Below, piece after piece: positions 1 to 64,000 of a DNA stretch of 64,000 nucleotides. A model generated the notes under the pieces. The model saw only the letters and a program-made list of their open reading frames with translations, searched no databases and had not been told where the DNA came from. This DNA is from Fibrobacter succinogenes (GTDB lineage: Bacteria > Fibrobacterota > Fibrobacteria > Fibrobacterales > Fibrobacteraceae), in assembly GCA_902800345.1 (NCBI GenBank), contig CADCDO010000002.1, positions 1 through 64,000 on the forward strand. Reading direction: 5' to 3'. Position numbers and translations under genes: made by a program. The number at the start of each line of letters is the position of its first letter. Position 1 is the first letter of the stretch.

Positions 1-228
1 ACCACCGTGAGTTTCCACAATCTGGAAAACAGTAGATTCATCCATCCACTTGAGCTGTTCCTTGATCGGAGCGGCAATGGAGTCCGGCATCAGAGCGATT
101 TGCTCGTCAAAACGGCCAACCTTTGCCCCCTGGGAAGCAGCAGGTTGAGCTACGAAATCAGACGCGAAGGCACCGGAAACCGTTGTCACCGCGGCAAAAA
201 TCATAGCTTTCTTTAGTGTATCATTCAT
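1..228 (-). CDS. secreted protein of unknown function, N-terminal part only
   Basis: The reading frame starts at ATG 228-226 and runs off the left edge of the window, leaving 76 residues. The N-terminus (MNDTLKKAMIFAAVTTVSGA) reads as a signal peptide with a cleavage site near AFA-S, so the product is probably periplasmic or secreted. The visible mature part is polar and contains no motif I recognise. The leader between 229 and 300 has no strong Shine-Dalgarno sequence. Codon use matches the neighbouring genes. Function unknown. Confidence 0.6.
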   Translation of the reverse strand, partial: MNDTLKKAMIFAAVTTVSGAFASDFVAQPAASQGAKVGRFDEQIALMPDSIAAPIKEQLKWMDESTVFQIVETHGG

Positions 229-307
229 ATCGGAATGCGTCCATGTTTATTAAGTGAACTGTTTGATAAAAATCAACGCGCGTGAATATAGCAATTTTAG
301 TGGTGGA

Positions 308-342
308 TAGACGAGAGACGAGTGACGAGAGACGAGAGATTA
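308..342. repeat. GACGAGAGA-type intergenic repeat
   Basis: Several imperfect copies of GACGAGAGA stand in tandem. The same word recurs at 15000-15035, in reverse orientation near 20811-20827, and inside coding sequence at 45114-45146 and 59612-59624. Confidence 0.75.
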
Positions 343-368
343 AGCATTTCTCGTCATCCAAAAGAGCT

Positions 369-400
369 GTCATCCTCGAAGCGAAGCGTAGGGGATCCAG
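369..400. repeat. GTCATCC...GGATCCAG dispersed repeat
   Basis: The stretch opens with GTCATCCTCGAAGCGAAGCG and closes with GGATCCAG. Related copies lie at 29459-29530, 38137-38178 and, reversed and inside a gene, near 45190-45219. It resembles the GTCATCCTGAGCGAAG...GGATCC sequences scattered in many bacterial genomes. Confidence 0.7.
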
Positions 401-430
401 CGAAGCGTTTGTGATTATTAGGCTGTAGGA

Positions 431-572
431 AGATGGGTATGAGGTCGCACTAAAGTGCTCTGAGCACGCTACGCTTCGGGGGCGCCTTGCTTTGCAAGGC
501 TTTGAGCTTTTCTTAATGCACTATCCCCCATACCCCATAGGGAGCCGTAGGCGACCGAGCCCACACCCCATA
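431..572. repeat. long dispersed repeat downstream of a lipoprotein gene
   Basis: This stretch shares ordered blocks with 40245-40393: CCCCCATACC, GCGACC (or GGCGACC), then GAGCCCACA and a CCCATAG/CCCTACG end. Both copies lie immediately 3' of a minus-strand gene. It contains small inverted repeats such as GCCTTGC/GCAAGGC near 483-500. It may form 3'-end RNA structure. Confidence 0.55.
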
Positions 573-577
573 GCCAA

Positions 578-2764
578 CTACATCGTCATCGTACCGGAAT
601 CGAGACCGCGCACTGGCACATAGCGAACAGAGCCGTCAGCGCCCATAATGAATGCAACGCCAGCGAGGTAATTGACCCACCGTTTCGTCTCGAAATAGCG
701 CAAATTAATTTTCCTTTCGGTGCAGTAAGCGGCAAGCGGAACAACAAGCATGTCGTGAGAAATCCACACGGCCACCTTGTTTACCTTTTCAAAACGCGGC
801 TTCACGACCTCGGTTACAAACTCTTCGCCACGGCTCGCCAACGGATAGAACGCATCAGAATAGCTGCCCTTGAATGCATATTCAGAGGTAACAACCCAGC
901 CGCCGCCATTGGAGTTCTTGTAATTCTCAAACTTCGAGTCATCCTTGATGAACCATTCACCGTCCAATTCCGGAATCGTATCGTTGCCCTCTAAAGAAAC
1001 GCCAGCACCCGTTGCAAAGCTCGAACAAGTTTCATAGCTTCGCGTGAACGTCGAGTTTGCAAAGTAAATATCTTCGTCCTTGAACTTCGTACCCACTTTC
1101 TGCGACTGTTTCTTTCCGTTGTCTGTCAAATGACCCGTTTTTCCGGTATCGTCCGTGCGTTCCGCATGGCGCAAAATAAAGATGACCTTTTCACCAGCCG
1201 CAAGTTCCTTCAGGACTTCTTCGACATCGATAAAGTCAACAATTTCACCTGGGGCGGCTTCGCGCCAGCTGCGCTTGCGTTGTTCATAAACGTAATACTT
1301 TTTCCGGTTTATTTTCCCGGTACGGTACTGGCCATCATATTCGCCGGCGCCAAAACCGACCGTATCCTTTTCAATGTCCGTCGCAACACGCCAATTCTTC
1401 GTCGATTTATCACAGATAAAGCGCATGCGAGTGCCTTCGGGCTGATCGTAATAAGAGACGAAGTATTCACTTTGGCTATTGCCCACATGCTTCACCTGCC
1501 CAGCGTTCATCGATCCGCACGTTTCAAAGCCGTGCGTTTTGGTCCAGAAACTCCGCACATATTTTTCGAAATCAGGGACATTGCCGATTTTCCAGCCTTC
1601 CATGTTCTTGCGGATTTTATCAAGCCCACCCTCGGCATCGAGCATCAAGAGTTTATCTGCAAGTTTGGACCTCAAGGAATTGTCACCCCAGTTGCCATCG
1701 CCGCGGATGTCTTCCGCAACTTTATCTGCAAACGAAAGCATTTCGCTCACGGAGCCGTAGCTTTGCATCATGACCGTAATCGCCAAGAGCGCAGCACTGT
1801 AGTCATCGGAGCCAAACAAACTAATATCTTCTGCAGACTTGGTCGAGGACGACTGAGTCGTCTGTCCGCGACTCCGGCCGCCCCAACCGGAAGAACCTCC
1901 CGTTCGACCGCCGGAAGTGGACCCACCAATGGTAATCCCGAACGACGAAAGCACGTCCGTCAACGCACGCCCGCTTTGGCTTCCGATAGGCTGGTTGTTG
2001 CCAGAATCTTCCACGAGCTTCAACACGCGCGGAGCCGCCATATGCGTTAGCATGTTCACGTTAAACGAGTCGCGCTTGGACAAATCGACGACCGCCCGGA
2101 GCGTCACGAGCGCCTGCGAGGGTTTCGCCGTAAATTCGTCCATATAAAAACCGTTCGCCTCAGCCCTTACGTATGGCGATACGAAATTGATTTTTTCAAG
2201 ATTGAACTTTCCGTTCGAAGATGTTATGCAAGTTTCATGAGATCTCTCGGAATCCGCGAGACGCTTTGCGCTGTCAAGTTCTACAAGCTTTACAGACGTC
2301 CCTGCGCGGAACGGTCCCTTTTCAGCGAAGCCCGAAAGAGAGACGCCAGTCCGACGGAATTTCGCGGCATCGGCACTTTCTACTGTGACCTTGGCATCCT
2401 TATCGATGATGACGCCATCGCGGCATGTGGCATGTCCGACAATTACCGTATCAGTGGCAGGCTTGTGGACATTGGCAGTATCCTTGTTATCCTTGCCCGT
2501 CTTTACAGTGTCGCGTTTGTCCTTATTGTCTTTATTTTCCCGGCTGTCCTTGTTATCCTTACCATTCTTCCCATCTTTAGAAGAATTATCTTTGGACTGA
2601 TTATCCTTGGAGGAATTATCGTCTTTGGACGTTTTATCCTTCGATCCGGAATCACTGCTCAATGACGCCTCGCATTCTTCGTTCTCGCACGGTATAGAAC
2701 CATAGCGGACAGAATCACAAGACGTCCATATAAGAGCCAATAAAAAAACTATCCAAACTCGCAT
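578..2764 (-). CDS. lipoprotein with C-terminal histidine phosphatase domain (paralogue 1)
   Basis: The 728-residue product has a lipoprotein-type leader ending at a Cys near residue 16, then a low-complexity Lys/Asp/Asn/Ser linker (about residues 40-105, built of KDN/KDS words). A mostly unrecognised central region follows, including a Gly/Ser-rich stretch near 280-310. The C-terminal part carries the histidine phosphatase signature LRHAER with the phospho-accepting His near residue 533 and the second His in ISHD near 670. It is a tandem paralogue of the gene at 2785-4818, 20 bp away in the same direction, so the two are probably co-transcribed. The substrate is unknown; a role on phosphorylated compounds at the outer membrane is inference. 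Confidence 0.8.
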   Translation of the reverse strand: MRVWIVFLLALIWTSCDSVRYGSIPCENEECEASLSSDSGSKDKTSKDDNSSKDNQSKDNSSKDGKNGKDNKDSRENKDNKDKRDTVKTGKDNKDTANVHKPATDTVIVGHATCRDGVIIDKDAKVTVESADAAKFRRTGVSLSGFAEKGPFRAGTSVKLVELDSAKRLADSERSHETCITSSNGKFNLEKINFVSPYVRAEANGFYMDEFTAKPSQALVTLRAVVDLSKRDSFNVNMLTHMAAPRVLKLVEDSGNNQPIGSQSGRALTDVLSSFGITIGGSTSGGRTGGSSGWGGRSRGQTTQSSSTKSAEDISLFGSDDYSAALLAITVMMQSYGSVSEMLSFADKVAEDIRGDGNWGDNSLRSKLADKLLMLDAEGGLDKIRKNMEGWKIGNVPDFEKYVRSFWTKTHGFETCGSMNAGQVKHVGNSQSEYFVSYYDQPEGTRMRFICDKSTKNWRVATDIEKDTVGFGAGEYDGQYRTGKINRKKYYVYEQRKRSWREAAPGEIVDFIDVEEVLKELAAGEKVIFILRHAERTDDTGKTGHLTDNGKKQSQKVGTKFKDEDIYFANSTFTRSYETCSSFATGAGVSLEGNDTIPELDGEWFIKDDSKFENYKNSNGGGWVVTSEYAFKGSYSDAFYPLASRGEEFVTEVVKPRFEKVNKVAVWISHDMLVVPLAAYCTERKINLRYFETKRWVNYLAGVAFIMGADGSVRYVPVRGLDSGTMTM

Positions 2765-2784
2765 TGAATTTAAGTTAGTAATTT

Positions 2785-4818
2785 CTAGTTCGCGAATCCG
2801 GACTTGAGACCGCGAACAGCCACATAACGGCGGTTTCCATCCTTATCGATAATGATAGCGACCCCGGCAAGGTAGTTAATCCACTTTCCACCATCGTATT
2901 CTTTCAATTCGATCTTCAAATTCGAGCAATAGGCCACAAGCGGGACCATCACCTTGTCATGGGAACTCAAAAGGACAAATTTTTCCTTGGAGTACTTTTT
3001 CACAAGAACATCCTCGATGAGTTCCACGGAGCGCTCCGCCAGATTATAGAACGCCGCATTGGCACCGGTCGTATAGGCCCCCGTATAAGCATACTTGGAA
3101 GTAGAATGCCAGCCGCCACCGGCTTCGTCGTTCACCTTGGACATAATGTCCTTGTCCTTGATATACCAGTCGTCATTGAGCTGCGGGAGCGTATCGCGTT
3201 TGTCGTAAGCTTGTCCACGCCCCTTGGCCATGGATTCCACCGTCTGGTGGGCACGCAAGAATTCAGAAGCGCCTAGAACAAAGTCTTCGTCGAACTTTTT
3301 GAGCCTAGCGCCAACCTCTTCGGACTGTTTCTTGCCGTTGTCGGTAAGCGTCCCGCTCCGGCTCGTATCGTCGCCGCGTTCCGCATGGCGCAACACAAAA
3401 ATTACGCGCTCGCCATTCTTGATGCCTTCATAGACATCTTGAATATCGACAAACTCTTTCACATTCGAAGTAAGAACAAAATAACGGTCCTTTTCAACGG
3501 CGGTCGCCTTGCGCCACTTTTTCGTAGACCCGTCATACGTCAAGAAATCTCCCGTAAATGCGCCACGACGGACTTCGCCATCCTTTGCCGGAGTCGCATC
3601 GCCCATGAAATCCTTCAAGCTGTCAGGAATAGCCTTCCATCCCGATTTTTCGTCACAGACAAAACGATCCTTGGACTTCGAGACATCGTCATACTTTGCC
3701 GCATAGAAACTGCTGGACTTGTTCTTGACAAAGAAAACATCGCCAGCGGATTCCATATCGCACTTGGGGAATTCCAGTTCAGTCAAATAGAATTTCTTGA
3801 GGTAGTATTCAAAATCCGAAGCCTTGCCCAAGCGTTTTTCGAGAGTCTTACGGATAGACGCATAACCATCCTTTATGTCGTTCGACAAGGCCCAGTCCGC
3901 AATCGTCAAGCGGGCGGAAGCATCGTCCCATTTACCGTCCTTGGCGACATCGGCAGCCACCGCCTTGAAGAACTTCGCAAAGTCGCCACCGGCACCCGCC
4001 TGCAGCAATATGGAAGACGCCAGCAGAGCCGCCCCGGCATCGCCATCATCCGAAACATGGATGTGCTCGGTCAAGTCGAAATCAATCGATTCCAAATAAA
4101 ACATGTTCCACACATCCGCAGCGGCGTTAAACTTCGCCTCTTCGAAAGAGACCTTGTTCTTTCCGCCCAGAAGTGCAAACGCACGTTCGGTTTCAAGCGT
4201 CGTGAGCATGTTCAAGTTGAAAACATCACCGGAAGTCACGTCTTCCAAAGCCGTAAGCGTAACCGTCGCGGACTTGCCATCGGCAACGTTTTCGACAGTC
4301 CCTTCAACGGAGAACTGCACATAGGGCGAGGACAAGTCAATTTTTTTGATTTCATAGGAGCCATTCTTCTGGACGCTCCCCGAGAACGACGTCTTCGTTT
4401 TTTCATAATCGTCCGCAGAATCCAGCTGGACCATCTGGACTTGGCCGGACTTCGCAAAGCCATCCAAGGCGACAACCCCCGAAACAGCCCCATCCACGAG
4501 AACATAGACGACATCGAAACCGTCATCAGGAGGATAATCGTCCCCCGAATCGTCACTACTCGAACTAGACGAAACTGGCTCCTGCGACTGCGCCTTGCCA
4601 CTGCTCGACGAAACGCCCGCTCTAGAAGTTGCGCCTAAAGAAGAAGAGGAGACCTCTTCGTCGCTACTGGACAATTCCGTATCATCACCGGTCGGAATTC
4701 CGGAACCACTCGAAGAATCATCACCGCACGCAACAAGGGATGTTGCAAGAACAACCGAAAACAAAAATTGGGAGCATACCGCATGACTCCTAAAAACTTT
4801 TTGAGAAAAAATTCCCAT
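2785..4818 (-). CDS. lipoprotein with C-terminal histidine phosphatase domain (paralogue 2)
   Basis: A 677-residue lipoprotein with lipobox SLVAC followed by a long Ser/Asp linker typical of Fibrobacter surface proteins. The central region (about 110-400) aligns by eye with the paralogue at 578-2764, for example the shared NLNMLT / NVNMLT block. The C-terminus has LRHAER (His near 478) and SSHDK (His near 620), so the catalytic pair of the histidine phosphatase superfamily is intact. It is probably the first gene of a two-gene unit. The upstream gap 4819-4937 is short and AT-rich. The role is unknown; duplication with both active sites kept suggests both copies work. Confidence 0.8.
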   Translation of the reverse strand: MGIFSQKVFRSHAVCSQFLFSVVLATSLVACGDDSSSGSGIPTGDDTELSSSDEEVSSSSLGATSRAGVSSSSGKAQSQEPVSSSSSSDDSGDDYPPDDGFDVVYVLVDGAVSGVVALDGFAKSGQVQMVQLDSADDYEKTKTSFSGSVQKNGSYEIKKIDLSSPYVQFSVEGTVENVADGKSATVTLTALEDVTSGDVFNLNMLTTLETERAFALLGGKNKVSFEEAKFNAAADVWNMFYLESIDFDLTEHIHVSDDGDAGAALLASSILLQAGAGGDFAKFFKAVAADVAKDGKWDDASARLTIADWALSNDIKDGYASIRKTLEKRLGKASDFEYYLKKFYLTELEFPKCDMESAGDVFFVKNKSSSFYAAKYDDVSKSKDRFVCDEKSGWKAIPDSLKDFMGDATPAKDGEVRRGAFTGDFLTYDGSTKKWRKATAVEKDRYFVLTSNVKEFVDIQDVYEGIKNGERVIFVLRHAERGDDTSRSGTLTDNGKKQSEEVGARLKKFDEDFVLGASEFLRAHQTVESMAKGRGQAYDKRDTLPQLNDDWYIKDKDIMSKVNDEAGGGWHSTSKYAYTGAYTTGANAAFYNLAERSVELIEDVLVKKYSKEKFVLLSSHDKVMVPLVAYCSNLKIELKEYDGGKWINYLAGVAIIIDKDGNRRYVAVRGLKSGFAN

Positions 4819-4937
4819 AAAAAGACTCCCTCGACATCAAGTCCTAGCCACACATAAACATCCCATACTAAAAATATAAATATTGCGTAAAAACAACAAC
4901 CGCAAAAGGAAATAAAAGCCCTTCTTTGACGCGATAT

Positions 4938-5840
4938 CTAGTTCTTCAACTCGAACTTCCCTATTTCATCTCTCAAGATGACGCGGTCGTTCTTGATCGA
5001 GACAACGGTAACGTCCCAAATTTTTTGGCCGACGCTTACCACGGCGGATTCCCCATGGAATTTTAATATGGCGACGGGATTGTTCCCAGGCAGAATGGCA
5101 TCGAGAGTGATTGGCGGATGCTCCTTGGGCGAAGAAGCCTGTTCCTTGGACTTCGCGGCTTTAGGCTCGACTTTCGGTTTAGGCGCAAGCCGTCCAGGCA
5201 ATCTGAACGGATCCCGCAATTTTTCGACAGATATTTCCTGCGGTTTAAGCAAAGCGAGCATATCTTTCAAACTCAAGCGGGACTTGTTCTTTACGCCGTC
5301 CACCTTATTTACGCCATTTGCGTTACGGCTCAGCACGGAGAACTGCACCGAAGCAGAGACATTCCCTTTTTCTTCGCGGTTCAAGCTCACGCCGTCCGCA
5401 CGAATGCAGAACATTCCATTTTCAAGTTCTTTCAAGAACCTCAGCACATCGACAAAAGGAGCACTCGTCTTAAACGATACCGGAATTTCAATTTCACCTT
5501 CCGTACGGTGCATTTCGCCAGTCGATAAATCACTCAGAACGATTTTCGATTTTGCGGCGACATCATGCACGAATGTAAGGATTTTCGATGAACTCACGTG
5601 GACATTCGTGTATTTCTGGATCTGCGAAGAGACCCTGTTGTATTCCGCAATCAGCGAATCCGGGGATGCGTCGACGTTCTGCATCGTTTCCGACATCTTG
5701 ATTTCGGAACGAGTCTCAAAGAACAACACGGCCGCTTTTTTCGCAGCAGGCACGACATAATAGAAAAGGACACACAAGGTAAGCAAAACCGCGACCGTCG
5801 CGATTATCCCATACTTCTTTTGCGAAAGGAACATTTTCAT
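4938..5840 (-). CDS. GspM/PilO-like protein with GspC/PilP-like C-terminus
   Basis: The 300-residue protein has one N-terminal membrane helix (about 11-31), a periplasmic coiled and alpha/beta region of PilO/GspM character, and after about residue 205 a LRDPFRLPG segment, a Pro/Lys linker and a small beta domain ending in GKFELKN. DPF followed by a PilP/GspC-type beta domain is what pilotin-like PilP and GspC share, so this looks like a PilO-PilP (GspM-GspC) fusion. Its ATG overlaps the stop codon of the upstream GspL-like gene (ATGA), which implies translational coupling. It probably links the inner-membrane platform to the secretin. The fold assignment is by pattern only. Confidence 0.65.
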   Translation of the reverse strand: MKMFLSQKKYGIIATVAVLLTLCVLFYYVVPAAKKAAVLFFETRSEIKMSETMQNVDASPDSLIAEYNRVSSQIQKYTNVHVSSSKILTFVHDVAAKSKIVLSDLSTGEMHRTEGEIEIPVSFKTSAPFVDVLRFLKELENGMFCIRADGVSLNREEKGNVSASVQFSVLSRNANGVNKVDGVKNKSRLSLKDMLALLKPQEISVEKLRDPFRLPGRLAPKPKVEPKAAKSKEQASSPKEHPPITLDAILPGNNPVAILKFHGESAVVSVGQKIWDVTVVSIKNDRVILRDEIGKFELKN

Positions 5841-7072
5841 CGAACATCCTCCGCACCCAAAGTAAACTTAACGACATTAAACTTGTTCCACGTCGTTTTT
5901 TCGGTCGTCTTGAGCCTGACATTGACAAGATTACGTTCTTTTTCAAGAGAAGACAAGAAAGCAGAAAGATCCTCGGGCGTAATGGCATACCCTTGCACAG
6001 AATGGTTCCCGCGGGAGACGTTCCAACTGGAAATCCAAACGTTATCTGTAACATTGACCACAAAATTTTTCAAGGATGTCGCCACATGGCTACGGTGCAT
6101 CAAAAACGATTCCGATGCGGCCCTGTCATTCTCAAGCTTCTCGAGCACCAGCGAAAGTTCCTTTTGTTTCTGGACCTTCGCCTTGAATCCCTGGATTTTC
6201 GACTCCGAACGATCCAAATAAACATCCGCACCGACACGGAATACAAGTAAAGTCACAAGCGATAAAAGGACTATAACAAAGCAGGCCTTCAAAATCCGAC
6301 GCGAAAAAGCAGCCTCGCGAATCCGACGGACAGCGTCTTTGTCCACGGCCGTATGGAACGCAGGCACGCCATCGGTACGGAAAACCCATGCGTCTTCCGC
6401 AACAGCTTTTGCAAGCGTTTCCGGGTCCATCGTAAACTGTTCTTCAAGAACATCTTTCAAAAAGAAATGTTCACGAACATAATGAACAAGGCGTTCGCTA
6501 TCATCGACCGCGACTTTATAGCCGGCAACAATCTTCCCGCCAGACAAAAGAAGAAGACGCACAAACCCGCCGTCGCAGTTCGTATAAACGCACGGCAATT
6601 CCGTGTCAGGAATTTTTTTCGAATCGATAAGTTCAGCGGCAACGAGCACGGACGGCACATGGAGTAAAATCTTGAACCCGCACTTTTCCACATCGGCTGA
6701 AAAATTTTCGACGGCACTCTTCAAGGCCACCGCCGAAAAATCCCCGCTGATGGATTCTACGTTATCCAAATTTTCAGTCTTGTAGCCAGGGAAATCGGCT
6801 ACAGAACCCACTTCGTCCGAAACGATCTTTACAGGAGTGCAGCAATCGACAAGCAAAATGCCATCGGCACCGCCGCCATTCTTCACCTGGAATTCACGGC
6901 ATTCTTCGATGGTTCCCGAAAAAGAGAAATCGACAAAACTGCGACCGGCACCGCGTCCGCGCATCACCCGTAAAATATGGGCCGAGCCCGCATTTGCGGC
7001 ATCACCTACGATAAGCACCCACCAGAACCGGCCGGTGACATCGTCGAGCATCTTTCCCAAAGACGAAGCCAC
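5837..7072 (-). CDS. GspL-like (PilM-PilN fused) inner-membrane platform protein
   Basis: The 411-residue product has a cytoplasmic part of about 265 residues with weak actin-like (PilM/GspL) character, one membrane helix near 275-295 (ACFVIVLLSLVTLLVF), a coiled coil, then a PilN/GspL-type periplasmic domain with the pattern NVWISSWN...GYAITPEDLSAFL. It starts at GTG 7072, and that G is the last base of the secretin gene stop (TAGTG), so the two are coupled. This order (secretin, L, M/C) runs away from the divergent ATPase operon. GspL normally recruits the GspE ATPase, which is encoded at 9755. Confidence 0.7.
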   Translation of the reverse strand: MASSLGKMLDDVTGRFWWVLIVGDAANAGSAHILRVMRGRGAGRSFVDFSFSGTIEECREFQVKNGGGADGILLVDCCTPVKIVSDEVGSVADFPGYKTENLDNVESISGDFSAVALKSAVENFSADVEKCGFKILLHVPSVLVAAELIDSKKIPDTELPCVYTNCDGGFVRLLLLSGGKIVAGYKVAVDDSERLVHYVREHFFLKDVLEEQFTMDPETLAKAVAEDAWVFRTDGVPAFHTAVDKDAVRRIREAAFSRRILKACFVIVLLSLVTLLVFRVGADVYLDRSESKIQGFKAKVQKQKELSLVLEKLENDRAASESFLMHRSHVATSLKNFVVNVTDNVWISSWNVSRGNHSVQGYAITPEDLSAFLSSLEKERNLVNVRLKTTEKTTWNKFNVVKFTLGAEDVR

Positions 7073-9108
7073 TACTTATCCTTCACCTGCGGTTCCGGAT
7101 TTACCTGGACCCGGGCCGGCTGTTCGTTTTTCACTTGAAGTTCCGTTTCCGGCTTCGACACAGGCTTGACGTCAACCTTTTCAGACTTTACTGTTTTTTC
7201 TTTCGCAGCCTTGTCTTTCTTAGGAACGAGAGGTTTCTTTGCACGCTCGATTTCGTCGGCGATATCGACACTGCCCTCGTCACCGTAATAAATATGCGGT
7301 GTCACAAAAATCAATAGTTGGCTCTTGCTATGCACGCGCTCCACATTCTTGAACAGCCAGCCAAGCACCGGGATAGAGCCCAAGAACGGGACCTGGTTAT
7401 AAACGTCGTTCACCGATTCCTTCACCATGCCGCCAAGCACAATCGTCTCGCCATCGCGCAAGCGGACAGACGATTTCACATAACGTTTGTTCAATGTCGG
7501 AGGAACCACGCTGTTAAAGCTGCCTTCCGGTTCAGAAAAATCAGGGATAATCTCGCAAGTGATTTCACCTTCGCCCGTCACGTAAGGCGTCACCGTGATA
7601 TTCGAGTTCGCCTCAATCTGTTCAAAACGCTGCGTTGTCTTGGACGTGACCGCATCGCCCTGGTTGTAATCCACCTCGGATGACATCATGTAATACTGGG
7701 TCTGGCCTATCGTCAGCACCGCCGTTTCGCCGTTCAATGTCGCAATCTGCGAACGCGCCTTCACGTCCAAAATCTTTTCCTGTTCCATGGCGTTGATTTT
7801 CGTCACCATGTCCTTCGGGATGCTCACGATTTCGCCCAAGCCAATGCCGTTAAAGATTCTCTGCGTCTGCTTCGCATTGAGCGTCTGGTCGATACTCGGG
7901 AAGAGATTTTCCGTACCCATATTCTGCGAAGCCTTGCCGAACAACAGATTCAGTCCATGACTATGACCTTTTTCGATATCCAGATCTACCACTAGGACCT
8001 CAATCAGAATCTGCGCCACCGGCAAATCCATCTTTTCGACATACTGCGAAATCGCATCGAGCACATCATAGTTGCCCACCGCCATCAAGGCGTTCTGCGA
8101 CTTGACCACCTGAATTTGCGTACTCTTCGTGAGCGTCGTCGGCAAAAGCTTGATGACATCTTCGGCGCGCAGATGCTTGAGCTTGATCAACAGTGAATTG
8201 TCAGCCGTCTGCATCTCGTGAGGGCCGATAAAATATACGCCGTCACGTTCCCAGAACGTATAGGACGTGCCGCGGAACAAGAACTTGAGTGCGTCGCGGA
8301 TGGGGATTTCCGAAATATGGGCCGTCACCTGCCCTTCGATTTTACCATAGACCATCGTGTTCAGCTTCGTCTGCGCCAGGACCTCGCTCAGCAAAGAAGC
8401 GAGCGGTGCTTCAATCGCTTCGATATTCAGCAACGAATCGTTCACAAGACGCACCCTGAAACGACCGACACCTTCGGTATGGTTGCCCCCAAGATTCCAC
8501 GTTGCCCTCTTGATAGAAATGACGCCACCATCTTCCTCGTAGTCCAGCTCCGCCGACTCCACCATATGGCGAATCGCGCGATCGAAGGGCATATTCTGCA
8601 CAAAAAGCGTAACATTCTTGTTCTCGCCACGCTCCACAAGAATATTCTTGCCCGTGACCTCGACAATCTTGCGGACAACCTTGTCAAGAGGAGCGTCCTC
8701 GACATCAATAGTCAAGGTGTTGTTCTTATTTTCAATACGGAAACGTCTCTCGGGAGGTTTGGGCGGCTCCGGAGGTCTTTCGATATGTTTCTTGACATGA
8801 ATCGTGCCGCCGTCAATCGAGTAGTCATATCCATTCCACTGCAAAAGCAAACGCAAGGCATCCTTGAGCGGCTGGTTGTTGAAATTCACAGTCACCGGCC
8901 CGCGGACATCGGGCGCCAAAAACAAGTTCAAGCCATACTGGACCGCCATGCCCTGCAACAAGTCGCGAATCTCGGTATTTTTGACATTCAGATTCTTGAC
9001 GATGATGGAATCCGCAATCGGGAGTGGCTGAAAAGACTGAGCGAGCACTGTTGCGCACAAAGCAAACAACAGAGCAAAGACAAACTTGCACTTGCGTATA
9101 AAATTCAT
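7072..9108 (-). CDS. secretin (GspD/PilQ-type outer-membrane channel)
   Basis: The 678-residue product has a Sec signal peptide (cleavage after VLAQ). Three consecutive STN/N0-type repeats follow (about 37-110, 125-200 and 220-295), each with an alpha/beta pattern ending in a short hydrophobic strand such as GTIHVKK or GVISIKR. Next come an N1-type secretin_N module near 305-375 and the C-terminal secretin domain with the hallmark VPFLGSIPVLGWLF and LLIFVTPHI. The Lys/Pro-rich tail (about 620-678) is low complexity and could be an S-domain-like pilotin-binding tail. It is the first gene of the minus-strand secretion operon. Multiple N0 copies are more PilQ-like than GspD-like. Confidence 0.9.
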   Translation of the reverse strand: MNFIRKCKFVFALLFALCATVLAQSFQPLPIADSIIVKNLNVKNTEIRDLLQGMAVQYGLNLFLAPDVRGPVTVNFNNQPLKDALRLLLQWNGYDYSIDGGTIHVKKHIERPPEPPKPPERRFRIENKNNTLTIDVEDAPLDKVVRKIVEVTGKNILVERGENKNVTLFVQNMPFDRAIRHMVESAELDYEEDGGVISIKRATWNLGGNHTEGVGRFRVRLVNDSLLNIEAIEAPLASLLSEVLAQTKLNTMVYGKIEGQVTAHISEIPIRDALKFLFRGTSYTFWERDGVYFIGPHEMQTADNSLLIKLKHLRAEDVIKLLPTTLTKSTQIQVVKSQNALMAVGNYDVLDAISQYVEKMDLPVAQILIEVLVVDLDIEKGHSHGLNLLFGKASQNMGTENLFPSIDQTLNAKQTQRIFNGIGLGEIVSIPKDMVTKINAMEQEKILDVKARSQIATLNGETAVLTIGQTQYYMMSSEVDYNQGDAVTSKTTQRFEQIEANSNITVTPYVTGEGEITCEIIPDFSEPEGSFNSVVPPTLNKRYVKSSVRLRDGETIVLGGMVKESVNDVYNQVPFLGSIPVLGWLFKNVERVHSKSQLLIFVTPHIYYGDEGSVDIADEIERAKKPLVPKKDKAAKEKTVKSEKVDVKPVSKPETELQVKNEQPARVQVNPEPQVKDK

Positions 9109-9360
9109 GTCAAGAAAATTAGAAAAAAATTTTTTATTCGCTAAACGGATTGGCCAAGCACGGGGTTCTTATAAACAACCTTGTTGTGCAAGTCGTACGA
9201 GATTTTCCCTGCCGCATCACATTGTACGCATTTATTTACATTTCAAGGGTAGGAAGAAATTTATTCGTACTAAAGCACGCATCAAATTTGGGCACTTGAG
9301 GCGAGCCCTGCAAGCCAGCAAAGAACTTTTTGTTATTTTTCTTAAGTCCCGAGGTTTTCA

Positions 9361-9753
9361 TTGAAATCAACATCCCTACTTCTTCTTGCACTTTGCTTAT
9401 TCTTCCTCGTTTCCTGCCTTCAGGACGATGATTCGGACGCACGCATTCCCGTACGCTATACGGTCATTGTCACGGATTACGTGTCGGGCAAGGCCGTCAA
9501 CAAGGCCAAGGTCGAACTGACAAACGAAGTCCAGTCCGCACAAACGCTCATGACGAACTCCAGCGGCACGGTAATTTTCCCGTCCGAAGAAAGCTACGTC
9601 AACCAGATTATCGTCACGAAAGACGGTTACTTTCCGAAAGACACGGTGGATGTCATCAGCAACGCCGATACAACTTTGAACTTGATTTTGCGTTCCATCA
9701 GCATTTTCCTTGTTCCCACAGACACGGCCTCGGTCGATTCGACAAAAAAATAA
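9361..9753 (+). CDS. small lipoprotein with carboxypeptidase-regulatory-like beta domain
   Basis: The 130-residue protein starts at TTG 9361, six bases after a GAGG ribosome binding site (9351-9354). It has a lipobox FLVSC and a Ig-like regulatory domain: YTVIVTDYVSGKAVNKAKVEL, a TNSSGTVIFP turn and a DGYFPKDTVDV strand. The next gene (GspE) starts 1 bp after its stop, so it belongs to the secretion operon. A pilotin or an outer-membrane anchoring role for the secretin is conceivable from context but there is no sequence proof. Confidence 0.75.
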   Translation: MKSTSLLLLALCLFFLVSCLQDDDSDARIPVRYTVIVTDYVSGKAVNKAKVELTNEVQSAQTLMTNSSGTVIFPSEESYVNQIIVTKDGYFPKDTVDVISNADTTLNLILRSISIFLVPTDTASVDSTKK

Positions 9754-9754
9754 G

Positions 9755-11131
9755 ATGTCTTTCGAGCTCAAGAATCCGCCACCGCAAACGGCCTTGCGTT
9801 TTTTACCGCAAGAGCTGATGGTCCGTTATTCCGTCATCCCCGTCGAATACAACGAAGAAACCAAGCGGTTGACAGTCGCCATGGCTGATGCCGATGATTA
9901 CGACTTGATTAACGATATCCAAGTGGCGGCGGGCGTCTACGTGAATCCGGTCAAGGTGGACGAAGACAAGGTCATCCAGTGGATTAACGCATTTGCGGAG
10001 CGCGCCGTTCCGGCGTTCGGCATGGGCGCCGCAGGGAACAAGGCGAACTCCCCCGCAATCCGCATGGTCAACGAGATCATTTCCGAGGCTATGCACACGG
10101 GCGTTTCCGACATCCACTTCGAACCAGGCGAAAAATCTTTCCTTGTGCGCTTCCGCAAAGATGGCGTGCTAAAAATTGCAAGGAAGCTCCCCCTGCGTTC
10201 CATCTCGGAAATTACGTCTCGCATCAAGATTATGGCAAGTATCGATATTGCCGAAAAGCGGCGTCCGCAAGACGGTCGAATCCACTTTGACGATGGCACC
10301 AAAGCGGTCGATATCCGCGTTTCGGCGTTGCCCACAGATTACGGACAAAAGATGGTATTGCGTCTTTTGGACAAAGGAAAGATTATTCTCAAGTTGGATT
10401 CCCTTGGCATGACTCCGGCACAAATCGGGCTATGCGAAAACGAAATCCACAAGCCTTACGGGATGTTCTTGATTACCGGCCCGACGGGTAGCGGCAAGAC
10501 GACTACGCTCTACACGCTTTTGCAGATGATCCGTAGCCCGGAACTGAACATTTCGACAATTGAAGAACCGATTGAATACAAGCTAGACGGAATCACGCAG
10601 ACTGCAGTCAATCCAAAGATTGACCTGACTTTTGCGGCCACCTTGCGAACGCTTCTCCGTCAGGACCCGGACGTTATCATGGTGGGTGAAATCCGTGACA
10701 GCGAGACGGCTGAACTCGCCATACGCGCGGCACTCACCGGACACTTGGTTTTCAGTACGCTCCACACGAACGACGCCCCGTCTGCTATCGTGCGACTTAT
10801 CGACATGGGAGTGGAGCCATTCCTTGTGGCTTCGGCGGTCAACTTCATCATGGCGCAAAGACTGGTCCGTAAAATTTGTCCAAAATGTGGCGGCAAGGAT
10901 CCGAATTGCCTAGCATGCGGCGGCAGCGGTTACAAAGGGCGTGTCGGCATTTTCGAAATGATGCCCGTCACCGAGAATATTCGCGAAATGGTCCACAAGG
11001 GAGCCTCCAACATTGAATTGCGGCAAGCAGCCATAGCAGAAGGCATGAAAACTCTCGCCATGGACGGTGCAGACAAAATCGCTCTAGGTCTCACTACAGA
11101 ATCCGAAATCGCCGCAGAGGCGATGATCTAA
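9755..11131 (+). CDS. gspE: type II secretion / type IV pilus assembly ATPase GspE/PilB
   Basis: The start at ATG 9755 follows the previous stop by one base and gives 458 residues, the right size for GspE. Visible parts: an N-terminal T2SSE_N-like domain (about 10-90), Walker A GPTGSGKTT with Lys 248, an Asp-rich box, Walker B DPDVIMVGEIRD, the His box STLHTND, and a zinc motif with CPKCGG and CLACGG near 370-390. This hexameric ATPase drives pseudopilus or pilus assembly from the cytoplasmic side and should dock on the GspL-like protein. A GspF-type membrane protein, major pseudopilin and prepilin peptidase are not in the window. Confidence 0.93.
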   Translation: MSFELKNPPPQTALRFLPQELMVRYSVIPVEYNEETKRLTVAMADADDYDLINDIQVAAGVYVNPVKVDEDKVIQWINAFAERAVPAFGMGAAGNKANSPAIRMVNEIISEAMHTGVSDIHFEPGEKSFLVRFRKDGVLKIARKLPLRSISEITSRIKIMASIDIAEKRRPQDGRIHFDDGTKAVDIRVSALPTDYGQKMVLRLLDKGKIILKLDSLGMTPAQIGLCENEIHKPYGMFLITGPTGSGKTTTLYTLLQMIRSPELNISTIEEPIEYKLDGITQTAVNPKIDLTFAATLRTLLRQDPDVIMVGEIRDSETAELAIRAALTGHLVFSTLHTNDAPSAIVRLIDMGVEPFLVASAVNFIMAQRLVRKICPKCGGKDPNCLACGGSGYKGRVGIFEMMPVTENIREMVHKGASNIELRQAAIAEGMKTLAMDGADKIALGLTTESEIAAEAMI

Positions 11132-11136
11132 GAAAA

Positions 11137-12363
11137 ATGTGTGCGACAAGCCAAAAGCACGGATTCACGCTCCCCCTCACCATAACAATTCTCGCCATCA
11201 TCGGGATTCTGGTTTCTTCGTTCTACACCATGGTCAAGAACGAACGTATAGAATCTTTCAGAAGGTATTCCGATGCGCAGGCGATTCTTGAACTGGAGAG
11301 CGGCGTAAACTACGCATTTCATCGAATGCAAACCGAGCACAAACCTTGGCGAACCGACAGCTTAAAACACGCAAGCAACGATAGCAACATCCTTTTTTCA
11401 CTCTCGCAAGTACAAGACGGCGCTTTCGCCTCGCTCAAAATTTTCAATCACGATTCGTCGCAACATTTCGTAGCGCATACAGGATTCATCCTGAAAAGCC
11501 TCCCGGCACTAACGATACTTGCAACACATGCAAATATCAGCCTCGCCACAAATGCCCGCATCGAGGGAGGGACGGCATTAAGAAACGGGGGCTTCTCGTA
11601 CAGCAGTCATTACAAGATGCGAGCCGAAAAAGATGCATTTTTCGATACCGTTTATGTCGCCGACACGCTCGCCATTTTCGACACGCTTAAATTTTATCCA
11701 GAACTAAGCCGTAACCAGTTCACAGAAAAATTCGAAAAAGAACGCTGCCTTTTTGACGGCACGGAAAAAGTTCCAGAAATACTCAGTTGCCAAGTGGTCA
11801 CCATGCAGGGGGACAGCCACTGCGACCACTGCAAGATTACCGCAGACAAGATCTTTTTACGGGAACGGGCAAACACGCTAAAGGCAAACTTCACCGCACG
11901 TGCCATATTCCTGAAAGACAGCATCCAGCTTTCAGGGACATTTTTCGCACAGGACACGCTTGAAGCATCGTTAAAACGCAAGCAAGAAAATTCCATCAAC
12001 TTGATCGTTCAAGGTCGAAGAACCGGTGAAGTCGAATACACCGGCCACCTATCGATAGACGAACTCACCGCCGAAAAGATGCTTATTTTGTTCATGGGCG
12101 ACCACTGGGACGAAAATATGAAGGGAATTCCAGTCTCCATTTCCGAAAAGGCTGAAATAAAGGGAACTGTCATATCGAACGGGATGATAGATTTTCGCGG
12201 TAAACTCACAGGGCAAATGATTGCGCATTACCTCGGATTCTACGAAAACGAAACTCTCTGGAGAGGCTTTTTCAGGGATGGGCAAATCAAAGGCGATACC
12301 ACGATCCACACATTCCTTCCCGACATCGTTTATCTGGGCGGCGAGGCGAGCTATGAGAAATAG
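11137..12363 (+). CDS. GspK/PilX-like minor pseudopilin
   Basis: 408 residues starting 5 bp after gspE. The N-terminus has a prepilin cleavage site HG^FTLPL followed by a hydrophobic helix (about 10-32). The usual Glu at mature position 5 is replaced by Leu, as in GspK proteins that cap the pseudopilus tip. The rest is a large soluble domain with a Cys pair around CDHCK that could bind metal or form a disulfide. Its 3' end overlaps the next pseudopilin gene by 11 bp, arguing for translational coupling. Confidence 0.7.
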   Translation: MCATSQKHGFTLPLTITILAIIGILVSSFYTMVKNERIESFRRYSDAQAILELESGVNYAFHRMQTEHKPWRTDSLKHASNDSNILFSLSQVQDGAFASLKIFNHDSSQHFVAHTGFILKSLPALTILATHANISLATNARIEGGTALRNGGFSYSSHYKMRAEKDAFFDTVYVADTLAIFDTLKFYPELSRNQFTEKFEKERCLFDGTEKVPEILSCQVVTMQGDSHCDHCKITADKIFLRERANTLKANFTARAIFLKDSIQLSGTFFAQDTLEASLKRKQENSINLIVQGRRTGEVEYTGHLSIDELTAEKMLILFMGDHWDENMKGIPVSISEKAEIKGTVISNGMIDFRGKLTGQMIAHYLGFYENETLWRGFFRDGQIKGDTTIHTFLPDIVYLGGEASYEK

Positions 12364-12703
12364 GCGATTCAAAACAGGCAGCACGCTCGTCGAAGTACTC
12401 GTCAGCTTTGCCATCCTTATGTCAACAGGAGCACTAGTCGTGGGATTTCTATTCCGTAATCCGATGTCAAACAAGGCCTGGATAGACAATTACGGACAGG
12501 AGTTAAGCAAGATTGTCCTATTGACGACAGAAATTTCAAGCGACACATTGGTTACTCATACCGATGCCAGCGGGAATTCTTGGGAAACCGTCGTAGAAAT
12601 ATCCAAAGACAAAGAAGAATTGTGTTACAGCGCCGTTTCCGTCCGCAGAAAGGCAGACACAACGCGCACGCTCCACTATTGCACCTACGGAGCGAAAAAA
12701 TGA
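12353..12703 (+). CDS. GspI/PilV-like minor pseudopilin
   Basis: The start at ATG 12353 lies within the end of the GspK-like gene, with a purine-rich GGCGAGGCGAG ahead, and gives 116 residues. The prepilin motif is TG^STLVEVLVSF, with Glu at mature position 5 and a hydrophobic helix to about residue 33, then a short C-terminal domain containing two Cys (LCYS and HYCT). Size and position between a K-like and a J-like protein suit GspI. An in-frame upstream ATG exists at 12221 but would overlap the preceding gene deeply and lose the leader, so it is rejected. Confidence 0.75.
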   Translation: MRNRRFKTGSTLVEVLVSFAILMSTGALVVGFLFRNPMSNKAWIDNYGQELSKIVLLTTEISSDTLVTHTDASGNSWETVVEISKDKEELCYSAVSVRRKADTTRTLHYCTYGAKK

Positions 12704-13065
12704 GAATTCCAGGGAAACTCGGATTTACGTTAATCGAACTTGTAACGACGATCGCCATTTCGGGAGCGTTCTTCACCATGGCGATGAACCTGTACGGCAA
12801 CGCAAACAAGGCGTTCGCAACCGATAAGAAATATGACGAACTTTATTTTGAATACAACGCTCTAAAGGCCCGAACCGAGCGTTTTTTGCGTGAGCATCCC
12901 GACTTCTGCGAGCGATCCGAAAAATACCAAATCGAATACAACCTGCCGTTCAAGCCACTGTCCTGCAAACCGCTGGACAAAAAACGCTATCTCGTGTATT
13001 TCCAAGGGTACATGGACCCGACCAGGCTCGCCCTCGTCGGATTCAGCACGATTGTAGGGGAATAA
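12700..13065 (+). CDS. GspJ/PilW-like minor pseudopilin
   Basis: The ATG at 12700 overlaps the previous stop (ATGA). The 121-residue product has the leader LG^FTLIELVTTIAIS, with Glu 5 of the mature protein present, then a helix and a compact domain with Cys in DFCE and LSCK. It closes the plus-strand secretion operon. The facing CoA-transferase gene ends only 3 bp away and I see no terminator between them, so the transcripts are likely to run into each other. Confidence 0.75.
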   Translation: MRIPGKLGFTLIELVTTIAISGAFFTMAMNLYGNANKAFATDKKYDELYFEYNALKARTERFLREHPDFCERSEKYQIEYNLPFKPLSCKPLDKKRYLVYFQGYMDPTRLALVGFSTIVGE

Positions 13066-13068
13066 CGT

Positions 13069-14556
13069 TTAAAGCATCTTGCCCGTTTCCATAAAACGGG
13101 TATGCATTTCAAACGCACGGGAAAGCGCAAGCGGCAAGTGGATTCCTTTTGCATGCTTGATACCGTATTCCAAAACGTCCGTAAGTTCATCGCGGTAATC
13201 CGGATGGGCGCAATTCTTGATAATCAGCCGAGCACGTTCTTCGACAGGCAAACCGCGAAGGTCGGCAAGTCCCTGTTCCGTCACGAATATCTGCGTGTCA
13301 TGATCCGTATGATCAACATGGCTCACGTAAGGGACAATGCTTGAAATGGCACCACCCTTCGCCACAGAAGGCGTAAGGAAAAATCCGAGAGCGCAGTGGC
13401 GAGCAAAATCAGCGGAACCGCCAATGCCGTTCATCATCGCCGAGCCACAGACAAGCGAACTGTTCACGTTGCCAAAAATATCGACTTCCAGCGCCGTATT
13501 CATGGAGATTATGCCCAAACGACGAATCACGTCAGGACTGTTACTCACTTCCTGTTGACGGAGTACAAAATGCTTTTTCCATTCGGCACTATTTTCAACA
13601 AATTCTTTCTGAGCCGACTGCGAGAGCGTAAGTGCCGTTCCCGAAGCGATGCCGAGTTTTCCCTTCTTCAAAAGCGGGAGCACCGCTTCTTGAATAACTT
13701 CGGTATAAAGGTCTATCTGTCCCAAGCGGTCGTCATTGGCCATCGCGCAAAGCACCGCGTTTGCGACCTTGCCCACGCCACTCTGGTAAGCAAGGCCCTT
13801 CGGCAAACGTCCCGTCGATTCCTCGTAACGGATAAAGTCAAGGATTCGTTCGCCAATGTTCTTTGAAATTTCATCAGGCTCCACGAACGGGGTCACCTCG
13901 TCATAAGCCTCGTTTTCGACAATCGCCACGACCTTGTTCGGGTCGATGCGCACAAATTCTTCACCGACGCGGTCTCCGGCGCTATAAATCGCAAGCGGCC
14001 TTGCGTGCGGCGGGAGTTCCGGGAGCGCATTGTCGTGCATGCCGATGCAGCTGTCGCCCAAACGTGTGTTCAATTCCAGGATAATCTTTGGCGCCATTTC
14101 CAGGTAGCAGACAGAATTGCCACCAGACGTCGAAAGATAAACGCGGCCATCGGGCAAAATCGCAGAAACTTCAATAATCGCGACCGTCGGCGCCGGCACC
14201 GCCCCCGTACGCACAAGGTAACCCATCTTGCCCAAGTGCGCATCGATATAATGGATGCTACCGTCATTGATCGCCTTGCGCAGACTCGGATTGGACTGAT
14301 ACGGCATGCGGAGATTCATGGCCTTCGCGCGGGCGAGCGCGCCATCGCAACTGTCTCCCGTCGAGGCGCCCGCAAAAAGTGTCACCTTGAATTCCTGCCC
14401 CGCTTCATGGAGTTTTTCGGCTCGTGAAGCGATCGCCAAAGGAACCGCTTTGGGGTATCCTGCCAAAGTAAAACCGGAAACCCCGAGAACATCACCATTC
14501 TGAATCATTTCAGCCGCATCTGCGGCACTGCATTTTTTACTAGTAATCCAGTCCAT
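13069..14556 (-). CDS. acetyl-CoA hydrolase/transferase family, probable succinyl-CoA:acetate CoA-transferase
   Basis: 495 residues from ATG 14556, the usual family length. An upstream in-frame ATG at 14661 would overlap the divergent gene and adds no family sequence. Recognisable blocks are GDVLGVSGFTLAGYPKAVP at the N-terminus, LYTEVIQ (the probable catalytic Glu of this class I CoA-transferase family) followed by GIASGTALTLS, and the CoA-site glycine block NGIGGSADFAR. The enzyme moves CoA between acetate and succinate (or propionate) in the cytoplasm. That fits a fermenter making succinate and acetate, though the substrate pair cannot be proved from sequence. Confidence 0.88.
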   Translation of the reverse strand: MDWITSKKCSAADAAEMIQNGDVLGVSGFTLAGYPKAVPLAIASRAEKLHEAGQEFKVTLFAGASTGDSCDGALARAKAMNLRMPYQSNPSLRKAINDGSIHYIDAHLGKMGYLVRTGAVPAPTVAIIEVSAILPDGRVYLSTSGGNSVCYLEMAPKIILELNTRLGDSCIGMHDNALPELPPHARPLAIYSAGDRVGEEFVRIDPNKVVAIVENEAYDEVTPFVEPDEISKNIGERILDFIRYEESTGRLPKGLAYQSGVGKVANAVLCAMANDDRLGQIDLYTEVIQEAVLPLLKKGKLGIASGTALTLSQSAQKEFVENSAEWKKHFVLRQQEVSNSPDVIRRLGIISMNTALEVDIFGNVNSSLVCGSAMMNGIGGSADFARHCALGFFLTPSVAKGGAISSIVPYVSHVDHTDHDTQIFVTEQGLADLRGLPVEERARLIIKNCAHPDYRDELTDVLEYGIKHAKGIHLPLALSRAFEMHTRFMETGKML

Positions 14557-14583
14557 GTCGCAAAAAATAGTATTTTTACCGCC

Positions 14584-15039
14584 GTGAAACACTTTATCAA
14601 ATACAATGCCATCGGTGTAATGAACACCGCCATTACGCTTGCCACATTCTGGATTTTGCACGAAGTCCTAGACTGGTCTCCGGAGCTTTCAAACTTTCTC
14701 GGATTCGTCGCCGGCGGTCTCAACAGCTACATCATGAACCGTATCTGGAATTTCAAGAGCACCAACAAGAAACGTTCAGAAATCATCCGATTCATTATTG
14801 TGTTCCTGTGCTCCTATCTTGTAAACCTGGCCGTCCTCAAAGGATGCATTTACCTGCTCGAAAACGCCTCCTGGTGCGCAGACTTTACGGGATTCGTATC
14901 CCAATTCATGAAGCCCGCCACATTTGCAAACCTCATCGCAAACGTTGTCTATGTGCTCGTAAGCTTCACACTCTACAAGAAATGGGTGTTTACGGATAGA
15001 CGAGAGATTAAAGACGAGAGACGAGAGGTTAGCGGCTAG
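14584..15039 (+). CDS. GtrA family membrane protein with repeat-derived tail
   Basis: 151 residues from GTG 14584, with four hydrophobic helices and the family pattern FIKYNAIGVMNTAITL and NFLGFVAGGLNSYIMNRIWNF. GtrA proteins are thought to move lipid-linked sugars across the membrane for surface glycan modification. An alternative ATG lies at 14617 but would remove the conserved first helix start. The start is only 27 bp from the divergent CoA-transferase start and has no clear ribosome binding site. The normal protein should end near VFTD; the last 13 residues (RREIKDERREVSG) are translated from the GACGAGAGA repeat. Confidence 0.85.
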   Translation: MKHFIKYNAIGVMNTAITLATFWILHEVLDWSPELSNFLGFVAGGLNSYIMNRIWNFKSTNKKRSEIIRFIIVFLCSYLVNLAVLKGCIYLLENASWCADFTGFVSQFMKPATFANLIANVVYVLVSFTLYKKWVFTDRREIKDERREVSG

Positions 15040-15062
15040 TGGTTGGTAGTTAGTGGTTAGGA
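15000..15062. repeat. composite repeat: GACGAGAGA followed by TTAGTGG words
   Basis: TAGACGAGAGATTAAAGACG and similar words run directly into GGCTAGTGGTTGG and TTAGTGGTTAGG. The first half is translated as the C-terminal tail of the GtrA protein; the second half is non-coding. Confidence 0.7.
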
Positions 15063-15309
15063 GTTTATTCGGAATGTGAAATTAGGGAATCCGAATTGTC
15101 ATCCTCGACCATCGGGAGGGCGGACAACACTCAGCAAATGGACGCCGTTGGCGTCCGCAATTTCGGTTCGATCATGCCCATACAAGTATATAGTCGCAGC
15201 ACTCGCCTTTTACGGTTGTGACAGGCGCTTTATTCTTTCGCTGCCATACGACAATAATATCATTGATTAGAACACCCCACTTTTATCTAAAAAACATTTT
15301 CTAATGGCA

Positions 15310-15337
15310 TAAAAGCGCGCGGATTATGCGCTTTTTT
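15310..15337 (+). terminator. terminator-like hairpin
   Basis: AAAAGCGC pairs with GCGCTTTTTT across a short loop. A run of six T follows on the plus strand and A residues precede it, so it could work in both directions. It lies 270 bp beyond the GtrA gene. Confidence 0.6.
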
Positions 15338-15452
15338 GATGCACGTAGTGCATGATTTTTCGCTAATCCCTGATTCTAATCTCTACATTCCCGTCTTACT
15401 TTACATCCTAATCCCTAAAACCTATAACCTACACCTAGAAATATCAAATACA

Positions 15453-15482
15453 AAAAGGGCGCCCTTGCGGACGCCCCTTTTT
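15453..15482 (-). terminator. terminator of the OmpA/TSP3 gene
   Basis: AAAAGGGCG pairs with CGCCCCTTTT with one bulged base, 22 bp after the stop codon of the minus-strand gene at 15505. The flanking A/T runs make it potentially bidirectional. Confidence 0.7.
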
Positions 15483-15504
15483 AGTTCTCAATCAGATTCG
15501 AAGA

Positions 15505-17604
15505 TTACTTTTCGAACGGAACGAGTTCAACACGGCGGTTGAGCTTGCGGCCCTTCTTCGTCTTGTTATCTGCAATCGGCTTGTCAGAACCGTAACCGAC
15601 AGCGCGGAGACGATCACTGCTGATGCCCTTCTTGACGAGATACTTGACGACAGCCTGTGCACGCTGTTCGGAGATCTTCTTGTTCTTTTCTTCCTTACCG
15701 GTATCGTCGGTATGGCCCTGGACTTCGAGGTTGACAGCCGGGAGCTTCTTGAGCAACTTAGCGATGTTGTTCAAGGTCTTGTTGCTGCTCTTGGTGAGCT
15801 TAGCAGAACCCGTACGGAACTGGATACCCTTCTTGAGCTTGTCGAGATCCTGGTTCTTGTTCGGGCAGCCGTTCTTGTCAACTGCAACGCCAACGAGGGT
15901 GTTCGGGCACTTGTCGAGGTGATCAGGTACGCCGTCCTTGTCAGAGTCAACCGGGCAGCCAGCAGCGTCAACAGTGACACCAGCCGGAGTGTTCGGGCAC
16001 TTGTCGAGAGCGTCAACGATGCCGTCCTTGTCTTCGTCCGGGCTGCAGCCATCAGCATTGACCGGGAGACCAGCCGGAGTATTCGGGCACTTGTCGAGGT
16101 AGTCGGCAACGCCGTCGTTGTCGGAGTCAACCGGGCAACCCTTAGCGTCAACAGAAATACCAGACTGAGTATTCGGGCACTGGTCGAGGTAGTCAGCAAC
16201 ACCGTCGTTATCGCTATCGAGCGGGCAGCCAGAAGCGTCGATCGGAGCACCAGAAGCGGTGTTCGGGCACTTGTCGAGGTAGTCGGCAACGCCGTCGTTA
16301 TCGCTATCAACCGGGCAGCCAGCAGCGTCAACAGCTACACCAGCCGGAGTTTCAGCGCACTGGTCGATGCCATCGGCAATACCGTCATTGTCGGAGTCAA
16401 CCGGGCAGCCAGCAGCGTCAACAACAGCACCAGCCGGAGTTTCAGCGCACTGGTCAAGACCATCAAACACGCCGTCATTGTCGCCATCAAGCGGGCAACC
16501 AACGGTATCAACAATAGCACCAGCCGGAGTGCCAGCGCACTGGTCGATACGGTTATTTACGCCATCCTTATCTTCGTCAGCACCACGGACGTTACCGAAG
16601 CGCCAAACGAGGGCAGCGGTACCGGCATAGCGCGGAGTCGGGGTATAGCCGTAAGAAATAACCTTGTTGTGCTTGTCAACATAGTGCAGCTGGTAGGCTT
16701 CTGCAGCATGCATTTCATCCTTCATGTCCCAGCCAACAGAGAACGAGCGGATACCCACATCGAGACCGATGGCGATATCGATATCTGCCGGGAGATGGAA
16801 ACGGAAGCCCGGAGTAAGGGTGAACGGATCGTAACCCGGATCACGCGGATACTTACCCTTTTCTACACGGAATTCACCGTTAGCTTCGAAGAAGATGTCC
16901 ATCCAATCGGTCGGAAGGAAGTTGAAGCCACCGCCATAGACCAAGGTGTTTGTACCTCTGCCCACGGTACCGACGAAACCAACGTTACCGTTGATGCGGA
17001 GAGGTGCACCGACCTTCTGGAGGTCGAGAGTGAGGATCAATTCACCACCAAAGGCCATGCCGTTGAGGGTATATGGATGAGTTCTATTGCCATCGGCGTT
17101 CAAGTACCAGGCGTGACGCGGACGGATACCCACGGACTTGTCGCCAGTGGGGAAGTAGAACTGAGCGGCAACTGCGGCATTGAACATGCCATCAGTCATT
17201 TCGTCAAGCGGAAGCTTTGCCTTTGCCCAGAGTTCGAGGTCACCACGGCTAGCCTTCCACATGTCACCTTCCGGCAACGTCTTTGTGTTAGCATGGTCGT
17301 AGTAGAGAGGGAGGGAAAGACCCACGTCCAAGAACTCGGTCACACCAGCTGCAAAATTGATATTTGCAGTGATGCTTCCATCAGCGTTATTGAACGCACC
17401 CTTCTTACCGTCCTTAACAACCTGGCCACCACGAGAGAGCGACCATGCGTCAAGCGATACCTGGCCACCGAAGCCGGCTGCGAAGCCACCTTCACCCAGG
17501 GTTTGAGCGGTTTTCTGGTTAAGACCATCTGCTCCGCCCATCAGGCCGGACTGCGCGAAAGCGAAGCTACCGGCCAAGAGAGACATTGCGACTATTTTTT
17601 TCAT
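15505..17604 (-). CDS. OmpA-family outer-membrane protein with eight thrombospondin type-3 repeats
   Basis: 699 residues. A signal peptide (cleavage near FAFAQ) is followed by a beta-rich domain of about 320 residues that looks like an outer-membrane barrel with aromatic-ended strands. Eight Asp/Cys TSP3 repeats of 30 residues follow (about 343-582), each of the DSDNDGVADYLDKC type with Ca2+-binding Asp. The C-terminal OmpA peptidoglycan-binding domain has GHTDDTG, SEQRAQAVVKYL and NRRVEL. It should tie the outer membrane to the cell wall. The ribosome binding site AAGGAG precedes the start, and the Wzc-like gene ends 19 bp upstream, so the two are probably one operon. Confidence 0.92.
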   Translation of the reverse strand: MKKIVAMSLLAGSFAFAQSGLMGGADGLNQKTAQTLGEGGFAAGFGGQVSLDAWSLSRGGQVVKDGKKGAFNNADGSITANINFAAGVTEFLDVGLSLPLYYDHANTKTLPEGDMWKASRGDLELWAKAKLPLDEMTDGMFNAAVAAQFYFPTGDKSVGIRPRHAWYLNADGNRTHPYTLNGMAFGGELILTLDLQKVGAPLRINGNVGFVGTVGRGTNTLVYGGGFNFLPTDWMDIFFEANGEFRVEKGKYPRDPGYDPFTLTPGFRFHLPADIDIAIGLDVGIRSFSVGWDMKDEMHAAEAYQLHYVDKHNKVISYGYTPTPRYAGTAALVWRFGNVRGADEDKDGVNNRIDQCAGTPAGAIVDTVGCPLDGDNDGVFDGLDQCAETPAGAVVDAAGCPVDSDNDGIADGIDQCAETPAGVAVDAAGCPVDSDNDGVADYLDKCPNTASGAPIDASGCPLDSDNDGVADYLDQCPNTQSGISVDAKGCPVDSDNDGVADYLDKCPNTPAGLPVNADGCSPDEDKDGIVDALDKCPNTPAGVTVDAAGCPVDSDKDGVPDHLDKCPNTLVGVAVDKNGCPNKNQDLDKLKKGIQFRTGSAKLTKSSNKTLNNIAKLLKKLPAVNLEVQGHTDDTGKEEKNKKISEQRAQAVVKYLVKKGISSDRLRAVGYGSDKPIADNKTKKGRKLNRRVELVPFEK
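15859..16578 (-). repeat. eight tandem 90-bp repeats coding TSP3 units
   Basis: Eight in-frame units of 90 bp (30 residues) lie head to tail inside the OmpA/TSP3 gene. Units 4-6 are the most alike, with the shared DSDNDGVADYLD core, and could recombine to change copy number. Unit 6 ends in Asp/Cys variants (DGCSPDEDKDG) instead of GCPVDSD. Confidence 0.9.
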
Positions 17605-17623
17605 CTATTCTCCTTGTTATTGG

Positions 17624-19756
17624 TTAATATTTCTTGTGGTAGCCATAGTAGCCGTAATAGCTGCCATAGCCGTACCCCGCATGACGTTCACACTTGTTGA
17701 AGACGAAAGCCTTCGGCAAAGGTGTTTCCGTGCTACGGTCAAAAGTATTCAAGGCATCTTGGATGCTTTCAATTGTATGAGCTGCATGCTTCAGTACACA
17801 CAACAAGTAATCAGCATGCTTTTCAACAAGCAATGCATCGCTGCACTGGAATACCGGAGGAGTATCCAGAACAATCAAATCATACTTATCCCTGAATGCA
17901 TCAAGGAAAGCGCTAAACCTGGAACTGGTCAACAGGCCACCCGGATTCACAACGCGGGCGCCCGAACCTAAAACGTGGAAGTTTTCAGTCACCTTGACGA
18001 CATAGTCTTCCGAATAGGACTCGTTTTCAAGCATTTCGCACAGACCTTTTTGGCTATGCTTGAACAAGTGGCCACGGCGAAGGTCCATATCCACAAGCAA
18101 GACCTTCTTGCCAGACATGGCAAAAGACGCCGCGAGGTTCGTAGAGACAAAGGACTTACCGACGCCCTGCACAAGGCCGGATACCATCAGCACCTTCTTG
18201 CCATCAGAGAAAACAGAAAATTCGAGAGCAGTACGGAGAGCGCGGACTCCTTCGGCAAACGGGTCGTCCGGTTTCTCGGAAACACAAGGCTTATACACAT
18301 TGTTCTGCGTCTTGCCTTCAAGCATCGGGAGCTTGCCATACACACCAATACCCGTAGCCTGTTCGACTTCGCTGCTGCTGCAAACGCCGTTCGAGAGCAT
18401 GCGACGCACATAGACAACAAAACAACCCAAAAGCAAGAACGCAAACACAACGCCGAAGAACACCAGCTTACGGTTCGGCTTTGCCGGTTTAAGCGGAGCG
18501 TAGGCCTGATCCACAATGCGGACGTTACCGACTTCACCCGCCTGCACCACACGCAACTGCTGGATATTATTCAACAGGTTCGTATAGAGTCTATTATTAA
18601 CTTCCACTTCTTCTTGCAACGAAAGGACTTCTTGCTGCACCACCGGAAGGCTTGCGGCAGAACGCTGCTGTTTCGCCAATTCCTGACGGAGTTTAGCCTG
18701 TTGTTCTTCAATCGTGCGGACTGTCGGATGTTCAGCACGGAACAAGCGCAACGCTTCCTGCTTTTTCTGTTCGAGTTCGAGCATACGTTGCTGGAGCGTT
18801 ACGTCCTTTTCAAGATGCAGACGGGTTTCACCCGTAAGGTCAATGGTTCCTTTGGAATGGCGGAACGAAGTAAGCTTCTGTTCGGCCGAATCCAGTTTGG
18901 CCTTGACACCCGGCAACTGTTCTTCGAGGAATGCCAACGTCTTTTTCGCTTCGGCACTGCGCATCTCGATATTTTGTTTCAAATACGTATTTGCGATAGT
19001 GTTCAAAATAGCAGCAACTCTGTCGGCGTAGCGATTTTCGAGAGAGACCCTGATAATGCCAGAATTCTTGCCTTCTTCCGAAATGTTGAGTCCCTTGAGC
19101 AGTGCAGCGGCAGCCTCCTGCGGATGAGATGCCGAGAGCAAGAAGGTCTGACCAACGGTCGCGGTCAAGGCTCTAACACAGATAACTAAAGTATCACCAG
19201 CAAACGGCTTACGGTAAGTTTCACCCACCTCGCCGGACAACAATGTGACAGCTTCGCCATTTTCCTTCTCATACACTTCATACGCACTGGAATCCACGGT
19301 CACACGAGCAAAAAGCTTGCCCTTCGCCTCGACAAAAGCACGTGGAATCTGCAACAGTTCCAAGTCCATACGGCCTTCGCGCTGCAAGAGTCGGTCCATC
19401 TTGTTCTGCGGGATAGCGGAGAAACAAAGCCTTTCATCTTCGACCACCTGATCTAGAACGACGCGGCTCTTGATGAGTTCCATTTCGGCAGCGGACGGAG
19501 TGGAAATGTCCAAAAGAGCACCCATTTCGCCAAGTGCGAGCCCCTGCTTATTTCCCTTGACATTCACCTGAAGAAGAATATCACTCCTAAAAGACGGACG
19601 GAGCCACTTAGAAACAAGGCCACCACACGCAATGCCCAAAATCAAGAAAATCAGCAAGAATTTCCACTTGCTTTTCAAATACACCAATATCTCAAGAATA
19701 TCGATTTCGTCATCACCTGACTTACTCGCATTCTGAGGCATCTTATCGTTCATCAA
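17624..19756 (-). CDS. Wzc-like polysaccharide co-polymerase / BY-kinase
   Basis: 710 residues with a Wzz domain between two membrane helices (about 33-53 and 430-450), a long coiled coil between (about 265-400) and the Pro-rich motif PLKPAKPNRKL before the second helix. The cytoplasmic kinase has Walker A GVGKSFVSTNLA, Walker A' VLLVDMDLRRG, Walker B LIVLDTPPV and a C-terminal Tyr cluster (YGYGSYYGYYGYHKKY) for autophosphorylation. It controls chain length and export of a capsule or exopolysaccharide. No Wza, polymerase or glycosyltransferase is beside it; its partner here is the OmpA/TSP3 gene downstream. Confidence 0.9.
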   Translation of the reverse strand: MMNDKMPQNASKSGDDEIDILEILVYLKSKWKFLLIFLILGIACGGLVSKWLRPSFRSDILLQVNVKGNKQGLALGEMGALLDISTPSAAEMELIKSRVVLDQVVEDERLCFSAIPQNKMDRLLQREGRMDLELLQIPRAFVEAKGKLFARVTVDSSAYEVYEKENGEAVTLLSGEVGETYRKPFAGDTLVICVRALTATVGQTFLLSASHPQEAAAALLKGLNISEEGKNSGIIRVSLENRYADRVAAILNTIANTYLKQNIEMRSAEAKKTLAFLEEQLPGVKAKLDSAEQKLTSFRHSKGTIDLTGETRLHLEKDVTLQQRMLELEQKKQEALRLFRAEHPTVRTIEEQQAKLRQELAKQQRSAASLPVVQQEVLSLQEEVEVNNRLYTNLLNNIQQLRVVQAGEVGNVRIVDQAYAPLKPAKPNRKLVFFGVVFAFLLLGCFVVYVRRMLSNGVCSSSEVEQATGIGVYGKLPMLEGKTQNNVYKPCVSEKPDDPFAEGVRALRTALEFSVFSDGKKVLMVSGLVQGVGKSFVSTNLAASFAMSGKKVLLVDMDLRRGHLFKHSQKGLCEMLENESYSEDYVVKVTENFHVLGSGARVVNPGGLLTSSRFSAFLDAFRDKYDLIVLDTPPVFQCSDALLVEKHADYLLCVLKHAAHTIESIQDALNTFDRSTETPLPKAFVFNKCERHAGYGYGSYYGYYGYHKKY

Positions 19757-19780
19757 AAAATCTCCAAGGACAGAGAACCA

Positions 19781-19795
19781 ACCACCTAGGGTGGT
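19781..19795. promoter_or_regulatory. inverted repeat in the leader of the Wzc-like gene
   Basis: ACCACC-TAG-GGTGGT is a perfect six-base-pair inverted repeat 25 bp upstream of the minus-strand start codon. It could be an operator or a 5' mRNA hairpin. A second inverted repeat, TTATGTT-CAGA-AACATAA, lies at 19832-19849 in the likely promoter region. Confidence 0.4.
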
Positions 19796-19902
19796 CCAAT
19801 TCGGAATATAAAATAAAAAAAAAATTAATGTTTATGTTCAGAAACATAACAATCAAATGAAAAAACCATGTTTTTGAAGATATTTCATTCCAAACCGCCA
19901 AA

Positions 19903-19917
19903 AAAAGCTAGGCTTTT
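19903..19917 (+). promoter_or_regulatory. hairpin in the leader of the ABC transporter operon
   Basis: AAAAGC-TAG-GCTTTT is a perfect hairpin with the same TAG loop as the one at 19781. It lies 62 bp upstream of the ABC ATPase start and could be a leader structure or weak terminator. Confidence 0.35.
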
Positions 19918-19978
19918 CGATGTAAAAGCAACCTAATCAACAGGTTAGGGCATCCAAATCGGCAAAGAAAAGGACTTT

Positions 19979-20743
19979 ATGCAAACTGATACCCCCATTC
20001 TTTCTATTCAAAATTTGCGCCGCGATTTCAAAATGGGTAACGAAACCGTCCATGCGCTACGCGGAGTGAGTTTCGATATTTATAACGGAGAATTCGTCAC
20101 CATCATGGGAACCTCGGGTTCGGGAAAATCCACCATGCTGAACATTCTCGGATGCATGGACAGGCCTACCTCAGGACACTACATATTAGATGGAGAACAC
20201 ACCGAGACCCTCAAACGCGATGCCCTCGCAAAAATCCGGAGGCAAAAAATCGGCTTCGTTTTCCAAAGCTACAACCTGCTCAGCCGCACGACCGCCATCG
20301 AAAACGTGGAACTCCCATTATTATATAATCCATCGATATCGGCTGCAGAACGCCACCATCGGGCCATCGAAGCGCTCAAGAGAGTCGGGCTCGAAGGTCG
20401 CATGAATCACTTGCCGAACCAGCTTTCGGGCGGTCAGCAACAGCGCGTCGCCATCGCGCGCGCCCTCGTAAACGATCCCGTCATCATCCTCGCCGACGAA
20501 GCGACAGGAAACCTCGACACGCGTACCAGTTACGAAATCATGATGATATTCCAGGAACTGAACCGACAGGGGAAGACAATCGCATTTGTCACGCACGAAC
20601 CGGACATTGCGACATTCTCGAGCCGCACGATTACCCTCAGGGACGGTTTAGTGAAAAAAGATGTCATTAACGAAAATGTGCAGGACGCGAAAGAAGCGTT
20701 CGAAGCACTACCACCCCCGGAAACATTCGATGAAGAAGATTAG
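19979..20743 (+). CDS. ABC transporter ATPase, MacB/LolD type
   Basis: 254 residues from ATG 19979 with AAGGA seven bases upstream. Walker A GTSGSGKSTM, Q-loop FVFQSYNLL, signature LSGGQQQRVAIARAL, Walker B VIILADEATGNLD and the H-loop THEPD are intact. Family members power mechanotransmission-type exporters (MacB, LolCDE) with a separate permease, encoded next at 20842. A C-terminal acidic extension of about 25 residues is unusual but common in this type. A MacA-like adaptor is not adjacent, so the substrate (peptide, lipoprotein or drug) is undefined. Confidence 0.92.
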   Translation: MQTDTPILSIQNLRRDFKMGNETVHALRGVSFDIYNGEFVTIMGTSGSGKSTMLNILGCMDRPTSGHYILDGEHTETLKRDALAKIRRQKIGFVFQSYNLLSRTTAIENVELPLLYNPSISAAERHHRAIEALKRVGLEGRMNHLPNQLSGGQQQRVAIARALVNDPVIILADEATGNLDTRTSYEIMMIFQELNRQGKTIAFVTHEPDIATFSSRTITLRDGLVKKDVINENVQDAKEAFEALPPPETFDEED

Positions 20744-20830
20744 ACGAAAGATTCTAGTCATTAGTTAACGGTTATTATCTTTACTAAGCGGAGAAGCCGC
20801 GATTACCCATCTCTCGTCTTTCGTCTATCA
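20744..20830. repeat. composite repeat between ABC ATPase and permease genes
   Basis: TAGACGAAAG at the ATPase stop codon is followed by AGTCATTAGTTAACGG and by the reversed CTCTCGTCTTTCGTCTATC. The last copy almost touches the permease start codon at 20842, which therefore has no clear ribosome binding site. Confidence 0.65.
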
Positions 20831-20841
20831 TCTAAAAAATT

Positions 20842-22047
20842 ATGAATCCATTTACTTTAGTCAAAATCGCAATCCGCGCACTGCTGCGAAACCGCATGCG
20901 CACATTCCTTTCCGTTCTCGGCATCGTCATCGGCGTTGCGGCTGTCATCACCATGGTCGCCATGGGCGAAGGCTCCAAGCAATCCATCAAGGAACAGATG
21001 ACCGCCATGGGAACAAACGCCATCACCATCATGCCGAACCAGAGCCGGCGCGGAGGCGTGCAATCCGAATCGACGGAAATGCTCGAAGAAGAAGACGTCA
21101 TCGCTATCCGCGAAAAAGCGACCTACATCAACGGAGTTTCTCCCATGGTCAGCGTTGGCGGGCAAGCCATCGTCGGCAACAACAACTCCCCCACCACGCT
21201 CTCCGGTATTTCCGCGGACTACCTCAAGATACGCAACTACGAAATCGAAGACGGCGTGATGTTCGACGACGAAGCCGACCGCATGGCAAAAGTCTGTGTC
21301 GTGGGTCAAGCTGTCATAAGGAACCTCTTTGGAGGCGAGAACCCCATCGGCAAGACCATCCGCTACAAGAACATTCCGCTGAAGGTCATCGGGACCTTGA
21401 AAGCGAAAGGCTCCGGCGATTTCGGGCAGGACCAGGACGATGTCATCTTTACACCGTACCAAACCGTGATGAGGCGATTCTCCTCGACGACGAACATCCG
21501 CCAAATCTACGCAAACTCCATCGGCGAAGGCTACGCCGCCAAGGCGACCGAAGAAATCATGAACATCCTCAAGGAACGCCGCAGCTGGACTAAACCCACC
21601 GATCCGTTCCGCGTCTTTACACAAGAAGAAATGATCCAGACCGTCACAAGCACCTCCGACATGCTCTCGCTCGTGCTCACCGCCATTGCTGGAATTAGTT
21701 TGTTGGTAGGCGGTATCGGAATCATGAACATCATGTACGTTTCCGTGACTGAACGCACCAAGGAAATCGGGCTACGCATGGCTATCGGCGCCCGTGGCAA
21801 GGATATCCTCCTGCAATTCCTCATCGAGTCCATCTTGATCAGCCTTCTCGGCGGTTCCATCGGCATCGGCATCGGTATTGCCGCCTCGGAAATCATCAAG
21901 AGCGTGATGAACTGGCCCATGAGCATTTCCATCACGAGCGTCTTCGTGAGCTTCGGCGTCTGCTGCGCCACAGGCGTATTCTTCGGATGGTATCCCGCCC
22001 GCAAGGCAAGCAGGCTCGATCCGATCGAAGCGTTAAGGTTTGAGTAG
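20842..22047 (+). CDS. ABC transporter permease, MacB type
   Basis: 401 residues with the MacB layout: N-terminal helix with RNRMRTFLSVLGIVIGVAAV, a large periplasmic MacB_PCD-type domain (about 45-270), then three helices including LLVGGIGIMNIMYVSVTERTKEIGLRMAIGA. The C-terminal coupling region GWYPARKASRLDPIEALR is intact. It pairs with the ATPase 98 bp upstream. No Shine-Dalgarno sequence is visible because repeat sequence runs to within 12 bp of the ATG; translation may depend on the ATPase mRNA. Confidence 0.92.
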   Translation: MNPFTLVKIAIRALLRNRMRTFLSVLGIVIGVAAVITMVAMGEGSKQSIKEQMTAMGTNAITIMPNQSRRGGVQSESTEMLEEEDVIAIREKATYINGVSPMVSVGGQAIVGNNNSPTTLSGISADYLKIRNYEIEDGVMFDDEADRMAKVCVVGQAVIRNLFGGENPIGKTIRYKNIPLKVIGTLKAKGSGDFGQDQDDVIFTPYQTVMRRFSSTTNIRQIYANSIGEGYAAKATEEIMNILKERRSWTKPTDPFRVFTQEEMIQTVTSTSDMLSLVLTAIAGISLLVGGIGIMNIMYVSVTERTKEIGLRMAIGARGKDILLQFLIESILISLLGGSIGIGIGIAASEIIKSVMNWPMSISITSVFVSFGVCCATGVFFGWYPARKASRLDPIEALRFE

Positions 22048-22102
22048 GTTGTATGTATTAGGTTTTAGGGATTAGGGAAAACAAACAAGTTACAGACAAA
22101 AA

Positions 22103-22133
22103 AATAAGGACCGAGCTTGGCGCGGTCCTTATT
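22103..22133 (+). terminator. terminator after the ABC transporter operon
   Basis: AATAAGGACC pairs perfectly with GGTCCTTATT over an 11-base loop, 55 bp beyond the permease stop. There is no long T run, so termination strength is uncertain. Confidence 0.6.
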
Positions 22134-22223
22134 AAATGCAACCGAGCACAATTTATATTGCGCAAAACAACTTTTTTGAAAACAGCTTTTTGTATATTAT
22201 CAACCGACCTCAAGGAGAAAATC

Positions 22224-25200
22224 ATGAAAAAAAAGGCCGCCATTTTTACCATTGCCTCAACTATTACAGCAATTTCCACATCGACAGCCATTGCGGCCAC
22301 AACCCCCTACGACCTGATTCGCCCCGTCTGGCCCGTGAGTTGGGACTCCACGACATTCGACCAGTTCGACACTACGGAAAGCGAACTCATCAATCCCCTG
22401 AATTTTCCCAAGACTCCCGCAAGTTTCAAGGCGGGGGAAATCATACCCGACACCTTGGACCAGGCCTACTATGACGCCATTAACTCCAAGATTTCCCCCA
22501 TCCGCGTGAACCAGGTTGGCTATCTCAAAAGCGACAAGGAACGCCTGTTCTACTTCATCGGCAACAAGGCGGAAGAATTCGAGGTTGTTGACGCTTACGG
22601 CAAATCCCTCAGCAAAAAAACGACCGGCACCTTTACCGCAAGCGAAAATGAAACCCAAAGTAGCTGGACCATCATTGCCAGTTCAGACTTCAGAACAGGG
22701 GCCTCCTTGCGCTACAAAATTGATTTCACGGGTCCCTCTGGAAAAATTTTCATCGGCAACATCCCCCAATCCGTACCCACCGAAACACGCCTGCGCATCA
22801 AGGTCGGCGACGAGATTTCCAGCACCTTTATCGTCAGCGACGATGTCTACACCATGGCAAAGGACGCATCGCTCAAGTTCTTCGGCATCCAGCGCAGCGG
22901 GAATTCGGAATCCTGGTTCCACGGGCCAAGCCACCTGAAAGACGGCAGCGGCACATTAGTCAACCTTGTAACAGGCAATCCCGTGACCGACACGATCTCT
23001 CCGAAGGCGGGAGACCTGCAGGGCGGCTGGTATGATTGCGGAGACCACCTGAAGGAATCGCAGACGCAAGCCTTCTCCTTCATGGCACTTGCCGTGATGT
23101 CGGCCACCAACCCCTCCAAGGATGTAGACCACTACGCCTACAATCAGGGTGAATTTGTAAAGACCGACGGCATCCCGGATGTCCTACGCGAAGCCAAGCA
23201 CGGAGCCGACTTCTTCTTAAGGGCTTACCGCGTAGCCAACGGCGTTATAGACAACATGCCCGTTTCTGTCGGAAATACGAACTACGACCACGGATACTGG
23301 GGCCGTCCCGAAGCACAGGACAACGTCGTGGTACCTCGTCGCGGAGGAGCCGCCGAACGCGATGTCCGCCTGGGCGAACTTGGATCCAACGTTTCGGCCG
23401 AAATCGCCGCGGGGCTCGCCATCTTGGGCAAGAACTACGCCAAATACGATTCGACCTTTGCCGACAGCTGCCTTATGGTGGCAAAAAAAATGTACGAATT
23501 CGCCAAGAACCTTAAACTTAAGTCTCGGGACCGTGGTCCTGGAACATACGACGGCGGCAAGCCCTATGTTCATAACATAAAAGCAGATGGGTGGTCGACT
23601 CCGACCTATAACGGCAACAATTACTCCCATGACGATTTGTCCGTTGCAGCTATAGCGCTCCATTACGCCACTTACGAGAAAACGAAGAAAATGGACTACC
23701 TGAACGATGCCGTAAACGACACTTCAATCTACACGACCGCCGTTGCCATGAACTACACTAGCGGCTGGATGTCGTGGGAAAAAGACGGCATGCGCAAGAT
23801 TACCTTGAATACGGATTGGGGCAGCACACACACCTATGCCCTATATGCCTTTTATAAATTACTCCTGAAGGATTCAACAACAAGCAGCAAATACGGCATC
23901 AGCGCCAGCGAACGCCTCGAGCATATTGAAAAAGTCATAGATTTCCTAGCGTTCAATATCTCCGAATTGTCGTATCCAATAGGAAACATAGACTTCAGAT
24001 TGCCCCCCGACAATCGAATATTTACGACCGAACCAACATGGTTTACCATGCTCAGCTTGACACAAGGGTATTTCAATTACGCCCAGACAGGCAACACATT
24101 TGACGTCCTTGCCTATGCAGACGTCGCAAAAGATATTGTGAAACAAGGAGAAACGCTCCCCAACATCACGACAGCCAGCCTATTGTCCGAAGAAATATTC
24201 CAAATCGGCATCAACAAGCTGAACTACCTTTTCGGAATGAACCCCTGGGATGTCTCCCTCGTTTACGGAGTCGGCGACAAGAACGACGCCCATCCGCACC
24301 ACAGAGCAGCAAACCCCGAAGGGAGTCCCTCTCCCGGCCTTGAATACAAGTACAGGTGTCCCACCGGCGCAGTTTTGGGAGGCGTGAGGCAAGGCGAGGA
24401 AAACAAATGGGCCCCGACAATCATGAGCTGGGAAGATTACAGTATCTCAGAAACCTGCCTCTTTGGTTCTGCACTTCTCATGTCCGCCCTCACCATCGCA
24501 AGTAACGGCGGAAGCGACTACTACGAAAAGAAGTGCGACAATTGTAATGACGGCAAGGCCCCGATTACCGGAAGCGTCTACCCATTGGTCTACCTTTACC
24601 ATTGGTACGATGTAGACGCATACAACATCCGCATCGATAACGCTACCTTAGAAGACCTGGACAGCGTTAAAGTCTACGTATATTTTGAAGCCACCAAAGA
24701 AGACTTTGATTCCTGCAACATCATCTTCGATTTGGATATATGCGAAAAACTCAACATCGCCGGATTCCACGAATTGTGCGATGCAAGAGACGAACTTAGA
24801 AACTTCATTAAAAACAATCCTCCCTATATAATCGAAGACACATTCGACAAAGACAAAAAAACATACACCTGGGCACAGGAAATTCCTATAGAATCCCTTG
24901 ATTACGGGACCCAGATCCGACTAGATATAGCGGCCACCTCAGGCACGCGCATTGACGGGAAATGCGAAACGCTCCGCAATCCTCCCAAGGCCCAAATCTA
25001 CGGTTGGAGCTTTGCCCCCCACGACGAAACTAAAGACGCGCCCGCCTACGACGGCGCCCCCATATGGGACAAGAACCAAGGCGACATCCAGAACGCCCCC
25101 AAAGACCCTTATGTTGTTATCCGCAACAAGGAGGGGGATCTCCTATGGGGCTATGGTCCGGGAAAAACAACTAGCGACCGCGTGGGCATTGTACAGGTCG

Positions 25201-25439
25201 CACAGAAACCCAATGCGCAGATGCGGCTGAACCGGGGCACACTCTTTGTGCAGACCGCCGCCCAGGGTACCAAGACTCTCAAGGTGTTCGATGTTCTCGG
25301 CAACCAGCTGTTGGCCCAAAACTTCAACGGGAACCAAAGCCAGGTAAACCTCGCCGATTTCTCCCGTCGCGGAACCCTGGTTGTAAAACTTGTCACAGGC
25401 AATAAGCTTCTTGCAACGAGGACTATACGAATTAAATAA
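22224..25439 (+). CDS. secreted GH9 endoglucanase with type IX-like sorting domain
   Basis: 1071 residues from ATG 22224, six bases after AAGGAG (22212-22217). An upstream in-frame ATG at 22158 is rejected because it precedes the signal peptide and binding site. Order: signal peptide (about 1-25), a CelD_N-type Ig-like domain (about 90-180, IRVNQVGYL), and the GH9 catalytic domain with GGWYDCGDH (Asp 271 and 274), PHHRAAN (690-696) and WEDYSISET (likely acid Glu 743). A Cys-containing beta domain follows (about 765-980), then a final region of about 80 residues (VFDVLGNQLL...TRTIRIK) like the type IX secretion C-terminal domains. It should cut cellulose or related beta-glucans outside the cell. 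Confidence 0.93.
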   Translation: MKKKAAIFTIASTITAISTSTAIAATTPYDLIRPVWPVSWDSTTFDQFDTTESELINPLNFPKTPASFKAGEIIPDTLDQAYYDAINSKISPIRVNQVGYLKSDKERLFYFIGNKAEEFEVVDAYGKSLSKKTTGTFTASENETQSSWTIIASSDFRTGASLRYKIDFTGPSGKIFIGNIPQSVPTETRLRIKVGDEISSTFIVSDDVYTMAKDASLKFFGIQRSGNSESWFHGPSHLKDGSGTLVNLVTGNPVTDTISPKAGDLQGGWYDCGDHLKESQTQAFSFMALAVMSATNPSKDVDHYAYNQGEFVKTDGIPDVLREAKHGADFFLRAYRVANGVIDNMPVSVGNTNYDHGYWGRPEAQDNVVVPRRGGAAERDVRLGELGSNVSAEIAAGLAILGKNYAKYDSTFADSCLMVAKKMYEFAKNLKLKSRDRGPGTYDGGKPYVHNIKADGWSTPTYNGNNYSHDDLSVAAIALHYATYEKTKKMDYLNDAVNDTSIYTTAVAMNYTSGWMSWEKDGMRKITLNTDWGSTHTYALYAFYKLLLKDSTTSSKYGISASERLEHIEKVIDFLAFNISELSYPIGNIDFRLPPDNRIFTTEPTWFTMLSLTQGYFNYAQTGNTFDVLAYADVAKDIVKQGETLPNITTASLLSEEIFQIGINKLNYLFGMNPWDVSLVYGVGDKNDAHPHHRAANPEGSPSPGLEYKYRCPTGAVLGGVRQGEENKWAPTIMSWEDYSISETCLFGSALLMSALTIASNGGSDYYEKKCDNCNDGKAPITGSVYPLVYLYHWYDVDAYNIRIDNATLEDLDSVKVYVYFEATKEDFDSCNIIFDLDICEKLNIAGFHELCDARDELRNFIKNNPPYIIEDTFDKDKKTYTWAQEIPIESLDYGTQIRLDIAATSGTRIDGKCETLRNPPKAQIYGWSFAPHDETKDAPAYDGAPIWDKNQGDIQNAPKDPYVVIRNKEGDLLWGYGPGKTTSDRVGIVQVAQKPNAQMRLNRGTLFVQTAAQGTKTLKVFDVLGNQLLAQNFNGNQSQVNLADFSRRGTLVVKLVTGNKLLATRTIRIK

Positions 25440-25462
25440 GAGTCTTACAAAATATGTAAAGA

Positions 25463-25490
25463 AAGCCGGCTTACAAAGCCGACTTTTTTT
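25463..25490 (+). terminator. intrinsic terminator after the GH9 gene
   Basis: AGCCGGCTT pairs with AAGCCGACT with one mismatch, followed by a run of T. It lies 24 bp after the GH9 stop codon. Confidence 0.8.
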
Positions 25491-25535
25491 CGTTTTTTCA
25501 TTCCTCGGCCTTCATCTTTAATCTATTTTAAAGTC

Positions 25536-26177
25536 ATGAATTTCCTTGAATTTTTACAACCGATGCCGGTCGTGGGCATTCTCCGCGACATTCCGCAAGG
25601 CGAGGAAGAAGCGTGCGTGAACGCATCTGCCAAATGCGGACTCAAAGCGATTGAAGTCACGATGAACACAGCATCTGCAACTGAAATTATCACAAAAATC
25701 AAGGCTTTTGCAAAGCCCCTTGGAATCAAGGTCGGTGCAGGCACTGTACGCCACGGTAGCGACGTGGAAAAAGCGATTGCCGCAGGCGCAGAATTTCTCG
25801 TAACGCCCAATACGCGACATGAAGTCATCCGACTTTCGAACACCGCAGGCATTCCCATCATCCCGGGCGCATTGACGCCGACCGAGGTACAGAAGGCCTA
25901 CGACTTGGGCGCAACGGCCATCAAAATTTTCCCAGTCAACTGCGTGGGCGGGCCCGAATACATCAAGGCGCTGCGCGGACCGTTCCGCGACATCCCGCTG
26001 ATGGCATGCGGCGGCGTGAACGCCGAAAACGCGGCAAGCTACCTCAAGGCAAGCGCGAACCTGCTTTCGTTCGGTGGAAGCATCTTCAACGCGGAACTCA
26101 TGAAAGCAGGCGACTGGGCGACCATCGAAGCCAGACTCCAAAAGCTTTTGGACGCAGTAAAGGCTGCAATGGCGTAA
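25536..26177 (+). CDS. eda: KDPG/KHG aldolase
   Basis: 213 residues, normal for the class I aldolase that splits 2-keto-3-deoxy-6-phosphogluconate (and often 4-hydroxy-2-oxoglutarate) into pyruvate plus glyceraldehyde-3-phosphate (or glyoxylate). The Schiff-base Lys 130 sits in TAIKIFPVN, the general acid/base Glu 40 in KAIEVTMN, and VGAGTV and PGALTPTEV are family blocks. It stands alone between two terminators with no Entner-Doudoroff dehydratase next to it, so it may serve uronate or hydroxy-oxoglutarate turnover instead. Confidence 0.93.
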   Translation: MNFLEFLQPMPVVGILRDIPQGEEEACVNASAKCGLKAIEVTMNTASATEIITKIKAFAKPLGIKVGAGTVRHGSDVEKAIAAGAEFLVTPNTRHEVIRLSNTAGIPIIPGALTPTEVQKAYDLGATAIKIFPVNCVGGPEYIKALRGPFRDIPLMACGGVNAENAASYLKASANLLSFGGSIFNAELMKAGDWATIEARLQKLLDAVKAAMA

Positions 26178-26205
26178 TACGATCCTATTTTGCAATAATG
26201 TCAAA

Positions 26206-26237
26206 AAAGCCCGGCTTGTGTAGCCGGGCCATTTTTT
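26206..26237. terminator. bidirectional terminator between aldolase and transporter/SpeE-like genes
   Basis: AGCCCGGCT pairs with AGCCGGGC over a 5-base loop, with A runs before and T runs after, between two convergent genes. Confidence 0.85.
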
Positions 26238-26255
26238 ATTTTATAAGAACTCCAT

Positions 26256-29200
26256 TCAGCGACGGATTCTCGGAATTTCCTTCTGGATGAGGAGCTTTTC
26301 GATCGGGGCAAAGTCTTCGTGAGGCTTGATGGCTTCCCTGTAGAGTACATCGGCAAGCGTCGGGTTGTGTGCGAGGAACGCGACAAGAATCGCATTGCGC
26401 AAGAAGAATTCATCCATCGCGGCGACTTCGTACTTCTCATAGAAATTTGCAACGTAGAACGCGGCAAGTTTATAATCCTTTGCACGCGCCGCTTCCATGA
26501 TATTGAATTCATCCACGAACGATTCCGGCAACACGCCAGCCTTCACAAGGTTGCGCATTTTTACATAGACCTTGTTCGTATCACGAGCCTCCATCGGAAC
26601 GCCACGCATCCATTCCACGTATTCCATGCGGAACTTTTTCCATTCCGGCGAAGACTCAGAGACCTTGAATTTCGGACGCACAAGGCTATCCACCGCCGTC
26701 GCAGAATCAGCGACATTTGCAGGAGCGACAGACAAAGAATCATCGACCTTAGCAGAATCGTTGCCGTTCACAGCGAGCATCGCCGAGATGCCTTCGAAAA
26801 TTTTCATGCGTTTTTCGACTTCCTTCATGTATGCGAGCAACGCACGTTCGCGATACTTGTCCGTACCCGCCTTGAGCATGGACTGCACCTTCATCGGACG
26901 ACGCAATGCATAATCTGCCGAGTTCAAATATTCCGGCCAGCAAATTTCGCAACTGTCGAACACCTGCACAATACGCGCGTTCGAATGCACAAAGCGAGCC
27001 TCTTCCGCCTTGTTATCGACCATCGGGATAAACGTACTGTTCGGTTCCACGCCATCCAAGAGCGACTTCACCATCTTCGACGTAAAGAGAAAATTCTGTT
27101 CGCCAAAGAAATCCGGGTCACGGTGGATGCGCTTGAATTCCTTCACGAGTTCGGGATCCGTATGGAACCTGCCAATCGCCGTCTGCATCACCGGTTCGTC
27201 ACTAGCCACAATGATGATGTCCGGTTCCTCGGGCGCCTTGTACAAACTCACGTACGGGAACGCCACATCGAGAGCCTTCAAGATGTTGAGGAACAGCAAG
27301 TCGTTGAATTCATATGTCTGGATCCATTGCACCCAAAGTCCGCCCGGTTTCATATAGCGGCGCATTTTCGTATAAAATTCATGGCTGAACAAACTGGCAA
27401 CACCGCTCACCCACGGATTACTCGGCACGCTGATCATCAAGTCATACTTGCGGCGATTCGTGAGGAAGAACGTCTGAGCGTCGTCAATGAAAATATGGAT
27501 GCGCGGGTCGTCGTAACCACGGGCGTTCCACGGATAAAATCCGCGAGCGAGGTTCATCATCTCTTCTTCGATTTCCACGCAGTCAAAATCGCGCACCAGC
27601 GGGTCTGCGAGCAAGTAATGCGCACCCATGCCACTGCCAAATCCGACCATCGCCGCATCGTAAGGCTTGTCCTTCATCGCCATCGGCATAAACGCAGTCG
27701 CCGCCTGCGTGAGTTCGTCGCCTTCAATCGGGCGTTCACGATTCTTGCTCATGCTCGCATCGGCCTTGCCGTTCGTCTTCACGTAATAATGCACGTCGGA
27801 TTCGTGGAAGCTGATCGTCGCCGTCTTGCCGTCACGCACGATAATCTTCTCATCCGGATGCAAATTCTTGAACGCGCGGAACGCACCCGACGTAATCATG
27901 TGCGGATCAAAATTCACAAAGAACGAAGGCAAAATCATAATCGCCGTCATCACGTAAAAGAGCACGCTATAGCGGAACTTTTTGCGATAAATGACGAGCA
28001 AAATAAAGCCAATCATAAAGTCGAGCACGGCAGCGAGCACAAGCGAACCCTTGAGTTGCAAAAGCGGCAACAGCAAAAGCCCACCGCCGGCAGAACCGAG
28101 AATCGAACCCACCGTATTCCAGCCATAGACCTTTCCAATCGGCGCTTCGCTCTTGAATGCACGAGTCAAAATCAACGTAATCAACGGAAGCGTCATGCCC
28201 GCAAAGAAACTCGTCGGCACCATCCAGAAAATCGAAAGCACATACTTGAAAATGCTCCAGCAAACGTAACCGTCATTCGTCGTATTGAAAATCTGGTTCG
28301 CAATGTTCATGCCTTCCCAGAACGGCTTGTAAAAGTACAGCGTGCAAAGCGCAAAGAAACCCATGAAAATCTGCGCGAGCGAAAGCACCACAAGCGAATC
28401 CTTCTTCAGTAACTTTCCGCTCACGGCGCTGCCAATGGCAAGGCCCAAAATAAACGCCGAAAGCATCTGGTCAAAGCTGTGGCTCGAAGAACCCATCAAC
28501 AGCGAGAGCAAACGGATCCAGACAATTTCATAGACAAACGAAGTAAGACCCGTAATCCCCGCAATCCAGAACCACATATTCTTCGGCGGCATCGGGAGTT
28601 TGTGTTCAGCCGCATAATCTTCGTTGAGCGGTTCCGCAGGCACATTCGCCGAGACTTGCCCACCTTTTTCTTCAAGTTCTTCTTCGTACGTCGAAGGCGT
28701 CGTATAACCGATAAAGCAGAACACCGCCGCCAGCAAGAAGTTGATCGAAGCAGCCACGCAAAGCGTCGCATGGTTGCCCAACACAGGAATCAACGTGTAA
28801 CTTGTGAACAAAATACCAATCGCACTACCGAGACTGTTCGTAAAGTAAAGCATCGGGAGCGAAACTTCGGCGCCGCTCTTTCGCATGAGCCCAGCCGCAA
28901 TGAACGGGAACGTCATGCCCACCGCAATCGCAATCGGGAGCGTCGAGCCTGTCGCCAAAACGACCTTCACGACTTCGGCACCGCGAGAGCTCAACCCCGC
29001 CACAAAATTCGAATCGTAAAAGTAATCCGTGAGCCAAATGTAAAGCGGATGATAAATAATTCCGCCGATGCCAATGCCAAGCTCCACCGCCGCATACCCA
29101 AGCAGCGGCCGCTTCACCTTCTCGACAAGTTTGCCTGCGACAAAACTGCCAATCGCAAGCCCGCCCATGTAAATGCAAAGCGTGAGCACCTGGCCGTAAC

Positions 29201-29303
29201 TAGAATGTCCGAGGAAGAGTTTAAGGTACCTGGCCCACGAACCTTCGTAAATGAGACCCGCAAAACCAGAAAGGGCAAAAAGCGCGTAAATGAGGATATT
29301 CAT
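26256..29303 (-). CDS. membrane protein fused to spermidine-synthase-like domain
   Basis: 1015 residues. The first 460 or so form about a dozen hydrophobic helices in two similar halves (GFAGLIYEGSWARYL and GLTSFVYEIVWIRLL), as in the family of membrane-bound spermidine-synthase-like proteins. The SpeE-like Rossmann domain follows with MVGFGSGMGAHYLL, the acidic VEIEEEM and DDAQTFF blocks and SNPWVSG. A Ser/Ala/Val-rich linker and a helical C-terminal part (about 790-1015) of unknown role complete it. Family members usually lack proven polyamine synthesis activity. The gene ends 18 bp from a bidirectional terminator. Confidence 0.85.
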   Translation of the reverse strand: MNILIYALFALSGFAGLIYEGSWARYLKLFLGHSSYGQVLTLCIYMGGLAIGSFVAGKLVEKVKRPLLGYAAVELGIGIGGIIYHPLYIWLTDYFYDSNFVAGLSSRGAEVVKVVLATGSTLPIAIAVGMTFPFIAAGLMRKSGAEVSLPMLYFTNSLGSAIGILFTSYTLIPVLGNHATLCVAASINFLLAAVFCFIGYTTPSTYEEELEEKGGQVSANVPAEPLNEDYAAEHKLPMPPKNMWFWIAGITGLTSFVYEIVWIRLLSLLMGSSSHSFDQMLSAFILGLAIGSAVSGKLLKKDSLVVLSLAQIFMGFFALCTLYFYKPFWEGMNIANQIFNTTNDGYVCWSIFKYVLSIFWMVPTSFFAGMTLPLITLILTRAFKSEAPIGKVYGWNTVGSILGSAGGGLLLLPLLQLKGSLVLAAVLDFMIGFILLVIYRKKFRYSVLFYVMTAIMILPSFFVNFDPHMITSGAFRAFKNLHPDEKIIVRDGKTATISFHESDVHYYVKTNGKADASMSKNRERPIEGDELTQAATAFMPMAMKDKPYDAAMVGFGSGMGAHYLLADPLVRDFDCVEIEEEMMNLARGFYPWNARGYDDPRIHIFIDDAQTFFLTNRRKYDLMISVPSNPWVSGVASLFSHEFYTKMRRYMKPGGLWVQWIQTYEFNDLLFLNILKALDVAFPYVSLYKAPEEPDIIIVASDEPVMQTAIGRFHTDPELVKEFKRIHRDPDFFGEQNFLFTSKMVKSLLDGVEPNSTFIPMVDNKAEEARFVHSNARIVQVFDSCEICWPEYLNSADYALRRPMKVQSMLKAGTDKYRERALLAYMKEVEKRMKIFEGISAMLAVNGNDSAKVDDSLSVAPANVADSATAVDSLVRPKFKVSESSPEWKKFRMEYVEWMRGVPMEARDTNKVYVKMRNLVKAGVLPESFVDEFNIMEAARAKDYKLAAFYVANFYEKYEVAAMDEFFLRNAILVAFLAHNPTLADVLYREAIKPHEDFAPIEKLLIQKEIPRIRR

Positions 29304-29929
29304 GGTGCAAATCTATACTAATTAAGGGGTTTTAAATTAGTCGGCGCCTCTTTTCCCTGTAATTTTTTGGAAATGTATAACTAAAAAGCCGCTTTGCATG
29401 ATGAATACGGGACAAAGCGAATAGCGGTCACTCCATTATTATATATTTCATGTGTTGAGTCATCCTGAGCGAAGCCCTGTCATTCTGGAGCCGTAGGCGA
29501 TAGAATCTGGCGAAGTCGAAAGGTCCAAGGGCAGTTACCTGCAAAAGGTTTATATGGCAAAAGTTGCAAATTTGATTGTGGAATATTATGACAATTTTGA
29601 TCCTGAAGGTCGTAGTCTAATTTCCCTTAAGAAAATTTACTGGCCAATGTAGGGCTTGTATTTGGATTTCCGTGTCAAAAAATGTTGTTAATTGCGAAGC
29701 GAAAAAAATAAAAAGATTTATTAAAGCTTATTCAACTCATTTTATTTCTCAGATAGATATGTTTCTTTCGCGACTTTCTATCGACTTGGATGATTAAAAA
29801 GACAAATATGAAATTATGTGGAATGATGCTTAAGGCGGATAAATCGAGATCGGGATTAATTGAAATGTATAATGTGGATGTTATTATTAGAATCATGGAT
29901 GATATAGTCAACAAAAAAGGATAATTCCT
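29304..29929. other. AT-rich gap with repeat block and decayed coding sequence
   Basis: No intact gene is supported. A GTCATCCTGAGCG-type repeat spans about 29459-29530. After it, a 31-residue ORF (29554-29649, MAKVANLIVEYY...) has AAGG five bases ahead of its start, and further plus-strand reading in two other frames gives peptide-like stretches (FISQIDMFLSRLSIDLDD; a 38-residue ORF at 29808-29924). Joining them needs at least two frameshifts and one stop, so I read this as a possible decayed gene, or small ORFs by chance. Confidence 0.35.
29459..29530. repeat. GTCATCCTGAGCG / GTCATTCTGGAGC repeat
   Basis: Two start-like words (GTCATCCTGAGCGAAG and GTCATTCTGGAGCCGTAG) follow each other, ending in GAAGTCGAAAGGTCCAAGG. 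It is the same family as 369-400 and 38137-38178. Confidence 0.7.
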
Positions 29930-30463
29930 ATGACCCCACAGCAATTCTCCAAAATTTTCTGGAAGCCGTATCTTCTGCTTGAAAAGGACTTCCTTGAAAC
30001 GGATGAGTTCGTAACGATTGACAAGAGCAACTTCAAGACGTTCTCCAGTCGTTATATATACCTGCAGCTCAATATCTGTAGCGAGATTGATTCCATTGCC
30101 GAGGAGTATTGCAAGGTTTTGGGGCGCAAGCCGAAGAACATTGTTGCGAAGGTCCGGGCTATTGTTACGAAGACTCCCCGAATAAAGAACGAACGCGCAA
30201 TTACGAAGTATCCGTACGAGGTGATAAAGCCGGCTCCGTTCCAGGCGTTCAGCGACAAGGAGGCTGCGGAATGGTGGCGCAATTACAACTTGGTCAAGCA
30301 CGCAAGAGCAGAAGAACCGTCCGATAGCATCCCGAACAGCCAACGGGCAAATTTGAAAAGCGTCCTGTGGGCTCTCGCCGCCCTCTACATCCTCTGCCAA
30401 AATCTCTACAAACTCCTTGGCGAATCCGACCTGCAACTGGAGCCGTCAAAGTTATTTGAATAA
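29930..30463 (+). CDS. HEPN-like protein of unknown function
   Basis: 177 residues, mostly helical by composition. A good ribosome binding site (AAAAAGGA, 29916-29921) precedes the ATG. Around residues 115-126 the sequence is WWRNYNLVKHAR: Arg 117 and His 124 have the Rx6H spacing within the Rx4-6H catalytic signature of HEPN ribonucleases, and the WW..YN.VKH context is one I associate with HEPN-like defence proteins. A hydrophobic helix lies near the C-terminus (VLWALAALYILC). The gene is in an AT-rich accessory patch. A terminator separates it from the Schlafen-like gene. RNase activity is inference. Confidence 0.6.
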   Translation: MTPQQFSKIFWKPYLLLEKDFLETDEFVTIDKSNFKTFSSRYIYLQLNICSEIDSIAEEYCKVLGRKPKNIVAKVRAIVTKTPRIKNERAITKYPYEVIKPAPFQAFSDKEAAEWWRNYNLVKHARAEEPSDSIPNSQRANLKSVLWALAALYILCQNLYKLLGESDLQLEPSKLFE

Positions 30464-30532
30464 ATTTTCTTGATTGTAAAATTTTCCAACAACCCTTGCC
30501 ACATCTGGCGATATTAGGTACATTAATGCTGC

Positions 30533-30570
30533 ACGTGGTTCTCTGTCAAATGGAGAACCGCGTCTTTTTT
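30533..30570 (+). terminator. terminator or attenuator between HEPN-like and Schlafen-like genes
   Basis: GGTTCTC pairs with GAGAACC (with weaker flanking pairs) and a run of T follows at about 30564-30570. It lies 70 bp after one gene and about 50 bp before the next start, so it may end the first transcript or attenuate the second. Confidence 0.65.
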
Positions 30571-30594
30571 ATTCTGGGATTTCGGAATAATGGG

Positions 30595-30620
30595 ACGCCT
30601 CAACTACACTATGGAGGCGT
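30595..30620 (+). promoter_or_regulatory. hairpin covering the ribosome binding site of the Schlafen-like gene
   Basis: ACGCCTC (30595-30601) pairs perfectly with GAGGCGT (30614-30620) around a 12-base loop. The right arm contains most of the GGAGG binding site (30613-30617), five bases before ATG 30622. Folding would hide the site and lower translation. Confidence 0.6.
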
Positions 30621-30621
30621 A

Positions 30622-31950
30622 ATGAACAACGAAAATCATCTTGTCGAATACAAGCGCGAATTGTCCGAAACCTTCGAACGCTCTGTAATCGCTTTTTTGA
30701 ATTCTACAGGCGGACACATCTATATTGGAGTCAATGACGACGGCTCTGTATATGGCGTTAAAGATATAGACCATGTGCAGCGTCAAGTTGCAGATAGAAT
30801 TTTGAACAATATCAAGCCGAATGCGATTGGGCTCTTTGAGGTCGTGGCGGAGGAAAAAGACGATAAAAATATCGTTCATGTGGCGATTTCTGGTGGTCCG
30901 GAAAAGCCGTATTACTTGAAAAAGGCGGGCATGACGCCCGAAGGTTGCTTTATGCGTGTGGGCAGTTCAGTCCATGGAATGAGCGAAAAGATAATTTTAG
31001 AGACATTTGCCTCTCGCGCAAAGATTTCTCTTGCTAGAATTCCGGCTCCGAGACAGGATCTGACTTTTAGCCAGCTGAAAATTTACTATGAAGAAAACAA
31101 AAAACCTTTGAACAGTCAATTTGCCAAGACGCTAGAATTGCTTACTCCCGACGGGAAATACAACTACAACGCTTATCTTCTTGCTGACGAAAATGGAGTG
31201 TCAATAAAGGTGGCACGGTACAAAGGTGCGGACAAATATAACCTTATTGAAAATGAGGAATTCGGCTATTGTAGCATTATTAAGGCTGTAAAATCGGTGC
31301 TCATGCGATTGAAGGTGGCAAACATCACTCATGCTCAAATTACTCCTATGGAACGTATCGAAAAGCCTTTGGTTGATCCGGTTGCCTTGCGCGAGGCGGT
31401 AATCAACGCTGTCGTCCATAATGATTACACGAAAGAGGTCCCGCCCTTGTTTGAGATTTTTTCTGACAGGATGGAAATAACGAACTACGGTGGGCTAGTG
31501 GAAGGTCTTTCAAGAGAAGACTTTTTCAATTGTTGCTCCATGCCGCGCAATCGTGAATTGATGCGTATTTTCCATGACTTGGATATGGTCGAACAGCTCG
31601 GGAGCGGCATGCGGCGTATTCTGCGTTCCTATGACGAGAAGGCGTTCTCGTTTACGGATCATTTCATGCGGACATCGTTCTATTTTGAAGGGCAAATGCG
31701 GTTGGGTGATAGGATAAATGATAGGATAAGTGATAGGATAAGTGATAGGATAAATCTTACGGAAACAGAATCGCTGATTTACGCAGAAATAAAACGGAAT
31801 CCCTCCATTACAGTTCCCCTACTTATGCATGAAACAGGTTATTCCGAGCCGACGATTAATAGAACTTTGAAAGCTCTACGAGAAAAATCGTGTATTGTTC
31901 GCGTTGGGGCTCGAAAGAACGGACGTTGGGAAATCTTGAAAGTTCTCTAG
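30622..31950 (+). CDS. Schlafen/AlbA_2 domain ATP-binding protein
   Basis: 442 residues from ATG 30622. The frame stays open upstream to a TTG at 30496, but that stretch covers a terminator. The N-terminal AlbA_2/Schlafen domain has the ENHLVEYKRELSE start and NSTGGHIYIGVNDDG block; a GHKL-type ATP-binding domain with REAVINAVVHNDYT follows near 250-300. A stretch of four DRI(N/S) repeats (about 363-378) leads to a C-terminal winged helix. COG2865-type proteins are proposed regulators or nucleic-acid-binding defence factors. Lower GC than its neighbours suggests acquisition by transfer. Confidence 0.85.
   Translation: MNNENHLVEYKRELSETFERSVIAFLNSTGGHIYIGVNDDGSVYGVKDIDHVQRQVADRILNNIKPNAIGLFEVVAEEKDDKNIVHVAISGGPEKPYYLKKAGMTPEGCFMRVGSSVHGMSEKIILETFASRAKISLARIPAPRQDLTFSQLKIYYEENKKPLNSQFAKTLELLTPDGKYNYNAYLLADENGVSIKVARYKGADKYNLIENEEFGYCSIIKAVKSVLMRLKVANITHAQITPMERIEKPLVDPVALREAVINAVVHNDYTKEVPPLFEIFSDRMEITNYGGLVEGLSREDFFNCCSMPRNRELMRIFHDLDMVEQLGSGMRRILRSYDEKAFSFTDHFMRTSFYFEGQMRLGDRINDRISDRISDRINLTETESLIYAEIKRNPSITVPLLMHETGYSEPTINRTLKALREKSCIVRVGARKNGRWEILKVL
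31708..31755 (+). repeat. four 12-bp tandem repeats coding DRIN/DRIS
   Basis: Four copies of GATAGGATAA(A/G)T in frame encode DRIN-DRIS-DRIS-DRIN between the ATPase part and the winged helix. Slippage by one unit keeps the frame and changes linker length. Confidence 0.9.
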
Positions 31951-31979
31951 GAATATGTAATTTTGGGTATTATGGGTTC

Positions 31980-32004
31980 ATTGCTAGTGACAGCAATTCT
32001 AGCA
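31980..32004 (+). promoter_or_regulatory. two overlapping hairpins upstream of metH
   Basis: ATTGCT (31980-31985) pairs with AGCAAT (31992-31997), and TGCTAG (31982-31987) pairs with CTAGCA (31999-32004). The left arms overlap, so the two cannot form together. TTTTCT follows. It may be an attenuator for metH or the end of the Schlafen-like transcript. Confidence 0.4.
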
Positions 32005-32068
32005 TTTTCTATCTTTATGCATAAAAACAAATATACGCATAAATTCGAATTTTAAACACGGAATTAAA

Positions 32069-35000
32069 ATGACTCTTCGCGAAGCGTTCGAATCAAAGAT
32101 GATGCTGCTCGATGGCGGCATGGGCTCTGTTATCCAGACTTACGGGATCAAGGGCGCCAACAACGATATGCTCTCGATTGAAAAGCCCGAGATAATTCTC
32201 GACATCCAGCGCCGCTACGTGGATGCAGGCGTGGATTGCCTCACCACGAACACGTTCTCGAGCCAGCGCGTGAGCCAGCACGAATACCATCAGGAACACC
32301 GCATCGCGGAGATGAACCGTGCTTCCGTAAAGATTGCGAAGCAGGCCGCCGAGGAAGGCTTCAAGAAGTACGGTCGCAAGGTCTATATTTTGGGCGACGT
32401 CGGCCCGACAAGCAAGATGCTCTCCATGAGCGAAGACGTAAACGATCCAGCAAGCCGCGCCATCACATTCGACGAACTCGAAGATGCGTACTTGGAACAA
32501 ATTTCCGTGCTCATGGAAGAGGGCGTTGACGCCATCCTCATTGAAACGATTTTTGACACGTTGAACGCGAAAGCCGCTCTCAGCGCTTACAGCAAATCAA
32601 ACGAAGCCCGCATTGCAGCCGCCAAGGCCGCAGGCACTCCCGAAAACGAAATCAAGCCGATTGAAGTCATGCTTTCGATGACCGTGAGCGACGCCTCCGG
32701 CCGTACGCTTTCGGGTCAGACGGTCGAAGCATTTGCCGTGAGCGTGATGCACATGCACCCGCTTTCCATCGGCTTAAACTGTGGTCTCGGTGCAGATGGC
32801 ATGGTGCCGTACCTGCGCCGCATGGGAGCGATTGCGCCGTGTTACCTCAGCTGCCACCCGAACGCAGGGCTTCCAAACCAGTTCGGCGGTTACGACGACA
32901 CGCCCGAAGACATGGTGCGCCTGATGCGCGTTTATCTGGACGACATGCTCGTGAACATGATTGGCGGTTGCTGCGGTACGACTCCGGAACATATCGCCGC
33001 GATGCGCAAGATGCTTGACGCACTTCCCGCCGATTACGAACGACGCAAGCCAGCACCCAAGTACGTCACCAGCCCGCGCCTCCGCCTCGCGGGGCTCGAA
33101 CCGTTGTTCAGAGAACAGGTTCGCCCGAGCAACGGCGCCGACAGCTGCAATGCCGATGATTTCGTGAAGGTCGGCGAACGTTGCAACGTCGCGGGCTCCA
33201 AGAAGTTCCTGCGTCTCATCAACGAAAAGAATTACGAAGAAGCGCTCGACATCGCCCGTAAGCAGGTCGATGACGGTGCCGACGTCATTGACGTCAACAT
33301 GGACGATGGACTCCTCGATGCCACCGCCGAAATGCGCACATTCCTAAATCTACTCGCATCGGACCCGGCCATCAGCCGCGTGCCGATTATGGTGGACTCT
33401 TCCCGTTTCGAAGTCATTGAAGCAGGCCTCAAGTGCGCCCAGGGTAAATGCATCGTGAACTCCATCTCACTCAAGATGGGCGAACAGGCATTCATTGAAC
33501 ACGCACTTACCATAAAGCGCCTCGGTGCCGCCGTGATCGTGATGCTCTTTGACGAAGAAGGCCAGGCCACGAACTACGAACGCCGCGTACAAATTGCGTC
33601 CCGCGCTTACGACATCATGGTCAAAAAGCTCGGCTTCGACCCCTCCGACATTATTTACGACCCGAACGTTTTGACGGTCGCAACCGGCATGGCCGAGCAC
33701 AACGCTTACGCCATCGACTTTATCCGTGCTGTTCGCTGGATTATGGACAACCTCCCCGGCGTCCGCATCTCGGGTGGCCTTTCGAACCTTTCATTTGCTT
33801 TCCGCGGCAACAACTACTTGCGCGAAGCGATGCACACCACGTTCCTGCATTACGCGATTCCGAACGGCATGGGCATGGCCATTATGAACCCGAGCGCAAT
33901 TGTCGAATACAAGACGATTCCGCTGGAACTCCGCATGGCGATTACCGAAGTTATCTTCAATACAGAACCGGATGCCAGCGAAGCGCTCATCGAAATTGCA
34001 AGCCGCATGACAGCCGCAGCCGCAGCCGCCAAGGAAGCGGGCACCAAGTACGACCCGAAGGCGATTTTTGCCATGAGCACAGGCACAGGTACAAGTTCCG
34101 CGGACGCAGGTGAAAGCGCCGCCGACGCCAAGCCCACCACGCCCGAAGAACGTTTGCAAGAAGCGCTCCTCAAGGGAACTTCCACGACGCTTCAGCCCGA
34201 CCTAATGGAACTCATCAACCGCGGCGACAGCCCAGTCGGCATTATTTCCGGCCCGCTCATGGACGGCATGAACGAAGTAGGTCGCCGCTTCGGCGAAGGC
34301 AAGATGTTCTTGCCGCAAGTCGTCAAAACCGCTCGCACCATGAAAAAGGCCGTGGAAATTTTGCAGCCCTACATCGAAGCAGGCAAAGACGCGAACGCTT
34401 CGAGCCGCGGCAAAATCGTCATCGCCACCGTCAAGGGCGACGTGCACGATATCGGCAAGAACATCGTCTCCGTGATTATGGCTTGTAACGGCTACGAAAT
34501 GGTGGACCTCGGCGTGATGGTTCCCGAAGATGTGATTGTCAAGGCCGCCATTGAGAACAAAGCAGATATCTTGAGCCTTTCCGGTCTCATTACGCCATCG
34601 CTTGAAGAAATGTGCACCGTCGCGAAGGCCATGCAAGCCGCCGGCCAACGCATCCCGATTATCGTCGGTGGCGCAACGACCTCGCCCACGCATACCGCCG
34701 TAAAGATTGCCCCGTGCTACGACGGTCCTGTTTTCCACGTGCGCGATGCCGCAAGCAATCCGGGCCTCGTACAAAAGTTACTCGACCCCGCGACAAGCGA
34801 ACAAACGATTCAGGAAAACCGCGAAGAACAGCAGCGCATCCGCGATAAACAAAACGGCATCAAGACCGAAGCCGCTAACGCCATGGCCGCAGCAGCCTCG
34901 ACACCCGAAGAACGCCGCTTCAAATGCGACTGGAGCAAATACCAGCCGATACAGCCGCCGTTCATGGGCGAAAGCAAACTTCCGCCGATTCCTATCGAAA

Positions 35001-35722
35001 AAATTATCCCGCTCATCAGCTGGGAATACTTCTTCTTCACATGGAAAATCAAGCCCGCCGAAGAAGAAGCCAAAAAGCTCAAGGCAGACGCCGAAGCGCT
35101 CATCAAGTCGCTCACAAAGCCCGAATACGCACTCCGCGCCGTTCAGGCGTTCTATCCTGCTGCCGGTACCGAAAAATCCGTCATCTTCAACACGGGCCGC
35201 ACAGGCACCGCCGAAGACCTCGTCGAAGTCTCGACCGCACGCCAGCAGAATCCCGAAGGCACATGCCTTGCGCTCTGCGACTACGTCGCTCCGGCAAACG
35301 CGAACACAGCAAGCGTTTTCGCCTCCCCCGCAGGCAAGGACGTGTTCCGCGATATCGTCGGTGCATTCGCCGTGACCATGAGCGAAACATTCGTCAAGCG
35401 TTTAGAAAAGCTGAAAGCCGAACAGGGCGGCAGTGATTACGACGTTCTCCTCATGCAGACTGTCGCCGACCGTCTCGCCGAAGCAGGCGCCGAATACTTG
35501 AGCAAGGAACTCGACCGCAACAATGGTTGGAAGGGCATCCGCCCGGCCGTCGGTTACCCCGTGCTCCCGAACATCAAGGAAATCTTCAACATCGCGAAAC
35601 TCATCGACTTTGGCAGCGTAGGCATCAGCCTCACCGAAAATGGCGCCATGTACCCGCAAGCCTCCGTAAGCGGCCTCTACATCAGCCACCCCGAAATCGA
35701 TTACTTCAATGTGAAAGTGTAA
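32069..35722 (+). CDS. metH: cobalamin-dependent methionine synthase
   Basis: 1217 residues, full length for MetH, with all modules. The homocysteine domain has zinc ligands Cys 238, Cys 301 and Cys 302 (NCGLGAD and IGGCCGT). The pterin domain has GERCNVAGSKKF and DVNMDDG. The B12 cap and Rossmann domain has DVHDIGKNIV with the cobalt-ligating His 793. The AdoMet reactivation domain ends near SVSGLYISHPEIDYF. It methylates homocysteine using methyl-tetrahydrofolate. An Ala/Ser/Thr-rich insertion near 660-690 precedes the cap and is longer than usual. The 118 bp leader is too short for a standard cobalamin riboswitch. Confidence 0.97.
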   Translation: MTLREAFESKMMLLDGGMGSVIQTYGIKGANNDMLSIEKPEIILDIQRRYVDAGVDCLTTNTFSSQRVSQHEYHQEHRIAEMNRASVKIAKQAAEEGFKKYGRKVYILGDVGPTSKMLSMSEDVNDPASRAITFDELEDAYLEQISVLMEEGVDAILIETIFDTLNAKAALSAYSKSNEARIAAAKAAGTPENEIKPIEVMLSMTVSDASGRTLSGQTVEAFAVSVMHMHPLSIGLNCGLGADGMVPYLRRMGAIAPCYLSCHPNAGLPNQFGGYDDTPEDMVRLMRVYLDDMLVNMIGGCCGTTPEHIAAMRKMLDALPADYERRKPAPKYVTSPRLRLAGLEPLFREQVRPSNGADSCNADDFVKVGERCNVAGSKKFLRLINEKNYEEALDIARKQVDDGADVIDVNMDDGLLDATAEMRTFLNLLASDPAISRVPIMVDSSRFEVIEAGLKCAQGKCIVNSISLKMGEQAFIEHALTIKRLGAAVIVMLFDEEGQATNYERRVQIASRAYDIMVKKLGFDPSDIIYDPNVLTVATGMAEHNAYAIDFIRAVRWIMDNLPGVRISGGLSNLSFAFRGNNYLREAMHTTFLHYAIPNGMGMAIMNPSAIVEYKTIPLELRMAITEVIFNTEPDASEALIEIASRMTAAAAAAKEAGTKYDPKAIFAMSTGTGTSSADAGESAADAKPTTPEERLQEALLKGTSTTLQPDLMELINRGDSPVGIISGPLMDGMNEVGRRFGEGKMFLPQVVKTARTMKKAVEILQPYIEAGKDANASSRGKIVIATVKGDVHDIGKNIVSVIMACNGYEMVDLGVMVPEDVIVKAAIENKADILSLSGLITPSLEEMCTVAKAMQAAGQRIPIIVGGATTSPTHTAVKIAPCYDGPVFHVRDAASNPGLVQKLLDPATSEQTIQENREEQQRIRDKQNGIKTEAANAMAAAASTPEERRFKCDWSKYQPIQPPFMGESKLPPIPIEKIIPLISWEYFFFTWKIKPAEEEAKKLKADAEALIKSLTKPEYALRAVQAFYPAAGTEKSVIFNTGRTGTAEDLVEVSTARQQNPEGTCLALCDYVAPANANTASVFASPAGKDVFRDIVGAFAVTMSETFVKRLEKLKAEQGGSDYDVLLMQTVADRLAEAGAEYLSKELDRNNGWKGIRPAVGYPVLPNIKEIFNIAKLIDFGSVGISLTENGAMYPQASVSGLYISHPEIDYFNVKV

Positions 35723-35731
35723 AACAACGTC

Positions 35732-35757
35732 ATGGCGGACTTGATCCGCCATCTCTT
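35732..35757. terminator. bidirectional terminator / dispersed hairpin after metH
   Basis: ATGGCGGA-CTTGA-TCCGCCAT is a perfect 8-bp stem between convergent genes, followed by CTCTTTTA. The sequence matches the GTCATGGCGGACTTGATCCG words dispersed in many bacterial genomes, so a repeat may have been co-opted as a terminator. Confidence 0.75.
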
Positions 35758-36114
35758 TTAGGCTTTCTTCTCCGCTGTCTTGGCATCAGCCTTCCACGGC
35801 GTAAGCCCGACAACATTATCGACCGGCAGAGAGAACGCAATTCCCTGCCCCATCGTATCGAGGCCAGCCTTCTCGTAAAGCGAACGCAAAACTGCATCTT
35901 TCACGTTTAGCGGCACAAGAATCATCACGACTTCTTTTTCGGGTTGTATAGCGATATGGAAAAACGATTCCGCTTCCTTGTTAGCCGTTCCACGAGCGTT
36001 CAGCACGGTACCACCACGAGCCCCGGCATCCTTTGCGGCTTCCATTACAGTATCGGAGAATCCGTTGTTCACAATGCAAATAATGAGTTCATGTGTATTC
36101 GTAGCCATGATCAT
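35758..36114 (-). CDS. PII-like regulator, copy 2 of a DUF1538 operon
   Basis: 118 residues, or 116 from the second Met. A short PII/GlnB-like fold is suggested by the order ELIICIVNNGFSDTVMEAA, GARGGTVLNARGT, a compact T-loop region, QPEKEVVMILVP and the final strand GIAFSLPV. No uridylylation-site Tyr motif is visible. Its ATG overlaps the stop of the other PII-like gene (ATGA). The pair follow a DUF1538 membrane gene in the same direction. PII-like proteins bind nucleotides and often gate a neighbouring transporter; that role here is inference. Confidence 0.75.
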   Translation of the reverse strand: MIMATNTHELIICIVNNGFSDTVMEAAKDAGARGGTVLNARGTANKEAESFFHIAIQPEKEVVMILVPLNVKDAVLRSLYEKAGLDTMGQGIAFSLPVDNVVGLTPWKADAKTAEKKA

Positions 36115-36524
36115 CCTCTCCTTACCTGGGAACGGTTATCGCTCAAAAAATTAAACACGGACTTGCCAATCACGCTTGCCATCGGAATCGTGTAGGCAAT
36201 TCCCTTTCCATTCACAATCGTCTTGAACTTTTCTTCAAGGCATTCCAAAACGGCAGGCACATGGTCTTCGCCAATGATGCTTATAATCACCGCACGTTCA
36301 GGGTCTGCAAGCCCAAGTGCCGTCATGATTTCACGCGGAGCCGTGCCATGACCGTAAAGAACAAATTGCATATTCGCTCCAAACGACTGGATATAGTCCA
36401 TGTAAAAGTCGGCCTTCGAACGCATCACCGTTGTCACGAGAATTTTCAGGCGATTCATCGAGACCTTGGAGTGAACTCTTTTGCGCACACTCGGTTTCTT
36501 TGTCAAATTCATTTCTTCTGCCAT
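36111..36524 (-). CDS. PII-like regulator, copy 1 of a DUF1538 operon
   Basis: 137 residues. A basic N-terminal tail of about 25 residues (MAEEMNLTKKPSVRKRVHSK) precedes a PII-like core: LKILVTTVMRSKADFYMDYI, an ARRxx-poor T-loop region, PERAVIISIIGEDHVPAVLECLEEKF, then KGIAYTIPM. It has the same final strand pattern as its neighbour (GIAYTIP / GIAFSLP) but the sequences differ widely elsewhere, so it is an old duplication or two separate acquisitions. It starts 8 bp after the DUF1538 gene. Confidence 0.7.
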   Translation of the reverse strand: MAEEMNLTKKPSVRKRVHSKVSMNRLKILVTTVMRSKADFYMDYIQSFGANMQFVLYGHGTAPREIMTALGLADPERAVIISIIGEDHVPAVLECLEEKFKTIVNGKGIAYTIPMASVIGKSVFNFLSDNRSQVRRG

Positions 36525-36532
36525 TGCCGCCC

Positions 36533-38068
36533 CTACACAAAGTCAATAATTTGTTCGTCATCAGCATCCTGCAAGCGACGCATCATCATCCTGTTGCGCC
36601 AAAGCCTTGCAACAATCGCCTTGAAGCCAAGAACCTGAATCGTAATGAGCGGAGTCATCGCGACCATCGCCACAATGCCAAAAGCATAGTTCAAAATAGA
36701 ATCACCGCCATCGTGAATCACGGAGCATGCCCCAATAGCAAGCGGCAGAATAAAGCTCGAAGTCAAAGGACCGCTCGCCACGCCACCCGAGTCAAACGCA
36801 ATCGCCGTATAAAGTTTCGGCACAAAGAACGAGAGTCCAAGCGAAATAAAGTATCCCGGCAACAGATAATAAATAATCGGGAACCCGATAATAATACGCA
36901 ACATCGAAAGCCCAATCGAAATGCCGACACCCACCGAAAGGGCAATCAGCATGGAACGTTTCGTCACGAGTCCACCCGTCACTTCTTCGACCTGCTTGTT
37001 GAGCACATGCACCGCAGGTTCCGCAAGCACCACCACCATGCCAATGATAAAGCCCGCTGTCACAAGCGCATGCGGACGTGCAGCCAGTTCACGGCCAATT
37101 TCAAAACCAACCGGCATGAATCCGACTGTCACCGCCGTAAGGAAAATCACAAGACCCACGAACGTGTAACAAATTCCGACGCCCACTTGAATCAGTTTTA
37201 CCAGCGGAAGTTTAAGCACTGTCCACTGCAATGCACAAAAAAACGCGACAATCAGCGCAAGCGCAACGAAAACCTCTTTCGCCACTTCCATCACCGTCGG
37301 CAAGAAATGTTCACCAAGACTCGCTTCCACCGAATATGCCGCCGTCGAAAGTTCATAAGTCAAGTCGCCCTTCGAAAAAACGACCAAGCCCATCAGCGCC
37401 AAAATCGGGCCCACAGAGCAAAGCGCAATCAGGCCGAAACTGTTTTCCGAAGCGTTCTTGCCCCCAATCGCACCCGCGACACCCACGCCAAGCGCCATGA
37501 TGAACGGCACCGTAATCGGCCCAGTCGTCACGCCGCCCGAGTCAAACGCAAGCGGTACAAACGCGTTCCGCCCGACAGACACCATGAGCATCCCGAGCAT
37601 GAACAGCACCATGTAAAAGAAAATGATAATCAGCGAAAGGTCTTTCTTGAACACGATTTTCAAAATCGCAAGTAGCAAGAAAATCCCGACGCCCACACCG
37701 ATCGTCGAAATCAGCAAAATCGGCTTCACGGCATTTTTCACCTGTTCTGCGAGCACGGACAAATCCGGTTCAGCGACCGTAATGAGAACCCCCATCACAA
37801 AGCAAACCGACACGAGCAGCAAAAGTCTGCGCGACTTGGTAAGCCCCGAACCCACATACGCCCCCATCGGCGTCATGGCAAGATCCGCCCCCAAGTTAAA
37901 AAGCCCTATCCCCACAATCAAAAAAAAGGCGCTAATCGAAAAAACGACCAGTTCCTTCACTGAAAAAGTAACAAGCGGAGTACGCGACACCAGCAACACG
38001 ATAAGCGTGATGGGCAACACAGAGGCAAAAGCCTCTCTCAATTTTTCATAAAGGATTTTATGCATCAC
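36533..38068 (-). CDS. DUF1538 membrane protein with two internal repeats
   Basis: 511 residues with about 12 membrane helices. Two halves repeat the same signatures: ITVAEPDLSVLAEQV versus VVLAEPAVHVLNKQV, and PLAFDSGGVTTGPITVPF versus AIAFDSGGVASGPLTSSF. This is a fused pair of DUF1538 domains. Two-gene DUF1538 proteins (UmpAB) have been reported to act as Na+(Li+,K+)/H+ antiporters in Halomonas, to my knowledge, so a cation/proton exchanger is the best guess. Conserved Asp in the two FDSGG motifs, set in membrane helices, is what an ion site would need. It heads an operon with two PII-like regulators. Confidence 0.82.
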   Translation of the reverse strand: MMHKILYEKLREAFASVLPITLIVLLVSRTPLVTFSVKELVVFSISAFFLIVGIGLFNLGADLAMTPMGAYVGSGLTKSRRLLLLVSVCFVMGVLITVAEPDLSVLAEQVKNAVKPILLISTIGVGVGIFLLLAILKIVFKKDLSLIIIFFYMVLFMLGMLMVSVGRNAFVPLAFDSGGVTTGPITVPFIMALGVGVAGAIGGKNASENSFGLIALCSVGPILALMGLVVFSKGDLTYELSTAAYSVEASLGEHFLPTVMEVAKEVFVALALIVAFFCALQWTVLKLPLVKLIQVGVGICYTFVGLVIFLTAVTVGFMPVGFEIGRELAARPHALVTAGFIIGMVVVLAEPAVHVLNKQVEEVTGGLVTKRSMLIALSVGVGISIGLSMLRIIIGFPIIYYLLPGYFISLGLSFFVPKLYTAIAFDSGGVASGPLTSSFILPLAIGACSVIHDGGDSILNYAFGIVAMVAMTPLITIQVLGFKAIVARLWRNRMMMRRLQDADDEQIIDFV

Positions 38069-38080
38069 AATAAAATATAA

Positions 38081-38178
38081 TTAATTAGTTATTGGCCAAT
38101 AGTTATTGGTCATTAGTCATTGGTTAATAGCGGTTCGTCATCCTGACCCTGAAGTGTAGCGATAGGGGAAGGATCCAG
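38081..38178. repeat. TTAGTCATTGG words plus GTCATCCTGACC...GGATCCAG repeat
   Basis: AATTAGTTATTGGCCAATAG and TCATTAGTCATTGGTTAATA are followed at 38137-38178 by a GTCATCC...GGATCCAG unit. It is inserted just upstream of the sigma-factor gene. Confidence 0.7.
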
Positions 38179-38270
38179 TAAAGTCTAGTCAATAGCTATT
38201 GAAAATGGCTCAAAAAAAATTTTATCATTCATGCAACCACCGCAAAACACAGCGCATCAAAAGTAACGAA

Positions 38271-38816
38271 ATGGACGAAAAAGTCATCATAAAGAAGATT
38301 CAACAAGGAAGCCGCGAAGCGCTTGGCATGCTGTGGAAGTCCCACAGCACAAACGTGCTGAACCTAGCGTTCAGAATGCTCAAGAACCGTGACGAAGCCG
38401 AAGACGTACTGATGGACATTTTCGTATCCGTTCCCGGCAAGATCAAGAACTTCCGCGGTGAAAGCGCTCTCAACACCTGGTTGTTCCGCCTTACCGTAAA
38501 TGAATGCCTCATGAGGCTGCGTTCCAAGAAACGTCACGCAGAACTCGAAGGCGAGCACATCGAGTTTCTGACGGCATCCGCCATCGGGAGCAAACATGAA
38601 GAGCAGATAGACTATGACCCGGAACTTTTAGAATTTGGACTGTCGAAACTCTCTGCCGAAACGCGAAGCATGCTTTGGCTAAAGGACGCCGAGGAACTCG
38701 GCATCAAGGATTTGTCCGAAATCTACAACATGCCCGAAGGGACTATCAAAGCAAGACTCAGTCGAGCAAGGACCGTTGTCAAGAACTATTTACAGGAGAA
38801 CGTGAACTATGCGTGA
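38271..38816 (+). CDS. ECF RNA polymerase sigma factor
   Basis: 181 residues from ATG 38271 (MDEKVIIKKIQQGSREALG, the usual ECF start). A frame extension to ATG 38205 would add 22 non-conserved residues. Sigma-2 region: NRDEAEDVLMDIFVSV and RGESALNTWLFRLTVN; sigma-4 region: GIKDLSEIYNMPEGTIKARLSRARTVVKNYL. It directs transcription of a small regulon, probably including its own operon. It overlaps the downstream membrane protein gene by 8 bp, the usual arrangement for a sigma and its anti-sigma. Confidence 0.92.
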   Translation: MDEKVIIKKIQQGSREALGMLWKSHSTNVLNLAFRMLKNRDEAEDVLMDIFVSVPGKIKNFRGESALNTWLFRLTVNECLMRLRSKKRHAELEGEHIEFLTASAIGSKHEEQIDYDPELLEFGLSKLSAETRSMLWLKDAEELGIKDLSEIYNMPEGTIKARLSRARTVVKNYLQENVNYA

Positions 38817-39150
38817 TCAAATCGATTTTTCAAGGCTCGAAAGAATCAAGCCCAAGGAAGGTTCCTGGGAAACGGTCTGCGCAAGACTCGATTCTTCTAG
38901 AAAAAACAAATTCATAGACTTCATACAAACACGCACCAAGTACGCACTTGCAGCAAGCTTTGTCGCCATAGCGTTTATTACGGCATTTATTGCCGTCAAC
39001 CGAATGGATTCCGAAACAGTCCTCGTCCAAGGTATCGCAAGTGATGAACTCGTTTCGTGGTATAACGATCTCGGTGAAACCAACGACGATGAATTGGAAA
39101 ATTTAGACACATACGGTTCCATCAGCTATTTATTACAGGAGACAAAATAA
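38809..39150 (+). CDS. short membrane protein, probable anti-sigma factor
   Basis: 113 residues: about 45 cytoplasmic residues (WETVCARLDS helix), one membrane helix (about 44-64, YALAASFVAIAFITAFIAV) and a 48-residue acidic outer part (NDLGETNDDELENLD). No zinc anti-sigma (HxxxCxxC) motif is present. The gene starts inside the sigma gene and ends inside the next gene start (TAATG). This size and topology resemble CnrY-type anti-sigma factors. I do not recognise a family from sequence alone. Confidence 0.7.
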   Translation: MRDQIDFSRLERIKPKEGSWETVCARLDSSRKNKFIDFIQTRTKYALAASFVAIAFITAFIAVNRMDSETVLVQGIASDELVSWYNDLGETNDDELENLDTYGSISYLLQETK

Positions 39151-39869
39151 TGAAGGACTCTACAAAAACATTCATTGCAAGCCTCATCATCTTTGCTTGC
39201 TCCCTCGGCTTCTTCATTGGAGCCTTCGCATTCAACAACTCGGGCTGTTCATCCTGTGCAAACAAGGCCGCCACCTGTTGTTCAAAAGGCGCCTCATTCG
39301 AAAAAGGCATCTGCTGTTCCAAAAAAGCACCCTGCGGTCCAGGCTGCAAATGTCCGCACTGCATGCGTCATGGCGAATTCCGCGACGGTCCCCATCATGG
39401 GCCGCACTTTCACGGTGAACCGCCCCGCGAACCACATTTCAAAGGCGACCACTTCAAGGAAGGCAATCCGTTCGATAAAAAATTCGACAAGAAGTTTGAC
39501 TTCAAAAAAGGCTCCGACTTCATGGACTCCGTTCTGCAAGTCACTCACGAACAGAAGGCTGCGCTAGAACAGCAACGCAAGGTGATGGATTCTACGCTTA
39601 AAGTCCTCCGCAAACAAAAGAAGGAAGCCGAAAAGACCCTCCGCGAAGCTCTTGACAGCAACGACGAAAAGAAAATCGCAGCGGCTAAAGGCGGCATTCT
39701 CAAGGCCCAAGAAGCATTGCTCAACCACAGAATCAGCGGAGTGAAGGAATTCAACAAGATTCTCACCAAAGAACAGCTGGAAAAGTTCAAATCGATGCAG
39801 TTCGACCGCATGAAAAAAATGCACGACAAAGACTCCCGCGAGCGCCGCGGTCCAGAACACAATCACTAA
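39150..39869 (+). CDS. Cys/His-rich, Spy/ZraP/CnrX-like metal-binding membrane-anchored protein
   Basis: 239 residues. One N-terminal membrane helix (about 8-28) is followed by ten Cys between residues 33 and 71 (33, 36, 43, 44, 55, 56, 62, 66, 68, 71) in CxxC, CC and CGPGCKCPHC patterns. A His-rich stretch follows (His 74, 82, 83, 86, 88, 96, 101). The rest (about 120-239) is long helices like the Metal_resist/Spy fold, with a RERRGPEHNH tail. It is the third gene of a sigma/anti-sigma operon and has the right shape for a periplasmic sensor that releases the anti-sigma on binding metal. The metal is unknown. Confidence 0.75.
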   Translation: MKDSTKTFIASLIIFACSLGFFIGAFAFNNSGCSSCANKAATCCSKGASFEKGICCSKKAPCGPGCKCPHCMRHGEFRDGPHHGPHFHGEPPREPHFKGDHFKEGNPFDKKFDKKFDFKKGSDFMDSVLQVTHEQKAALEQQRKVMDSTLKVLRKQKKEAEKTLREALDSNDEKKIAAAKGGILKAQEALLNHRISGVKEFNKILTKEQLEKFKSMQFDRMKKMHDKDSRERRGPEHNH

Positions 39870-39910
39870 CGTTGACAAACAGTTTTTATTTTCATGATTC
39901 CTTGAATAAT

Positions 39911-39945
39911 AAGCCTCCGGCCAAAAACCGGAGGCTTTCTCTTTT
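39911..39945 (+). terminator. strong terminator of the sigma-factor operon
   Basis: AAGCCTCCGG pairs perfectly with CCGGAGGCTT over 7 bases, followed by TCTCTTTT. It lies 42 bp after the operon. Confidence 0.9.
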
Positions 39946-39980
39946 CATGACTCGCGCAATCGCAGAAAGGAACAAGCCAT

Positions 39981-40196
39981 TCACTCAATGGCAGGATCCA
40001 ACATGTTCTCGTCGAGATTGTCTTCCAAATGGCGTTCGGCGGTTTCCGCAATCTTTTCGTTGTGGCCGCGCAGCGCCGCAAACGGGCTGAAAATTTTCGC
40101 CCGGTTCGCAATGGACATCCGCGGATGCTTCATCAAAAAATTCCAGTCGTCCCGCGGGTACGGCAAATCGATGATGTCTTTGTAATTGTCGAGCAT
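39981..40196 (-). CDS. YolD-like small protein beside a Y-family polymerase
   Basis: 71 residues with the YolD-like core PxxDDWNFLMKHPRMSIANRAKIFSPFAALRGH. In other bacteria small YolD-like genes sit next to Y-family polymerases and are thought to act in SOS-linked mutagenesis, perhaps as the non-catalytic partner. It lies downstream of the polymerase at 40394 in the same direction, 197 bp away, with repeat DNA between them. No LexA box is obvious. Confidence 0.75.
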   Translation of the reverse strand: MLDNYKDIIDLPYPRDDWNFLMKHPRMSIANRAKIFSPFAALRGHNEKIAETAERHLEDNLDENMLDPAIE

Positions 40197-40200
40197 AATG

Positions 40201-40393
40201 CAGTGGTTAGTGGTTAGTAACTAGTAAACAGTGGTTAGGATTGCAGCTATGAGCACGCGGCTTCGCCGCTTTGGGGTATGGGCTCGGAGCTTACGCTCCT
40301 CTGAGGATTGCTAGGTAAAATATTTGATTTTTTCAATTGCATTCCCCCATACCTCACCACCTCAAAGCGACCTACGGGAGCGAGCCCACAGCC
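40201..40393. repeat. TTAGTGG words followed by the long dispersed repeat
   Basis: CAGTGGTTAGTGGTTAGTAA at 40201 leads into the long repeat at 40245-40393, which shares CCCCCATACC, GCGACC and GAGCCCACA blocks with 431-572. Both copies end at the 3' end of a minus-strand gene. Confidence 0.65.
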
Positions 40394-41794
40394 CTACGCC
40401 TTGTGTCCTCCGATTTGTTCGTTGCGTTCGCGCGTGGTGGCTCCCTCCTGCATGTCCATGCCCTTGAAAATGGCGTTTTTGCCAAAGCGTTTCTTGATGG
40501 CTATTTGCGCCTGCATCATTTTCTTTTCGCGTTCAATCTTCTTCACGTCCGTAAACAAGTCGTAGCTTTCGTTCGCGGCATGCAATACGTTATTCGCCGT
40601 GAGATTCAGACGCTTGACGGTAAGCGACGGATTCATGATGCGGTCAGCCAGTTTCATTACCGCCTCCGCAATCGTCGAAGCAGATGACGTATAATTCAAA
40701 AGCGGAGCCGTCCCGTGCGCAGGTTTCGGGATCGTGCGACCGTAACCATCGACGACCGTTTCGCCGTGATAAATTCCTTTATCCACATTTTCGCGGTCGT
40801 AGCCTACATGGAGCGTGAGGCCGTTCGTCACAAGGCCTTTTTCCACAAGGTCTAGCGCAAGCGTATCCACCATTTCGCGGATGACGATTTTCGCCTTGGC
40901 GCAATCGTACGCACAACTTAGGACCTGCCCACCGCCGATACTGTGCGTCTTCGCCTTATATCTTTTGATTTCGGCAATGCCGCACGGTTCGTAGCCCCAA
41001 GCGTGGTCAATGAGAATTTCCGCATTCACGCCAAACATCTTGTAAAGCGCATCTGGATTCTTCACGCTAGCACGAGCAAGGTCTCCCATCGTAAAAATCC
41101 CGCGACCGTTATTCAAGTAGCAATGCGCCAAGCGTTCCGCAATTCCGCGGCCTAATTGCCAAAAACTCGTGATAGGCCGGTGACCCCAAAGTTCCTTGCG
41201 GTACGTCATTTCGTCAAGTTGCGCGATGCGCACGCCGTCCGCATCCGCAGCGACATGTTTCGCCATCACGTCCATCGCAATTTTGCAAAGGTAAAGGTTC
41301 GTCCCAATGCCAGCCGTCGCCGTAATTCCCGTCGTTTCGAACACATCGCGGATCATATTCTTCGCAAGTTCCCTCGCAGACTTTTTGTACAGCGAAAGAT
41401 AATGCGTCAAGTCGATAAAGCATTCATCAATGGAATAAACGTGAATATCTTCTTCGCTGACGTATTTCAGATAAACTTTATAGATGCGGGTCGAATATTC
41501 CACGTACTTCGCCATCTGCGGTTTTGCAATCAGGAAATCGACCTTTTCGCCCGTGCGCCGTTCCACCTCGCGCAACTTCTGATTAACCTCGAACAGGCGC
41601 GCACGCCCCGGAATGCCATACGCTTTGAGGCTCGGGGTCACGGCAAGGCAAATAGTCTTCTCCGTTCGGCTCGCATCAGCCACCACCAAATTCGTTTTCA
41701 GCGGATCAAGCCCACGAAGCACGCATTCCACCGACGCAAAAAAAGACTTCAGGTCGATGGCAACATAAGTTCGTGTTTCGTGCGGCAGTCTCAT
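40394..41794 (-). CDS. Y-family DNA polymerase (DinB/UmuC type)
   Basis: 466 residues. The catalytic metal-binding motif YVAIDLKSFFASVEC at the N-terminus and SIDECFIDLTHYL near 130 are intact, with the helix-hairpin-helix GRGIAERL and a C-terminal little-finger domain. It is a low-fidelity translesion polymerase. The domain layout and length (about 460) are UmuC-like rather than short DinB. The stop codon lies at the edge of the repeat block. A YolD-like partner is downstream. Confidence 0.92.
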   Translation of the reverse strand: MRLPHETRTYVAIDLKSFFASVECVLRGLDPLKTNLVVADASRTEKTICLAVTPSLKAYGIPGRARLFEVNQKLREVERRTGEKVDFLIAKPQMAKYVEYSTRIYKVYLKYVSEEDIHVYSIDECFIDLTHYLSLYKKSARELAKNMIRDVFETTGITATAGIGTNLYLCKIAMDVMAKHVAADADGVRIAQLDEMTYRKELWGHRPITSFWQLGRGIAERLAHCYLNNGRGIFTMGDLARASVKNPDALYKMFGVNAEILIDHAWGYEPCGIAEIKRYKAKTHSIGGGQVLSCAYDCAKAKIVIREMVDTLALDLVEKGLVTNGLTLHVGYDRENVDKGIYHGETVVDGYGRTIPKPAHGTAPLLNYTSSASTIAEAVMKLADRIMNPSLTVKRLNLTANNVLHAANESYDLFTDVKKIEREKKMMQAQIAIKKRFGKNAIFKGMDMQEGATTRERNEQIGGHKA

Positions 41795-41904
41795 AAAATA
41801 AAATATAGAATATTACTGCACTAAAAAGCACCTTAACCAGAAGATTCCCCAATCAGATCGAGAATAGCGTTCAGAAGACAGTCCATCTACAGGAACGATA
41901 AACT

Positions 41905-43278
41905 TTATCTGTACCTCAAACCGGGATGGGCATCATAGTAAGCGCTCTTTTCGGCATACATCCGCTCGTCCGCAAGTCGCATCGCTCTCCGAATATTGCT
42001 TTCGCCATAACAGACTCCAATCGAAAAACTGACGTCCTCCGTCTTTTTCGAGAGCAAATGGACACGCGCAATCCGCTTTTGCAGTTCGTCTTCTTCTATT
42101 TCGGGAACAAGCACCATAAATTCATCGCCACCGGCGCGATAGACTTCGCCATCATGGAAAACGCCCTGCAAAATCGACGCAGCCGATTGCAGCATTTTGT
42201 CGCCGGCACTATGCCCCTGGACATCATTCATGCGTTTCAAGCCGTTCAAGTCGGCAAAGAGCACCGCCAACGGCATAGGTTCCTGCCCGGAGACAATCTG
42301 ATCGACGTGATTGTTCATCACATTCCTGTTCTTGATGCCCGTTAACGAATCTATCGTGCTCATAATTTCTAGCCTGTTCAAAAGCTGGTAGCTTGCGATT
42401 TCAGAAGCGAGAAAGAATGTCGTGACTTCAAGAGTTTCTTTAATCTTCATCGCGTCGGCGACATTGAAATTTAGCGCCCACATGTAACCGAGCAGCTCTG
42501 CGCCATGCCGGAGCGGGAACAGAACGATACTCTTGACTCCCGCCTGGTCGAGAGACTCTCCCCAAATGGGGTTCTGCTCCCACAATTTTTCCATATCGCG
42601 TTCGTCTTTCACAATAATGCAAGTACTACCAGCCAGCGTATCCGGCCATGTTTCCGTAATTGCATAGAAGCCATCAATGTACTTCGACATCGGAAGCAGG
42701 TTCGTCCCCTCACGAAGGGATTCGGCAAAAACTGTACAACTGCACTTTTTAGAATCCGTCAGCAAGATGCAGCAATGGTCGGAACCGCAAATCGTACGGA
42801 TATCCTCAACAACATCCTGGAACGCCTTTTGGACATCGTCCGAACCGCGCAGCTTGATGCAAGCCTTCAACACGTCGTATGCCGTCTCCGCAGAAAGATC
42901 CGCCATCGCCGAAGAATCGGCCTTGGGGGCAACATCGTAACAATAAAGGCAATAGCCGACATTCTCGCAATCCGAATCCAACGGGAGGAGGAACATGTTC
43001 AACCACAGCCCCATCGTGTAAAGGTTGACATAAGCATGGAGCGGCTTGCCGTCACATATGCAACGGTAACAATGTTCCTCAAAATGCGGATTTTTCGGGA
43101 AGCACGCCTCGTATGGAGAGTCCGGCACAAATGGATGGTTCAGCGCCGCCATGTCATCGCAATGAGCCTGGTTCCCCGCAACAACGCGGATATTACCATA
43201 AGACCCGTCAGGGAAAAACTCGACGGAAACGATACAGGCCTTGGCCCTGTAGTGCAACAGCAGATTATCAAAATCCAT
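41905..43278 (-). CDS. diguanylate cyclase with GAF-like sensor domain
   Basis: 457 residues. An N-terminal sensor region (about 1-130) has several Cys and His residues (CYRCIC, FEEHCYRC), a GAF-like domain lies near 145-290 and a C-terminal GGDEF domain has the intact RAGGDEF motif (383-387). The allosteric RxxD I-site five residues before is not conserved. It makes cyclic-di-GMP in the cytoplasm. The first domain may bind metal or a redox cofactor, which is inference from the Cys. No partner is adjacent. Confidence 0.85.
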   Translation of the reverse strand: MDFDNLLLHYRAKACIVSVEFFPDGSYGNIRVVAGNQAHCDDMAALNHPFVPDSPYEACFPKNPHFEEHCYRCICDGKPLHAYVNLYTMGLWLNMFLLPLDSDCENVGYCLYCYDVAPKADSSAMADLSAETAYDVLKACIKLRGSDDVQKAFQDVVEDIRTICGSDHCCILLTDSKKCSCTVFAESLREGTNLLPMSKYIDGFYAITETWPDTLAGSTCIIVKDERDMEKLWEQNPIWGESLDQAGVKSIVLFPLRHGAELLGYMWALNFNVADAMKIKETLEVTTFFLASEIASYQLLNRLEIMSTIDSLTGIKNRNVMNNHVDQIVSGQEPMPLAVLFADLNGLKRMNDVQGHSAGDKMLQSAASILQGVFHDGEVYRAGGDEFMVLVPEIEEDELQKRIARVHLLSKKTEDVSFSIGVCYGESNIRRAMRLADERMYAEKSAYYDAHPGLRYR

Positions 43279-43373
43279 ATGGCGTCCCCTGCATTTTTAA
43301 CGAGATGTTTATAAATATATACAAATTTTACAAAAAATTTCACGGAGGAGTGCGCTTTGAAGGTTCAAATAGC

Positions 43374-43405
43374 CAAAAGCACCCCGTTATGCAGGGTGCT
43401 TTTTG
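43374..43405. terminator. terminator after a lipoprotein gene
   Basis: AAAAGCACCC pairs with GGGTGCTTTT over a 9-base loop, 21 bp beyond the minus-strand lipoprotein gene at 43426. It can act in both directions. Confidence 0.8.
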
Positions 43406-43425
43406 AAATTTAGCGGATTTTAGGG

Positions 43426-44316
43426 TTACTTGCGGCCGCGAAGACGGGAACCCACAGCACGGAGAATATCCTTGACCTGCTTTTCGGTAAATGCCGAAGT
43501 CGAGCCCGACTTAGCAAGACCAGTCGCGTTGTGGAAATTTACAATCAGATCTACAAAATCAGAACATGCATTAATGTCCTGGTCATGCAGCTCAAAATTA
43601 AAGAAATCCTGCGTCTCGCCATTTTCGTATTCCTTCTGGTAGTTCTTAAATGCCAAAGCGCAATCTTCCTGGTCAAAGGCATAAAGGAATTTTTGTTTCA
43701 CCGGGCAAGAAATACCGCCATAAGAAAGCGTATAGTCTATAGACGATTCCGTGTGGGAGGTATAAGTCATTTCAAGGCCGGAGATACTGAGCTTGCGACA
43801 ATCCATCGTAATGGAGCTTTTGGGAACTTTAGCAATTTCGGCCAAAGTTTCCTGCATTTCCCCAAAGTTCTGGAAAATGCAATTTGTATTGATGTAGGCA
43901 ACATCGCTGTAGTAATTCGGGGATTCAAGGACAACGCCTTCAATAAGAGGATTGCCAAGTGCAGCCGAATTGTAGTAGAGAGCATTCGGATAAAGCTCAT
44001 CAACAAGAGGCTTGAAATCATAAGCGAGCTTGCCTCGTCCATCGCCCAAATCTATTTGAGCCTTTCCATCCTTGACATCCGTCAAGGAACCTTGCTGATT
44101 TACCTTTGTCCAAACAGCTTCGTTAGCCCTGTCTGTGCAAGTCGCCTTGGTTATTTCTAGACGACCATCCTCAGTATAGCTATATTCGCCCATTTGCGTT
44201 ATAATATAATCCGTCGGAAGATTCTTCGGAGCCGTCGTTGTGGAGTCATCGGATGATGAGACACAGCCCGTAAAGGCAAGGGCTGCAACCGGAAGGATGG
44301 TCAAAATTTTTTTCAT
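43426..44316 (-). CDS. lipoprotein of unknown function
   Basis: 296 residues with a clear lipobox AFTGC and a Ser/Thr linker after it. The soluble part has six or so Cys (TKATC, TNC, DCRK, SCPVK, EDC, NACSD) that could form disulfides, and no domain I recognise. A single-gene unit: a terminator follows, and a promoter-like AT-rich region (44317-44437) precedes. It probably sits in the outer membrane. Function unknown. Confidence 0.8.
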   Translation of the reverse strand: MKKILTILPVAALAFTGCVSSSDDSTTTAPKNLPTDYIITQMGEYSYTEDGRLEITKATCTDRANEAVWTKVNQQGSLTDVKDGKAQIDLGDGRGKLAYDFKPLVDELYPNALYYNSAALGNPLIEGVVLESPNYYSDVAYINTNCIFQNFGEMQETLAEIAKVPKSSITMDCRKLSISGLEMTYTSHTESSIDYTLSYGGISCPVKQKFLYAFDQEDCALAFKNYQKEYENGETQDFFNFELHDQDINACSDFVDLIVNFHNATGLAKSGSTSAFTEKQVKDILRAVGSRLRGRK

Positions 44317-44437
44317 AAAGTCCTCTTTATTAAATCTTATTCGTTAATGTACAATTTTTTTATGCTTTACACAAGTAAAAGCAGGCGTAAATTGAAATAT
44401 TATTTATTTGAGTTGTAAAAAAGAGGACAAAGTTGGT

Positions 44438-45244
44438 TTACCAGTCTCGTGCCGGGCGAACCTGTCCACGGACCGGTTTCCACGGTTTGCGTTCGCCGTT
44501 CTGTTCGTCAAAGTCCTTGAGAAGCTGCGCGGCTTCTTCAGGGCTCAACTCGCCAGGTTGAAGCGGCTGTTGCTGCTCTTCTTGGTCAGATCCATTGCTA
44601 TCGCTGGAACCGGATTCAGCTTGCTGCTGTTCTGGCTGCTGTTGCTGACCACCACCATTGCTGTCGGAACTTTGAGCGTTACTGTCACTCGACTGGCCCT
44701 GATTTCCTTGGTTCTGCTGGTCCTGATTTTGCTCGTCCTGAGAACTGGATGAACTCTGGTCGCCATTCTGGTTCTGATTCTGGTTTTGGTCCTGGTTCTG
44801 CTGATCTTTATTTTGATCCTGGTTCTTGTCCTGATTCTGATCCTGGTTATTCTGGTCTTGATTTTGATCGTTCTGATTCTGGTCGTTCTTGGGATCGTTC
44901 TTCTTGTTTTCGTTCTTTTGTTCGTCCTTCGCTTCCTTGATGCGGTCGAGGAGCATCTGCAACTTTTGATCGTTCGGATATTGCTGCAAGCCCTCGTTAC
45001 AGGTAATTTCAGCCGACGGCAAACGGTTTTCGATGTACTGGAAAGCAGCATCGCCGTAATAGGCGGTAGCAGACTTCGGAGCCGCAAAAGCAGCGGATGC
45101 GAGGAAGAACGCTATAGACGAGAGACGAAAGACGAGAGACGAGAGGGATTGCTTCGGCACGCAATGACGAGAAGTACTCATAACAGCCCTGGATCCTTCG
45201 ACTTCGCTCAGGATGACGCATTTATTTTTTCTCAGAATAGTCAT
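44438..45244 (-). CDS. BatC-like Asn/Gln-rich protein with repeat-derived N-terminus
   Basis: 268 residues. The ATG overlaps the stop of the TPR protein upstream (TGATG). The first 37 or so residues are translated repeat DNA (KCVILSEVEGSRAVM...HCVPKQSLSSLVFRLS), then a signal-peptide core AFFLASAAFA-A, a short TPR-like helix pair (AFQYIENRLPSAEITCNEGL) and a long low-complexity (D/N)Q(N) stretch (about 105-230). The C-terminus ends LLKDFDEQNGERKPWKPV, as in BatC-type proteins of aerotolerance operons. A later start at Met 21 would still leave a usable signal peptide. Confidence 0.7.
   Translation of the reverse strand: MTILRKNKCVILSEVEGSRAVMSTSRHCVPKQSLSSLVFRLSSIAFFLASAAFAAPKSATAYYGDAAFQYIENRLPSAEITCNEGLQQYPNDQKLQMLLDRIKEAKDEQKNENKKNDPKNDQNQNDQNQDQNNQDQNQDKNQDQNKDQQNQDQNQNQNQNGDQSSSSSQDEQNQDQQNQGNQGQSSDSNAQSSDSNGGGQQQQPEQQQAESGSSDSNGSDQEEQQQPLQPGELSPEEAAQLLKDFDEQNGERKPWKPVRGQVRPARDW
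44600..44935 (-). repeat. low-complexity DQNQ-coding stretch
   Basis: Irregular repeats of CTGATTCTGGTT-type words (plus strand) encode a DQNQ/NDQ/QQQ-rich segment with no fixed unit length. It is unstable-looking and probably disordered. Confidence 0.8.
45114..45219. repeat. composite dispersed repeat inside a coding start
   Basis: Order on the plus strand: TAGACGAGAGACGAAAGACG, then GGGATTGCTTCGGCACGCAA, then GGATCCTTCGACTTCGCTCA. These are the GACGAGAGA, GTCATTGCG...GAAGCAATC and GTCATCC...GGATCC modules side by side, read as the first 37 or so residues of the BatC-like protein. Confidence 0.8.
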
Positions 45245-46029
45245 CAGATCACCTCCAAGTCGTTGTCGGTGTTACTGGCATCAATCTTCGTCTTGGGCTT
45301 GCGACCCGCCTTGATTTCGATGACATCGTCGAGGCGTTGCACATGGCCGCTCAACTGTCCGGCGGTTTCATCTTCGGCAATCAAATTTTCGAGCATCGAC
45401 TTCGCCTCGGCATACTTGCCATCCTTGCTAAGCTGCATGGCTCGTGCGAGGACTTGCTTTGCATTGGCAGAAAGCGGAGGCTGTTTCTGGTCGTTGTTCT
45501 GGTTCTGATCCTTGTTCTCTTTCTGTTTGTCGAGTTCTTCCTTGAGCTTGCGCTGGATGATTTCAATATTCTTCTTTGCGTTTTCAAAATCATTGTCGAT
45601 ATCAATCGCCTTTTTCAAGTAAGCGATAGATTCTCGCCATGCGGCAATGCGCGCACTCGGCTCGTTCGCCTTCTCGCCCACGCGGAAATGCGCATCGGCC
45701 AAGTTATACGCCGCACGGGACGAAAGATGCTTATCGGGCATGCGGACGGCACTTTCGAGTTCCTTCTTGGCTTCATCGTAATTCCCTAACCTGTACTGGT
45801 CCGTTCCGATATTGTAGAACAACAATGGATTTGCCGGCTCCGATTCACGAACTTTCGTGTACGTCTCTAAAGCACCTTTGTAATCGCCTGCAGCATACAT
45901 CTTGTTGCCATCGTTGATGGGTCGTTCCAAAAGCGAAAAGACATAACACAATAGACACATTACAACCACTACTGCCGCCAACAACAATCGTGGCAAATAT
46001 CGCACCATAAAACGTAGTATTCGCTTCAT
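45244..46029 (-). CDS. TPR protein, BatC/BatE-like
   Basis: 261 residues. One N-terminal membrane helix (about 11-33), then TPR units (GNKMYAAGDYKGALETYTKV and LFYNIGTDQYRLGNYDEAKKEL) facing the periplasm, a KEN/DQN-rich linker near 165-180 and a C-terminal TPR-like end. Such proteins occur with BatC in von Willebrand/MoxR aerotolerance (bat) loci. BatA, BatB and MoxR are not adjacent here; the gene ahead is a glycosyltransferase, separated by repeat DNA. Confidence 0.75.
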   Translation of the reverse strand: MKRILRFMVRYLPRLLLAAVVVVMCLLCYVFSLLERPINDGNKMYAAGDYKGALETYTKVRESEPANPLLFYNIGTDQYRLGNYDEAKKELESAVRMPDKHLSSRAAYNLADAHFRVGEKANEPSARIAAWRESIAYLKKAIDIDNDFENAKKNIEIIQRKLKEELDKQKENKDQNQNNDQKQPPLSANAKQVLARAMQLSKDGKYAEAKSMLENLIAEDETAGQLSGHVQRLDDVIEIKAGRKPKTKIDASNTDNDLEVI

Positions 46030-46040
46030 TTCACGCCTTC

Positions 46041-46105
46041 ATATAATAGTCATTAGTCAATAATTGTTAGTCAATGGTCGTTTGACCATTGATCAATAGC
46101 ATTCC
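46041..46105. repeat. TTAGTCA words with a perfect hairpin
   Basis: AATAGTCATTAGTCAATAAT is followed by a perfect stem TCAATGGTC-GTTT-GACCATTGA at 46071-46092. It is in the 149 bp gap between the TPR protein start and the glycosyltransferase stop. Confidence 0.65.
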
Positions 46106-46178
46106 GCTGTCTATTTTCTACGGCTAGAATATACAAAAAGAACAGGTGAAAAAGCAAAGTATTGGGCGAAGAAGGCCC

Positions 46179-47918
46179 CTACATCACCATAATGTACAAG
46201 ATGGCGCTACTCACAACAAACGCAAGAACGATGACGTAACCGCCGACTTTCCATATCGTCGAGGATTCCTTTAAGGTAACGCCGTTCGCGACAAAAGGAA
46301 CAATACTCAAAAGTACAGGCAAGATATACCGGAAGTCATTGCTGCATGCGAACGGGTACTTGAGACGCAACGTCGCCAACGATCCGAAAAACGCGATTCC
46401 CTGCAAGAACAAAATCCAATGGACAAAGTCGAGGCGCTTTTTCCAGAATCCTCGAATGCCATACACAACAAGTCCTAGCAACAAGACACTCATTATCGTA
46501 GCGCATAGCCGTCCTTCCGCAGTCGGCAACATGTCCCATTCACCAAAAAGCGATGTCTTTAGAGCAAAATTCCAGAAGAAGTTCCGACCCATCATGCTGT
46601 TCCAGCAGCTAGTCCACGGATATTCCAGGAAACTACGCAAGTCGAAATACAGATAATTGAACGCCTCGTTTTGAACTTTCATTGATGAATTCAGGTAATC
46701 CGCATTGCCGACCAAATCAGAGCCCAGCAATTTTTGCAAAACAAACGCCGCAATAAGTACAATAAACAACGACCATGAGACTACTTCAGACCTAGTAGGC
46801 TTCCTGAGTTCCCCTTTGGCGAAGAATCCGCCCACCATGAGCACAAACAACATTCCTAGCGTAACGACACCCGTTGTTTTAGTCCATAGCGCCAAAGCGG
46901 TCGCCACAACCGCCACAATCAAATATTTTCCGCGGCCGTCCTTGAAGTAGCTGATTCCTGCCCACAGACAAAGGACATGAAGCAAGTAGAAGAGTTGATC
47001 GTTTCCGATGCGGGGAGCAACCATTATCATCAAGGGCCAGAAAATCCAAAGGACCGATGCAAGAACCAGATTCCGCCCTTCCAGAATTTTCCGCAGGAAC
47101 AGCAATCCAAAAAATGTCGTGAGCACAGAAAGCAACAAGCTGAACGTCTGCAATCCCGTAGTTCCCGGCATGCCTAAAAATTCGCTTAACAGATAAGACG
47201 GTACCGCCGAAACATAATACACAGGAGGATGATAGCACGACCAGCATTCCTGATTACCGGGAACGGAATGATTTTCTATAACATATTGAATATAGGATAT
47301 ATGACCTTCTACATCCATCGAAAACTTCTTGTATGGAGTCGCCATAAAGAAAAAGCATCTGAAAACGATACCTACGAAAAGCAGCACTATCAAGGTTTTT
47401 CCAAGACGCAGCCGCCGGGCAAGCAAGGCAAAAAACATCGCAAACGAAATAAATATTAAACCGTTTATCAACCACCCTATTTTAGACGTCATTTTGATAA
47501 AAAGAGCCATTCCTCCCGGCCCACCCTTATTTTTTAGCGTCAACGAATAATGCGTCGTGCCGCCATGTTTATAGGGAGCAAGAAAGTCATCTGCAAGGAC
47601 AAAGCCTTTCGAAAAGCTGCAACGGTTCTGGATATCGGAAAGGCTCGCCTCCACACCATCAATGGCAATAGCTTCGGCGCAATCATCCGGGACGATCCAC
47701 ATGTCGTATGCGAAATCAAAATGGCTCGCGATATCGAATTCCATATTGAAGGGTTTGTTTATTTCGATATTCTTGACAAACGGAAACGAAGCGGTCTCCG
47801 CTTTCCCGTCCTGTACAAATTTCACGTTTTCAATTGAAATTTTGCTCGCAATTCCTAAAGCAAGGAATACAAAGAAACAAAGAGCAGTAATAAACTCTGG
47901 AGTCTTGATAAATTTCAT
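46179..47918 (-). CDS. GT-C (GT39/ArnT-like) glycosyltransferase
   Basis: 579 residues. After the first membrane helix an outer beta domain of about 130 residues has a Cys pair (PDDC...RCSF), then at least ten helices. The first large loop has the acidic KFSMDVEGHISYIQY motif, and ECWSCYHPPVYYV matches the second conserved loop of GT-C enzymes. It should transfer a sugar from a polyprenyl-linked donor on the outer face of the membrane. The paralogue is at 51593-53326, with the same DDC...C and ECW(S/T)CYHPPVY motifs. It follows the lipoprotein gene by 19 bp. Confidence 0.82.
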   Translation of the reverse strand: MKFIKTPEFITALCFFVFLALGIASKISIENVKFVQDGKAETASFPFVKNIEINKPFNMEFDIASHFDFAYDMWIVPDDCAEAIAIDGVEASLSDIQNRCSFSKGFVLADDFLAPYKHGGTTHYSLTLKNKGGPGGMALFIKMTSKIGWLINGLIFISFAMFFALLARRLRLGKTLIVLLFVGIVFRCFFFMATPYKKFSMDVEGHISYIQYVIENHSVPGNQECWSCYHPPVYYVSAVPSYLLSEFLGMPGTTGLQTFSLLLSVLTTFFGLLFLRKILEGRNLVLASVLWIFWPLMIMVAPRIGNDQLFYLLHVLCLWAGISYFKDGRGKYLIVAVVATALALWTKTTGVVTLGMLFVLMVGGFFAKGELRKPTRSEVVSWSLFIVLIAAFVLQKLLGSDLVGNADYLNSSMKVQNEAFNYLYFDLRSFLEYPWTSCWNSMMGRNFFWNFALKTSLFGEWDMLPTAEGRLCATIMSVLLLGLVVYGIRGFWKKRLDFVHWILFLQGIAFFGSLATLRLKYPFACSNDFRYILPVLLSIVPFVANGVTLKESSTIWKVGGYVIVLAFVVSSAILYIMVM

Positions 47919-47937
47919 AAGATGATATCTGTTTAGA

Positions 47938-48834
47938 TTATTCGGCGCAAACCGTGTTGTTCGTCATTGTGTCTTCAGTTGTTTCTTGGATAACAATAAT
48001 ACAACTCGGATCTATGAGAGGCTCAGATGCACATTTTTGTTTGTACAAATCAGCTTCGTCTATCAGCAATTTCGAAGCCACAGTATTTTCAGGCATCGGC
48101 ATAGCACATGCTATTTGCAAAGCGCCGCCAGCACTTCCGCAGCCGTTCCCCTTTCTGTAATTTCGGAATACGCCCGATTGAATTTCGCATATCCGACGAA
48201 AATCAATGCTGTCCAAAACACATTCTGTCATGTTGTCGTCTTTCCAATAATGCTTGTTGGCTATCCGCAAGAGGACGTTTTTGTCTTCAAGCACAATCGA
48301 CGTTTCCGAAAAGCTCCCGCGTTTTCCACTTAAAAGCAACTGCACGCCTTTTTCATCTTCATGCAATTGCACAGAGCACTGCGACGGGCCTTCATAATAA
48401 GTTTGTCCTAAAGTTTTGAAACTGTAGGCCGTACTAGATGCAGATGTTATCGCCGAATTAATCGAATCGGGATTTTGAGAAAAACCTGCATTTTCGTTCA
48501 AACTTGAAAGGATGCTGTCGATAACGGCTAGTTCAGCTTCTGTCAATTGCCTTGGGGTAAAAGCCGCCGCACTCGATGTTGTCGGAGCCTGCGACGTACT
48601 TGATGTTGCAACAACCGTTGATGCACTGGAAACTGGATTGGCCGCAGATAAATTCACGTTATCTATCACAGGACCTTTCGTAGAATCTTTCAACTGGATT
48701 CCCGTCGAGTTCTCACTCTCAGCAATGTCGTTAGATTCTGTCGTAACGCCAGAAATATCGATAGGATTAGATTCCGTACATGCGGTAAACAAGATCAAGC
48801 CGACTCCAAGCGCCGGCAAAAAATTTCTAAACAT
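47938..48834 (-). CDS. lipoprotein coupled to a TIGR02147-type regulator
   Basis: 298 residues, with lipobox LFTAC and a Ser/Thr/Ala-rich stretch (about 20-100) then a domain with several Cys (PSQC, TECV, RICEI, NGCGS). It overlaps the end of the regulator gene by 8 bp, so the two must be translated together. I do not recognise a domain. In Fibrobacter such lipoproteins may be the surface partners of TIGR02147 regulators, but that is inference from gene order. Confidence 0.75.
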   Translation of the reverse strand: MFRNFLPALGVGLILFTACTESNPIDISGVTTESNDIAESENSTGIQLKDSTKGPVIDNVNLSAANPVSSASTVVATSSTSQAPTTSSAAAFTPRQLTEAELAVIDSILSSLNENAGFSQNPDSINSAITSASSTAYSFKTLGQTYYEGPSQCSVQLHEDEKGVQLLLSGKRGSFSETSIVLEDKNVLLRIANKHYWKDDNMTECVLDSIDFRRICEIQSGVFRNYRKGNGCGSAGGALQIACAMPMPENTVASKLLIDEADLYKQKCASEPLIDPSCIIVIQETTEDTMTNNTVCAE

Positions 48835-49657
48835 GTTTTGCCTCCTTACGCTTTGTCAAAGGAAACAACTGCAAATTCAGCCGATACACCTGTTCGCCCT
48901 TTTGGTCTTCACGTGCAATGGAGATTACCTTTCGTCTAAAATTTTCAATTTCCTGCGAGACCCGGCGAAACGTTTCCTGCGAAATTCCCATGGTAACGCC
49001 TGCAAAATTACGTTCTTCTACGGGAATATTCTCGACGGCAACAGCGGCAAGTTCCGCCATCTGCTTGTGCATGGACCGCATGGTCGGTCGAACGCAGCCC
49101 GCAACTCCCGTCACCACCTTTTCAGTCTGTTCGTAATGATATTCACCGTTTTTCTTGAGCAGTCCAGCCTGCACCAAAAAATCTAGCGACTGGCGTATTT
49201 CCGTCGCGCTGACTTCGGGATAGCACAGTTTCGAAAGTTCCATCGGCTTCACACCGGGATTCATGGGAGCCAGTTCACGCAGAACGGGATTATACCACTT
49301 GCCAAAATAGGTGTACGCATCGCCGGCCAAGGTACGTACTTTATTTTCTTTCGCGAGTTCCTGCATCCTCGCAAAGGAAGCTTTCTTCTTTTTTTCGTCA
49401 CAAGAATCCGCAAACGAAACCATTTCGCGGAAATATTCCTTGGCGCTTCCTTCTAGTTCCATCGCTACAGCAACTTGTTCGGCGCCTATTTTTGAAAGTC
49501 GGCTTTTGCCATCGCACACAAGCTTCATGTAGTTTGACGACGAGAATCCCGCAATTCGTGAAAACTCTCTCCACGAAAATGCAGATGTACGCTTGCGTTC
49601 GTCATAAAACGCATGCATATAGATCCTATAATCAACAAATTCAAATACCGGTTTCAT
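48827..49657 (-). CDS. TIGR02147 family protein (probable DNA-binding regulator)
   Basis: 276 residues with the family opening VFEFVDYRIYMHAFYDERK and the core SWREFSRIAGFSSSNYMKLV and GKSRLSKIGAEQVAVAM, which reads as a helix-turn-helix. C-terminally it has a helical domain (TGISQETFRRVSQEIENFRR). TIGR02147 is a paralogous family first described in F. succinogenes S85, function unproven; the layout suggests transcription control. The overlapping downstream lipoprotein gene is the likely partner. The upstream 190 bp contain candidate operators. Confidence 0.85.
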   Translation of the reverse strand: MKPVFEFVDYRIYMHAFYDERKRTSAFSWREFSRIAGFSSSNYMKLVCDGKSRLSKIGAEQVAVAMELEGSAKEYFREMVSFADSCDEKKKKASFARMQELAKENKVRTLAGDAYTYFGKWYNPVLRELAPMNPGVKPMELSKLCYPEVSATEIRQSLDFLVQAGLLKKNGEYHYEQTEKVVTGVAGCVRPTMRSMHKQMAELAAVAVENIPVEERNFAGVTMGISQETFRRVSQEIENFRRKVISIAREDQKGEQVYRLNLQLFPLTKRKEAKHV

Positions 49658-49684
49658 AGTTTTACCGGCATAATATAGAAATTG

Positions 49685-49696
49685 TATAACACAAAA
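49685..49696. promoter_or_regulatory. TATAACACAAAA direct repeat, copy 1
   Basis: TATAACACAAAA occurs 28 bp upstream of the regulator start and again exactly 70 bp further upstream at 49755-49766. It may be a binding site of the TIGR02147 protein. Confidence 0.4.
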
Positions 49697-49754
49697 GTTG
49701 AGCTTTTGGCATAAAAACGAATTATTTTACATTTTTAAGAAATATTTTTCCATA

Positions 49755-49766
49755 TATAACACAAAA
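49755..49766. promoter_or_regulatory. TATAACACAAAA direct repeat, copy 2
   Basis: Second copy of the 12-mer, 70 bp from the first (about seven helical turns), in the same orientation. Confidence 0.4.
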
Positions 49767-49800
49767 ACGTTTCCTAAAGGAGACGGCCCTCTACTGTTTC

Positions 49801-49818
49801 TTGTTATAGATATAACAA
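49801..49818. promoter_or_regulatory. perfect palindrome upstream of the regulator
   Basis: TTGTTATA-GA-TATAACAA is a perfect inverted repeat sharing the TATAACA half with the two direct repeats nearby. It is a candidate operator, 144 bp upstream of the regulator gene. Confidence 0.45.
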
Positions 49819-49848
49819 TACCTTTCAGGCCCTTCTGCCATATCAGAT

Positions 49849-51591
49849 TTATCGCAATTTGACATATCCGTTCAGCCAATCGGTATGGTCACAATTGTTG
49901 GAGCCATTCGGATCCGTTTCGAGCTCAAGTCTCGAGCCCCCCTGTAAAGGAATCCGTGCAAATTCAACACCACTAGAGCCTCGCATCAGACTACTCCGCC
50001 ATACCTGATTTCCGTCGATACTTATAATAAATACCGCGCTACCTTCGTTATAACATTCCGCATCGATTCCGGCGCCCACGAACAACGAATCCGCATTTTC
50101 GGGAAGTTCCATGACAAAGTAAGATGCCGCATGAGAACCTATACCGTACTTGTATATTCTATTGCCGGAAATCAATTCATGGTCATCGACGGAATAGTTT
50201 ATTTTCGGAAACTTGTAACTTTGCTCCGACCTAACCCAATTCAGGTCTGTCAAGAGAACAATGTTGTCGCCTTCAGGGATGAGAACAGGGCGGCTACGAT
50301 AAGCAAGGACACTGCCTTCAATCAAAAGTATCACAGCCAGCAAAGCATAAGGTATCCACGAAGGAACAGAGATGGAGCCCACATTGTCCACAATTTTGCC
50401 CGTAACCTTCGGCATCGCAACGACAAAAAACGAAACGACAAGAGCAAAGCATCCCATCACGGAAACAATAGTCCATACATCCTGCCCTTTGAACGAATTA
50501 ATCATGTTCACGTTCAACGCCGATACAAGCGTAATGAGCAAGCACGGAATACCGCCACGTCTCATGTCCCACATAAACCAGCAAAGCGCCATAGGAACCG
50601 CATACGTCAAATACCGTTCGTGCATTCCCGGCAAGAGAACGAAAAACGCAAGGCCGTTCAATGTACAAAGAGCAAACGCGGTCCGTACGTTCTTGCAAAG
50701 AATGGATTTGATCAAAGTAAATACAGAAATGATGACAAAGAGAATCTTCCCCAAAACGATGGGTTTCAGCAATGCACCAAGTCCATCTGCGCTAGCCCCA
50801 AAAACAGGAACGTTATCAGGAGCAACATTCCCTGCCAAAATCATCCACAAGTTAGCCGCATTGTAAGTGGCATAGGCATACTGGCTCATCGTTTGGACAT
50901 ACGCTCTTGAAAGCATCGGAAGCAAGTTCCCGCCAACGATAAAAGGCAAAAGCACAAGGGCCGAGCCTACAACAGCAAGCGGGAGCCCTTTCCACGAAGT
51001 TCTCCAGTTTCGAATAAAGAGTCCGCCAAAGATCGGCAAGAACGCAATCATCTGGAACTTCGACAAGAGCGCAAGCATATACAACATAGACGCAAGGAAT
51101 ATGTAGCGCGGGCGACTGATGCAGTAAATTGCAAGTGCAGCAATCACGACCGGGAACAAATCCACTTGTCCCCAAATCGGACCATCCAGCAACAATGCAG
51201 GATTCAACGCAACAAAAGCAAACAGCAAGTGCTTTTTCCATTGCGGATAATTGAACTTTTCAGCAATACGGGCAAACCAATCTACAAGGAACAAGTGCGA
51301 AAAGAAAATCGGCCATAGACAGATAAACTTCAAGAAGAACGTCTTGCCAACCGCAATTCCAAACAGCGAATGGATTTGCGCCACGACCCAGAGCCAAATG
51401 ACATAAAGAGGCGGATAGTTTCCGTCAAAACCACCAAAACCCTTGTTCATCAGTTGCTGGACCCAGCCCGACCAATAGCCCTGATCGCCATCATATGCAG
51501 AGCCTGCGGTACAAACAACATTCGCAAGCAGGCAGATAATGCCCCAAAAAATAAACAGTTTCAGGTTATTTCGATATTTATACATGAACAT
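49849..51591 (-). CDS. GT-C glycosyltransferase with C-terminal NPCBM-like domain
   Basis: 580 residues. The membrane part (about 1-430) has the acidic loop motif YDGDQGYWSGWVQQL and FDGNYPPLYVIWL, typical of GT-C sugar transferases. After the last helix a domain of about 150 residues (VLLTDLNWV...GYVKLR) resembles an NPCBM module: GIGSHAASYFVMELPENADSLFVGAGID and a WRSSLMRGS strand. NPCBM is known mainly from glycoside hydrolases, so its fusion to a GT is unusual. It starts 1 bp after the next upstream gene ends, so it is in a four-gene operon with 51593, 53326 and 55004. Confidence 0.8.
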   Translation of the reverse strand: MFMYKYRNNLKLFIFWGIICLLANVVCTAGSAYDGDQGYWSGWVQQLMNKGFGGFDGNYPPLYVIWLWVVAQIHSLFGIAVGKTFFLKFICLWPIFFSHLFLVDWFARIAEKFNYPQWKKHLLFAFVALNPALLLDGPIWGQVDLFPVVIAALAIYCISRPRYIFLASMLYMLALLSKFQMIAFLPIFGGLFIRNWRTSWKGLPLAVVGSALVLLPFIVGGNLLPMLSRAYVQTMSQYAYATYNAANLWMILAGNVAPDNVPVFGASADGLGALLKPIVLGKILFVIISVFTLIKSILCKNVRTAFALCTLNGLAFFVLLPGMHERYLTYAVPMALCWFMWDMRRGGIPCLLITLVSALNVNMINSFKGQDVWTIVSVMGCFALVVSFFVVAMPKVTGKIVDNVGSISVPSWIPYALLAVILLIEGSVLAYRSRPVLIPEGDNIVLLTDLNWVRSEQSYKFPKINYSVDDHELISGNRIYKYGIGSHAASYFVMELPENADSLFVGAGIDAECYNEGSAVFIISIDGNQVWRSSLMRGSSGVEFARIPLQGGSRLELETDPNGSNNCDHTDWLNGYVKLR

Positions 51592-51592
51592 G

Positions 51593-53326
51593 CTATAAGC
51601 TCAACAAAAGAATGGAACTGCAAACTGTAAACAGCATAACGACACCCCAACCGCACACTTTAAGTTTCCGGGAAGCACCGTCGCCACAGAAGCCCAGGCC
51701 TACCCACGGCAGGCAACTCAAGAGGACCGGCACAATGTAGCGGAAATCGTTACTGCAGGAGAAGGGGTATTTCAGGCGGAGAGCAATCATCGCCGCAAAG
51801 AAAAGGAACGCCTGCACAGCAAGCAGCACCTGAACTTTATCCCACCGGGATTTCCAGAATCCACGAAGGCCAAAACATAGCATCGCCACAAAGCATGCGC
51901 TTATAATCGATGCAAGCCAACGTCCTTTGGGTGTTTCGAGCAACTTGAATTCACCGAACAAGGAAGTCTTTGCGAGATAGTTCCAGAAGAACTGGCGACC
52001 GAGTTCATCGTGCCACGGGTCCGTATAGGGCTGCGTCATGAACGTCTTCAAGTCAAAGAACATGAAGTTCCCGGGATTGTTGTGGACAAGTACAGTGTTG
52101 TCGTTTCCGCTCGCATTCCCCACGACATCGTGGGTCAACGCCACGCAGGCAACCGCAATCGATGCAGCAACAAAAAGCCCTGCTGCAACGCGTTCCGAAC
52201 GGCTCCACGTGCGGGGATTTCTGAAAAGCTGGAGCAAAGCAGTGAGCCCAAGAACGCCAAACGTGACAACAGCCGTCGATTTTGTCCAGTAGGCAATAAA
52301 TGACGCCACAACCGCAACGATGAAATACTTCCCGTAATGGGTACGGATATACTTGAGGCAGCCCCACAAGGCAACGGCATGCATCGCGTAGAAAAGAATG
52401 TCATTCCCAAGCCGTGGAGATGCAAGGACAAAACTCGGCCATACGCTCCACAGAATCGATGCGGCAAAAAGGGGCGCACCACTCAAAACACTCTTGAGGC
52501 ACGCAAGTCCAAAACCAAGCGCGACCAGCGAAATTAGGAAATCGAACCACTTGACTCCATTCTGCGGCACGCACTTCATGAGGTTTGCCATTTTCCACAC
52601 GCCGGCGCTCAAGACAAAATATACTGGCGGATGGTAGCAAGTCCAACATTCATCCGATGCGGGGACGCGGTTCTGCTCGGCAATAATGCGCATGTAATGC
52701 ACATGACCGCCCACGTCATGGCCACGCTGGTCATAGAAAGTTTCCTGGGTATAAGCAACACGTAAAAAGAGCCCGATAAAGAATACCAGGAGCAGGCTGC
52801 GTTTCAATTTAAAGCGAGCGCCAATCGAAAAGATTAGGGCCCCAAGCAGCACAAAGAACATCACCGAGAAAAAGCCCTGCATAAAGCCACCACCATCGAT
52901 AACAGCAGTGAGGCCGCCAAGGCCACCGCCGTTCTGCAAGGCCATCTGGATATGCAAACTAGAGGCATCCTTGCCCAAGTTCTTCACGATTTCGGCTTTA
53001 TCAAGAACAAAACCCTGATTCCAACTGCAATAACCGGGATAGTTTTCAAACGGGAATTTCACGTCGTTAATAACAAGATCAGTAACGCAATCGTCCGGAT
53101 GGATGTTCAGTTGAAAATCACCAGCAAAACCAGTGGCGACATCCATCTCAACGGAAAAATACTCCCCCGATTCCATAGGAATACTCACCGGCAGCGTTGT
53201 CAAAGTAAACGAACCCTGCCGATGGAGGACAACATTTTTAATTTCAGGATTGAATGCATACGAAAGGATGGCAAAAAGAGCCATCCCCAGAATCAAAGGG
53301 AGTTCCCGTTTAACAAACTTTCGCAT
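51593..53326 (-). CDS. GT-C (GT39/ArnT-like) glycosyltransferase, paralogue
   Basis: 577 residues, same plan as 46179-47918: helix 1, outer beta domain with Cys pair (PDDC...YCSW), then a multi-helix part with HDVGGHVHYMRII and ECWTCYHPPVYFV. The two proteins clearly share ancestry. Its ATG overlaps the stop of the flavoprotein gene by one base (TAATG), and the NPCBM-type GT follows by 1 bp, so it is co-translated with a surface glycan pathway. Confidence 0.85.
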   Translation of the reverse strand: MRKFVKRELPLILGMALFAILSYAFNPEIKNVVLHRQGSFTLTTLPVSIPMESGEYFSVEMDVATGFAGDFQLNIHPDDCVTDLVINDVKFPFENYPGYCSWNQGFVLDKAEIVKNLGKDASSLHIQMALQNGGGLGGLTAVIDGGGFMQGFFSVMFFVLLGALIFSIGARFKLKRSLLLVFFIGLFLRVAYTQETFYDQRGHDVGGHVHYMRIIAEQNRVPASDECWTCYHPPVYFVLSAGVWKMANLMKCVPQNGVKWFDFLISLVALGFGLACLKSVLSGAPLFAASILWSVWPSFVLASPRLGNDILFYAMHAVALWGCLKYIRTHYGKYFIVAVVASFIAYWTKSTAVVTFGVLGLTALLQLFRNPRTWSRSERVAAGLFVAASIAVACVALTHDVVGNASGNDNTVLVHNNPGNFMFFDLKTFMTQPYTDPWHDELGRQFFWNYLAKTSLFGEFKLLETPKGRWLASIISACFVAMLCFGLRGFWKSRWDKVQVLLAVQAFLFFAAMIALRLKYPFSCSNDFRYIVPVLLSCLPWVGLGFCGDGASRKLKVCGWGVVMLFTVCSSILLLSL

Positions 53327-54975
53327 TACTTTTTACCTTCGTGGTATTCCTCTTCACTGTTCACGCTCCAAAGCGCAGTTTTGTCTGTACTGCCGTCGCG
53401 GATGCACTTCACGACTTCCATGGCGGCAAGCATGCTGTGGTCCATGTTGTTGTACTTGTGCATGCCATTACGGCCCATGAGGAACAAATTATCAATCGGA
53501 TCTACGTAATTGCGAATCTTGTCGAACTCGCCGTACGTGCCGAAGTAGGCGGGGTAAGCCTTCTTGATGTGGAACACCACGGAATCGCGCACGGATTCTG
53601 GCCTTGCCACGTCAATCTTGTCGAGTTCATCAATGGCAAACTTGATGAAATCCGCATCGGGCATGCACCACATGTCATCGCCTTCGGTCGCGAAGTATTC
53701 AAGACCGATCCACACCTTTTCGGGATCAGCCACCAAATACGGGCTCCAGTTGTTGAAAATCTGGATGCGACCGAGTTTCACGTCGGATTCCTGCACGTAG
53801 ATCCAGTTGTCGGCAACAAACTTGAGCTTGCTTTCGGGAGTGCCCGGCTTCGCAGGATTCTTGATTTCAAGCTTATCCAAAAGGAGTCCCACGGTAATGA
53901 AGTCTCGATAGACGAGACCTTCTGCGACACGCTTGACTTCAGCTGGCACAGGCGTTTTTTCCTTATCCATTGCGGCAACAAGTTCTTTCACCGGCATCGT
54001 CGAAAGGAAATAATCGCAAGGGAACGTTTCGAGCGCAACGGCGCCTTCCGCGGACTTCCGCTCGACAACGACGCTCACCACGCGCTTGCCGCTCTCATCG
54101 CGGTTCACGCCCACGACACGGGCATTCATGCTAATCTTGCCGCCCATTTCTTGCACCTTTTCGGCAACAGTTTCCCAAAGCTGGCCCGGTCCAAATTTCG
54201 GGTAAAGGAACTGGCCGATAAGGCTAGTCTCCGTATCCTTCTGGCGGATGTCGACACCGTTTGCGGCACCATCGCCACCCTTCTTCTTGCCTGCAAAAAT
54301 CTGCTTGACGGCATGGATTACGGTTTTTGTTATCGAGAGGCCCTTGATACGCTGGCCACCCCAGTCGGGGCTAATCTTGCTGCACGGCACGCCCCACACC
54401 TTCTCGGTGTAGTCTCGGAAAAACGTGCGGTATAGTTCCACGCCAAAACGGTTGATCATGAAATCTTCGAGACTTTTTTCCTTGCGTGCAGGAAGAAGCT
54501 GCACCTTGAGATAGCTAAAGCCTATCTTCATCATGCGCCATAGCCCAAGGTTACGGATAGTATCACCGTTCAGGCTGACCGGATAATCGAAAAGTTTGCG
54601 CAAAAAAAGAATTCGGGAAAGACGGCTGCGACAAAGCATTACGTAATCCGTCTGTTCCGGATCAGGGCCACCTTCCGTCAGCGGAACGGTACGCCCGATA
54701 GCGATGTCATCCTTGCTTGCGACGCCCTGCAGCGGCAAAATTCCCTGCCACCAGTCCATCACCGTATCGCTCTTGCTAAAGAAACGATGGCCGCCGATAT
54801 CCATGCGGTTGCCATTGTAGCGCGCCGTGCGCGAGATGCCGCCAATGACGTCCTCCGCTTCAAAAATCACAGGTTTCACATCGGTCGTGCGCAAAAGCTC
54901 CAAGGCAGCAGTGAGGCCCGCAGGACCCGCACCGGCAATCACGGCAATCTTTTTAGATTCATTTTCAATAGACAT
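53326..54975 (-). CDS. FAD-dependent oxidoreductase, UDP-galactopyranose-mutase/PpoX-like
   Basis: 549 residues. The N-terminal dinucleotide-binding motif [17 protein letters not shown] with the acidic [13 protein letters not shown] and MDIGGHRFF blocks marks an FAD enzyme of the UGM/amine oxidase-like group. C-terminally, [20 protein letters not shown] completes the FAD site. It sits between GtrA and GT-C genes, so it may make an unusual sugar (for example a furanose) or act on a lipid carrier; the reaction is not provable from sequence. The ATG is 28 bp after the GtrA gene. Confidence 0.8.
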
Positions 54976-55003
54976 TTAATCCTTCCTATAATCTCTTGAT
55001 TTT

Positions 55004-55456
55004 TCAAACAGTTTTCTGTTCCCGAAAAAGCATCATTTTCCGGGCACCAAAATTCCACATCAGCACCAAGACGGCAGCCGCCATCTTGGAAATCATTTCG
55101 TCCCACTTGAAGCCGCCTACCATCAACAACATCAGCAATTCGTTGATGCCGACACCCAAGAAACCAACCACGGCAAAAATTGTAAACTCGGCCGTTTTCC
55201 GATCTTCAAGAACACGCTTGCATTCCGAGAATACCCAAGCAATGCTCATGATGTAATTGATGACAAGTCCCGCCACAAGTCCAACCAAATTAGCAAGCAG
55301 GTAGAACCAATCAAACTTGTAAAGACAAAGAGCATAAAGCCCAAAATCTACAACAAAAGCAAGCCCACCCGTCACCAAGTAACGCACAAACTGTCCCATC
55401 AAGGAACTGCGAGGCATTTTTCTCCTAAGACGTTTAACAAAAGATTCTTTTTGCAT
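55004..55456 (-). CDS. GtrA family membrane protein
   Basis: 150 residues with four membrane helices and family motifs FVRYLVTGGLAFVVDFGLY, NLVGLVAGLVINYIMS and NFGARKMMLF at the end. GtrA proteins are proposed flippases for undecaprenyl-phosphate sugars. It heads the operon flavoprotein, GT-C, GT-C/NPCBM. The start has a basic N-terminal stretch (VKRLRRKMPRSS). An upstream decayed stretch follows at 55457-55850. Confidence 0.85.
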   Translation of the reverse strand: MQKESFVKRLRRKMPRSSLMGQFVRYLVTGGLAFVVDFGLYALCLYKFDWFYLLANLVGLVAGLVINYIMSIAWVFSECKRVLEDRKTAEFTIFAVVGFLGVGINELLMLLMVGGFKWDEMISKMAAAVLVLMWNFGARKMMLFREQKTV

Positions 55457-55850
55457 AGATGTAATAATAACAATTTTTTAAGAGAAAAAGACCTTTTATG
55501 ATAGAAATAGAGGCAATTTAGTTCTATATGTTGCATATAACACACAGCGTATTTTATATCAAAGTTGTCCGTCACAATTGCGCGATAGACGTACTCGCTT
55601 TCAAAGAGGTCGATGCCCACAGCGTGTGGTGCACGACCAGACAAAAAGTCCTTCTCCTCGACAAGGTTATCGATAGTCATACACGCACTCAACATCTTCC
55701 CCGCACTGTTCCGATAGGTTCCTCTTTTTTATAGCCACGCATTCCATCTATCTTTCCTAGCTTGTACATGCACGGATAGATGTGCCCGCACGGTTTGCAG
55801 ACGACCTGCAGGACGTTCTTCGTGAGACCCCCGCATCTGCGCATAAGGTC
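55457..55850 (-). pseudogene. possible frameshifted remnant of an unknown gene
   Basis: Reading leftward from 55850, one frame gives about 53 residues with coding-like codon use and Cys-rich sequence (LQVVCKPCGHIYPCMYKLGK) to a stop at 55689. A second frame then continues as a coherent-looking peptide (MTIDNLVEEKDFLSGRAPHA...) down past 55457. Joining them needs one frameshift. The Cys spacing recalls a SPASM-type cluster site but this is only a guess. It could be chance. Confidence 0.35.
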
Positions 55851-56101
55851 AGAAGCCTGTCAGGAACTTTTTGCGTGCGCATGGACTACCGACGGGGAGT
55901 CTCGTTTTTTCGCTATATCAGACATTACCTTTTTAACTTGTTCGTTCAACTATCATCAAATTAGATGAAGAACGATATTTCTTATTTTATCCACAAGTTT
56001 TTATTTTCAATAACGTTTTAATTATTTTGACAATTCCGGATTGAGTTACTGCGGAATCTAGGGATGTATTTTCAGGGACAGCCCTAAACTAGTATAAAAT
56101 C

Positions 56102-56203
56102 ATGAAAAACATCTTAATAATTTGTATAATAATATGTTACTCACAATTTTTTTGTTATATGTATTATAATAATACGTTGCATGTACAAGCTTCAACAAAA
56201 TAA
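56102..56203 (+). CDS. possible 33-residue hydrophobic peptide
   Basis: MKNILIICIIICYSQFFCYM starts like a signal or small membrane peptide, followed by polar YYNNTLHVQASTK. There is no ribosome binding site and the AT content is high, so it may be chance. Confidence 0.2.
   Translation: MKNILIICIIICYSQFFCYMYYNNTLHVQASTK
56161..56175. promoter_or_regulatory. perfect AT palindrome upstream of the subtilase
   Basis: GTATTAT-A-ATAATAC is a perfect 7-bp inverted repeat, 113 bp before the start codon of the protease. A related GTATAATAATATG lies at about 56126-56140. Confidence 0.35.
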
Positions 56204-56288
56204 TGTAAATTATAATTAACAATTTGCAATGTAGCATTTTTGCTGTTATTTTATTTTCACGAACCTAAAAATTATCAGGAGTAGGGAA

Positions 56289-58088
56289 ATGAAAAAAGCA
56301 ACAATCCTTTTGGTTGCTGCATTCGGCATAGGTGCATCTTATGCGGCAGAAAGCAGCTTCAACGCCTCACAATCAAACATATCCAAGGAAATTCAAGATT
56401 TCTTGGACGAAGAAGAATCTTATGATTCACAAACCGTGCCATCCAAGGCTTACACCGTTGACGTTCTTGGTCGTAAGAAAAGCTCTAACAAAATAACAGT
56501 TTTGGGGAAGGCCAAAACAACAAAGAATCGTAAGATTCGCGTCGACATCACAAATTTTGACATGCCCGATTACAAGGTCAAAACAACTTCAACTAAAATG
56601 GAGGTAGACGGAGAAACAGGAAAAGTCCGTTTATGGCTAAATGACAAAGAAGTATCCCAAGAAGAGTTCGAAAAAGCAAACGAAAAAGCCATGCGCGAGA
56701 GGCCCCCCTTCGTCGCCGGCTACACGGACTCCTTAAGCGCAGAAGAAATCAAAAACTTGCTGAAAAAGAACAAACATATTTACATAAGTAAACATGCTAA
56801 GCCCATCGACCAAATGGCATACACTTCCATACTTAACAAATCGCAAATAACAACTCATGCGTTCACCAATTCTGCAAAAGGCAACGGAGTCGGCATACAC
56901 TTCCAAGAAACGGGCTGTCCGCATCCTTATTTCCGCACGTCAAATTACGTTCAGCTAAACAGCTGCGCACATGGTGTACAAATGCACCCCACTGGAGTAT
57001 TTCAAGTTTTGTCAAATACAGCCCCTGAAGCAACTATATATGGACAAGACGAAGGAGCCATGAATGGGGAGGCACAACCTTGGCCGATGCCTTGGCAGCA
57101 CCCCACCGGTCCAAACTATTCCGACATATTCATTTCTTCGCACTCATGGTCATCACCAGACAGCCCCGCAGGCGAATACGTCGAAGTCGACGCCAAGATG
57201 GATAACTACGTATACAACACCCGAATAGTATCAGTTGTTGCTGCAGGCAATTCTGACCAACAAGGCGACAATTTCTATGTCAGATCCCCAGGAAAGGCCC
57301 TTAACGCCATTACAGTCGGAGCTGTCAATCCCACTAACGACAATTACATGTATTATTCCAATTGGAAAAATTCTGAAATCGGCAACGAAAAACCGGAAGT
57401 CGCCAACTACACAAACTTCGAATTCAACAACAGCTATACATTCCAATATCCATGCGGCAATTCATCATGCACATACAACGGATACTTCAACGGAACCAGT
57501 GCTGCAACGCCCTATACAGCAGCAACGATTGCAGACTTGATGTCGCATTACCCGTCTTTTAAAGGCCATCCAGAACTGATTAAAGCCATTTTGGTTTCTG
57601 GTGAAAAACGCCCCATTCCTAACGCAGCCTCACACAATCCGCAAAACACCACTGTTGCAGCAAAAGGGATTCCAGTATATTCAAGTTTAGCATGGAATCG
57701 TACTTTCCGTACATGGGAAGGCGAAAACAACGGAGTTTTCGACTCAAATGAAAAAATCACATTCACCGAAGCAGGAATCAAGAACGCTCATTACCGCATA
57801 GGCATAGCATGGCTGACTTCTGGAACATACATCTACTACAACAAAGGTCTAAATAGCACTACTGAAAAGTTGCCTCAAGATATAGATTTGAGAGTGAAGC
57901 AGAACGGGAAAACAATCGCCTCATCGCAAAGCACCAATAACCCGTTTGAAGTCGTCGATTTCACGCCCACAAAAAACGGGGATTTAACCATCGAAATTCA
58001 CAGATGGCGTAACACGCAAAATCATTCCAGCGAATACATGCCCCCCGAAAAAGTCATTCTCGGCTATACGATGTGGATTGACCGATAA
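56289..58088 (+). CDS. subtilisin-like (S8) serine peptidase with Asp-to-Glu change
   Basis: 599 residues, signal peptide (cleavage near SYA-A), a propeptide-like region with basic and acidic stretches (about 20-180), and an S8 core. GVGIHFQETG aligns with the catalytic DTG block but has Glu 207 for Asp; the His block reads MHPTGV (His 233) instead of HGTH; AAGNSDQQG carries the oxyanion Asn 321; GTSAATP holds Ser 404. Cys 210 and Cys 226 could pair. A C-terminal beta domain of about 130 residues completes it. It is probably secreted. The changed residues suggest altered activity, not necessarily loss. Confidence 0.82.
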   Translation: MKKATILLVAAFGIGASYAAESSFNASQSNISKEIQDFLDEEESYDSQTVPSKAYTVDVLGRKKSSNKITVLGKAKTTKNRKIRVDITNFDMPDYKVKTTSTKMEVDGETGKVRLWLNDKEVSQEEFEKANEKAMRERPPFVAGYTDSLSAEEIKNLLKKNKHIYISKHAKPIDQMAYTSILNKSQITTHAFTNSAKGNGVGIHFQETGCPHPYFRTSNYVQLNSCAHGVQMHPTGVFQVLSNTAPEATIYGQDEGAMNGEAQPWPMPWQHPTGPNYSDIFISSHSWSSPDSPAGEYVEVDAKMDNYVYNTRIVSVVAAGNSDQQGDNFYVRSPGKALNAITVGAVNPTNDNYMYYSNWKNSEIGNEKPEVANYTNFEFNNSYTFQYPCGNSSCTYNGYFNGTSAATPYTAATIADLMSHYPSFKGHPELIKAILVSGEKRPIPNAASHNPQNTTVAAKGIPVYSSLAWNRTFRTWEGENNGVFDSNEKITFTEAGIKNAHYRIGIAWLTSGTYIYYNKGLNSTTEKLPQDIDLRVKQNGKTIASSQSTNNPFEVVDFTPTKNGDLTIEIHRWRNTQNHSSEYMPPEKVILGYTMWIDR

Positions 58089-58111
58089 ATAAAGAACTCG
58101 ATTCTTTTTTC

Positions 58112-58140
58112 GCCAAGACTTAAAAGTCTTGGCTTTTTTT
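58112..58140 (+). terminator. terminator after the subtilase gene
   Basis: GCCAAGACTT pairs with AAGTCTTGGC over two bases, followed by seven T. Confidence 0.9.
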
Positions 58141-58171
58141 ATATTGTCGCTAACATACCCTAAAGCCAAAC

Positions 58172-59248
58172 ATGAAACCCAAAAGAATCGAATATATTGA
58201 CGTTGCCAAGTTTCTTGCCATGATTTTAGTCGTGTTCACGCACGGAGTCAAGGAAAGCAATTTTGTCGCCTTTGCGTTTGCATTTCATCTGCCTGTTTTC
58301 TTTGTATTGAACGGAATGACGCTGAAAGTCGAAAACCAAAAATTTGGCGACTTTCTCGTCAAAAAGTTACAGCGCTATATCGTCCCGATGCTTGGGCTTG
58401 GCTTCATTTGCGTCCTTTTCGATTTGTTCATCAAATGGTTGCTCAACAGTCCCATTCCTGACCATTTCCTTTTCATCGGCTTTGCAAACGTATTCAATCA
58501 AGTACGGTTATATGCCATCTGGTTCTTGCCGGCATTGTTCTTCACCGACATCATTCTTTTTGGATTCCACCGGCTGGCCGGAGGCCGACTTTGGTTGATG
58601 GGCCTCTTGTCGCTTTTGCTTCTTGGAATCGGGATTCTTTTCAACCAGTTCCACAATGTGGCCTTAGTCTGGAATTTTGACGCCGCGTTTTTCGGAACGG
58701 TCTTTACGTTTATTGGATTCGCATTCCATCACCAAAAACTCTCGGGTTTCTACAACTTCGTCACAAACGCAAGGTGGAAGGCGTTACTCATCGGAATCGT
58801 TTTGATGGTCGCAACTTATTTTATCAGTCAAAACGACTACGAAATCAGCCGGCGCCATCTGGAAATGTTTTCCCGCTACTATATGCCGTATTACCTTACG
58901 CTGCCCAATGCCATTATCGGATCCTTCGGTTTTATCCTAATCTGCCGTGGAATAACAAATCCTATCTTAGCAAAGCCCGTCGAAATGAACCTCGCTCTGT
59001 TGGCGTTCCATCAAATTTTGGCTTTTCCGCTATTCCGGTTTAAAATTTGTCCTGAATGGTATGCCGAAGTTTATGCACTGCCGGTAAGCGACCTGCAATA
59101 CATACTGTTCAACAGCACGATGACATTATTCTCGGTCGCGCTGATTGCGGTCATTTATCTTGCGATAAAGTATTCGCCGCTGAGCGGAATCGTAAACCAG
59201 CCGCTGGCAGGATTTTACCGAAGATCAGTTGGTAGAACTCAGCTGTAG
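58172..59248 (+). CDS. acyltransferase 3 family membrane protein
   Basis: 358 residues, ten or so membrane helices, and the family opening RIEYIDVAKFLAMILVVFTH with His 24 in the VFTHG motif. Family members O-acetylate or acylate surface sugars, peptidoglycan or lipids. The last 10 bp overlap the end of the convergent M18 aminopeptidase gene (59239), so there is no space for a terminator. Substrate unknown. Confidence 0.85.
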   Translation: MKPKRIEYIDVAKFLAMILVVFTHGVKESNFVAFAFAFHLPVFFVLNGMTLKVENQKFGDFLVKKLQRYIVPMLGLGFICVLFDLFIKWLLNSPIPDHFLFIGFANVFNQVRLYAIWFLPALFFTDIILFGFHRLAGGRLWLMGLLSLLLLGIGILFNQFHNVALVWNFDAAFFGTVFTFIGFAFHHQKLSGFYNFVTNARWKALLIGIVLMVATYFISQNDYEISRRHLEMFSRYYMPYYLTLPNAIIGSFGFILICRGITNPILAKPVEMNLALLAFHQILAFPLFRFKICPEWYAEVYALPVSDLQYILFNSTMTLFSVALIAVIYLAIKYSPLSGIVNQPLAGFYRRSVGRTQL

Positions 59249-60555
59249 AACGTCTTCAATAATTTAATCATGTCGGCATGGTCACTTGCAGCCATCATCT
59301 CGCGGATGCTGTGCATGCTGAGCATAGGTTCGCCGATATCGACTGTCGGGATTCCAAGACTTGCAGAAACAGCCGGCCCGACCGTACTCCCGCAAGGCAT
59401 ATCGTTTCGCGTAATGAACACCTGAAGCGGGATTCCGGCTCGTTCGCAAAGCAGACGCAATTCCGCGGAACTCAACAAGTCGCTCGCATAGCGTTTCTGG
59501 GCATTTGTCTTTAACACGATGCCATCACCCAAAAGCGGGGCATGATTCGGTTCATGCTTTTCTGTATGGTTCGGATGTTCGGCATGCGCCATGTCAATGG
59601 ATAACGCTATGCTAGACGAGAGACGTGGTCCGACAGGCTCACCAACCTTGGAGAGAGAGATTGCTTCGGCGTTGCCTCGCAATGACGTATTCATGCCATT
59701 CTGAGCCACGGACATCGCAATTTCATCCAATACGCTTTTCAAGAAATTTCCGGCGGCGCCTTCGCGGGTCGTGGAGCCGACTTCTTCGTTATTGAAGAAG
59801 CATGCGACTAGGCAATCGTTTTCGGCCGCATCCGCAGACGCAATTGCCTCGGCAATAGCATGGCAGCTGCTCAGGTTATCGAGCCTTCCAGAATAAATCC
59901 ATTCGTCGTTGATTCCGCCTTGATTTGCCGGTTGCGCATCAAACAACTGGACATCGAAATCGACTAGCCGGGCCCCTTCGGGGAGTTCCTTTTCGAGCGC
60001 ATTCACAAACAAGGACTTTCCATTTTTCGACGCCCCACTCCACAAGGCGTTAAAGTCTATTTGCGGGTTCACCTTGAGGCCATCCTGGTTCACGTTACGG
60101 TTCAAGTGGACCGCCAACTGCGGAATCCTGAACAACTTTTCGCCACGGAACAATTTTGTCTTGAGCAATTTCGATTCGTCAGCCGCGTCCACATACGCAA
60201 GCATTCCCGCATAACCAAGGTCACGGTCAAGCCAGCTTGTATAAAGCGGGGAACCATAGACTTCCGTATGGAGCGTACATACGCCTGCACGCACCTCATC
60301 TGGATTCGGAGAAATTTTCAGCGCCGGGAAATCCGTGTGGGCAAGCGCAATCCTGAACCGAGACTTTTCGCTCCACGCTCTAGGAACGCGAAACGCAATA
60401 AGAGACGCACCCCGGCTGACAATGTAGGCACGCCCTGGTTCAAGAGGCGCCCCCCCGGCGAAATCCAAAAAGGAATTTGCCTTAAAGTGTGATTTGAGAC
60501 AATCCACCGTATGATACGGCGTCACTGCGGTATTCAAAAGATCAAAAAAATCCAT
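59239..60555 (-). CDS. M18 aspartyl aminopeptidase with repeat-derived insertion
   Basis: 438 residues. Family blocks for the dinuclear zinc aminopeptidase: RIALAHTDFPALKISPNP, ACFFNNEEVGSTTREGA (catalytic Glu), LSIDMAHAEHPNHTEKHEPNH and RNDMPCGSTVGP. The enzyme removes acidic N-terminal residues from peptides. About 26 residues near 290-314 (TSLRGNAEAISLSKVGEPV and following) are translated dispersed repeat DNA lying between helix-like IAMSVAQNGMN and LSIDMAH. Its core motifs are intact, so it may still fold. It is divergent from the MlaD-like gene. Confidence 0.85.
   Translation of the reverse strand: MDFFDLLNTAVTPYHTVDCLKSHFKANSFLDFAGGAPLEPGRAYIVSRGASLIAFRVPRAWSEKSRFRIALAHTDFPALKISPNPDEVRAGVCTLHTEVYGSPLYTSWLDRDLGYAGMLAYVDAADESKLLKTKLFRGEKLFRIPQLAVHLNRNVNQDGLKVNPQIDFNALWSGASKNGKSLFVNALEKELPEGARLVDFDVQLFDAQPANQGGINDEWIYSGRLDNLSSCHAIAEAIASADAAENDCLVACFFNNEEVGSTTREGAAGNFLKSVLDEIAMSVAQNGMNTSLRGNAEAISLSKVGEPVGPRLSSSIALSIDMAHAEHPNHTEKHEPNHAPLLGDGIVLKTNAQKRYASDLLSSAELRLLCERAGIPLQVFITRNDMPCGSTVGPAVSASLGIPTVDIGEPMLSMHSIREMMAASDHADMIKLLKTFYS
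59612..59689. repeat. composite dispersed repeat inside the M18 gene
   Basis: Plus strand order: TAGACGAGAGACGTGG, then a GGTCCGACAGGCTCACCAAC block, then GAGAGAGATTGCTTCGGCGT, then GCAATGACG. It joins the GACGAGAGA, GGTGAGCCTGTCGGACC and GTCATTGCG...GAAGCAATC modules. The insert is about 78 bp, a multiple of 3, so the frame is kept. Confidence 0.75.
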
Positions 60556-60623
60556 AATTCCTCAAGAAAAAAAAATTCCAAATCCAATTTGATAATATAA
60601 TCTATTTATATTTCACGAAAGCA

Positions 60624-61616
60624 ATGGCATTTCAAAAGATAAAACAGATTAACTGGATGGAAATGTCCGGCCTCCTGGTCGGCATTTTAAGCACTGTTGC
60701 CGTCATGATTTTTTCGCTGGTACTTTACCACTACCTTTTTGATACTGGCGTCATCAAGGCCAAGGAGTACAAGCTGCACAGCACATTCGAAAAGGCTCTA
60801 GGCCTCAGGCCGGGCACACGTGTACAGATAAGCGGCGTCGATGTCGGACAGATTACGAACATGGAGATCAATCCCGACGGCGAGGGCGTGTTCATGGAAT
60901 TTTCCATCCGCCAAGAATACCAGCCCCTGATTACCGACAGCGCAAGCGTTTTTGCCATCCGCGACCAGAACATGATTTCGGCGCGTGTCATCAACATCGA
61001 CATCAAGAAGGGCAAAGGCCGCATTCTGCAAGACGGGGACGCCCTTCCGGCAGGCAAGGCACAGGACATCGAGACCGTCCTGGAAACCGCCAACGAAATC
61101 TTGGGACGAGTGAACCACCTCATCGATGCGGCGGATGAACTTGTCGCAATGGCACTGGATACAGCGACTACCATGGGCGCCCTGTTCGGCTCCCGAGCTC
61201 TTTACGACAACTTAAACCGCCAGCTTTACAGACTTGACGAAATCACATATCTCACCAAGAACGTGCTGAAAGACGCGTCGTTCCTGATCGACACCATGAG
61301 AAGCGACGTTCCGCTCCTTGTGGGACGCGCCAACGAGCTCACCATTAACATAGGGAACATGCTCGAAGACTTCAAGCCCGTTCCGGGACAAATGACGAAT
61401 CTCCTGAATTCCATGGATTCCACGGTCGGGCGCGTCGATAACCTCGTCAATGATTTTGGTGCGGTCACCATCGGCCTGCAGGACTTCATGAATACGACGG
61501 AATCAACCTTGCAGAATGCAGACGACCTAATGAGCGGGATGTCCCAGATGTGGCTTCTCAGGAGCCACGTCCCCAAGCATGATTCCGTGCCCTTTGTCGT
61601 GGAGACGCTATGGTAA
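60624..61616 (+). CDS. MCE/MlaD-like lipid-transport protein
   Basis: 330 residues: one N-terminal membrane helix (about 15-38), an MCE domain (LGLRPGTRVQISGVDVGQIT and RDQNMISARVINIDI; about 40-145) and a long helical C-terminal part (about 150-330). MCE proteins form hexameric tunnels or shuttles for phospholipids between membranes, working with MlaEF-type transporters that are not in the window. The 3' end overlaps the TPR gene by 7 bp, so the TPR protein is probably a partner. Confidence 0.85.
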   Translation: MAFQKIKQINWMEMSGLLVGILSTVAVMIFSLVLYHYLFDTGVIKAKEYKLHSTFEKALGLRPGTRVQISGVDVGQITNMEINPDGEGVFMEFSIRQEYQPLITDSASVFAIRDQNMISARVINIDIKKGKGRILQDGDALPAGKAQDIETVLETANEILGRVNHLIDAADELVAMALDTATTMGALFGSRALYDNLNRQLYRLDEITYLTKNVLKDASFLIDTMRSDVPLLVGRANELTINIGNMLEDFKPVPGQMTNLLNSMDSTVGRVDNLVNDFGAVTIGLQDFMNTTESTLQNADDLMSGMSQMWLLRSHVPKHDSVPFVVETLW

Positions 61617-62389
61617 TGCGAAACGCCATCAAACTCGCCCTTTGCGTTGCGCTTAGCGGAGTCACCTCTTTTGCCTCGGAATCGGGACAAATCGCGTCCC
61701 GCGCACAAAAGTCCTTGAAAGCGGGGAAATTCGCCAAGGGATATTCACAACTGGAACGCGCCCTTATCGCAAGCCGCAAAGAGGCGGACAGGCGTTCCGA
61801 AGCGCGCATTTTTATCGCGATGGGTCAAATCCGCACCATGAGTCTGGACTTCAATCTGGCGGATTCGCTGCTGAATTATGTCCAGAACGAAGGAATGGAC
61901 CGTTCAACGAGAGTTATGCTCGTCAAGGCAAAAATGGCCTTGAGAAATGCTACCGAAAAATTTTCCGATGCAGTATCGCTTTGCGAAGGCGTCGCCGAAA
62001 ACGACTTGGACGGAATCGACGACAACCTGCAAGGGGCGTTTTATTCGGAATGCGCCATCGCCTATGCCGGCAACCGCAACGGAGAAAAGGCAAACCAGTC
62101 CCTTAAAATGGTGGGCAAGCGCACCGATGACGACACGGGAATCTATTTCTGGACAGAAGCCCGCATGGCAGACCTGCAAAACTCAGGCGATGCAGACTCG
62201 CTTTACCGCAAAGCGGAAGCTAAATCGGTCGAAGCGAACACGCCCTACATGACCGCAAACATCCTGTACCACCGCGGCAATTTCTTGAGCAAATCCAGCC
62301 CGTCCGAATCAAAAAAATTGTGGAACCGTTGCAAAACGGCGTTCGAGCTGATGGGACTCAACAACAACGCCAAACGCTGCGATAAGTAA
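61610..62389 (+). CDS. secreted TPR-like protein coupled to the MCE gene
   Basis: 259 residues with a signal peptide (AIKLALCVALSGVTSFA) and TPR-like helix pairs (KAGKFAKGYSQLERALIAS, RIFIAMGQIRTMSLDFN). Starts ATG 61610; ATG 61616 is an alternative. It overlaps the MlaD-like gene, so production is linked. It may be a periplasmic scaffold for the MCE complex; that is inference. Confidence 0.8.
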   Translation: MVMRNAIKLALCVALSGVTSFASESGQIASRAQKSLKAGKFAKGYSQLERALIASRKEADRRSEARIFIAMGQIRTMSLDFNLADSLLNYVQNEGMDRSTRVMLVKAKMALRNATEKFSDAVSLCEGVAENDLDGIDDNLQGAFYSECAIAYAGNRNGEKANQSLKMVGKRTDDDTGIYFWTEARMADLQNSGDADSLYRKAEAKSVEANTPYMTANILYHRGNFLSKSSPSESKKLWNRCKTAFELMGLNNNAKRCDK

Positions 62390-62416
62390 AAATCCGGCAT
62401 AAAGCCCAAAACAAAA

Positions 62417-62442
62417 AAGAAGCCGTGGTAAGGCTTCTTTTT
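62417..62442 (+). terminator. terminator after the MCE/TPR genes
   Basis: AAGAAGCC pairs with GGCTTCTT over a 7-base loop, followed by TTTTTG. Confidence 0.8.
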
Positions 62443-62482
62443 TTGCTTTGACAAATGCGCGGGCAGTCCTGCGCATTTTCAG

Positions 62483-64000
62483 TTACTTCACTATTTCAGC
62501 GTCCTTGACGTTCTTGCCCTTGAGCTTGGAAGAAGTCTTGCCGTTGTTGATCGGCGGGAACTTGCTGTAGATGTACTTGTACTGAGCAATGCTCCAGATG
62601 TTACCGACAATCCAGTAGAGCACGAGACCGGAAGGCATCACGGCGCTGAACAAGAGCATCATGGCGGGCATCATCCACACCATCATCTTCTGCTGGGCAG
62701 GATCCATGCCGGCGTTCGAGCTCATCGTCACCTTGGTCTGGAAATACGTCGAAATCACCATGAGCCACGGGAGAATCGCAAGGCCGGACGGCATGATGAT
62801 AGGAATGCTGATTCCGCTCCACACAACGTCACTGCGGCTAAGGTCAGAAATCCAGAGGAACGCCGGAGCACCGCGAAGTTCGATGGCACGGCCAAGCACA
62901 AAGAAGAGGCCCATGAAAATCGGCATCTGGATGAGCATCGGGAGGCAGCCGCCTGTGCAGCTTGCAAGCGGGTTGATGTTGTTCTTGCTGTAGAGTTCCA
63001 TCATCGCGGCCTGCTTCTTCTGCGGATCACTGCGGTACTTCACGTTGATTTCATCGAGCTGCGGTTTGAGGGCAGCCATGCCGCGAGTCGATTTGATTTG
63101 CTTCACCGTGAACGGAGTCGTCACACCGCGGACGATGAGCGTCACGAGGATAATGGCCACGCCGTAGTTCGGGATGATGCTATAGAAGAGGTTCAAGAGC
63201 TTGAGGAGCATCTTGCAAATCCAGACGAACCAGACGTCCGCACCGCACCAGCTCCAGCCACTCACGATAATCTTTTCGTAGTCCTTGTTGAGCGAGGCGA
63301 TTTCGTCCCAGTTGAGCGGGAGAACCATCAAGTCGTAATTGAGGGACTGCGCACCGCGAACGTCGTCCGCAATCGTAAGCTTGTACGTACCCGGATCGAC
63401 TTCGCTATCTTCGACCTTCATCGGCTTCGTCTTGAGTACCGCCGGAACGGCTTCATCAAACTGCACCGTCATCGCGACGTACTTGCGGCGCAGCCCTGCC
63501 CAAATGACCTTGCCTTCGGTAGAGTTGAAAGACGTCTGTTCGCGAGGCATTTCGCGCTCGACGGAATACACGTTATTGAAAACGACTTCACTGAAATAGT
63601 AAGTGCCGCCACCGCCGATACCCATGAAGCCCTTGGACTTCGGGATATCTTCCGTTTCCTTGAGACCGCCCTTCCAGGCGAGTTCGTATGCAGACGGTTG
63701 GAATCCGATAAACTTGTTTTCTTGACGGACTGCCGCGCCGTCCTTGGTAAAGCCGTAAGAACGAATCACCTGGTTGCCGTTAGCATCCTGGAAAACGAAA
63801 CGGACATTTGCGCTATCGGTCACAACAATCTTTTCGGGCGTGTTGCCGAGTTCGAACATCGCATCGCTCAAGTCCGCGTTGTCGAGCTTCAAGTCAAAGG
63901 CGCCGAGCGTCGTATCCTGGATGAGTTCCGGGAACTTACCCGCGGAGTCCGGCAATGCCTTCACAATCACGCTCTTCACCTTGCCGCCCTTGTTCGTGAG
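62483..64000 (-). CDS. yidC: membrane protein insertase YidC, 5' end cut off
   Basis: 505 visible residues; the frame remains open at the right edge, so an N-terminal part (including the first helix) is missing. A GTG at 63979 is not a credible start. The large periplasmic domain is followed by the conserved core with TLIVRGVTTPFTVKQIKSTR (the hydrophilic-groove Arg), PLASCTGGCLPMLIQMPIF and the last helices with AMMLLFSAVMPSGLVLYW. YidC inserts and folds inner-membrane proteins with or without Sec. The rnpA/rpmH cluster, which often adjoins yidC, would be outside the window. Confidence 0.95.
   Translation of the reverse strand, partial: LTNKGGKVKSVIVKALPDSAGKFPELIQDTTLGAFDLKLDNADLSDAMFELGNTPEKIVVTDSANVRFVFQDANGNQVIRSYGFTKDGAAVRQENKFIGFQPSAYELAWKGGLKETEDIPKSKGFMGIGGGGTYYFSEVVFNNVYSVEREMPREQTSFNSTEGKVIWAGLRRKYVAMTVQFDEAVPAVLKTKPMKVEDSEVDPGTYKLTIADDVRGAQSLNYDLMVLPLNWDEIASLNKDYEKIIVSGWSWCGADVWFVWICKMLLKLLNLFYSIIPNYGVAIILVTLIVRGVTTPFTVKQIKSTRGMAALKPQLDEINVKYRSDPQKKQAAMMELYSKNNINPLASCTGGCLPMLIQMPIFMGLFFVLGRAIELRGAPAFLWISDLSRSDVVWSGISIPIIMPSGLAILPWLMVISTYFQTKVTMSSNAGMDPAQQKMMVWMMPAMMLLFSAVMPSGLVLYWIVGNIWSIAQYKYIYSKFPPINNGKTSSKLKGKNVKDAEIVK

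Follow-up and report, generated by a model that had tools for sequence, protein, structure and literature searches.

A conserved sigma–anti-sigma–sensor operon

We analysed a 64,000-nucleotide stretch of Fibrobacter succinogenes DNA (the window), in which three overlapping genes occupy positions 38271-39869. Coordinates, translations and Pfam matches confirm the layout given in an earlier note on this DNA, with overlaps of 8 bp and 1 bp. The operon has the following features, all on the forward (+) strand.

38232..38261, +, predicted autoregulatory ECF promoter, TGCAACC-N16-CATCAAA (exact pattern); the sigma start codon lies 9 nt past its end
38271..38816, +, ECF sigma factor, 181 aa (Pfam Sigma70_r2 and Sigma70_r4_2)
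38809..39150, +, short transmembrane (TM) anti-sigma candidate, 113 aa; 8-bp overlap with the sigma gene (alignments)
39150..39869, +, candidate periplasmic sensor with a membrane anchor, 239 aa; CnrX fold, assigned to the LTXXQ family; 1-bp overlap with the middle gene
39159..39239, +, sensor N-terminal membrane anchor, residues 4-30; hydrophobic AlphaFold helix, no conserved lipobox
39240..39500, +, sensor Cys/His-rich head, residues 31-117; low pLDDT, predicted disordered, hypervariable
39501..39842, +, sensor four-helix domain, residues 118-231; pLDDT mostly 86-98 (Foldseek; ligand mapping)
39913..39940, +, probable intrinsic terminator of the operon, gcctccgg...ccggaggc followed by a T-rich stretch, read from the sequence

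The first gene encodes an ECF sigma factor, as the earlier note had proposed, with regions 2 and 4 both exceeding the Pfam cut-off and orthologues at 55-95% identity in an alignment from 29 genomes. Also as described there, the 113-aa middle protein has a single TM segment; because it contains one Cys and no His, it lacks the zinc anti-sigma motif HxxxCxxC. Alignment divides this anti-sigma candidate into a cytoplasmic part of about 45 aa, with the conserved sequence IDFSxLERxxPxxxSWxxVCARLD, one TM segment, and a periplasmic tail of about 45 aa, with conserved SWYxxLG...SYL. The protein matches no Pfam or NCBIfam family, and its profile found no relative among PDB sequences. In PMC7406223 a length of <50 aa served to separate off anti-sigma factors that might belong to class II, and the cytoplasmic part found here falls within that rule. 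The structure model of the protein is poor (pLDDT 62, pTM 0.20), too poor to show helices, so we only infer a class II (CnrY-like) assignment.

The third gene encodes an LTXXQ protein, predicted to be membrane-anchored, and its translation shows ten Cys between residues 33 and 71 as well as a His-rich stretch, in agreement with the earlier description. It barely exceeds the curated cut-off of LTXXQ family PF07813 (E=3e-5; 25.0 bits against 24.3), a family matched at E<=0.01 by 46 of 48 sensor homologues; Metal_resist (PF13801) is matched by 22 of the 48. AlphaFold predicts a helix at residues 4-30, which we read as the anchor. Model confidence is low between about residues 32 and 110 and high over residues 118-231, which are modelled as a four-helix domain. 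An Rfam search gave no match. Next to the triad and divergent from it, the minus strand encodes a polytopic membrane protein of 511 aa together with small proteins (36533-38068 and 36111-36524).

We assessed the conservation of the triad in related genomes. The sensor gene is present in 35 of 61 genomes searched, comprising 35 of the 37 from the window's genus, and was not found in any of the 24 searched from outside it. The complete triad, in the order sigma, anti-sigma, sensor, occurs at 30/30 loci checked. With the sensor gene in 35/61 genomes and the whole triad at every locus checked, the three genes are not a chance set of open reading frames. A profile of the anti-sigma candidate matched 91 of 168 genomes of the phylum, distributed over seven genera of one family only, the Fibrobacteraceae. 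A second collection yielded 54 Fibrobacteraceae operons, from records named Fibrobacter, Fibrobacteraceae or Fibrobacterales, and all three genes are present in 54/54. The homologous triads that the earlier note had suggested seeking in related genomes are thus found throughout the Fibrobacteraceae, and outside this family we recognised neither an anti-sigma nor a sensor partner for the sigma relatives examined. Two genomes initially taken to lack both triad and motif (G011 and G018) were dropped from that category, since near-motifs precede macB in G011 and both macA and macB in G018; the missing triads are therefore probably assembly gaps. The signalling operon is real and conserved.

Promoter motif and predicted efflux regulon

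The pattern TGCAACC-N16-CATCHAA precedes the sigma gene in all 54 Fibrobacteraceae operons, in an identical 29-nt register. In 53 of them the sigma start codon lies 7-11 nt past the motif, and because the -10 element ends so close to the start codon the sigma transcript probably has little or no leader. The motif is equally close to the start at several macB and tolC sites. Summed across the 61 genomes, the motif has 152 matches and the reversed pattern 2; within the window, a search allowing three mismatches was at chance level. Among 25 distant sigma relatives from other phyla, GCAACC lies within 100 nt upstream in 16, compared with 0/25 for the reversed hexamer, and the full TGCAACC-N16-CATCTAA occurs in two, one from Armatimonadetes and one from Geosporobacter. 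These data suggest, at the level of sequence, a promoter signature common to a broad ECF clade. ECF relatives at roughly 24-33% identity (L154, L162 and others among L154-L179) carry GCAACC or the whole motif.

We fetched 100 motif sites, all outside the 30 known triad loci. Efflux-related genes or DUF3300 directly follow 71 of these sites: macA (32), an RND adaptor (16), the macB ATPase (9), tolC (7) or DUF3300 (7). A match before a distant ABC protein (L220) was left out of the nine macB sites. The rest comprise the sigma gene of a further genome (1), an outer-membrane-like protein (2) and unclassified sites (25), several of the last apparently inside coding sequence. The DUF3300 protein recurs in the predicted regulon (L066, L096, L098, L218, L227, L228, L258 and the window's genome). 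Possible additional regulon members follow the motif at L084, L221, L080, L087 and L086: one small hydrophobic protein, a related pair of outer-membrane-like proteins and one secreted protein.

In the window's own genome, the motif is present, exactly or in closely similar form, at six units: the triad, macB, tolC, macA, RND and DUF3300. The motif is exact at the triad, macA and RND sites; at the macB and tolC sites T is replaced by A and the spacer is one base longer. The units outside the triad are as follows, with C2, C5 and C15 denoting contigs.

19927..19957 of the window, +, predicted promoter before macB, AGCAACC-N17-CATCCAA, a variant of the sigma motif (see also sister-genus macB homologues)
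19979..20743 of the window, +, ABC ATPase resembling MacB and predicted to belong to the regulon; shares 90% identity with the MacB ATPase of L068
20842..22047 of the window, +, MacB/FtsX-like permease, downstream partner; closely resembles the L068 permease
C2 about 81456, tolC unit, motif variant
C5:99657, macA unit, exact motif
C15:124522, RND adaptor and permease, exact motif
C15:40187 (site) and C15:39299-40114 (gene), DUF3300 unit, TGAAACC, one mismatch

The L068 ATPase has MacB as its best NCBIfam match, and the L068 permease matches MacB_PCD and FtsX. The motif-linked RND permease scores 894 bits against the multidrug model versus 293 against the heavy-metal model. Among the classified motif-target families we recognised neither metal-efflux nor oxidative-defence genes.

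We also compared the distribution of the motif with that of the triad across genera. In the triad-bearing sister genera g18, g19, g23 and g24 the motif precedes sigma, macB, RND adaptor or tolC genes. In the genera with motif matches that lack the triad (g17 and g21), no checked motif site precedes a recognised efflux gene. A profile search found no anti-sigma in the g17 genomes, and a sigma search of g17, g16 and g21 genomes, run with no positive control, was empty, consistent with the lack of an anti-sigma in those genera. Every g17 genome searched has a macB homologue, and GCAACC is absent upstream of macB in the four g17 genomes in which the start could be located, whereas the macB genes of triad-bearing genomes have the motif. 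The predicted transcription by the sigma factor of its own operon and of the efflux genes is supported by this sequence-level co-occurrence.

Sensor fold and Cys/His-rich head

In a Foldseek comparison of the sensor model with the PDB, the best 13 matches were all CnrX (probability 1.00, TM-score 0.66-0.71 by target), with E values of only 0.015-0.18, so that even the best, 0.015, is above 0.001. No Spy, CpxP or ZraP structure was among the 50 matches listed. The likeness emerged by fold comparison only: the sensor profile found no relative among PDB sequences, and a sequence-profile comparison of sensor with CnrX gave nothing (probability 0.1). The CnrH/CnrY/CnrX-like architecture put forward in the earlier note is borne out, both by the triads across the family and by the closest solved folds of the sensor domain.

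We mapped the CnrX metal ligands, which we take to include H42, H46, E63 and H119, onto 55 sensor orthologues aligned with a CnrX reference sequence identical to PDB entries 2y39 and relatives. Three MAFFT modes agreed that 0/5 ligands are kept. H42 corresponds to sensor residue 122, which is variable and mostly Pro; H46 to a near-invariant Asp, D126 (54/55); E63 to a near-invariant Arg, R143 (53/55); and H119 to G197 (51/55). M123, reported to be necessary for CnrX signalling (PMC7689651), corresponds to residue 201, which is Leu, Phe or Ile.

The head is the variable part of the protein. In the window's sensor its Cys are at positions 33, 36, 43, 44, 55, 56, 62, 66, 68 and 71, with a further C17 in the membrane helix. 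Among the 55 orthologues the number of Cys in the head ranges between 1 and 16 (median 4; two or fewer in nine), so a Cys-rich head is not common to the sensor family. The helical domain contains one Cys in total over the 55 proteins and is constant, as are the promoter and regulon, in contrast to the hypervariable head Cys. In the L101-L109 sensors the head resembles an expanded CCKKK unit, and the count varies from 4 to 16 among these close orthologues, whose sigma factors are >80% identical to that of the window. The earlier proposal that the head is the metal sensor is not supported, given the range of Cys counts, the replacement of all five CnrX ligands and the multidrug-type targets. Metal binding by the Cys/His head is possible, as is a metal or thiol input through it, though not as the conserved core.

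Candidate inputs, known systems and proposed mechanism

We considered two alternative inputs to this regulon. If the Cys/His head bound Cu(I), Zn, Cd or Ni and thereby released the sigma factor, the pumps would answer metal toxicity; the ten Cys and His-rich strand of the head, the CnrX fold, the Metal_resist matches in 22/48 homologues and the induction of BaeR targets by zinc or copper in enterobacteria (PMC3160322) all point this way. We nevertheless regard such a metal sensor as unlikely, because nine of 55 orthologues have two or fewer head Cys, the CnrX ligands are replaced, the classified targets include no recognisable metal-efflux gene and the RND pump is multidrug-type. Fibrobacter is anaerobic and the head Cys are paired, features that would suit a thiol switch forming disulfides upon exposure to oxygen or electrophiles, with the sigma factor running an oxidative envelope response. 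MacAB pumps are reported to guard other bacteria against oxidative stress (PMC8546677, PMC7403778). Such a redox sensor is very improbable, since the Cys cluster is not conserved and we recognised no gene for oxidative defence in the classified motif targets.

The motif could instead belong to another sigma factor or regulator, of which the triad is merely one target, and the link between sigma factor and motif is indeed drawn only from autoregulation and co-occurrence. The motif stands before the sigma gene in 54/54 operons, though, the GCAACC box recurs before the sigma gene in distant relatives, and in g17, where neither sigma nor anti-sigma was found, macB lacks the motif; we consider this explanation most improbable. 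The likely reading of the sequence evidence is a transmembrane switch of CnrYXH architecture that controls multidrug-type efflux in response to envelope or toxicant stress, with the head as an accessory. We also lean towards the view that its CnrX-fold sensor, in which a near-invariant Asp and Arg replace the metal site, was repurposed for a non-metal envelope or toxicant cue that activates the ECF-driven multidrug efflux regulon.

CnrYXH of Cupriavidus metallidurans is a Co/Ni system (PMC7689651, PMC4598750). It shares with the Fibrobacter operon an ECF sigma factor, a very short TM anti-sigma, a helical periplasmic sensor that is anchored in the membrane and has a matching fold, and, by prediction in Fibrobacter, an RND pump under control. 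The genes of CnrYXH are ordered cnrY-cnrX-cnrH, whereas the Fibrobacter order is sigma, anti-sigma, sensor at 30/30 loci. The Fibrobacter sensor also differs in lacking all five CnrX metal ligands and having a long variable Cys/His head, and the predicted targets are MacAB-TolC and a multidrug-type RND pump, not cnrCBA or an HME-type pump. The BaeSR core regulon comprises spy, mdtA and acrD (PMC3160322), and there too an LTXXQ-family protein is co-regulated with multidrug RND pumps. However, BaeSR is a two-component system and Spy a periplasmic chaperone, whereas the Fibrobacter LTXXQ protein is predicted to be membrane-anchored and is encoded in the regulator operon. Because Bae-type envelope systems are Zn- or Cu-inducible in some studies (PMC3160322), a drug-efflux regulon does not exclude induction by metal. 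An Azospirillum brasilense operon of RpoE8, a hypothetical protein and a periplasmic heavy metal sensor, reported only as up-regulated upon RpoE6 overexpression (PMC12826043), has the same gene types in the same order, as compared by gene description only.

In the mechanism we propose, the short anti-sigma would use two short helices in its cytoplasmic part to keep the sigma factor at the membrane, in the class II, CnrY-like manner, and the four-helix domain of the sensor would hold the conserved periplasmic tail of the anti-sigma. Envelope damage or a toxic compound would change the sensor and so free the sigma factor, which would then transcribe its own operon together with the MacAB-TolC, AcrA/AcrB-type RND and DUF3300 genes. 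The Cys/His head would be a fast-evolving accessory that may tune the response or add inputs (metal, thiol), with the conserved core of sensing lying elsewhere.

For Fibrobacter, which is among the main digesters of fibre in the rumen, the analysis predicts a concrete efflux regulon and names its promoter, regulator and targets. It also suggests that a protein carrying the annotation periplasmic heavy metal sensor can act in signalling that involves no metal; such annotations therefore need to be checked at the ligand positions. If confirmed, the regulon would offer a route to understanding the tolerance of fibre-degrading rumen bacteria to ionophores, tannins and other compounds from plants.
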